DNA of 32,232 bases from Salinivirgaceae bacterium (GTDB taxonomy: Bacteria > Bacteroidota > Bacteroidia > Bacteroidales > SZUA-534): NCBI GenBank assembly GCA_016342715.1, contig JAEINW010000034.1:1-32232 (forward strand), read 5' to 3'. Shown piece by piece: positions 1-32,232 of this stretch (the first letter of the stretch is position 1; the number at the start of each line of letters is the position of its first letter). The notes beneath the pieces are model-generated. The model made no database searches. It was not told the DNA's origin and saw only the letters and a list, made by a program, of their open reading frames with translations. The translations under genes were made by a program, and so were the position numbers.

Positions 1-1
1 A

Positions 2-58
2 TTGGCGATTTACTTTTGCCAAAATTTGACGATTTACTTTTGCGAAAAATTGATGATT
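2..58. repeat. 24-bp tandem repeat, about 2.4 copies, truncated by window edge
   Basis: Two adjacent 24-bp units (2-25 and 26-49) are identical at 21 of 24 positions and share the core CGATTTACTTTTGC. A third, partial unit (50-58) matches the first 9 positions with one mismatch. The array may continue to the left of the window. No coding function is seen. Confidence 0.6.
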
Positions 59-190
59 GCAAGTTACTGACTACAATCTCACATACTAGGGTTCAATACT
101 TGAAAATATGGTTTAAACATTGCTAAAAAAACCTTATTTTTTAAAAGTTTAGCTTCGTAGCGCATTATAAACAACTAGCAAAGATCTTAT

Positions 191-209
191 TGCCTGCCTT
201 CCGCAGGCA
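191..209. repeat. Short GC-rich palindrome (REP-like)
   Basis: TGCCTGC (191-197) and GCAGGCA (203-209) form a perfect 7-bp stem around a 5-nt loop. It stands out as GC-rich in AT-rich surroundings. It resembles the palindrome at 404-424, so both may belong to one family of dispersed intergenic palindromes. Confidence 0.5.
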
Positions 210-314
210 GACCTTATTTTAATAAAAAATAACCGACAGTTAGAATACAGCCTATTTTTATAAAAATTCAGTAGTGATTATTATTTCAAATTGTTTTTTT
301 GATAATTATTAAAA

Positions 315-485
315 GAGGCGAGTATAAAAAGGGACGAAAACGGGAAAAGTTGAAAATCAGCATTACCCCAACCCTAAAGGGAGTCTGATTTTCAACGTTT
401 TCCCCTGCCTACCGGCCAGGCAGGCTTTAGGGCTAGGGTAAAAAATGTTGAAAATCTTAATTCGAATGCTTTTTATACTGGACTC
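315..485. mobile_element. MITE-like non-coding element with terminal inverted repeats
   Basis: The ends are 17-bp inverted repeats: GAGGCGAGTATAAAAAG (315-331) and CTTTTTATACTGGACTC (469-485), which match at 15 of 17 positions including an uninterrupted 11 bp. The element is flanked directly by the 7-mer ATTAAAA on both sides (308-314 and 486-492), as expected of a target-site duplication. Inside is a 19-bp stem with one bulged base (342-360 against 385-404), a 7-bp GC-rich palindrome (404-424) and a third copy of GTTGAAAATC (447-456). There is no ORF, so any movement would need a transposase from elsewhere. The repeats and flanks are visible in the sequence; mobility is inferred. It could instead be a folded intergenic RNA or DNA element. 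Confidence 0.5.
404..424. repeat. Short GC-rich palindrome inside the MITE-like element
   Basis: CCTGCCT (404-410) pairs perfectly with AGGCAGG (418-424) around a 7-nt loop. The stem resembles the palindrome at 191-209. It is flanked by ACCCTAAAGGG (371-381) and its partial inverse CTTTAGGG (425-432), a style of intergenic repeat common in Bacteroidota. Confidence 0.5.
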
Positions 486-537
486 ATTAAAAGTAAATAT
501 CAAAAAGTTAAAGAAATCTTAAAGTCGAATTTTATTG

Positions 538-545
538 TAACTTTG
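538..545 (+). promoter_or_regulatory. Probable Bacteroidota -7 box for the S41 protease gene
   Basis: TAACTTTG matches the Bacteroidota primary-sigma -7 consensus TAnnTTTG. No clear -33 TTTG lies at the usual distance. Transcription would start near 552 and leave a leader of about 75 nt that contains the hairpin at 570-596. Confidence 0.45.
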
Positions 546-569
546 GCTCAGTCATTGCGACCTAGGTTA

Positions 570-596
570 AAGGATTCATTTTAATGAACCTTTTTT
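570..596 (+). terminator. Hairpin plus T-tract in the leader of the S41 protease gene
   Basis: AAGG and TTCATT (570-580, one bulged A at 574) pair with AATGAA and CCTT (583-592) around a TT turn; six T residues (591-596) follow. It looks like a weak intrinsic terminator, but lies between the predicted promoter at 538 and the start codon at 629. It could be an attenuator, or end a separate short transcript. Confidence 0.4.
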
Positions 597-628
597 CTTT
601 TTAACCCTTATTAAATAAAGCAAGAATT

Positions 629-2245
629 ATGATAAGAAAAATTTTAGTAAGTACGTTTATAATTATTTTAGCATTTAGTTTTACTGCCAATTGTCAATTA
701 TTTAACGATGATGTTTATAAATTTTCAAAAGTTGTAAGTTTCATTGATAGTTATTATGTTGATTCTGTTCAAAAAGACAAATTGGTTGAAAAGGCCATTA
801 TTGCAATGCTAAAAGAACTTGATCCTCATTCAGTATATATATCGAAGGAAGATGTTGAAAAAATGAATGAGCCTTTACAAGGAAGTTTTGAAGGTGTGGG
901 TATTCAATTTAACATTATGAATGATACCTTATTGGTTGTTTCTCCAATATCAGGAGGACCCTCAGAAAAAGTTGGAATATTAGCTGGCGACAGAATTGTG
1001 CGTATTGACACTCAAATGGTTGCTGGAATTGGACTTACTAATGAAATGGTATTTGATAAACTCCGTGGTAAAAAGGGTACAAAAGTGATTCTTGAAATTG
1101 TAAGACGTGGTGAAAAAGAAATATTAGATTTTGAGGTAATTCGCGATAAAATTCCAATTTTTAGTTTAGATGCAGCTTATGTGGTTGATAAAAAACAAAA
1201 GGTGGGATACATTAAATTAAACAGGTTTGCTGCTACTACCATGAAGGAGTATGAGGAAGCTATTGATAAACTAAAAAGTAATGGTGTTGAAAATTTAATT
1301 CTCGATTTAACCGATAATGGCGGAGGTTATTTAAATATGGCTCAAGAATTGGCCGACGAATTTTTAAAACAGGGTCAGCTAATTGTTTATACCGAAGGAC
1401 TTCATAATCCAAAAAATGATTTGCTTGCTACAAAAACAGGTAATAGTGAAGTAGGAAAAGTGGTGATAATGATTGATGAAGGGTCAGCATCGGCAAGTGA
1501 AATTGTAAGCGGAGCTATTCAAGATTGGGATAGAGGTGTTATTGTGGGTCGACGTAGCTTTGGAAAAGGCTTGGTGCAACGTCCAATTAATTTACCAGAC
1601 CAATCGATGATGCGTTTAACCATTGCTAGATATTATACGCCAACTGGACGATTAATTCAGAAATCGTATGAAAATGGAACTAAAGATTATCATAAAGATC
1701 TAATTAATAGGTATAATAATGGTGAACTTTCGAATGAGGATAGTATTCATTTTCCCGATTCATTACAATATAAAACTTTGCTTAATAAACGAATAGTTTA
1801 TGGTGGAGGAGGCATTATGCCAGATATTTTTGTGCCTATCGATACAACTACCTATTCTGATTATTATCGTGACTTAATCCGTAAAGGAATTATAAATCGT
1901 TACATTCTAAAATACATGGATGTGCATCGAACTGAATTAGAAAAACAATATAAAGTGGATAAAAAGAATCATGATTTTGATGCCTTTGTTAATGATTACA
2001 AAATTACTGATGAATTTTTAAGCAATTTAATTGAATATGCAAAGGAGCAGAAATTAGAATTTAATGAGGAAGAATACAATAAGAGTCTTGAACATCTTAA
2101 AATAAATTTAAAAGCATTAATTGCAAGGGATGTTTGGAGTACTAGTGAATTTTTTCAAATAGTTAACGAGGTTGATCCAATTTATAATCAAGCAGTAAAA
2201 GTGATGCTAAATGATGAATTGTATCAATCAAAATTATTACCTTAG
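629..2245 (+). CDS. S41 family C-terminal processing peptidase
   Basis: This is a secreted or periplasmic serine protease of the CtpA/Prc family that trims C-termini of envelope proteins. Residues 1-22 form a signal peptide. An N-terminal helical region is followed by a PDZ domain at about 80-165 and the S41 catalytic domain at about 180-345. The Ser/Lys dyad is visible as S288 in EGSASASE and K313 in FGKG, with Q317 four residues later; this S-25-K-4-Q spacing is the one known from CtpB. A C-terminal region of about 190 residues follows. The length (538 aa) is normal for Bacteroidota S41 proteins. The ATG at 629 sits directly before the signal peptide and has no Shine-Dalgarno. A perfect terminator follows at 2271-2297. 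The family and active site are certain; the substrates cannot be told. Confidence 0.93.
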   Translation: MIRKILVSTFIIILAFSFTANCQLFNDDVYKFSKVVSFIDSYYVDSVQKDKLVEKAIIAMLKELDPHSVYISKEDVEKMNEPLQGSFEGVGIQFNIMNDTLLVVSPISGGPSEKVGILAGDRIVRIDTQMVAGIGLTNEMVFDKLRGKKGTKVILEIVRRGEKEILDFEVIRDKIPIFSLDAAYVVDKKQKVGYIKLNRFAATTMKEYEEAIDKLKSNGVENLILDLTDNGGGYLNMAQELADEFLKQGQLIVYTEGLHNPKNDLLATKTGNSEVGKVVIMIDEGSASASEIVSGAIQDWDRGVIVGRRSFGKGLVQRPINLPDQSMMRLTIARYYTPTGRLIQKSYENGTKDYHKDLINRYNNGELSNEDSIHFPDSLQYKTLLNKRIVYGGGGIMPDIFVPIDTTTYSDYYRDLIRKGIINRYILKYMDVHRTELEKQYKVDKKNHDFDAFVNDYKITDEFLSNLIEYAKEQKLEFNEEEYNKSLEHLKINLKALIARDVWSTSEFFQIVNEVDPIYNQAVKVMLNDELYQSKLLP

Positions 2246-2270
2246 CAGGCAAATTTATTAACAATATTAT

Positions 2271-2297
2271 AGGATTGCTTGGGCAATCCTTTTTTTT
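2271..2297 (+). terminator. Intrinsic terminator of the S41 protease gene
   Basis: AGGATTGC (2271-2278) pairs perfectly with GCAATCCT (2283-2290) around the tetraloop TTGG, followed by seven T residues. It lies 26 bp after the S41 stop codon and just before pnuC. This makes the TTG within it (2279) an unlikely start for pnuC. Confidence 0.8.
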
Positions 2298-2302
2298 GGC
2301 TT

Positions 2303-2911
2303 ATGGAAACGGAAACAATTATAAATTGGTTTGTTGAGAATTGGATAGAGAATGTTGGAGTAGCCACAGGATTGGCTTACATAATTCTTTCGGTTCGGCA
2401 GAATATTTGGTGTTGGTTTTTTGGAATTATTTCATCGGGCTTATACCTGTTTGTATTTTTCGATTCAAAAATATACGCTGATATGCTTTTGCAACTTTAT
2501 TATGTGGCAATGGGCCTTTATGGTTGGATTCATTGGGCCAGACTCGATAGTCATACTAGTAAAAAAGATTTGCCAATTACCAGATTGTCGGCAAGATATA
2601 CCCTTAATTTAGTAATTATAAATTTTGTATTATTTATTGTTATAGCTCAGTTGTTAATACATTTTACCGATTCTCCAGTTCCATGGATTGACGCATTTAC
2701 CACATCATTAAGTTTTATAGCCACATGGATGTTGGCTCGAAAGATTCTTGAGCATTGGTTAGTATGGATAATTGTTGATTCGATATCGGTTGGTTTGTAT
2801 TTTTACCGAGGACTATACTCAAGTATTATATTATTTGCAGTATTAACCATTTTGGCAATAGTTGGCTTCTACCAATGGAAAAGGCAATGGAACAAAACGC
2901 ATTTATTTTAA
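2303..2911 (+). CDS. pnuC: PnuC-type nicotinamide riboside transporter
   Basis: This is a small integral membrane protein of the PnuC/SWEET-like fold that takes up vitamin precursors by facilitated diffusion, with trapping by phosphorylation inside. About seven hydrophobic segments are visible. The family motif region LQLYYVAMGLYGWIHW contains the conserved Gln and the GW-x2-W pattern. The reading frame is open from a TTG at 2279, but that codon is in the loop of the preceding terminator, so the ATG at 2303 (202 aa) is preferred. PnuC relatives also carry thiamine (PnuT). The next gene, a NadR-like kinase overlapping by 37 bp, points to nicotinamide riboside here. No TPP riboswitch is seen upstream. 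Confidence 0.88.
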   Translation: METETIINWFVENWIENVGVATGLAYIILSVRQNIWCWFFGIISSGLYLFVFFDSKIYADMLLQLYYVAMGLYGWIHWARLDSHTSKKDLPITRLSARYTLNLVIINFVLFIVIAQLLIHFTDSPVPWIDAFTTSLSFIATWMLARKILEHWLVWIIVDSISVGLYFYRGLYSSIILFAVLTILAIVGFYQWKRQWNKTHLF

Positions 2912-3429
2912 ATTACCTAATAATTACAGGTCCTGAATCGACAGGCAAAACCGATTTAGCAAAAGCTTTATCAGATGCCCTGAAATGCAAATGGGTGCCA
3001 GAATTTTCACGCGATTATATTGAAGGTTTAGAACGTCAATATACCTTTGAGGATGTTGAGTTTATTGCCAGAAAACAAATGCAGCAATTTGCAGATGCTC
3101 AAAAATCGAATGCTTTTATAATTTTTGATACGGGTTTACTGATTACAAAAGTTTGGTTCGATGTGGTTTACAATAAATGTCCAAACTGGCTCATTGAATT
3201 TATCGAAAATCAACCAAAGGTATTTCATTTACTTTGCGATATTGACTTGCCATGGCTTGCTGATAATGTTCGTGAAAATGGGGGATTCATGCGTAAAAAG
3301 CTATTTGATATATATATAAAGGAATTAGAAAGATTTGGTTTTCCCTATCAAATAGTGAGTGGAAAAGATCAACACCGAATTGATAATGCACTTGAAATTA
3401 TAAAAAAACAAGGATTAGATATCTTGTAA
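2875..3429 (+). CDS. NadR-like ribosylnicotinamide kinase (AAA_28)
   Basis: This is a cytoplasmic P-loop kinase that probably phosphorylates nicotinamide riboside to NMN, trapping what PnuC imports. Walker A is GPESTGKT near residues 18-25. It is followed by PEFSRDYIEGL, a DTG motif and DIDLPWLADNVRENGG, which match the kinase domain of NadR. The adenylyltransferase and HTH domains of full-length NadR are absent; the protein is only 184 aa, so NMN adenylylation must come from another gene. The ATG at 2875 overlaps pnuC by 37 bp; an in-frame ATG at 2887 is an alternative, and either implies translational coupling. The 3' end overlaps the convergent YihY gene by 15 bp. The kinase fold is certain; the substrate is inferred from motifs and neighbour. 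Confidence 0.85.
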   Translation: MEKAMEQNAFILNYLIITGPESTGKTDLAKALSDALKCKWVPEFSRDYIEGLERQYTFEDVEFIARKQMQQFADAQKSNAFIIFDTGLLITKVWFDVVYNKCPNWLIEFIENQPKVFHLLCDIDLPWLADNVRENGGFMRKKLFDIYIKELERFGFPYQIVSGKDQHRIDNALEIIKKQGLDIL

Positions 3430-4758
3430 TTTTTTATTTATATCAGATGTTTTAGCCATTTTGTCAAAGCCATCAATAATAACTTCAATTTTATTTAGCA
3501 TTTCTTTATTATCATCTGAAAAATTGAAGGCAATTCCTTTATTCTGCAATTGATTAATAAGGTATTGAATATTCATAGCGTGAATATCTTTTGCTGGTAA
3601 AAAAGCAGGTTCTTTTGGCTGTTTACTTGGTGTTTCTGCAATTATTCGGCATTCAACCAATTCGTAAAGTATATATCTAACGAGTCGGACGGGGAGTTTT
3701 AATTTTTCTGAAATTGTTTGTGAGGTTTCAGGATCTTCTCCTTTTTCAAAGGTCTTAATTATGGAATGCGAAATAAACAAAGAAATAAGCTGTTTCGACT
3801 TTAAATTCAGACCTTTAATATCGGTCTCAAATTCATATTCCTTATGGTTTTGTGCAGAGAATGAAATTTCAGCTCCCAATAATACAATTAACCAACTCCA
3901 ATTCATCCAAATTAAAAATAGGGGTAGGGCTGCAAAACCTCCGTATATGGTATTGTATTTTGAAACTCCAACTTGAAAGTGAATATATCCCCATTGTAGC
4001 AAACTGAATCCGGTTCCGGCAATTATTCCTGCTAATAAAGCAGCTCCAAAGTTCACTTTTGTATTTGGCATTACCATATATATAAAAGTGAATAGTAGCC
4101 AAATAAGCATGTATTGAACCAAATTAAAAACGGGCTTTAAATATCCAATTAATGGAATAGTCTCAGCTATTTTATCAACAGAATCTAATAGAAACACTTG
4201 AAGACTACTTGATATGACAAATAATATAGGAGCAATTAATAAAATGGCAAAATAATCACTGAATTTTCTAAAGAATACGCGCGAATTTCGTACTTGCCAA
4301 ATTTGGTTAAAAGCGTTTTCAATGTTCCCCAGAACTTTAAGAACTGTCCAAAAGAGTATGCCAATTCCAACTCCTAAAATTAATCCACCACTAACATCTG
4401 AAAGTAAATTATTAGAAAAGCTTATAATCCAGGTAGCAACATCTTCTTGTCCTTTTAGGCTGTCTTGCAATAGTTGTTGCAGGTTGTCTTCAAAGCCAAA
4501 TCCTTTGGCAATACCAAAACCCATAGCTACTACAGGTACCACAGAAAGAACAGAGAAAAAGGTAAGGGCAGAGGCTCTTAAATTTACTTTATCTTCTTTA
4601 AATCCCCGATATGCCAGAGTAAATGTTCTAATTAGTTTCAGAATAATTGCATGTACATTTGAAATTGATGACAATTCAATTTTCCATATATCGTATTGAA
4701 TAAATGCTTTTATTTTTTTTAAGCTATTTAGAATATTTTGTTTTGTAATTTTTGCCAT
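3415..4758 (-). CDS. YihY/BrkB family inner-membrane protein
   Basis: This is a polytopic membrane protein of the YihY/BrkB family (PF03631), once misnamed ribonuclease BN; its biochemical role is not established. About six transmembrane helices lie between residues about 60 and 305. Family hallmarks include RASALTFFSVLSVVPVVAMG near the first helix and the YGGFAALPLFLIWMNWSW segment in the last ones. After the membrane part comes a cytoplasmic tail of about 130 residues (about 315-447) with a winged-helix-like stretch (SQTISEKLKLPVRLVRYILYEL). The tail is common in long-form family members and may bind DNA or a partner. A (TTA)6 repeat sits 5 bp upstream of the start codon. Family identification is strong; function is unknown. 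Confidence 0.88.
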   Translation of the reverse strand: MAKITKQNILNSLKKIKAFIQYDIWKIELSSISNVHAIILKLIRTFTLAYRGFKEDKVNLRASALTFFSVLSVVPVVAMGFGIAKGFGFEDNLQQLLQDSLKGQEDVATWIISFSNNLLSDVSGGLILGVGIGILFWTVLKVLGNIENAFNQIWQVRNSRVFFRKFSDYFAILLIAPILFVISSSLQVFLLDSVDKIAETIPLIGYLKPVFNLVQYMLIWLLFTFIYMVMPNTKVNFGAALLAGIIAGTGFSLLQWGYIHFQVGVSKYNTIYGGFAALPLFLIWMNWSWLIVLLGAEISFSAQNHKEYEFETDIKGLNLKSKQLISLFISHSIIKTFEKGEDPETSQTISEKLKLPVRLVRYILYELVECRIIAETPSKQPKEPAFLPAKDIHAMNIQYLINQLQNKGIAFNFSDDNKEMLNKIEVIIDGFDKMAKTSDINKKLQDI

Positions 4759-4762
4759 AGCC

Positions 4763-4780
4763 TTATTATTATTATTATTA
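4763..4780. repeat. (TTA)6 microsatellite just upstream of the YihY start
   Basis: Six perfect TTA units (TAA on the gene's strand) end 5 bp before the ATG of the minus-strand YihY gene, so they fall in its leader. Copy-number changes here could alter translation without shifting a reading frame. It could also be the normal A-rich leader of a Bacteroidota gene. Confidence 0.6.
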
Positions 4781-4819
4781 TACTTTTATTAGAGTAAGAA
4801 TATTTATTTTGTTCTATAA

Positions 4820-4851
4820 AAAAATCTCACCGTTAACAAGGTGAGATTTTT
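4820..4851 (-). terminator. Intrinsic terminator of the hemerythrin sensor gene
   Basis: AAAAATCTCACC (4820-4831) pairs perfectly over 12 bp with GGTGAGATTTTT (4840-4851) around an 8-nt loop. On the minus strand a run of T residues follows. It starts 16 bp after the sensor stop codon and separates the sensor from the YihY gene. Confidence 0.85.
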
Positions 4852-4867
4852 ATTTTTAGGGTTTTTA

Positions 4868-7774
4868 TTACAATCCGTTTTCTTTAAATAAATTAACATA
4901 TTTAATGTCGTCTTGTGTAAATTGAATGTATAACCATTCTTTTATGTAAGTCATTATTTCATCCAATAATTTCACTTTGTTTCCTGAATAATCTTTTTGG
5001 AACTGACTAATTTCTTTTATGAACTCTTTATGTTTGCTTGCGTGACTTTCAGAATTTTCAAAACTAAATTGTTCAAAGTAATGCTCTTCATTCCCAAAAT
5101 GATAGGATGCGTAATCAACAAAACTCTTTATGTTATCTTTCACTTCCTTTTTAGTTTTTTCATTTTTTAACGAAATGTAAATGCTATTTGCAAGATTCAC
5201 TAACTGTTCATGTTGTTCATCCATTTCACTAATTCCCAATACATATTCATCGGTCCAATCTAACAAATTGTCGCCAGTAGCTGTAATCGTTAAAACAGGT
5301 TTTTCTTCAATTTTTGCTGTTTCTTTAATGCTTTTTACTTCTTGAATTTTAGTTGTGCTTGAATTTTTAAGTGCTTGCTCAAGCGTTTTAATTTTTGATA
5401 GATACTCGTTTATAATCAACTGCTGTTCTTTCAGTTTGTTTTCTTGTTCTACAATTTTTGATTCATCTTGCTTTTGTTCGGTAATATCAAAACCTATTTT
5501 TAAAATTTTATAAGGCTTATCATCGTGTTGACTAATAATTGGAGAATAGGTTTCTTCTATCCAAAGCTCCTTGCCATTGTATTCTACTTTGTTGCTTTCT
5601 TTTTTTGAAATGCCTCTTCGTAAATCGCCCCAGAATAAATCATAATTTGCTTTCTTTTCGGGATTAAAAATATAACCTGTAGAATGTTTTTGTCCTACAA
5701 TTTGGTCTAGCTTAAGTCCAAGCATTTGGGCATACTTATCGTTGCAGCTTAAAATGGTTCCTTCTAAATCATATTCAACGGTAAAGGCTGTTGAACCGAG
5801 GGCATGTATAATTCCTGTGGTTTCATATTCTCTTCGCGCCGATTCTTCTTGAGTAGCCTGTAATTCTTCAAGGTTTTGACGCATCTCCTCTTCTTGAGCA
5901 GCTAATTCTTCAGCTTGATGTTTTGACTGATTAAGTAATTCATTGGTTTTTTCATTTACTTTTACCGATGAAATAGTAGATGCAATACTTTCACCAAGTT
6001 TTTCAACAAATTTGATTTGATAATCTTCAATATTATGAAACGATGCTAACTCAATAACACCATAGGGTTCATCATTTAAAATCAGTGGGACTAACAATAA
6101 AGCCTGTGGATTTGCAGTTCCCATGCCCGAAGTAATTTGTATGTAATCGTTCGGGATGTCTGTCATGTATATAGTTTTATTCTCAAAGGCACAGCGGCCT
6201 ACGAGTTCTTCTCCAACCGCAATTCTTTTGTTAATAAACTTGTCTCTACCATAAGCAATTGTGGTTTGAAGATCAAGATATAATTCCGTATCATCGGTAT
6301 CGTCAATTACAAATAATGCTCCCTGATTTACTTTTAAATAGTCAACGAGATTACTCATTATATTGAATGATAAATCTTTAATGTTGTTTGAATTTGTTCG
6401 AAGAATATCGCCAAACTTAGCTAATCCTTGTGTAGCCCAGTTTTGTTTTTCGTCTTCAATTTTTCTTTTCTTTTCTTCTTCTTCTGCATGTATTAAACTC
6501 TTGCGCATTTCTAAAAGAGCATTTCCCAATACATCCTTTTCACTTAATGGCTCAAACTCGGCATTTAAGTTTCCTTGCCCAATTTGTTCTGCAAAATCAG
6601 ATGTTTTATCTAAACCATCTTTAAGAGTATTCACTGAATTGGCCATTTCTTCAATTTCATCGCCAGAATGAATGTTTAGGTTTTGAACCCCTTCAATATC
6701 ACCTTTTGAAAGTTTTTGAAGTATGTCGGTGGTTTTATTTAAGGATTTACTAATTGATTTAGAGATGGATACAATAATAATAGTCAGAATAAGTAAGCCC
6801 AAAAAAGCAACGATAAGTGAAATGATTTGTGACCTGTTTGCTTCTTTTAAAATTACATCAATAGGAATGGTTAATACAAGAGACCAAGGTGTATTTAGCT
6901 CTCCAACTTGAATGGGTGAAATTGATACAAGAACATCTTTTTTGTTTTTGTCTTTTGCACGAAAAACGCCTGATTTCCCTTCTTTAATAAGTTTCGAAAT
7001 TTGAAATTGATCTTCAAATCCTGATTCGTATTTTGCAATGTTTTCTCCAATTAACTTGATATTTGGGTGACCTACAAAAACTCCTTCATTTGATGTTAAA
7101 AAAGCTATTGTATTATCATACGGTTTAATTTTTTCAATAATTTTTTGAAAGCGATCCATTATTATATCAGCAGCCACTATTCCACCATATTGCCCTTGAT
7201 AATAAATTGGGGATGATAAACTGGTCATAAATTTCTTGGCCTCCCCTTGTTCAACAACTTCATCCCAGTAGGGTTCCCATAATAGATCCATAAGGTTTTC
7301 CTTTACCCACTTGTATTTCCCTGCATCACCATCAATACTTCTAAGCGATGTACTATGTGATATCACATTATTTTCTTTCATCAGTACATGGGCTTCTCTT
7401 CCATAATCATTTGTCCATGTAGTGTCAATGAAGCGTAATTCCCAACTATCCCAAAGCTTATATAAATCAGGAGTGTTTTCGTATACCTTGTAATACATTT
7501 TCATAAAAAGAGATTGCCATTCTTCAGGTTCCATGTTTTCGTATACTTGAAATGCTTTGGCAAGTGTTCGAAGTGTAACTAAATCGTTCGATAATTCTTT
7601 TTCAATTTTAAGTGCATTTTCAGCAGTTACTCTTTGCGCTAGTTTTTCAGCATCATTTAGCGCTAATTGTCGGGTTTTATAGCTAATATATCCAACCGAT
7701 GAGGCGAAAATTAAAATTGATGTGATTAGTATGTAAACCAGCATCTTAGTATTAATCGTCATTTTTAGTTTCAT
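4868..7774 (-). CDS. Cache-HAMP-GAF-PAS sensor with C-terminal hemerythrin domain
   Basis: This is a membrane sensor of 968 aa. Visible parts in order are TM1 (11-31), an extracytoplasmic dCache region (about 35-305), TM2 (316-338), HAMP with a second HAMP-like stretch (about 338-430), GAF (about 455-605), an acidic coiled coil (605-650), PAS (651-768), another coiled coil and a hemerythrin domain (about 839-968). No histidine kinase, MCP, GGDEF/EAL or HTH output is present. Hemerythrin ligands visible by spacing are H855, H892, E896, H911, H915 and D956. The position of the fifth His is Q951 (codon at 4922-4924, CAA on the minus strand), five residues before D956 as in the canonical family. 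O2, NO or redox sensing is likely, but the altered di-iron site makes the mode uncertain. The gene is monocistronic, with its own terminator. Confidence 0.88.
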   Translation of the reverse strand: MKLKMTINTKMLVYILITSILIFASSVGYISYKTRQLALNDAEKLAQRVTAENALKIEKELSNDLVTLRTLAKAFQVYENMEPEEWQSLFMKMYYKVYENTPDLYKLWDSWELRFIDTTWTNDYGREAHVLMKENNVISHSTSLRSIDGDAGKYKWVKENLMDLLWEPYWDEVVEQGEAKKFMTSLSSPIYYQGQYGGIVAADIIMDRFQKIIEKIKPYDNTIAFLTSNEGVFVGHPNIKLIGENIAKYESGFEDQFQISKLIKEGKSGVFRAKDKNKKDVLVSISPIQVGELNTPWSLVLTIPIDVILKEANRSQIISLIVAFLGLLILTIIIVSISKSISKSLNKTTDILQKLSKGDIEGVQNLNIHSGDEIEEMANSVNTLKDGLDKTSDFAEQIGQGNLNAEFEPLSEKDVLGNALLEMRKSLIHAEEEEKKRKIEDEKQNWATQGLAKFGDILRTNSNNIKDLSFNIMSNLVDYLKVNQGALFVIDDTDDTELYLDLQTTIAYGRDKFINKRIAVGEELVGRCAFENKTIYMTDIPNDYIQITSGMGTANPQALLLVPLILNDEPYGVIELASFHNIEDYQIKFVEKLGESIASTISSVKVNEKTNELLNQSKHQAEELAAQEEEMRQNLEELQATQEESARREYETTGIIHALGSTAFTVEYDLEGTILSCNDKYAQMLGLKLDQIVGQKHSTGYIFNPEKKANYDLFWGDLRRGISKKESNKVEYNGKELWIEETYSPIISQHDDKPYKILKIGFDITEQKQDESKIVEQENKLKEQQLIINEYLSKIKTLEQALKNSSTTKIQEVKSIKETAKIEEKPVLTITATGDNLLDWTDEYVLGISEMDEQHEQLVNLANSIYISLKNEKTKKEVKDNIKSFVDYASYHFGNEEHYFEQFSFENSESHASKHKEFIKEISQFQKDYSGNKVKLLDEIMTYIKEWLYIQFTQDDIKYVNLFKENGL

Positions 7775-7810
7775 CCGAGTAAAATTTATTTCGTTTTTGT
7801 ATTAAATGCC

Positions 7811-7859
7811 TACAATTGGATTATTAAGATTCGTTATTTTTAAGTAGAAACCAATTGTA
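7811..7859. repeat. Inverted repeat upstream of the hemerythrin sensor gene
   Basis: TACAATTGG (7811-7819) and CCAATTGTA (7851-7859) are perfect 9-bp inverted arms 31 nt apart, 37-85 bp upstream of the sensor start codon. They could be a split operator or a leader hairpin. No TAnnTTTG promoter box was found nearby. Confidence 0.35.
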
Positions 7860-8002
7860 ATCATAGTAAAATGTTTTATTTGTAGTTTCGAACGCTATTT
7901 TACGAAAAAAAAAGGGGATTAAAAAGCTTTATGTTCTTTAAAATAGCCTGCATTTACGCACATTTAATATGTGTACACCGGAATTAAGCCACAAGGAAAT
8001 AT

Positions 8003-8052
8003 AAAAGAGCCATGATTAATCCAATTGCTAATGAATAATTAATGGCTCTTTT
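8003..8052 (-). terminator. Intrinsic terminator of clpB
   Basis: AAAAGAGCCAT (8003-8013) pairs perfectly over 11 bp with ATGGCTCTTTT (8042-8052); an inner ATTAAT/ATTAAT pairing could extend the stem. It lies 20 bp after the clpB stop on the minus strand. The rest of the 298-bp gap 7775-8072 holds the repeat at 7811-7859 and nothing else recognisable. Confidence 0.75.
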
Positions 8053-8072
8053 AATATGGAATAAACTGAAAA

Positions 8073-10667
8073 TTAATTTCTGAATTGTAAGTTTTTTGTA
8101 CTTATGTCAAGATCGATAACAATTTTATTTGATTGATCGACTTCTTCTGCAAGTATAGCTTTTGACAATTTATTCAATATGGTTTTTTGAATAAATCGTT
8201 TAATAGGTCGTGCTCCAAAACTAGGATCGTAACCATTTTCAGCTATCCAATTAATGGCAGGTTCAGTAACTTCAATATGAAGGTTCGATTTTTCTAGTCG
8301 TTTGCTTACTAACTTTAATTGAAGTCTTGCAATTTCTTTAATTTCTTTTTTAAATAAAGGAGTAAACATAATTACTTCATCAATTCTATTCAAAAATTCT
8401 GGTTTAATCGATTGTTTTAATAATTCATAAACTTTTTTGCTGGTATTTTCGAATAATTCTTCTTTGTTTTCCTCAGTAAAGCTTGCAAATTCGGTTTGAA
8501 TTAATTCCGAGCCTGTATTTGAAGTCATTATTATAATGGTGTTTTTGAAATTTACGGTTCGTCCTTTGTTATCGGTCAATCTGCCATCGTCAAGCACTTG
8601 CAATAAAATATTAAAAACATCAGGGTGTGCTTTTTCAATTTCATCCAAGAGAATTACTGAATAGGGTTTTCTTCGAACCGCTTCTGTTAGTTGACCACCT
8701 TCGTCATATCCCACATATCCTGGAGGTGCTCCAACAAGTCTTGATATCGAATGTCGTTCTTGATATTCCGACATATCTATTCTGGTTATTTGATTTTCAT
8801 CATCGAATAAAAACTCGGCTAAAGCTTTGGCAAGTTCTGTTTTACCTACGCCGGTCGATCCTAAAAATATAAATGAGCCGATGGGTTTGTTTTCATCTTG
8901 AAGGCCTGCTCTACTTCTCCTTACGGCATCGGCCACTGAATTAATTGCTTCGTTTTGTCCAACTACGCGTTTATGTAATTCTTCCTCCAAGTTGAGTAGT
9001 TTCTCTTTCTCCGTTTTAAGCATCTTTTTAACAGGAATTCGAGTCCATCTAGCAACAACTTCTGCAATATCTTCAGGTGTAACTTCCTCTCTAATAAGTG
9101 CATCATGCCCTTGCATTTTTGTAAGTTCAGCTTTTAATTTTTCGATGCTTGTTTCGGCTTCTTTAATTTTACCATATCTTAATTCAGCCACTTTTCCAAA
9201 ATCGCCTTCACGTTCTGCTTTGTCAGCTTCTTGCTTAAAATCTTCTTTGAGTTTTTTGTTCGCTTGTAACTCATCAATTACATGTTTTTCTGATTCCCAT
9301 TTTGCTCGCAACGATTTGTATTTGCTATTTAACTCAGCCAATTCTTTTTTTATTTGATCCAATTTTGATGAATTGCCTTCTCTTTTAATGGCTTCTCTCT
9401 CAATTTCTAATTGTTTAATATTTCTTGATAACTCATCAATTTCTTCTGGAACCGAATTCATCTCCAAACGCAGTTTCGATGCCGCTTCATCAATTAAATC
9501 GATAGCCTTGTCGGGTAAAAATCTATCTGAAATGTATCGTTGAGAAAGTTCAACAGCAGCTATCAATGAGTCATCTTGAATTCGTACTTTGTGGTGGTTT
9601 TCGTATCTTTCTTTTAATCCACGTAAGATAGAAATTGCACTTAGAGTATCAGGTTCACTAACCATAATTGTTTGAAATCTTCGTTCCAGAGCTTTATCTT
9701 TTTCAAAGTATTTTTGGTATTCATTTAATGTCGTTGCTCCAATTGCCCTAAGCTCTCCTCTAGCTAATGCAGGTTTAAGAATGTTCGCAGCATCCATAGC
9801 TCCTTCGCTTTTACCAGCACCAACTAAGGTGTGAATTTCATCAATAAATAATACAATTTCGCCTTCTGAATTTATAACTTCTTTTACAACTGCTTTTAAG
9901 CGTTCTTCAAATTCACCTTTGTATTTTGCCCCAGCAATTAAGGCTCCCATGTCTAAAGAATATATGGTTTTTGATTTTAAGTTTTCAGGAATATCTCCAT
10001 TTATTATTCTGTGTGCTATTCCTTCTACAATTGCAGTCTTACCTACACCGGGCTCTCCTATTACAATAGGGTTGTTTTTTGTTCTGCGACTAAGAATTTG
10101 AAGTATCCGCCTAATTTCATCATCGCGACCAATAACTGGATCTAGTTTCCCTTTGGATGCTTGCTGATTTAGATTAATTGCATATCTATCTAATGAGTTG
10201 TATCTATTTTCAGTCGATTCGCTATCAGTAGTTTGTCCTTTTGTTAATTCCTCAATTATTAATCGAAGAGATTTTGTGTTTATGCCCAAATCTTTTAGCA
10301 AATTTGAAATTTGATCATTGATTTTGGTAAAGCCAAGCCATAAATATTCAACAGGAACAAATTTATTTCCTTTTTTATTCGATTCATTTTGAGAACTAGT
10401 AATTACTGTGGAAGCATCATTCGATAGATAGGCTTGTCCTCCTTCAATTTTTGGATACGATTTTATTATTTGATCCAACAGAAGTTCTAAATCGTTCCTT
10501 TTTGCGGAATGTTTTTGCAAAATATATTGACAAATATTTTCTTCGACTTGTATTAAACCTTTTAGAAGGTGGCCGGTTTCAATGGCTTGATTGTTATTTA
10601 TATTCGCCAATTGAGCAGCTTTTTCAATGGCTTCTTGTCCTTTTATTGTGAAATTATTTAAATTCAT
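8073..10667 (-). CDS. clpB: ATP-dependent chaperone ClpB
   Basis: This is a cytoplasmic Hsp100 disaggregase that works with DnaK to resolubilise aggregated protein. The order of parts is an N-terminal Clp_N repeat domain (1-145), AAA+ module 1 with Walker A GEPGVGKT at 204-211 and Walker B LFIDEIHT, a long coiled-coil middle domain (about 405-525), AAA+ module 2 with Walker A GSTGVGKT and Walker [11 protein letters not shown], and a C-terminal D2-small domain. The middle domain separates ClpB from ClpA/C. The length of 864 aa is typical and all motifs are intact. The start at 10667 ([14 protein letters not shown]) fits the family. The twin palindromes at 10727 and 10757 are probably stress-response operators. 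The gene stands alone with its own terminator. Confidence 0.97.
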
Positions 10668-10726
10668 TTGAATAACTATTTAGGTTTTCTTCTTATTATG
10701 CAAAATGCAATCCAAACGCTTAACCG

Positions 10727-10769
10727 TGTCAAAACGACACAGTTAGTGCGTGTTTTTGCCAAAACGACA
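10727..10769 (-). promoter_or_regulatory. Twin operator-like repeats upstream of clpB
   Basis: Read on the clpB strand, TGTCGTTTTGACA (10727-10739) is a TGTC-N5-GACA palindrome, and TGTCGTTTTGGCA (10757-10769) differs by one base. The two are exactly 30 bp apart, about three helical turns, and lie 60 and 90 bp upstream of the start codon. The location suggests a heat-shock or protein-quality regulator site. Which regulator binds is not known from the sequence. Confidence 0.5.
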
Positions 10770-10888
10770 CAAAAATGATGAATAAATAAAATTAGGAGCT
10801 TAAATAATATGTTTTGTAAGCGAAAAGTTCATTTTTTGTGATAAAAGGAAAACCTATGAGAGCGATTAACGTAAAAAAACGATATATA

Positions 10889-10921
10889 ATTGTAGATATA
10901 GATAAAAAAAAAATATATTTG
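10889..10921 (+). promoter_or_regulatory. Probable promoter of the M23 peptidase gene
   Basis: TATATTTG (10914-10921) is a perfect -7 box (TAnnTTTG). ATTG (10889-10892) lies 21 bp upstream, as expected for the -33 element of Bacteroidota primary-sigma promoters. Transcription would begin near 10928, leaving a leader of about 14 nt before the ATG at 10942. Confidence 0.55.
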
Positions 10922-10941
10922 CATGAACGAATGACTTAATA

Positions 10942-11901
10942 ATGAAACAAAATTATTTGCTTGACGCAGAAAATCTAGTTTTCCAAAAGGATCAAAATTC
11001 ATTTAAGAGTAAGGTTAAAAGGGCACTTAGGTATTTTTATATGGGTGGTTTTTTAGCATTTATTTTTTGGATAATTCTTTTTTCTGGGTTAATTAATTCT
11101 CCTAAGAGTATTATTATGCATAATACGAATAATGAGTTGGTTGCTCAGTTAAGCAATGTTAATTCAAAGTTCGATTCTATATCTAATCTATTATCACATG
11201 TTCAGCATAAAGATGATAATTTGTATAGGGTAGTGTCTGAAATTGATCCTATATCTCCATCAGAAAGACAAGCCGGTTTTGGGGGTACTGATAAATACAA
11301 AAATTTACAAGGTTTTTCAAATAGCGAAATTTTAATAGAATCTGCAAAAAAGAGTGATATTTTAAAAAATCAACTTAAGGTTCAATATGAGTCATATAGT
11401 ACTGTTTATAGTTGTGTTCGTTTAAAAAATGATAGTTTATTATCAATTCCAGCCATTTCACCAATTGCTCCTATCGATTTTTATAGAATTTCAGATAAAT
11501 TTGGAATGAGAGTTCATCCAATTACGAGAAAAATTCATAAGCATACTGGCATAGATATGGCTGCTAATATTGGAAAGCCAATTCATTCAGTTGGGAAGGG
11601 TAAAGTTATAAATGTTAGAAAATCGAAATATGGTTATGGTAATAATGTTATTATCGACCATGGCTTTGGATTTAAAACACTATATGCACACATGAATACT
11701 ATTTATGTTAAGAAAGGTGATCAAGTATTAAGAGGAGAACAAATTGGGACTGTAGGAAATACAGGTTCTTCAACTGGTCCTCACCTACACTATGAAGTTA
11801 TCTATAAGCATCATAAAATAAATCCTGAAACTTATTTTATTGAGGATTTAACAAATAGAGAGTACCTGAATATGGTAAACGCATTTGCTTCAAGCAACTA
11901 A
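10942..11901 (+). CDS. Membrane-anchored M23 family metallopeptidase
   Basis: This is a LytM-type zinc endopeptidase likely to cut peptidoglycan cross-bridges in the periplasm during growth or division. A cytoplasmic N-terminus is followed by one transmembrane helix (about 34-51), a helical linker (about 65-165) and the M23 domain (about 180-300). Zinc ligands H201 and D205 (HTGID) and H283 (HLHYE), and the catalytic H250 (YAHM), are all present, so the enzyme should be active rather than an EnvC/NlpD-like activator. The length (319 aa) is normal for single-TM Bacteroidota M23 proteins. The promoter at 10889-10921 supports the start. The 3' end overlaps the convergent MATE gene by 4 bp. The substrate is inferred from the family. 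Confidence 0.9.
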   Translation: MKQNYLLDAENLVFQKDQNSFKSKVKRALRYFYMGGFLAFIFWIILFSGLINSPKSIIMHNTNNELVAQLSNVNSKFDSISNLLSHVQHKDDNLYRVVSEIDPISPSERQAGFGGTDKYKNLQGFSNSEILIESAKKSDILKNQLKVQYESYSTVYSCVRLKNDSLLSIPAISPIAPIDFYRISDKFGMRVHPITRKIHKHTGIDMAANIGKPIHSVGKGKVINVRKSKYGYGNNVIIDHGFGFKTLYAHMNTIYVKKGDQVLRGEQIGTVGNTGSSTGPHLHYEVIYKHHKINPETYFIEDLTNREYLNMVNAFASSN

Positions 11902-13235
11902 ATTTTTTTGTTTTTCCAATTGCCATATTTTAAGTACAAAAGGCTAAAAGTTCCTAATAACATTCCATAAACAATTTCCATTATCCAAACATGTTGTATT
12001 AAAGCATTTGGTTTTTTTGAAATATAGAAAACTCCCAACATATAAATTGTAATTATTGTGATTTCAAGAAAAAGAGATGTTATTGTATTTCCTGTTCCTG
12101 AAACTGCTTGATACATTATAAAACCAAATCCTAAGGTATATGCGGCCACCATTACAACATAAAACACAGGTAATGTTGCATTAATTATATCTGGTATATT
12201 TGTAAAAAATCCTATAATTTGGATTGGGAAAATTAAACAAATAGTGGTTAATGAAAATATTCCAATTCCGCTTAATAAAAGCGTTTTTTTAATTATTTCT
12301 GGTACATATTTAGTTTCATTTCTTCCCATTGAATAGCTTACTAAGGTGTTTGTTGCGGAAGCAAATCCCATAATTGGAAGAATCATAATAATATATATGC
12401 TTCGAATAATATTTGAAACAGCTAAGGGTATTTCACCCATTTTTTCAACAAAAATAAAAAACAGAAACCATGCTGAAAAGGAAATGAAATTTTGCAGAGT
12501 AGTAGGGGAGGCAATGACGAAAATTTTCTTTAACAATGATTTGTCAAACTTCTCTCTTTTAAAGAGATTGAATTTTTTAACTTTTTTATTCAATAGGGTA
12601 TAAACAAAGAAAAATATAAGAGCGCAATATTCAGCTATAACAGAAGCAATGGCAGCTCCTTTTATTAGTAATTCTGGAAAATTCCCTATTCCAAAGATCA
12701 ATAAATAGTCAAAAGTAACATTAACTAATGCCATTAGTATGGTGGTATATCCAATTATTTTAGTATTAGATGTACCTATATAAAAGGCTCTAAAGGTAAT
12801 GTTGATAAAGGCGGCAAATAATCCCCAAATACGTATGTTTAAAAAATCCTGACTTTGTGATTTTATAGCTTCTGATGAAATCATAAAATCGAGAAAATAG
12901 GGGTTAAAAGCCTTTACTATACCAACAACAACAATAGCTAATATAATTAACACAACAAATGAATGCAGAAGTGTTTTGTTAATACTTTCAATGTTGTTTT
13001 CGCCAAATCTTCGGGCAATTATTATTTGTACGCCAAGACCAAATCCCCAGCCTAACATTACAATAGCCAAATAAAATATACTACCAATGGCTACGGCTCC
13101 AAGTTCTGTTTCACCCAATCGGCCCACAAATGCCGTATCAACTATAGTTATTAAATCTTGAGCAATACTTCCAAGGATTATCGGAAAAGCTATTTTCCAG
13201 ATGTTTTTAAAGGAATATGTTTTAGCTGTGTTCAT
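11898..13235 (-). CDS. MATE family efflux transporter
   Basis: This is an inner-membrane antiporter of the MATE (NorM/DinF) family that exports cationic drugs or metabolites using a Na+ or H+ gradient. About twelve hydrophobic helices are arranged as two homologous halves. The N-terminal signature IAFPIILGSIAQDLITIVDT, followed by AFVGRLGETELGAVAIGS, is characteristic. The length of 445 aa is standard. It lies downstream of the S9 peptidase on the same strand but a strong hairpin (13249-13281) separates them, so it is probably transcribed separately. The substrate cannot be predicted. Confidence 0.93.
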   Translation of the reverse strand: MNTAKTYSFKNIWKIAFPIILGSIAQDLITIVDTAFVGRLGETELGAVAIGSIFYLAIVMLGWGFGLGVQIIIARRFGENNIESINKTLLHSFVVLIILAIVVVGIVKAFNPYFLDFMISSEAIKSQSQDFLNIRIWGLFAAFINITFRAFYIGTSNTKIIGYTTILMALVNVTFDYLLIFGIGNFPELLIKGAAIASVIAEYCALIFFFVYTLLNKKVKKFNLFKREKFDKSLLKKIFVIASPTTLQNFISFSAWFLFFIFVEKMGEIPLAVSNIIRSIYIIMILPIMGFASATNTLVSYSMGRNETKYVPEIIKKTLLLSGIGIFSLTTICLIFPIQIIGFFTNIPDIINATLPVFYVVMVAAYTLGFGFIMYQAVSGTGNTITSLFLEITIITIYMLGVFYISKKPNALIQHVWIMEIVYGMLLGTFSLLYLKYGNWKNKKI

Positions 13236-13248
13236 TATTTATAAAAGT

Positions 13249-13281
13249 AAAAGCTGTAAAACGAAAAGAATTACAGCTTTT
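13249..13281 (-). terminator. Intrinsic terminator of the S9 peptidase gene
   Basis: AAAAGCTGTAA (13249-13259) pairs perfectly with TTACAGCTTTT (13271-13281) around an 11-nt loop. It lies 17 bp after the S9 peptidase stop codon on the minus strand and 14 bp before the MATE start codon. Confidence 0.75.
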
Positions 13282-13298
13282 GAGATATGTTTATTAAT

Positions 13299-15437
13299 TT
13301 ATTTTAAATAATCAATATAGTAATTAGATATTTTATCCATTAAGTGGATTCTATCGTAACCACGAACATTGTGCTCTGCTCTAGGATAAACAAAATAGTC
13401 AACAGGAACTCTGTTTTTTATGCATTCACGAACAAATGATTGACTGTGCTGCCAAACAACCGTATTATCAATGGCACCTTGAATTATTAAGAGTTTGCCC
13501 TTTAAATCACGAGCTCTTGGTAGGAGTGATGTGTATTGATAACCCTCTGGATTTTGCTCAGGTGTATCCATGTATCTTTCACCATACATAATTTCATAAT
13601 ATTTCCAGTCAATTACAGGACCTCCAGCTGTTCCAACTTTAAAAGTCTCAGGGTAATTTATCATAAGTGAGATTGTCATAAAACCACCATAGCTCCATCC
13701 ACTAACCCCGATTTTATCCATAGCGACAAAACCTAAACCTTCAAGTAATTTAACTCCTTCCATTTGGTCTTTCATTTCATTAACACCACATTGGCGATGA
13801 ATTACATTTTCAAATTCAAGGCCTCTGTTTGCCGAACCACGATTATCTACAGTAAGCATAACATAACCTTTTTGAGCCATATAATAATTCCACATACGCG
13901 CTCCACCGAGCCATTGGTCATTAATTAGTTGTGCGTGTGGTCCACCGTAAACGTAAATAATTGCAGGGTACTTTTTAGTTGAATCAAAATCAATAGGTTT
14001 AATTAATCGATAATATAAATCAGTAACACCATCGGCTGCTTTTATGGTGCCAATTTCCATTTTAGGCATATTGTATTCGCTTAATGGATTAGTAGCCTTT
14101 AAAATGGATCTAACAATGTCTCCTTTTGTTGAAACTAGTTGAATTACATTAGGTGTTTCTGTATTTGAATATTTGTCGATAAAATATTTTCCATTTTTAT
14201 TTAATGTAATGTTATGCGTTCCTTTTTCAGTAGTTAGTTTCTCAATCTTTCCTGATTTTAAAGCAACTTTATAAAAATGTAATTCAATGGGGCTTTCAGC
14301 GGTTGATGTATAATACATATATTTTGAATCAACGTTTAAAATGTCAATTATCTCCCATTCTCCTTTGGTTAACTGTTTAACTAATTCTCCAGAAGTTTTA
14401 TAAATGTAGGCGTGATTGAAACCATCGTTTCTAGTTTGATAAATAAATTGATCTTCATTTGATGGTAAGAAAATTAGTTTGTGTTGAGGTTCTACATATT
14501 TGTCATTTTTTTCTTCAAACAGGGTTTTTATTAGTTTGCCACTTAAATCATAAGAATTAAGTTTCATATGATTTTGGTCGCGATTTAATACCTGAATGTA
14601 TATGGATTCCTCATTAGGAGCCCATGTTATATTTGTTAAGTATTTTTCTGAAATAGTATCTTCCTTTTCAATGAAAGTAGTTGATTGAGTTTTTAGGTTA
14701 AAAACACCAAGACTAACATGTTCGCTGCTCATTCCTGCCATTGGATACTTGATATTGGCAAGTTCAGCTTCTCTGGCAGTTATATCAACCAGTGGGTAAT
14801 CTTTTACTTTCGATTCGTCTTTGCGATAAAAAGCAAGGTAATTACCTTTTGGCGACCAAAAAATTCCACCATCAATTCCAAATTCATTTCTACTTACCGA
14901 TGTTCCATTAACAATGTTTTCATCTTCATCGTTGCTTACTTGAATAGCTTTATTGTCAGTTCCTATTACAAATAAATTATTCTTAATGGTGTAGGCAATC
15001 ATTACTTTCTCCACAAAAACATTTATGTTTTCAGCATTTTCAGGAATTGAAATAAAATTCAATACTTTATTTTTATTTAATGAATAATAAACCCAGGTGT
15101 TGTTGTATTGAAAATCAAATTCTTCATTATTAGCCCAAGTAATGTTTGGCATATGTTTTATCGAATCTAAGTTTGTTTTTACAAGAGCTGCATTTAATTC
15201 GTCTAAATTTAATATTACTGACGAATCACTGGAGTTAACCGATTGCCCATAAATAGTTGCCTGATCTTTAAATGTTAAGGTATTGGATTCGCCTTTCCAG
15301 TTTATATTCCAAATTGTTTTTGGATAAAGTTCACGCCATTGACCAATTACAGCTTCCTCAATAGTGAATAGCTTATCTTGTCCAATTAAAACAGTACTGA
15401 TGATTGCAATTAAAAATAAAAATGTAAGTCGTTTCAT
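13299..15437 (-). CDS. Dipeptidyl peptidase IV-type S9 prolyl oligopeptidase
   Basis: This is a secreted or periplasmic serine peptidase likely to remove N-terminal dipeptides after proline. A signal peptide begins at MKRLTFLFLIA; a beta-propeller DPPIV_N domain (about 60-420) is followed by an alpha/beta-hydrolase domain (about 475-712). The triad is visible as S582 in GWSYGG, D657 in QGAIDN and H689 in AEHNVRG. The frame is open 14 codons further upstream (ATG at 15479), but this would bury the signal peptide, and the -7 box at 15464-15471 lies inside that extension. The ATG at 15437 (712 aa) is therefore chosen. All catalytic residues are intact. Exact specificity (DPP IV against other S9B enzymes) is inferred. 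Confidence 0.92.
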   Translation of the reverse strand: MKRLTFLFLIAIISTVLIGQDKLFTIEEAVIGQWRELYPKTIWNINWKGESNTLTFKDQATIYGQSVNSSDSSVILNLDELNAALVKTNLDSIKHMPNITWANNEEFDFQYNNTWVYYSLNKNKVLNFISIPENAENINVFVEKVMIAYTIKNNLFVIGTDNKAIQVSNDEDENIVNGTSVSRNEFGIDGGIFWSPKGNYLAFYRKDESKVKDYPLVDITAREAELANIKYPMAGMSSEHVSLGVFNLKTQSTTFIEKEDTISEKYLTNITWAPNEESIYIQVLNRDQNHMKLNSYDLSGKLIKTLFEEKNDKYVEPQHKLIFLPSNEDQFIYQTRNDGFNHAYIYKTSGELVKQLTKGEWEIIDILNVDSKYMYYTSTAESPIELHFYKVALKSGKIEKLTTEKGTHNITLNKNGKYFIDKYSNTETPNVIQLVSTKGDIVRSILKATNPLSEYNMPKMEIGTIKAADGVTDLYYRLIKPIDFDSTKKYPAIIYVYGGPHAQLINDQWLGGARMWNYYMAQKGYVMLTVDNRGSANRGLEFENVIHRQCGVNEMKDQMEGVKLLEGLGFVAMDKIGVSGWSYGGFMTISLMINYPETFKVGTAGGPVIDWKYYEIMYGERYMDTPEQNPEGYQYTSLLPRARDLKGKLLIIQGAIDNTVVWQHSQSFVRECIKNRVPVDYFVYPRAEHNVRGYDRIHLMDKISNYYIDYLK

Positions 15438-15463
15438 AATTTGTGTTTTATCAAAATTTGCCT

Positions 15464-15471
15464 CAAATATA
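15464..15471 (-). promoter_or_regulatory. Probable -7 box of the S9 peptidase gene
   Basis: On the minus strand this reads TATATTTG, a perfect TAnnTTTG box, 27 bp upstream of the ATG at 15437. Transcription would begin near 15457, downstream of the alternative ATG at 15479, which argues for the shorter protein. No convincing -33 element is seen. Confidence 0.5.
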
Positions 15472-15533
15472 CAATTCATAGAATTATTTATTTGCTATAA
15501 ATATCATATTTTGAAATGTTTTTAAAATTGAAT

Positions 15534-15619
15534 CCCACAATGTGGGTTCATATTCCCCGCAGCTTGCTGCGAGAAAACAAAAGTTTTACTATTTTGAGGC
15601 CTCGTCTGTTTGCAGCAAG
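15534..15619. repeat. Cluster of REP-like palindromes in a 477-bp gene-free region
   Basis: CCCACAATGTGGG (15534-15546) and CGCAGCTTGCTGCG (15558-15571) are near-perfect palindromes, and GCAGCAAG (15612-15619) repeats one arm of the second in inverse. They are GC-rich islands in AT-rich DNA and look like degenerate REP elements of the type moved by RAYT-like transposases. A perfect 12-bp palindrome TCAAAGCTTTGA also lies at 15834-15845. Nothing else recognisable was seen in 15438-15914 apart from the promoter box at 15464. Confidence 0.45.
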
Positions 15620-15914
15620 GTAGTTCATTTTCAACATGTGCAAAAAGCTAATTATTAAAGGGTTATTTGTAATGGTTTAAATATTTATTCATTTTTTAGC
15701 AAAATGTGACTTCAATTCATGCCTGATTATTGCTTACAAAAACAATTTTATAGTAGAATTAAAATATCATGTTAAAAAATGAGACTGTTATTTAATTAGA
15801 ATTAAATTGTAAGCTTATTGAAGCCTTGATGGTTCAAAGCTTTGAGAATTCATAATTTTTTCATTACTTGCATATAAATATGTTAGCAACCTTATAACCT
15901 GTTGTATGATTATC

Positions 15915-16802
15915 ATGAAAAGGTATTTTGTTTTATTTGGCTGTTTCGTTCTACTTGCAACATCTTGCAAGAATGACAAAAAGGGAACAGTGAATGTTGA
16001 AAAAGCTTTAGAAGTTGAATTAGACACCACCAGTAAAGTCATTAAGTTTGAGAATTCTTTATTTAGTATTCCATCTCCTTATCAATTATCGATATTAATT
16101 AAGGAGATTGGAGCTAATTATAATTCAGAATTATTGAATCCATCGGATAACTTTAAGCAGTATACCAGTTTGTTTAAAAAATCGATAAATCTGGGTATTT
16201 ATGGAGCCGACTTGGCGTATTTAAATATTTATGAGCAATCGCCCTCTGCAATTACTTATTTTTCAGTTATAAAAATTTTAGCGCAAGACTTAGGTTTAAG
16301 TGCAGCTTTCAGTCCTAAAATATTCAGTAGAATTGAAAACAATATCGATAATCAAGATTCTCTATTGTTTATCATGTCAAACACTTATCGTGATGTCGAT
16401 TTCTTTCTTAAAGAAAATCAAAGACAACGAGAAGGTACACTGGTTTTAGCTGGAGGTTGGATTGAGGCAATGCATATTCTTACAAAATTGGCTATCGAAA
16501 CAAAAAGCGAACAGCTTATTCAACGAGTAGGTGAAAATAAGCAGCCTCTGGAAAACCTAATTAAAATTTTGCAACCTTATTATAATGAATCAGAGGATAT
16601 TGAGAAATTGATTGAAGACTTAATTGATTTGTCATATGAATTTGATGCGGTTGAAACAGCATATAAGTATGTAGAGCCTACAACTGAACCCGAAAATAAA
16701 ATAACTAGGGTACATTCAGAAACCAAAATTGTAATTACAGAAAGTGTATTAAAAGTGATTGATTCAAAAATTGAAGAAATTAGAAACTTGCTAATCAAAT
16801 AA
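15915..16802 (+). CDS. Lipoprotein of unknown function, first gene of ABC transporter operon
   Basis: Not assigned to a named family. The N-terminus MKRYFVLFGCFVLLATSC is a lipoprotein signal peptide, with cleavage before the Cys of LLATSC and lysine and aspartate residues after it. The mature part (about 275 aa) looks mainly alpha-helical, with the segment SINLGIYGADLAYLNIYEQ near residues 90-110. No catalytic motif or transmembrane helix follows the signal. An ATG at 15906 is also in frame; the ATG at 15915 gives the cleaner signal peptide. The stop is 4 bp before the next gene, and the ABC transporter gene follows on the same strand, so it is probably an envelope partner of that transporter. 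Function unknown. Confidence 0.75.
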   Translation: MKRYFVLFGCFVLLATSCKNDKKGTVNVEKALEVELDTTSKVIKFENSLFSIPSPYQLSILIKEIGANYNSELLNPSDNFKQYTSLFKKSINLGIYGADLAYLNIYEQSPSAITYFSVIKILAQDLGLSAAFSPKIFSRIENNIDNQDSLLFIMSNTYRDVDFFLKENQRQREGTLVLAGGWIEAMHILTKLAIETKSEQLIQRVGENKQPLENLIKILQPYYNESEDIEKLIEDLIDLSYEFDAVETAYKYVEPTTEPENKITRVHSETKIVITESVLKVIDSKIEEIRNLLIK

Positions 16803-16806
16803 TAAT

Positions 16807-17229
16807 ATGAAAATGAAAAAATTAGCACTAATCTCTATATTAGTTGTCTTTGCTTTTTCGAGCAAAATATTTGCCCAGTTAGATTCTACCTTAAATTTAT
16901 GTCAATCGCACATGAATTTACCTTATATATCCGATGGGCAGTCGTATACTGCTCTTTTAAATGGAGATGAAGTTGCTGAGTTTTATGCAACATTTTATGG
17001 AGAGAGTACCTACAGAATTGTTGGTTATAGTGGATCTAATGAGGGGAACTTGATTTTTTCAGTGTATGATCAAGAACGGAATTTATTGTTTACAAACAAC
17101 GACTATCAAAACATTCCATTTTGGGATTTTGAATTTGATTATACAATGGATTGTATTATAGAAGCTAAACTCGATGCAAAAAATTTAACCTCTGGTATTG
17201 CTGTATTGCTTATTGGATTTCAACAATAA
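16807..17229 (+). CDS. Small secreted protein of unknown function
   Basis: This encodes 140 aa starting with a Sec signal peptide (MKMKKLALISILVVFAFSSK, likely cut after IFAQ at residue 24). The mature protein of about 115 residues is predicted to be beta-rich and acidic, with two cysteines and no transmembrane helix. It starts 4 bp after the lipoprotein gene and ends 26 bp before the ABC transporter gene, so it is the middle gene of a probable three-gene operon. It could be a periplasmic subunit or a substrate of the transporter. No known family was recognised. Confidence 0.7.
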   Translation: MKMKKLALISILVVFAFSSKIFAQLDSTLNLCQSHMNLPYISDGQSYTALLNGDEVAEFYATFYGESTYRIVGYSGSNEGNLIFSVYDQERNLLFTNNDYQNIPFWDFEFDYTMDCIIEAKLDAKNLTSGIAVLLIGFQQ

Positions 17230-17255
17230 TCTGTTTTTAACAAATTAATTGATCC

Positions 17256-20200
17256 ATGAGCGAGAGGATTCTGAAAGCTTTAATGCAATTATTCGCAATT
17301 ATTGCTGGTCCCAGGACTAACAATAGGAATGGAAGAAGCATTGTAGAATCGTTTCTAAAACAACAGCTCAACGAAGGGATAGTAGATGAATATCTCATAT
17401 TATTCGATGGCTACTACGCACTTTACCAAAAAAGGCAATCTCGTGAAGGGAAAAAGGAAAAAAACCTATCACTAAGCTCCGTTAAAGTTTTAAAAATATG
17501 TACTCAAATAAATGAGGAGTTATCGTTGCGCCAAAAAGTTGTGGTGCTGATAAGACTTTTTGAATTTGTTAAAACTGATAACGAAATTTCTGATCAGGAA
17601 CTAGAATTTATTTACACCGTTTCTGATATTTTCCATTTTACTATTGACGATTTTGAAAAATTAAAGCAATATGTGTTAAGTGATTTTGAAAATATGCCTC
17701 AAAATGCACACATGTTATTAATAGATGGCGATTTAGCAACAAACAAAACAAATGTTAGGCATCTATTTCAAGAGTCGTTTGAGGATAAAATATGGGTAGT
17801 GTATTTTGCTTCAGCAGATATGTATTTGGCTAGGTGCTTTGGCGATCATGAATTATATTTGAATGGTCAGTTAGTGTTGATCGATCGAGTTTATGTGCTT
17901 ACTCAGGGTTCGGCCTTGCGCAATTCCAAAATGCAACCCATTTACTATTCCGATATTATAAGTACGTATTATTCAGGCGACATTGGTGATAAAACTCAAT
18001 TTGAAGCAAGAAATCTCGAATATGTATTTAAGGGTGGCAAAAAAGGTTTAAATAATATCAATTTTGTCGAAGAGTCAGGAAATTTAATTGGTATTATGGG
18101 AGCCAGTGGGGCTGGAAAAAGTACTTTGTTAAATGTTTTAAATGGGAGTTATCGTCCATCGGTTGGAATAGTTACAATTAATGGAATTGACATTCATAAC
18201 GATAAACATAAAATTGAAGGATTAATAGGTTATGTTTCTCAGGATGATTTGCTTATTGAGGAACTTTCGGTATATCAAAACTTATATTTCAATGCCAAAT
18301 TATGTTTTGGTAATCTTTCTACTTTTCAATTAAACAGAAAGGTATTAAGAATTCTTCAAAACCTTGGATTGCTTGAAATTAGAAATATGATTGTAGGTTC
18401 ACCACTAAACAAAAAAATTAGTGGTGGGCAGCGTAAAAGATTAAATATTGCTTTAGAATTAATTCGTGAACCAGCTATTTTATTTCTTGATGAACCTACT
18501 TCTGGTTTATCCTCAAGAGATTCAGAGAATATAATGGATCTTTTAAAGGAATTAACTTTAAAAGGAAAATTAATTTTTGTTGTTATTCACCAGCCTTCGT
18601 CCGATATTTTTAAAATGTTTGATAAGCTTTTTATTTTAGATCAAGGAGGTTATTTGATATATAATGGTAATCCTGTTGATTCTATAATTTATTTTAAATC
18701 AAAAGTGCATCAAGCGAATTGGAATGATAGTGAATGTAGGCTATGTGGAAATGTAAATCCCGAGCAAATATTTAATATTGTTGAATCAAAAGTCCTAGAT
18801 GAATACGGTACGGTAACTCATAATAGAAGAAAAACGCCTCAGGAATGGTATAAATATTTTAATAAAAATTCAAAATTTGATTCTGAAGTTGAAAAAATAA
18901 CAGACCAATTACCACCTATATCATTCAAAATTCCAAATAAAATTAAGCAGTTTTCAGTTTTTGTAACACGCGATGTGCTTTCAAAACTTTCAAACATACA
19001 ATATTTGGTAATAAATATTTTAGAAGCTCCAGTGCTAGCATTTATTTTATCATACATAATTAAATATTACAGCTTAAATAGCGACGGGTACTCATTAAGT
19101 ACCAATCCAAACTTGCCTGTTTATATATTTATGTCCGTAATTATTGCAATTTTTATTGGATTAACTGTTAGTGCTGAAGAAATAATAAAAGACAGAAAAA
19201 TACTTAAAAGAGAGCGCTTTTTAAATTTAAGCAGAACTAGCTATTTGTTTTCTAAAATTGCAATATTGCTTGTTATTTCAGCATTTCAAGCTATGTTTTT
19301 TGTGCTAATCGGAAATAGTATCATGGGAATACAAGGAATGTATTTTCAATATTGGCTTGTTTTATTTAGTACATGGTTTTGTGCTTCTTTGTTAGGTCTT
19401 AATATTTCTGACAGTTTTGACACTGTAGTAACTATTTATATATTAATACCATTTTTAGTGATTCCTCAATTGGTATTAAGTGGTGTTATAGTATCTTATG
19501 ATAAATTAAATCCGAATATTTCTTCGCCTGCGAATGTTCCTTGGTTTGGCGAGATTATTACAGCTCGATGGTCATATGAAGCACTGGCTGTGTATCAGTT
19601 TGCTGAGAATGAATATGAAAAACAATTTTACCCCTATAATAAAGTAATGAGTCATGCCGATTTTATGAAAAATTACTGGGTAAAAACACTTTTAAACAAG
19701 GTGTCGTATTGTGAAAGGAACTATAAAAATCCTGTAAAACAGTTAAAAATAAAGGAAGAATTACTAGTGTTGAGAAATGAAATACGAAAGGAGATGCAAT
19801 TAAATTCCTATGTAACATTTAGTAATCTAAACGATTTATATTTTGATAAGATTAATGAAGCTGTATTTAATAAAACAAATAATTATCTTAATTTCCTTAA
19901 AACTTATTATTTAAAACGGTATAATAAAGCAAATAACTTAAAGGATGAGTTAATTAATTCGCTACAAAAAACACCTGCTGAAAAAATTGCTTTTTTAAAT
20001 ACAAAAAAACAACATACAAATGAAAATTTAACCACATTTGTTAGGAATACGAATTCCTTAGAAAGAATTATAGAAGTTGAGGGAGCGCTAATTCAAAAGA
20101 TTGATCCTATATATTTAGAACCAGAAGGAAGTTTTATTAAAGCTCATTTTTATTCACCATCAAAAAATGTATTTGGCAAAACATACAGCACTTTATGGGT

Positions 20201-20327
20201 GAATATTGTAGTTGTTTGGGCTTTTAATTTACTGTTATATATAACTCTTCATTTTCGAGCATTAAGACGAATTATTGAATATTTTGCTTCAAAAAAGTAT
20301 TTTAATATTGGGAATGCAAAAGATTAA
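17256..20327 (+). CDS. ABCG-like ABC transporter (ATPase-permease fusion) with TerB-like N-terminus
   Basis: This is a 1023-residue half transporter with the ATPase before the membrane domain, as in the ABCG/White family. The N-terminal part (1-245) has a TerB-like helical stretch (about 90-145, with KTDNEISDQELEF) and a beta-rich segment (about 175-235) resembling an FHA fold. The ATPase has Walker A GASGAGKST (282-290), Q-loop YVSQDD, signature ISGGQ (388-392), Walker B ILFLDEP (408-414) and H-loop IHQPSSD. The membrane part begins near 580. A long soluble insertion of about 230 residues (about 745-980) precedes the last helix and probably projects outside the membrane. The neighbouring lipoprotein and secreted protein suggest an export system. 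The transporter type is certain; the substrate is unknown. Confidence 0.87.
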   Translation: MSERILKALMQLFAIIAGPRTNNRNGRSIVESFLKQQLNEGIVDEYLILFDGYYALYQKRQSREGKKEKNLSLSSVKVLKICTQINEELSLRQKVVVLIRLFEFVKTDNEISDQELEFIYTVSDIFHFTIDDFEKLKQYVLSDFENMPQNAHMLLIDGDLATNKTNVRHLFQESFEDKIWVVYFASADMYLARCFGDHELYLNGQLVLIDRVYVLTQGSALRNSKMQPIYYSDIISTYYSGDIGDKTQFEARNLEYVFKGGKKGLNNINFVEESGNLIGIMGASGAGKSTLLNVLNGSYRPSVGIVTINGIDIHNDKHKIEGLIGYVSQDDLLIEELSVYQNLYFNAKLCFGNLSTFQLNRKVLRILQNLGLLEIRNMIVGSPLNKKISGGQRKRLNIALELIREPAILFLDEPTSGLSSRDSENIMDLLKELTLKGKLIFVVIHQPSSDIFKMFDKLFILDQGGYLIYNGNPVDSIIYFKSKVHQANWNDSECRLCGNVNPEQIFNIVESKVLDEYGTVTHNRRKTPQEWYKYFNKNSKFDSEVEKITDQLPPISFKIPNKIKQFSVFVTRDVLSKLSNIQYLVINILEAPVLAFILSYIIKYYSLNSDGYSLSTNPNLPVYIFMSVIIAIFIGLTVSAEEIIKDRKILKRERFLNLSRTSYLFSKIAILLVISAFQAMFFVLIGNSIMGIQGMYFQYWLVLFSTWFCASLLGLNISDSFDTVVTIYILIPFLVIPQLVLSGVIVSYDKLNPNISSPANVPWFGEIITARWSYEALAVYQFAENEYEKQFYPYNKVMSHADFMKNYWVKTLLNKVSYCERNYKNPVKQLKIKEELLVLRNEIRKEMQLNSYVTFSNLNDLYFDKINEAVFNKTNNYLNFLKTYYLKRYNKANNLKDELINSLQKTPAEKIAFLNTKKQHTNENLTTFVRNTNSLERIIEVEGALIQKIDPIYLEPEGSFIKAHFYSPSKNVFGKTYSTLWVNIVVVWAFNLLLYITLHFRALRRIIEYFASKKYFNIGNAKD

Positions 20328-20360
20328 GGCCATCAATGATTTTAACATCAATAGCCTTAA
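20324..20360. terminator. Probable bidirectional terminator between ABC transporter and siaC genes
   Basis: TTAAGGC (20324-20330) pairs with GCCTTAA (20354-20360), with an inner TGAT/ATCA pairing (20337-20340 and 20347-20350). It lies at the convergent ends of the ABC transporter gene (overlapping its stop) and the siaC-like gene. T-rich sequence follows on both strands, but the tracts are imperfect. Confidence 0.5.
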
Positions 20361-20378
20361 TTATTCGAAACAAAATTC

Positions 20379-20759
20379 TTACTCGTCTATTTCAATCATT
20401 TTAAATGGAATCTTAATAATTGATTGGTAATCTTCTCCAGCTTCAAGCATATCTTCATCATCCTCTTCGTAATACCAATTAATTAACACTTCGTTTCCGC
20501 TTTTGTAAATGGCTTCAAGTTTCTTAAATACGTCAAGAATACACTTTGAGCTACTAGTATTGAAATATTCCAATTGAATGTTAACTTCAGTTAGACTAGC
20601 GGGATTTGATAAATATTCTTCCAGCCAATCAACTAAAGGTTTATAAAATTCAATAGAGTTTTCAGGAATTGAGCGTCCCTTAATTTCAACTTTTCCTTTG
20701 TCGTTGTCAAAATGTACCGTTGGTGTTTTTGGTGTTCCAGCAATTGAAATTGGTTCCAT
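20379..20759 (-). CDS. siaC: SiaC family regulatory phosphoprotein (DUF1987)
   Basis: This is a small cytoplasmic STAS/anti-sigma-antagonist-like protein of the SiaC (DUF1987) family. In Pseudomonas aeruginosa, SiaC is phosphorylated by SiaB at Thr68, dephosphorylated by SiaA, and in the unphosphorylated form activates the diguanylate cyclase SiaD. Here the motif LEYFNTSSSKCIL places Thr at residue 68, the same number. The length of 126 aa is typical and the protein is acidic. It follows the siaB-like gene by 19 bp on the same strand. No SiaA-like phosphatase or GGDEF cyclase is present in the window, so the controlled target is unknown. Family assignment is strong; the role in this organism is inferred. 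Confidence 0.88.
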   Translation of the reverse strand: MEPISIAGTPKTPTVHFDNDKGKVEIKGRSIPENSIEFYKPLVDWLEEYLSNPASLTEVNIQLEYFNTSSSKCILDVFKKLEAIYKSGNEVLINWYYEEDDEDMLEAGEDYQSIIKIPFKMIEIDE

Positions 20760-20778
20760 ATGATTCCGGTTATTTAAA

Positions 20779-21324
20779 TTATTCTACAATATTTATAATT
20801 AAGCTAAAAAAATAATATTCCTTTGTGTAGTTATGAAATTCAAAATCTAATTTGCTTCCAGATTTACGTGCCATATCAACCATTCCAAGTCCACCGCCAC
20901 CTTTATCTGAAAACTCCTGATTGTTTAAAATCTCCTTATATAAATCTTTTAATTCTTCGTTATTTAATGAATTTATGTTTTCTAAATGTTTGCTTAAAAA
21001 GTCTTTTTGCTTTTGGTTAACAAAATTTCCAGCAATAATGTGATAGCCAATTTGATTTTTTGTTAATAAACAAATTGCAAATTTACCTTGTTCAACTCCA
21101 TCATCATTTTCTTTAACTGTTAATGAATGATGAAAAAGATTTTGCAAGCACTCAACCAATACATTATAAATTTTCTTCTTAGCTCTTGATGAAGCATTCT
21201 CTATGTTTTCTTCAATTTTATCAAGCGAGTCTGTAATCAGAGATCCAGAAACTACCCCTTTGAAAAGAAATAGAACTTCATCTTTACTATGTTTTGCTAA
21301 CCAATTCTGGACGCTAAAGACCAT
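20779..21324 (-). CDS. siaB: SiaB family protein kinase (DUF6272)
   Basis: This is a GHKL-fold Ser/Thr kinase of the SiaB family that phosphorylates the SiaC partner protein. The N-box-like helix is seen as YNVLVECLQNLFHHS (about 58-72), and the ATP-lid region as SDKGGGGLGMVDMARKSG (about 143-160), a G-rich motif of the anti-sigma-kinase type. There is no membrane segment and no sensor domain. The length of 181 aa is normal for the family. The start at 21324 is supported by the -7 box at 21355-21362. The siaC-like gene follows 19 bp downstream, forming a two-gene operon. How kinase activity is triggered cannot be told. Confidence 0.85.
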   Translation of the reverse strand: MVFSVQNWLAKHSKDEVLFLFKGVVSGSLITDSLDKIEENIENASSRAKKKIYNVLVECLQNLFHHSLTVKENDDGVEQGKFAICLLTKNQIGYHIIAGNFVNQKQKDFLSKHLENINSLNNEELKDLYKEILNNQEFSDKGGGGLGMVDMARKSGSKLDFEFHNYTKEYYFFSLIINIVE

Positions 21325-21354
21325 ACTTTTTCTCTCATGTAAAGGTTTGTATCA

Positions 21355-21362
21355 CAAATATA
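21355..21362 (-). promoter_or_regulatory. Probable -7 box of the siaB-siaC operon
   Basis: On the minus strand this reads TATATTTG, a perfect TAnnTTTG box 31 bp upstream of the siaB start codon. A TTG at 21380-21382 (minus strand) lies 17 bp upstream, slightly closer than usual for a -33 element. Transcription would start near 21348. Confidence 0.5.
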
Positions 21363-21374
21363 AAAAAAAAATAT

Positions 21375-21390
21375 AAAATCAATTGATTTT
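21375..21390. promoter_or_regulatory. 16-bp perfect palindrome between divergent siaB and pfkB-type genes
   Basis: AAAATCAATTGATTTT is a perfect palindrome in the 131-bp divergent intergenic region. It covers the expected -33 region of the siaB promoter, where a dimeric repressor could block RNA polymerase. A second small hairpin, CCTTAT/ATAAGG (21395-21411), follows towards the kinase gene. High AT content lowers its significance. Confidence 0.4.
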
Positions 21391-21455
21391 AAGTCCTTAT
21401 ATAAAATAAGGAATTCATTAAATTTACAGGATTTTTAAGAATAATCAAATTTATT

Positions 21456-22376
21456 ATGATATATACTATAGGTGAAACCGTTTTGGATATAATTTTCAAT
21501 AGCATTGAAAAGGTGAAAATTAAACCGGGAGGGTCTATGTTGAATACAGCGGTATCATTGGGTCGATTGAGGTTACCTGTGAGCCATATTTCAATTACTT
21601 CTACTGATAAAGCATCTGATATGCTAATTGAATTTCTGGATAAAAATAATGTGAACTGCGATTATTTTTTTAGGAAAGACTATATAAAAACAAATTTAGC
21701 ATTGGCTCATTTAGACCAAAATAACAATGCTGAATATAGTTTTTATAAAGATAAATTGATTGATACTCCTAATTTGAAATTTCCTGAATGCACTTCAAAT
21801 GATTTGATACTGTTCGGGTCTTTTTATAGCTTGAATCCAATAATTCATAATCAACTTAGTAATTTTTTAATTGATGCAAAAGCTAAAGGAGCTTATATTA
21901 TTTATGATCCAAATTTTAGAAAAACTCATTTAGATAATTTACAAGAACTAAAACCGTTTATAATTTCGAATCTTGAAAAATGCAATTTAGTAAAGGCATC
22001 AAACGAAGATTTTGAAAATATTTTTGGTGTGAATAATTCAAAATCGGCATGGAAAATTTTGAATAAAATATCGATAGAAAATTTAGTTTATACAAAGGGA
22101 AAACAGGGTGCAGAACTTATTAATAATGATATTAAAATTAGTGTGTTGGCAAAAAATATATCAACAAAAAGTACTATTGGGGCAGGTGATACTTTTTCTG
22201 CAGGAATAATATTTTATTTGCATGAGAATTTTGTTAAACACAATAGGACAATTATTTTATCGGAAAAGGATTGGAAAGACTGTCTGGAACTAGCTACTGA
22301 ATTTTCTTCTCAAACCTGCCAGAGCTACGATAATTATATATCGCATGAATTTGCAAATAAAGTAAACAATGTATAG
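21456..22376 (+). CDS. PfkB family carbohydrate kinase
   Basis: This is a cytoplasmic ribokinase-fold sugar kinase, most like fructokinases. The N-terminal GETVLDIIF followed by KPGGSMLNTAVSLGRL (substrate-binding GG) is typical. The second PfkB signature is STIGAGDTFSAG, with catalytic base D245 and the anion hole GAGD. The length (306 aa) is normal. The substrate is not decidable; fructose or a related sugar is most likely. The stop codon overlaps the next gene by 8 bp, implying translational coupling with DUF4268. A mannose-related utilisation locus starts about 3.4 kb downstream, but a gene on the other strand lies between them, so a pathway link is speculative. Confidence 0.85.
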   Translation: MIYTIGETVLDIIFNSIEKVKIKPGGSMLNTAVSLGRLRLPVSHISITSTDKASDMLIEFLDKNNVNCDYFFRKDYIKTNLALAHLDQNNNAEYSFYKDKLIDTPNLKFPECTSNDLILFGSFYSLNPIIHNQLSNFLIDAKAKGAYIIYDPNFRKTHLDNLQELKPFIISNLEKCNLVKASNEDFENIFGVNNSKSAWKILNKISIENLVYTKGKQGAELINNDIKISVLAKNISTKSTIGAGDTFSAGIIFYLHENFVKHNRTIILSEKDWKDCLELATEFSSQTCQSYDNYISHEFANKVNNV

Positions 22377-22836
22377 TAAAGACGAAGCGAGACTTTTAAT
22401 GGGTGAGTTTTGGGAATCATTTGGAAACTACACCAAATTTTACTCAATAAAAATAGGAGAACCTATAAAATGGATGTTATATAAAACCGAAATAAAAGGC
22501 TTGGAATTAAAGTTTGAGCTTGAAAAAAAGGAAGTTAGAGTAGTGCTTGAATCTAATTCAAAGAATGAAGAATCGAGGTTTGACATTTTTGTTGAATTGG
22601 ATAAATACAGAAAAATAATTAATGAGGGGTTTTCTGAATCATTAATTTGGATGGATGAATATGAAATATCTCCCGGCAAAATTGTTTCTAGAATTTATAA
22701 AGAGCTTCCTGAAATAACCTACCATAATAAGGATAATTGGCCTAAAATATTTGAATTTATGGCTTCGAATATGTATTTATTGCAATCGAATTTTGAAGTG
22801 ATTCATGACCTATTTAAAGATAAATTTGGAAAATGA
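22369..22836 (+). CDS. DUF4268 domain-containing protein
   Basis: This 155-residue soluble protein matches the DUF4268 pattern (EARLLMGEFWESFGNYTKF near the start, followed by an alternating alpha/beta fold). DUF4268 is also found at the C-terminus of some PD-(D/E)XK restriction-like proteins and as a stand-alone protein, and its function is unknown. No nuclease motif is visible here. There is no signal peptide or membrane helix. It overlaps the PfkB kinase gene by 8 bp, so the two are co-translated. The domain call is from memory of the family pattern. Confidence 0.75.
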   Translation: MYSKDEARLLMGEFWESFGNYTKFYSIKIGEPIKWMLYKTEIKGLELKFELEKKEVRVVLESNSKNEESRFDIFVELDKYRKIINEGFSESLIWMDEYEISPGKIVSRIYKELPEITYHNKDNWPKIFEFMASNMYLLQSNFEVIHDLFKDKFGK

Positions 22837-22887
22837 TTTTCTCTTGTATAAGAATTAACTTTTTAACGATATATATTATTTATCGAT

Positions 22888-25494
22888 TTAGTATGTAGCC
22901 TTAATTAATTGCTCACCAACCCCAATTGCATATCCAGAGTGAATATAAAGTATTTTATGTTTTCGTATTAATACTACTGAGGGTTTTTCGCCTAACTTAA
23001 TGTTTGATTGCGTTTTTAAAGTTTTAAGTTGTTGCCAGTTTTTATCAAATAAAATTGTACCATTTTTCGATAGATTTAAAGATTCTAAAAGTTTAATTGT
23101 TTCTTCATTTCGCTGGTTGATTATAAAAAATAACTTTATTTTATTGTTTAAAAATTCAGTTTTCAAATTTTGAATATCATTTAATACATGTTTTGAAGGT
23201 TCCTCATTTAATTCCATCCAAATTAAAGCCTTAGTTTCTTCTCCAGTTATTTCAAAGGTTTCATTGTTTGTGTTTTTGAAAAATAATGGACACTTAAAAT
23301 CAACCAATACTTTTTCCTCAGGGGAAGGTTCGGTAAATTCTATTTTCACTTTTGTAGTTTTATTATGGTCAACTTTAAAGAAATTTAATTTACTTAAAAC
23401 TGAACCATCAGCTTGTCTGTTTCCTGTTATTAGTAAATAGCTACCAGTATCTACCGACAATTTGCTATTAAATTCACTTAAAGGCTTATTCCATCCATAA
23501 TCTAAGGTGTTAAATCTTCCATTTTCAAACTTAGCCAATGAGAATTGAATTCGATATTGTGGGTCGATGTTTACATTTTTAGCTTTGGAAAGCTTGATAA
23601 ATCCTTTAGCTCTTTCGGTATTTGTTGTTGTTTCAAAAATGGCATCAGCCCAATTTGCTCCATCAAAAAACTGTGGAATATTTGTGGCAGGTTCTAGTCT
23701 AGCAGGAATGGATAATGATCTGCAACTTAAAACAAAAAATATATCTCTTGAAAATTTATCAGAAACCCTAAGTTCATAAACTCCTTTGGGTGTTAAGGGT
23801 ACTTTGTAATAATTAAGTTCATCGTCAATTTTGAGTTCATCTTTTATCCAATCAACCAATTGGTTGGCATTTGAAATATTTAGCTTGGTAAATTCCCTTT
23901 TAAGGAAACTTTTTGAATCAGATAACATTTCGTTTGCTACTCGAGGATTAAATATATACTCATTAAATAATTCTTCGTTCTCAACATTTTTAAGAATTGT
24001 CATGCTACATTTAAAATTATTAATGATTGTTTCCGATTCAACATCTCTTAAATCTTTATCGGATATTAATTTTAGTTGAACTAGAGAATATTCTTTATTT
24101 ATTGGTGCTGTATGCTTTAAATAGGCTACAATATTTTGCCAATTGCCTCTGCTTTTTTTAATGTAATGCCAAACAATATCCTTGTCAATGTGTAATTCGT
24201 CAGCAAGGGAATAAGACTTGTCTTGACTTATAAATGTTGCTACATAGGCATTTCTTATTGAATCCTCATATGCTAACTGTTTTGTATTTAAACTTTGTTC
24301 GTAATCAGAAACAATTGTTTTTGATTTCTTTGCAATTGGAGGAATCAAATTAAAAGATTCGGAAAAAGGAAAGTCAGGATTTTTGTAGAGTAAAATTTTA
24401 ATAGTATCGCTTGTTTCTACTGTAGCTTGTTTGTAACTGAATTTATTATTTTTATACACCCAAATTAGCAAGTCTCCATAACCAGTTAAAAAAGAGCATA
24501 AACCTAAATCATTTGTTTTTTGTTTTGAAAGCGGATAGAATTCAGCATAATTGTATAATTGAAATTCTACAGTTGCATCTTTTATAGGGTGGTTGTTGTT
24601 ATCTAATACTTTTACAAATATTTCCTTGGTTGAAGCATAGTTTCCAATTAAGTTCATGTATGCAAATTTTTCTTTCTGGGTGTCAATAATTTCGTTGCCC
24701 TTATATTTGCCAATAGCTTTTGAATGCACTAGCATTGTGCGTAAAACAGGTTCATCAAACCAGGCTACGTTTAGTTTTGGTTTTGGTTCACAAGCCCCCA
24801 TGTAATACCATTTTCCATCAATCCAAACTTCTACCCATGCATGATTATCATCGCAATGTGCCCAGCGTGGAGTGTAACATTGACGAGCAGGAATGCCAAC
24901 TGAACGCAAAGCAGCAACAGTGAAGGTTGATTCTTCACCGCATCTTCCATAAGCCGATTTTATAGCTCCCAAAGGGCTGATTGTTCTCTCGCATGTCGAT
25001 TGATAAATAACCTTTTCGTGGCACCAGTGATTCACCTCAAGAGCAGCTTCTTTAAGTGTCATTCCTTCTAAACGATTTTTTAATTCGTTGTAAAAAACGA
25101 GTCTTGATGAATCCAAATTTTCATTATTTACCCTAGGAGCTAACACATAATGTCTGAAAATATCCAATGGAATTGATGCTCCCCAAGGCATCGATTTTCG
25201 AGTTGCAAACGCAGTACGAATTTGTTTAAGGAAGAAGTCGCCATCGTAATCTGCTATATCAGATAATGGCATGTAAGCATATAAGAATTTTAGTGCTTCC
25301 TTTTCTTCTAAAGTAATTTGCTTTTGAAATACTGTAAATAATTGCTCCGATCTGTTTGATGCTAATTTCTCAACAGTTTTAAAATCGTTTAAAACTGTAT
25401 TCCGGTATTCAGCATCTTGTAAAAAATGCGGTTCGTTTTTGCATGAAGAAAAAACGATAAGTAGGGTAGCAAATATGTTTAGTATTTTTTTCAT
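22888..25494 (-). CDS. Transglutaminase-like domain lipoprotein
   Basis: This is a probable lipoprotein of 868 aa with signal MKKILNIFATLLIVFSSC (acylated Cys18). The transglutaminase-like (PF01841) domain covers about 140-240. Cys185 in GRCGEES and His218 in NHAWVEVW are in place, but the position of the usual Asp is Gly233, in the motif GACEP, with Glu236 three residues later. Middle parts include a carboxypeptidase-regulatory/Ig-like segment (about 285-370). The C-terminal 120 residues resemble a thioredoxin fold without a CxxC. Peptidase or amide-cleaving activity on cell-wall or protein substrates is possible. The gene is divergent from lacI and a LacI-type operator lies in its leader, so it may belong to the same regulon. 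Confidence 0.8.
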   Translation of the reverse strand: MKKILNIFATLLIVFSSCKNEPHFLQDAEYRNTVLNDFKTVEKLASNRSEQLFTVFQKQITLEEKEALKFLYAYMPLSDIADYDGDFFLKQIRTAFATRKSMPWGASIPLDIFRHYVLAPRVNNENLDSSRLVFYNELKNRLEGMTLKEAALEVNHWCHEKVIYQSTCERTISPLGAIKSAYGRCGEESTFTVAALRSVGIPARQCYTPRWAHCDDNHAWVEVWIDGKWYYMGACEPKPKLNVAWFDEPVLRTMLVHSKAIGKYKGNEIIDTQKEKFAYMNLIGNYASTKEIFVKVLDNNNHPIKDATVEFQLYNYAEFYPLSKQKTNDLGLCSFLTGYGDLLIWVYKNNKFSYKQATVETSDTIKILLYKNPDFPFSESFNLIPPIAKKSKTIVSDYEQSLNTKQLAYEDSIRNAYVATFISQDKSYSLADELHIDKDIVWHYIKKSRGNWQNIVAYLKHTAPINKEYSLVQLKLISDKDLRDVESETIINNFKCSMTILKNVENEELFNEYIFNPRVANEMLSDSKSFLKREFTKLNISNANQLVDWIKDELKIDDELNYYKVPLTPKGVYELRVSDKFSRDIFFVLSCRSLSIPARLEPATNIPQFFDGANWADAIFETTTNTERAKGFIKLSKAKNVNIDPQYRIQFSLAKFENGRFNTLDYGWNKPLSEFNSKLSVDTGSYLLITGNRQADGSVLSKLNFFKVDHNKTTKVKIEFTEPSPEEKVLVDFKCPLFFKNTNNETFEITGEETKALIWMELNEEPSKHVLNDIQNLKTEFLNNKIKLFFIINQRNEETIKLLESLNLSKNGTILFDKNWQQLKTLKTQSNIKLGEKPSVVLIRKHKILYIHSGYAIGVGEQLIKATY

Positions 25495-25508
25495 ATTTCA
25501 AATTATTA

Positions 25509-25522
25509 ACAATCGATTGTAC
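25509..25522. promoter_or_regulatory. LacI-type operator 1, in the leader of the transglutaminase gene
   Basis: ACAATCGATTGTAC is a palindrome centred on CG, as in LacI-family operators, and shares 13 consecutive bases (CAATCGATTGTAC) with operator 2. It is 15-28 bp upstream of the transglutaminase start codon and downstream of its predicted promoter, a road-block position. Confidence 0.65.
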
Positions 25523-25566
25523 TGTATATTCTGTTGTAAATTAAACTATTATAGTTTTTGGTATAT

Positions 25567-25574
25567 CAAATATA
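25567..25574 (-). promoter_or_regulatory. Probable -7 box of the transglutaminase lipoprotein gene
   Basis: On the minus strand this reads TATATTTG, a perfect TAnnTTTG box. Transcription would start near 25560, placing operator 1 at about +38 to +51. No clear -33 element was found. Confidence 0.45.
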
Positions 25575-25697
25575 TGTAAATAATTTATTTTACCGATAGA
25601 TAAACTGTTGTTTTGTAAAACATAAAAATAGCATAAAAACCTATAATACAAATATATAAAACCTATTTAAGATCATTTTTAGAAATTATTTTTTAAG

Positions 25698-25715
25698 TGT
25701 GCAATCGATTGTACA
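25698..25715. promoter_or_regulatory. LacI-type operator 2, upstream of lacI
   Basis: TGTGCAATCGATTGTACA is an 18-bp palindrome with one mismatched pair, centred on CG. It lies just upstream of the -7 box of lacI and covers its -33 region, so binding should repress lacI and the genes behind it. Its centre is 192 bp from that of operator 1, close enough for a DNA loop. Confidence 0.7.
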
Positions 25716-25725
25716 AATAAAGTTT

Positions 25726-25733
25726 TATATTTG
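25726..25733 (+). promoter_or_regulatory. Probable -7 box of the lacI-GH92-susC operon
   Basis: TATATTTG is a perfect TAnnTTTG box 28 bp upstream of the lacI start codon. The expected -33 position falls inside operator 2. Confidence 0.5.
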
Positions 25734-25761
25734 AATTATTAAATCTAATTACTGTTTTTTT

Positions 25762-26754
25762 ATGGGTGAAAAAATTACCACCATACAAGACATTGCCGAT
25801 CGATTAAAGATAACCAGATCAACGGTGTCTAGAGCTTTGAGTGATAGCCCTAGAATAAGCGACAAAACAAAGAAGAAAGTTCGTGAGATTGCAAAAGAGT
25901 TAAACTATGTACCAAATACTCTTGCATCAAATTTAAGAAAAGGAAAATCGTTTACCATCGCCTATGTGGTTCCTGATATATCGAACCCATTTTTTGCAAA
26001 AATTGGTCGCTTAATTGAAAGCATCGCTCTTAAAGAAGGTTATTTTTTATTAGTGGGTAGCACTGATGAAGATGCTAAAAAGGAGGAGGCTCTAATTAAC
26101 AATTTAATGAATCGTCAAATTGATGGTTTGGTATTAGCTTCAACAAAGGTTAATAGTAAAGTGGTTAAGAATTTAGTTGATAGAAATTTTCCTTTAATAC
26201 TCTTTGATCGCGTGGATGAAAAGGTAGATGGAAATTATGTATTGGTTGAAAATGAACAGTCGATGCAAAAAGCAACAGAAAGCTTAATTCTTCAGGGTTG
26301 TAAAAAGTTAGGGTTGCTTTCAATTACTCCAGAATTATATCCCTTAAATGCAAGGATTGCTGGGTTTAAAAAGGCTTTAGAAAGCAATCATTTTGAAATT
26401 AATACTGATTTAATTAGAAAAGTTGACAATAATAATATTAAGGAAAGTACTCATGCTGAAATGGCTTATTTAATTGAACAAGAGGTTGATGGAGTAGTAT
26501 TTACCAATAATACCATGGCATCGCAGGCAATTTGGAATGTGAATATGTATTATAAAGATTTAGCTGAGAAATTAAAATTTGCTTCGTTTGATAATTTAGA
26601 GCTTTTTGATTATTCATTGCCCAAAATTACATCGATTGCACAGCCAATTGAATTTATTGCTAGAAATATCGCACATATGCTTCTCGATTTAATGGACAAA
26701 AAGGAAATGCAGGTAAAGAAATTGGTTCTGGAGCCAAACTTAATTAAGCGTTAA
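25762..26754 (+). CDS. LacI family transcriptional regulator
   Basis: This is a DNA-binding repressor with a sugar-type ligand domain. The N-terminal HTH (TTIQDIADRLKITRSTVSRALSD summarises as residues about 6-28) is followed by the hinge helix NTLASNLRKG (about 53-62) and a periplasmic-binding-protein-like ligand domain (about 65-330). The length of 330 aa is standard. Two CG-centred palindromes in the upstream region are its likely operators and suggest autoregulation. The gene is followed after 26 bp by the GH92 mannosidase and then susC, so mannose or a mannoside breakdown product is the likely ligand. The family is certain; ligand and regulon are inferred. Confidence 0.92.
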   Translation: MGEKITTIQDIADRLKITRSTVSRALSDSPRISDKTKKKVREIAKELNYVPNTLASNLRKGKSFTIAYVVPDISNPFFAKIGRLIESIALKEGYFLLVGSTDEDAKKEEALINNLMNRQIDGLVLASTKVNSKVVKNLVDRNFPLILFDRVDEKVDGNYVLVENEQSMQKATESLILQGCKKLGLLSITPELYPLNARIAGFKKALESNHFEINTDLIRKVDNNNIKESTHAEMAYLIEQEVDGVVFTNNTMASQAIWNVNMYYKDLAEKLKFASFDNLELFDYSLPKITSIAQPIEFIARNIAHMLLDLMDKKEMQVKKLVLEPNLIKR

Positions 26755-26780
26755 ACGCATCGAAATTTTATTTAGAAAAC

Positions 26781-29732
26781 ATGAAACGTTGTTTTAGGAT
26801 AGTTTATAAAATATTTTTTATTGGTTTTGTACTAATTGCTTGTAGAACAGAAACAAGAATACAATTAACGAATTGGGTCGATCCTTTTATTGGCACAGGT
26901 GGTCATGGACACACATATCCGGGGGCAACCCTTCCTTTTGGTATGGTTCAATTAAGTCCCGATACTCGTTTAACCGGATGGGATGGCTGCTCTGGTTATC
27001 ATTATTCCGATTCTATTATTTATGGTTTTTCGCATACGCACTTAAGTGGAACAGGGGTGTCAGACTATGGTGATGTTCTCATAATGCCATTTTCAGGTAA
27101 GAATAATTTGCAAGGTGGTTATATAGATGAAAACACAAAAACTGATAAAGGTTACGGATCGGTATTTAGAAAAGAAACGGAAGTAGCAAAACCTGGATAT
27201 TATAAGGTCCATTTAGATAAGGATGATATTGACGTTGAACTAACTTCAACGGAAAGAGTTGGTTTTCATAAGTATACCTTTGCTAATGGCAATGATCAGA
27301 AAGTAATTCTTGATTTGTTGCACAGAGACAAGGTTTTAGAATCATCAATCAAAATAAGTTCGGAAAATGAAATTGTTGGTCATAGAATTTCAAATTCTTG
27401 GGCTGAAGAACAGCATGTTTATTTTGTGATTCAATTTTCAAAAAAAATAGCATCAAAAAAAATATATAAAAATGATATTGTTGAAATGGCAACCTCATTG
27501 GAAGGTGAAAATCTGAAGGTCATTTTAACCTTTGAAAAATCTGATGATCCGCTCTTGGTGAAAGTGGGAATTTCAGCAGTTGATATTGAGGGAGCCAGAA
27601 AAAATATTGAAACTGAAGTTCCTGACTGGGATTTTGAAAATGTTAAACAAAAGGCAAATGATAGATGGGAAAAACAATTATCTAAAATTGAAGTTAAGGG
27701 TGGAAGTGATACCGATAAAATAAAATTTTATACGGCATTGTATCACACCATGGTTGTTCCAAATTTATTTATGGATGTTGATAAAAGGTATCGTGGTACC
27801 GATTTAAAAATTCATACGGCCGATAATTTTACAAATTATACCATTTTCTCGTTGTGGGATACTTACCGTGCTGCGCATCCATTATATACCTTAATTGAAA
27901 GAGAAAAAACGCTGGATTTTATTAACACCTTTTTAAATCAATATAAAAATGGGGGGCAATTGCCGGTGTGGGAATTGGCTGGAAATTATACGGGTTGTAT
28001 GATTGGTTATCATTCGATTCCGGTGATTGTTGATGCTTATATTAATGGAATTACTGATTTTGATACCGAACTGGCTTTGGAAGCAATGCTAGCAAGTGCA
28101 AATGCCAATAAATTGGGCTTAGAACCTTATCGTGAATTTGGTTACATACCTTCAAATTTAGAAGCCGAATCGGTTTCAAAAACCTTAGAATATGCTTACG
28201 ACGACTGGTGTATTGCTCAGTTTGCAAAGAAGATTGGGAATGATACCGTGTATAATGAATTTATTCAGAGAGCACAGAACTATAAAAATATTTTTGATCC
28301 AGAAACGGGATTTATGCGGGCAAAATACGATGCCACCTTTGTTAATCCATTCAATCCATCAGAGGTTAATTTTCATTACACAGAGGCCAATTCATGGCAA
28401 TATTCTTTTTATGCGCCACAAGATGTAAATGGTTTAATTGAATTAATGGGCGGAAACGAATCATTTGAAAATAAATTAGATTCTCTTTTTATAGTTTCTT
28501 CAGAAACATCGGGTCGGCAACAAGTTGATATTACCGGACTTATTGGTCAATATGCTCATGGAAACGAACCAAGCCATCACATGGCCTACTTATACTCATT
28601 TATAGGTAAACCTCACAAAACTCAGGAATATGTAAATCAAATTAAGGAAACTTTGTATTCTGTAAATCCTGATGGACTTTCAGGAAATGAAGATTGTGGA
28701 CAAATGTCGGCTTGGTATGTGATGAGTGCTATGGGTTTTTATCCGCTTACTCCAGCTTCGGGAAAATATATTTTAGCTACGCCAACCTTTAAAGAAGTTA
28801 CTATTCATTTAGAAAATGGGAAAGAATTTAATATAAAAGCTTCCAGACTGAGCAAAAAGAATTTTTATGTGGACGAAACCTATTTAAATGGAGAAAAATA
28901 TAATCGATTATATCTTTCTGTTAAAGATGTTTTAAATGGTGGCGCATTTACTTTTAAGATGTCAAACAAACTGCATGCAGAGAGAATTTACACAAAAGAA
29001 GAACTTCCCAAAGAAAATATTGACACAAAGAAAATTACTATTGCACCCTATGCAGTCTCATTGTCAAATGTTTTTACAGATACTATTGAGCTTGAGTTAA
29101 AATCGCCTCAAAAAGAGGCTGAAATTTTTTATTATTTCGACAATAGTAAAGTTGAAAAGTTCACTTCACCCATAAAAATAACTGAAAACAAAAGCATTCA
29201 TTTTTATTCTGAATTTAAGGGAGTTAAAAGCAGTGATGTAAAATCGTCATATTTTAAAATACCTAAAAACAGAACTATCACAATTAAAGAGAAGTATGCT
29301 CCTCAATATGCTGCAAATGGCGATAAATCTGTTATTGATGGCATTACAGGAGGAAACGATTTTAGGTTAGGTGCATGGCAAGGTTACTGGGGTATTGATT
29401 TTGATGCTACTATTAATTTGGGTAAAGTAATCAATATTAAAAAGCTTGAATTAAGTTGTTTGCAAGATAGTCGATCGTGGATTTTTATGCCCAACAAAGT
29501 GGAATTTTTCATTTCCTTAAATGGAAAAGAATTTCAAAAGGTAGGTGAGGCTTTTCCAAAAACAAAAGTTGAAGATTATCAAGTGAAAACAGAATTGTTA
29601 AGTGTAGATATAAAAAACGAAAACGCAAAATATATTAGGGTTGTGGCTCATAATCAGGACTTAGTTCCCGAATGGCATTTGGGCGCAGGTAATCCACGTT
29701 GGGTTTTTGTTGATGAATTATTCATCAAGTAA
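26781..29732 (+). CDS. GH92 family alpha-mannosidase lipoprotein with C-terminal accessory domains
   Basis: This is an exo-acting alpha-mannosidase of glycoside hydrolase family 92 (Ca2+-dependent, inverting), used in breakdown of N-glycans or mannans. Signal residues 1-21 end in LIAC, so it is lipid-anchored. The N-terminal and catalytic domains span about 30-740, with hallmarks WVDPFIGTGGHGHTYPGAT, PFGMVQLSPDTR, GYHYSDS, FSHTHLSGTG, GNEPSHHMAYLY and GNEDCGQMSAWYV. Beyond the usual length of about 750 aa come an Ig/chitobiase-C-like domain (about 755-830) and a discoidin/F5-8C-type domain (about 845-983) that may bind carbohydrate. The gene lies 26 bp after lacI and 10 bp before susC. Family certain; alpha-1,2 linkage preference is an inference. 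Confidence 0.93.
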   Translation: MKRCFRIVYKIFFIGFVLIACRTETRIQLTNWVDPFIGTGGHGHTYPGATLPFGMVQLSPDTRLTGWDGCSGYHYSDSIIYGFSHTHLSGTGVSDYGDVLIMPFSGKNNLQGGYIDENTKTDKGYGSVFRKETEVAKPGYYKVHLDKDDIDVELTSTERVGFHKYTFANGNDQKVILDLLHRDKVLESSIKISSENEIVGHRISNSWAEEQHVYFVIQFSKKIASKKIYKNDIVEMATSLEGENLKVILTFEKSDDPLLVKVGISAVDIEGARKNIETEVPDWDFENVKQKANDRWEKQLSKIEVKGGSDTDKIKFYTALYHTMVVPNLFMDVDKRYRGTDLKIHTADNFTNYTIFSLWDTYRAAHPLYTLIEREKTLDFINTFLNQYKNGGQLPVWELAGNYTGCMIGYHSIPVIVDAYINGITDFDTELALEAMLASANANKLGLEPYREFGYIPSNLEAESVSKTLEYAYDDWCIAQFAKKIGNDTVYNEFIQRAQNYKNIFDPETGFMRAKYDATFVNPFNPSEVNFHYTEANSWQYSFYAPQDVNGLIELMGGNESFENKLDSLFIVSSETSGRQQVDITGLIGQYAHGNEPSHHMAYLYSFIGKPHKTQEYVNQIKETLYSVNPDGLSGNEDCGQMSAWYVMSAMGFYPLTPASGKYILATPTFKEVTIHLENGKEFNIKASRLSKKNFYVDETYLNGEKYNRLYLSVKDVLNGGAFTFKMSNKLHAERIYTKEELPKENIDTKKITIAPYAVSLSNVFTDTIELELKSPQKEAEIFYYFDNSKVEKFTSPIKITENKSIHFYSEFKGVKSSDVKSSYFKIPKNRTITIKEKYAPQYAANGDKSVIDGITGGNDFRLGAWQGYWGIDFDATINLGKVINIKKLELSCLQDSRSWIFMPNKVEFFISLNGKEFQKVGEAFPKTKVEDYQVKTELLSVDIKNENAKYIRVVAHNQDLVPEWHLGAGNPRWVFVDELFIK

Positions 29733-29742
29733 TTAAAAAATT

Positions 29743-32232
29743 ATGTTAGAAAGATTGATGAAAATATTTTTACTAATTGTTTCGGTTTTTTGCACAATTA
29801 ATCTTAATGCACAAGATATTATTCTTACTGGAAAGGTTAGAGATAAATCTGATAGCCAGTCTTTGCCAGGGGTTAATGTTATGGTTAAAGGAACCTTAAT
29901 TGGAACAGTAACCAATTTTGATGGAAATTTTACTTTGAAGTTAAATGAAATGCCAAATCAGATTGAAATTAGTTTTATTGGCTACCAAACCCAGATTGTT
30001 GATGTAAATAATAAAATGGTTTTTAATATTGAGCTTGAGCTTGATGCTGCCGAATTGGATGAAGTTGTGGTAACAGCTTTAGGAATTAAACGCGACAAAA
30101 AATCGCTGGGCTATGCGGTTCAGGAGATAAAAAGTGACGAGCTTAATGCTGCAAAAGATGTGAATGTTATAAATCAGTTGGCAGGGAAAGTTGCTGGTTT
30201 AAGAATAACAAGTACAACGGGCGGACCTGGTTCCTCGTCAAGAGTTGTTTTACGAGGAAATACTTCTTTGGATGGCGATAATCAAGCATTGATTGTGGTT
30301 GATGGAGTTGCTATTGATAATAGTACATCTAACTCAACAGGGCAATGGGGTGGTTTCGATTTTGGTAGTGGAATAAACGATATTAACTCAGAAGATATTG
30401 AAAGTGTATCAGTTTTAAAAGGCGCTTCAGCAGCAGCATTGTATGGTTCAAGAGCTTCGAATGGTGTAATAATAATAAGCACAAAAAAGGGAAGTAAAAG
30501 TAAAGGTTTGGGAATAAGTTTTTCTACCAATACTACTTTCGAAAATGCGTATATTTTGACAGATTTCCAAAATGAATATGGTGCCGGACGAAATGGAAAA
30601 TTTGAAGGAGCCTGGGAAATTAAGGATGGAATTCCAGTTTTTAACACAAATTCGGCATTATCATTTGGTAGCTGGGGACCAAAAATGGAAGGCCAGACCA
30701 TTATTGATTGGGATGGAAAGCAGAAAACATTTGATCCACAGCCCAATAATTATAAAGATTATTTTAGAACAGGTGTTACAAGTACCAATTCTCTTTCAGT
30801 ACAAAATAGTTTTGATAAATTGAGTTTTCGGTTTTCCTATTCAAATTTGTTCAATGAAGATATTGTTCCAAACACAAACTTGAGAAAGAATATGTTTTCT
30901 GTGAATTCAAGTTATAGTTTTAATTCAAAACTGACGGCTAACTATTCAATTTCATACACCAATCAAAAGGCACAAAACCGTCTGGGTTTGTCAAATAGTC
31001 TTAGTGCACCTAGGAATATTATTATGATGCCAAGGCATATTAGTGATGGTTCCTTAAAAAATAATATGGAGAATACCAACGGTGAAGAACAGGTTTGGTA
31101 CACCAACTGGGGCTGGATGACCAATCCATATTTCTATCATAGCTATAATTTAAATCACGACACAAAAAACAGGATTATTAGTGGTTTAAGCCTTAATTAT
31201 TCTTTAAATGAAAATATTTCTGCAATGATTCGTGGAAATGTTGATGCTCATAATATGGATATGGATTTGCGTGAAGCTTATAATAGTTTTTACAATCCTC
31301 AAGGGAATTATACGGAATCAAATGAAAGATTTAAAAAGTACCAATCGGATGTTTTATTATCATTTAACAAAGATATTAGCGAGGATCTAAAAATTTCAGG
31401 AAATGCTGGTGGAAGTTTTGAATATTGGAAAAGGAGGGATGAATATCAAACAGTGAAAGATACATTGAATGGGCCTTATGAATATATAATTCCAAATAAT
31501 TCAAATGTTAAAGGCGATACCAATGTTTATGAAAAATTGGTTACTTCTATTTACGCAACAGCACAAGTAAGCTATAAAAACTACTTGTTTTTAGATGCCA
31601 CCATTCGTAAAGATTGGAGTTCGACCTTGCCGGCTGAAAATCGTGGATTTTCTTATCCATCTCTTTCGCTGGGCTATGTTTTTACTGACCATTTGCAATT
31701 TAAATCTTCACTCATACCATATGGTAAATTAAGGTTGTCAGTTGCAAAAGTTGGTAGCGATTCTGATCCGTATAAACTACAGAAAACTTATGTTGGGGAT
31801 GAAAATGCATATGAAATGCAACCCATGAGTTATGTAACAAGAGTAGTTCCATTGGCAAATATGAAACCTGAAATGACAACATCGTATGAAGTGGGAACCG
31901 ATTTGCGGTTTTTTGATAATAGAATTGCCGTTGATTTTTCTGCATATTGGGCAACAACCAAGGATCAAATATTAGAAACGAATATCTCAGCAGCATCAGG
32001 ATCACCAAAAGCAGTTATAAATACAGGAGAGGTTCAAAATAATGGAATTGAATTGCAACTTAATTTTAAGGTGATAAAAACAAAAGATTTTAAATGGAAT
32101 ATGACTTTGAATTATGCGAAAAATTATTCTAAAGTAGTAGCCTTAGATCAGGGCTTAAATAAATATGAATTACTAAATCAGTGGACAATTAATGTAGAGG
32201 CTCGCCCTGGACATCCTTACGGTGACATTGTG
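29743..32232 (+). CDS. SusC/RagA family TonB-linked outer membrane receptor (partial, 3' end outside window)
   Basis: The frame is open from the ATG at 29743 through 830 codons to the window edge, with no stop. This is an outer-membrane TonB-dependent transporter that imports oligosaccharides together with a SusD lipoprotein. A signal peptide (cut near NLNAQ; an alternative ATG at 29758 gives a shorter one) is followed by a carboxypeptidase-D-regulatory-like domain (about 27-105). Then come the TonB box DEVVVTALG (106-114), the plug domain (about 115-250, with the GASAAALYGSRASNGVI motif) and part of the beta-barrel. Complete family members have about 950-1100 residues, so the last one to two hundred or more are missing. 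It follows GH92 by 10 bp in the same operon. A susD gene is expected just beyond the window. Confidence 0.93.
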   Translation, partial: MLERLMKIFLLIVSVFCTINLNAQDIILTGKVRDKSDSQSLPGVNVMVKGTLIGTVTNFDGNFTLKLNEMPNQIEISFIGYQTQIVDVNNKMVFNIELELDAAELDEVVVTALGIKRDKKSLGYAVQEIKSDELNAAKDVNVINQLAGKVAGLRITSTTGGPGSSSRVVLRGNTSLDGDNQALIVVDGVAIDNSTSNSTGQWGGFDFGSGINDINSEDIESVSVLKGASAAALYGSRASNGVIIISTKKGSKSKGLGISFSTNTTFENAYILTDFQNEYGAGRNGKFEGAWEIKDGIPVFNTNSALSFGSWGPKMEGQTIIDWDGKQKTFDPQPNNYKDYFRTGVTSTNSLSVQNSFDKLSFRFSYSNLFNEDIVPNTNLRKNMFSVNSSYSFNSKLTANYSISYTNQKAQNRLGLSNSLSAPRNIIMMPRHISDGSLKNNMENTNGEEQVWYTNWGWMTNPYFYHSYNLNHDTKNRIISGLSLNYSLNENISAMIRGNVDAHNMDMDLREAYNSFYNPQGNYTESNERFKKYQSDVLLSFNKDISEDLKISGNAGGSFEYWKRRDEYQTVKDTLNGPYEYIIPNNSNVKGDTNVYEKLVTSIYATAQVSYKNYLFLDATIRKDWSSTLPAENRGFSYPSLSLGYVFTDHLQFKSSLIPYGKLRLSVAKVGSDSDPYKLQKTYVGDENAYEMQPMSYVTRVVPLANMKPEMTTSYEVGTDLRFFDNRIAVDFSAYWATTKDQILETNISAASGSPKAVINTGEVQNNGIELQLNFKVIKTKDFKWNMTLNYAKNYSKVVALDQGLNKYELLNQWTINVEARPGHPYGDIV

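Follow-up and report, generated by a model that had tools for sequence, protein, structure and literature searches.

In the partner switches RsbU/RsbW/RsbV and SpoIIE/SpoIIAB/SpoIIAA the output is a sigma factor. The system described here shares with them the logic of a PP2C phosphatase, a HATPase-type kinase and a STAS-fold substrate, but SiaB and SiaC belong to families of their own, and what recurs beside them here is a transporter. In Pseudomonas aeruginosa, whose SiaABCD system is a partner switch as well, it is the unphosphorylated form of SiaC that docks on the stalk of SiaD (PMC7647112, PMC8457831), and in the literature searched this cyclase was the only SiaC/DUF1987 output found; DUF1987 proteins have already been proposed as general modulators of adjacent proteins (eLife 2021, PMC8457831). 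A transporter under comparable control is that of the Rv1747-Rv2623-PknF system of Mycobacterium tuberculosis (PMC5549992, PMC3908365), in which Rv2623 binds the FHA domain of the ABC transporter Rv1747 through phosphothreonine (PMC5549992). It resembles what we propose here in having a cytosolic FHA front end on an exporter-like ABC transporter, with a small protein and a Ser/Thr kinase as its regulators, but its kinase and regulator belong to unrelated families (the Hanks-type PknF and a universal stress protein).

The stretch of DNA analysed here (the window; 32,232 nucleotides) is the whole of contig C8 of a 5.5 Mb, 98.4% complete genome in 358 contigs (G000). Judged from genomic context, it probably carries part of a SiaABC partner switch that acts on an ABC transporter instead of a diguanylate cyclase.

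The siaB-siaC operon of the window

The minus strand of the window contains a two-gene operon in which siaB (20779..21324; 181 aa, DUF6272, HATPase-like) and siaC (20379..20759; 126 aa, DUF1987/SiaC, STAS-like) are separated by 19 bp. The original prediction had placed a SiaB-type kinase and a SiaC-type protein at these coordinates, and the family assignments were confirmed by Pfam, NCBIfam and alignment with the solved Pseudomonas SiaB-SiaC entry as follows: SiaC matches PF09345 (SiaC; E 6e-47, 158.6 bits) and aligns with 6kko_C (E 1.6e-21), and SiaB matches PF19788 (DUF6272; E 5e-37), passes the NCBIfam "SiaB family protein kinase" model NF038262 (138 bits against a cut-off of 85) and aligns with 6kko_A of the crystal structure (E 7.6e-12). 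Both proteins fall below the NCBIfam cut-offs for the Pseudomonas equivalogs (SiaC 108.7 against 150 bits, SiaB 75.3 against 225 bits), and by these scores they are relatives of the Pseudomonas proteins, not their equivalogs.

In the 6kko_C alignment Thr68 of the window SiaC (within YFNTSSSK) falls on the threonine of the Pseudomonas sequence YLNTSSIK, which with its NTSS motif is the measured T68 phosphosite (PMC7647112, PMC8457831). Thr68 thus occupies the phospho-acceptor position, as had been predicted, and it is invariant in 66/66 transporter-adjacent SiaC proteins. Glu58 of SiaB aligns with the catalytic Glu of the SiaB N-box in 6kko_A, and the ExxQN/ExxEN motif is kept in all 75 SiaB homologues that were read. 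The SiaC protein differs from its Pseudomonas relative in having an acidic EEDDED stretch where the latter has DRRNER.

Converging on siaC from the plus strand is a gene for a 1023-aa ABC transporter (17256..20327), identified by Pfam, its AF2 model and PDB matches, which as a conserved neighbour of SiaC is the candidate SiaC target. The two stops are 51 bp apart, and between the genes lies a shared bidirectional-type terminator hairpin (20323..20361; 16-pair stem, -10.8 kcal/mol, z -4.2 by RNA folding). Two other plus-strand genes travel with the ABC gene, one for a lipoprotein-like protein (15906..16802; 298 aa, with a signal peptide and a near-invariant Cys21) and one for a small secreted protein (16807..17229; 140 aa, an ORF that is a recurrent neighbour of the ABC gene). 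The former matched no Pfam or NCBIfam family and its AF2 model (pLDDT 77) gave no convincing PDB match; the latter belongs to no known family. Elsewhere in the window (4868-7774) is a 968-aa protein with dCache, HAMP, GAF and PAS domains and a C-terminal bacteriohemerythrin, in which Pfam finds no catalytic output domain.

SiaB, SiaC and phosphatase genes across the genome

The window contains no SpoIIE/PP2C gene and no GGDEF gene. The predicted absence of a partner phosphatase therefore holds for the window, but it does not hold for the genome, which has 32 SpoIIE/PP2C phosphatase domains along with 15 SiaC matches (one a fragment; about 14 genes) and 10 SiaB domains spread over 7 proteins. 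On contig C26, genes in the order SpoIIE(GAF/PAS)-SiaB-SiaC-ABC-lipoprotein-small protein share a strand and are separated by about 1-63 bp. The phosphatase of this operon has GAF and PAS domains as sensors; among the NCBIfam models it matches SiaA best (NF038263; 7e-44), at a score below the equivalog cut-off (150 against 700 bits). A 1018-aa ABC transporter gene begins 42 bp after SiaC and is followed by genes for a lipoprotein-like and a small secreted protein; the window transporter is 47% identical to this one and is likewise accompanied by a lipoprotein and a small protein of these kinds. Thus, the SiaB-type kinase, the SiaC with T68 and NTSS in the window, and a SpoIIE/PP2C phosphatase closest to SiaA in the C26 operon are all as in SiaABCD, but an ABC transporter comes after SiaC, the window copy is without a local phosphatase, and the genome holds many paralogues.

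Two more ABC copies in this genome lie beside other phosphatase genes: one converges on a classical SpoIIE(TPR)-HATPase_c_2-STAS trio (L114:3888-10002), the canonical arrangement of the sigma-factor switches, and one follows a response-regulator-SpoIIE gene. At one locus (L017:2687-5708) the SpoIIE-SiaB-SiaC-ABC operon is preceded by genes for two CheR methyltransferases, a CheB methylesterase and a GAF membrane protein, as it is in relatives by genes of equal size, and methylation may tune the phosphatase sensor. Several variants of the SiaB and SiaC genes were also seen. Tandem SiaB-SiaB proteins of about 370 aa are encoded in the genome at L025:3680-4807, L031:4485-5594 and L032:908-2029, and in relatives some open frames of about 524 aa contain SiaC matches together with SiaB and so appear to be SiaB-SiaB-SiaC fusions (G446:C210). 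In L165 and G196:C31, SiaB-SiaC is followed by three SpoIIE genes in a row. At L020:5326-8027 the gene immediately before a SiaC gene encodes a 741-aa transporter-like protein that by eye has the look of a cation-chloride cotransporter, and duplicated MOSC-like genes come next; the pairing of this gene with SiaC is a possible second transport link.

Linkage of SiaC to the ABC transporter

How general is this pairing of SiaC and transporter? Gene orders were read from ORF maps of some 120 loci, one of which (L053) comes from a cultured relative, Marinifilum flexuosum DSM 21950. In type 1 a single strand carries CheR-CheB-GAF protein-SpoIIE-SiaB-SiaC-ABC-lipoprotein-small protein (for the three genes upstream the Pfam identifications come from the window's genome alone, and the matches elsewhere are by size and position), and in type 2, that of the window, the lipoprotein, small-protein and ABC genes in that order converge on the oppositely oriented SiaB-SiaC pair. 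The order SpoIIE-SiaB-SiaC-ABC is kept in 15/15 further tandem loci that were fetched (L118-L132), another family of the class included; in one of these (L130) SiaB is doubled and no lipoprotein gene follows ABC. Rarer layouts are SiaB-lipoprotein-small protein-ABC, lipoprotein-ABC-SiaC, and ABC divergent from SiaB-SiaC. Linkage that is repeated in such differing arrangements argues for function rather than a frozen gene order.

The order to which the window belongs was sampled with 149 genomes, in most cases a single one for each family, and these were searched for SiaC and for the N-terminal region (front end) of the transporter. SiaC was found in 63/149 and the front end in 67/149 genomes, with both in 59, neither in 78 and only one in 12 (Fisher p 1e-27, uncorrected for shared ancestry). 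Among the best 150 matches to each, at least 62 direct SiaC-ABC adjacencies were present, against 1.8 expected from the counts and genome size by a Poisson estimate that ignores shared ancestry and whose p-value is therefore not a proper probability, and chance adjacency was rejected on this comparison. These consist of 37 tandem pairs (SiaC then ABC, gaps of 22-372 bp) and 25 convergent pairs like that of the window, with no third layout within 1.5 kb among those matches; 88 of the 150 listed ABC matches do not adjoin a listed SiaC. Across 296 genomes sampled from the phylum, strong matches to the transporter occur only in the window's genome and in G045, G049, G146 and G186, each of which has one transporter copy adjoining SiaC, and the SiaC lineages outside the class are without this transporter.

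These data bear on a broader view of SiaC, namely that it is the hub of a large phospho-network (14 SiaC, 7 SiaB proteins and 32 PP2C phosphatases in the window's genome) with its real output elsewhere, for example a sigma/anti-sigma pair or a regulator, the transporter being linked to it by shared physiology and not by binding. Genomes of the order have up to 21 SiaC paralogues, and most SiaC copies do not adjoin the transporter (about 12 of the 14 in the window's genome have no adjoining ABC gene), which speaks for this view. The SiaC of convergent-type loci is also unusually conserved (mean identity 76%, against 48% for SiaB and 56% for the ABC neighbour), which suggests further partners, and this SiaC may have more than one client. 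But no other gene was seen to recur beside SiaC as the transporter does (the remaining SiaC neighbours were read by size only), the ABC gene turns up repeatedly in several arrangements and, in the SpoIIE-SiaB-SiaC operon, takes the position that SiaD has in other lineages, and even where the transporter is unlinked its presence predicted SiaC elsewhere in the genome in 48/48 public genomes searched (of 49 with an unlinked transporter), compared with SiaC in 18 of the 296 genomes of the phylum sample. We consider the hub view somewhat unlikely.

It is also conceivable, though in our judgement quite improbable, that only the tandem-type SiaC of the C26 kind acts on the transporter, and that the convergent SiaC-SiaB of the window is an old neighbour with a different target. 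The window siaC and ABC genes form distinct transcription units, divided by a terminator, and are not co-transcribed, and SiaC and ABC distances correlate more closely among tandem loci (r 0.87) than among convergent ones (r 0.57). Against this reading, at least 25 genomes of the order, and also another family of the class, retain the convergent pair while the genes on the far side of SiaB vary. In a tree of 126 columns the SiaC proteins of the two contexts group separately, with weak support.

Cyclase distribution and the proposed output

A missing cyclase had also been predicted, and this was borne out beyond the window: no GGDEF domain was detected at E 1e-3 in the whole 98%-complete genome, in a search that detected its positive controls. 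The accompanying statement that Bacteroidota mostly lack c-di-GMP signalling is right for the order, where GGDEF was found in 5/149 genomes against 63/149 for SiaC, but is too broad for the phylum, where 157/296 sampled genomes have it. Within the same phylum G133, G125 and G272 serve as a control, in that a GGDEF gene lies just downstream of their SpoIIE-SiaB-SiaC genes (all four genes were Pfam-checked in G133). A cyclase too divergent to recognise, diguanylate or other, might by analogy with these lineages and with SiaD still be what the switch controls, but the genome-wide absence of GGDEF and its rarity in the order make this extremely improbable. In the best reading SiaD's place has been taken by an exporter-like protein, and the presence of the switch beside this transporter in dozens of families suggests that it was redirected here to the control of export. 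The original expectation that SiaC has another, undescribed target is thus supported, with the neighbouring TerB/FHA-fold ABC transporter as the candidate; we found no description of a SiaC-transporter link in the literature searched, a search that had most subscription journals outside its reach.

The window transporter consists of TerB-like helices (residues ~1-145), an FHA-fold domain (~148-239), an ABC ATPase (265-416) and an ABC-2 membrane domain. The AF2 model of residues 1-245 (pLDDT 88) shows TerB-like helices and a beta domain with the FHA fold. In comparison with PDB structures PG1108 comes up as a match for the helices (Z 9.2), and residues ~148-236 match FHA structures with Z values of ~6-7 in nearly all rows (Foldseek best E 4e-3); such Z values are weak by themselves, and it is the near uniformity of the FHA match list that gives them weight. 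The model thus predicts that an FHA fold precedes the ABC/ABC-2 part. Pfam FHA gave no match in this protein, and a front-end profile found nothing among PDB sequences. Since the front end precedes the ATPase, it should be cytosolic, where SiaC is.

The Rv1747 precedent makes the FHA domain attractive as a reader of phospho-T68. However, the FHA-fold domain here is divergent and lies behind a TerB-like domain, and phosphothreonine binding by it is putative: N203-G204 is near-invariant, H198, which aligns by eye with the phosphothreonine-contacting Asn, is variable, and in that alignment the canonical FHA phosphothreonine-contact residues are not evident. For this reason a phospho-T68 reader is disfavoured and binding of unphosphorylated SiaC is preferred.

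The switch that we propose would operate as follows: SiaB would phosphorylate SiaC on T68, and a SiaA-like SpoIIE/PP2C phosphatase encoded elsewhere would remove the phosphate under the control of its sensor. SiaC in one of its phospho-states, by analogy with SiaD most likely the form without phosphate, would then dock on the cytosolic TerB/FHA-fold front end and switch the neighbouring ABC-2 transporter, which would work with the lipoprotein and small secreted protein of the same cluster. It is from genomic context that we infer this target, its direct binding by SiaC, the phospho-state that binds, and activation rather than inhibition. There is perhaps an even chance that the arrangement is a partner-switch output beyond sigma factors and nucleotide cyclases, in which SiaC directly gates an ABC-2 transporter post-translationally through its TerB/FHA-fold front end, and that it is class-wide in GGDEF-poor Bacteroidota, with the transporter in SiaD's operon place.

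SiaC/DUF1987 proteins are widespread, and their large expansion, as yet unstudied, would gain a function if a transporter is a conserved partner. Such a partner would also show one switch block plugged into different outputs across lineages, and would make export in these environmental Bacteroidota experimentally controllable.
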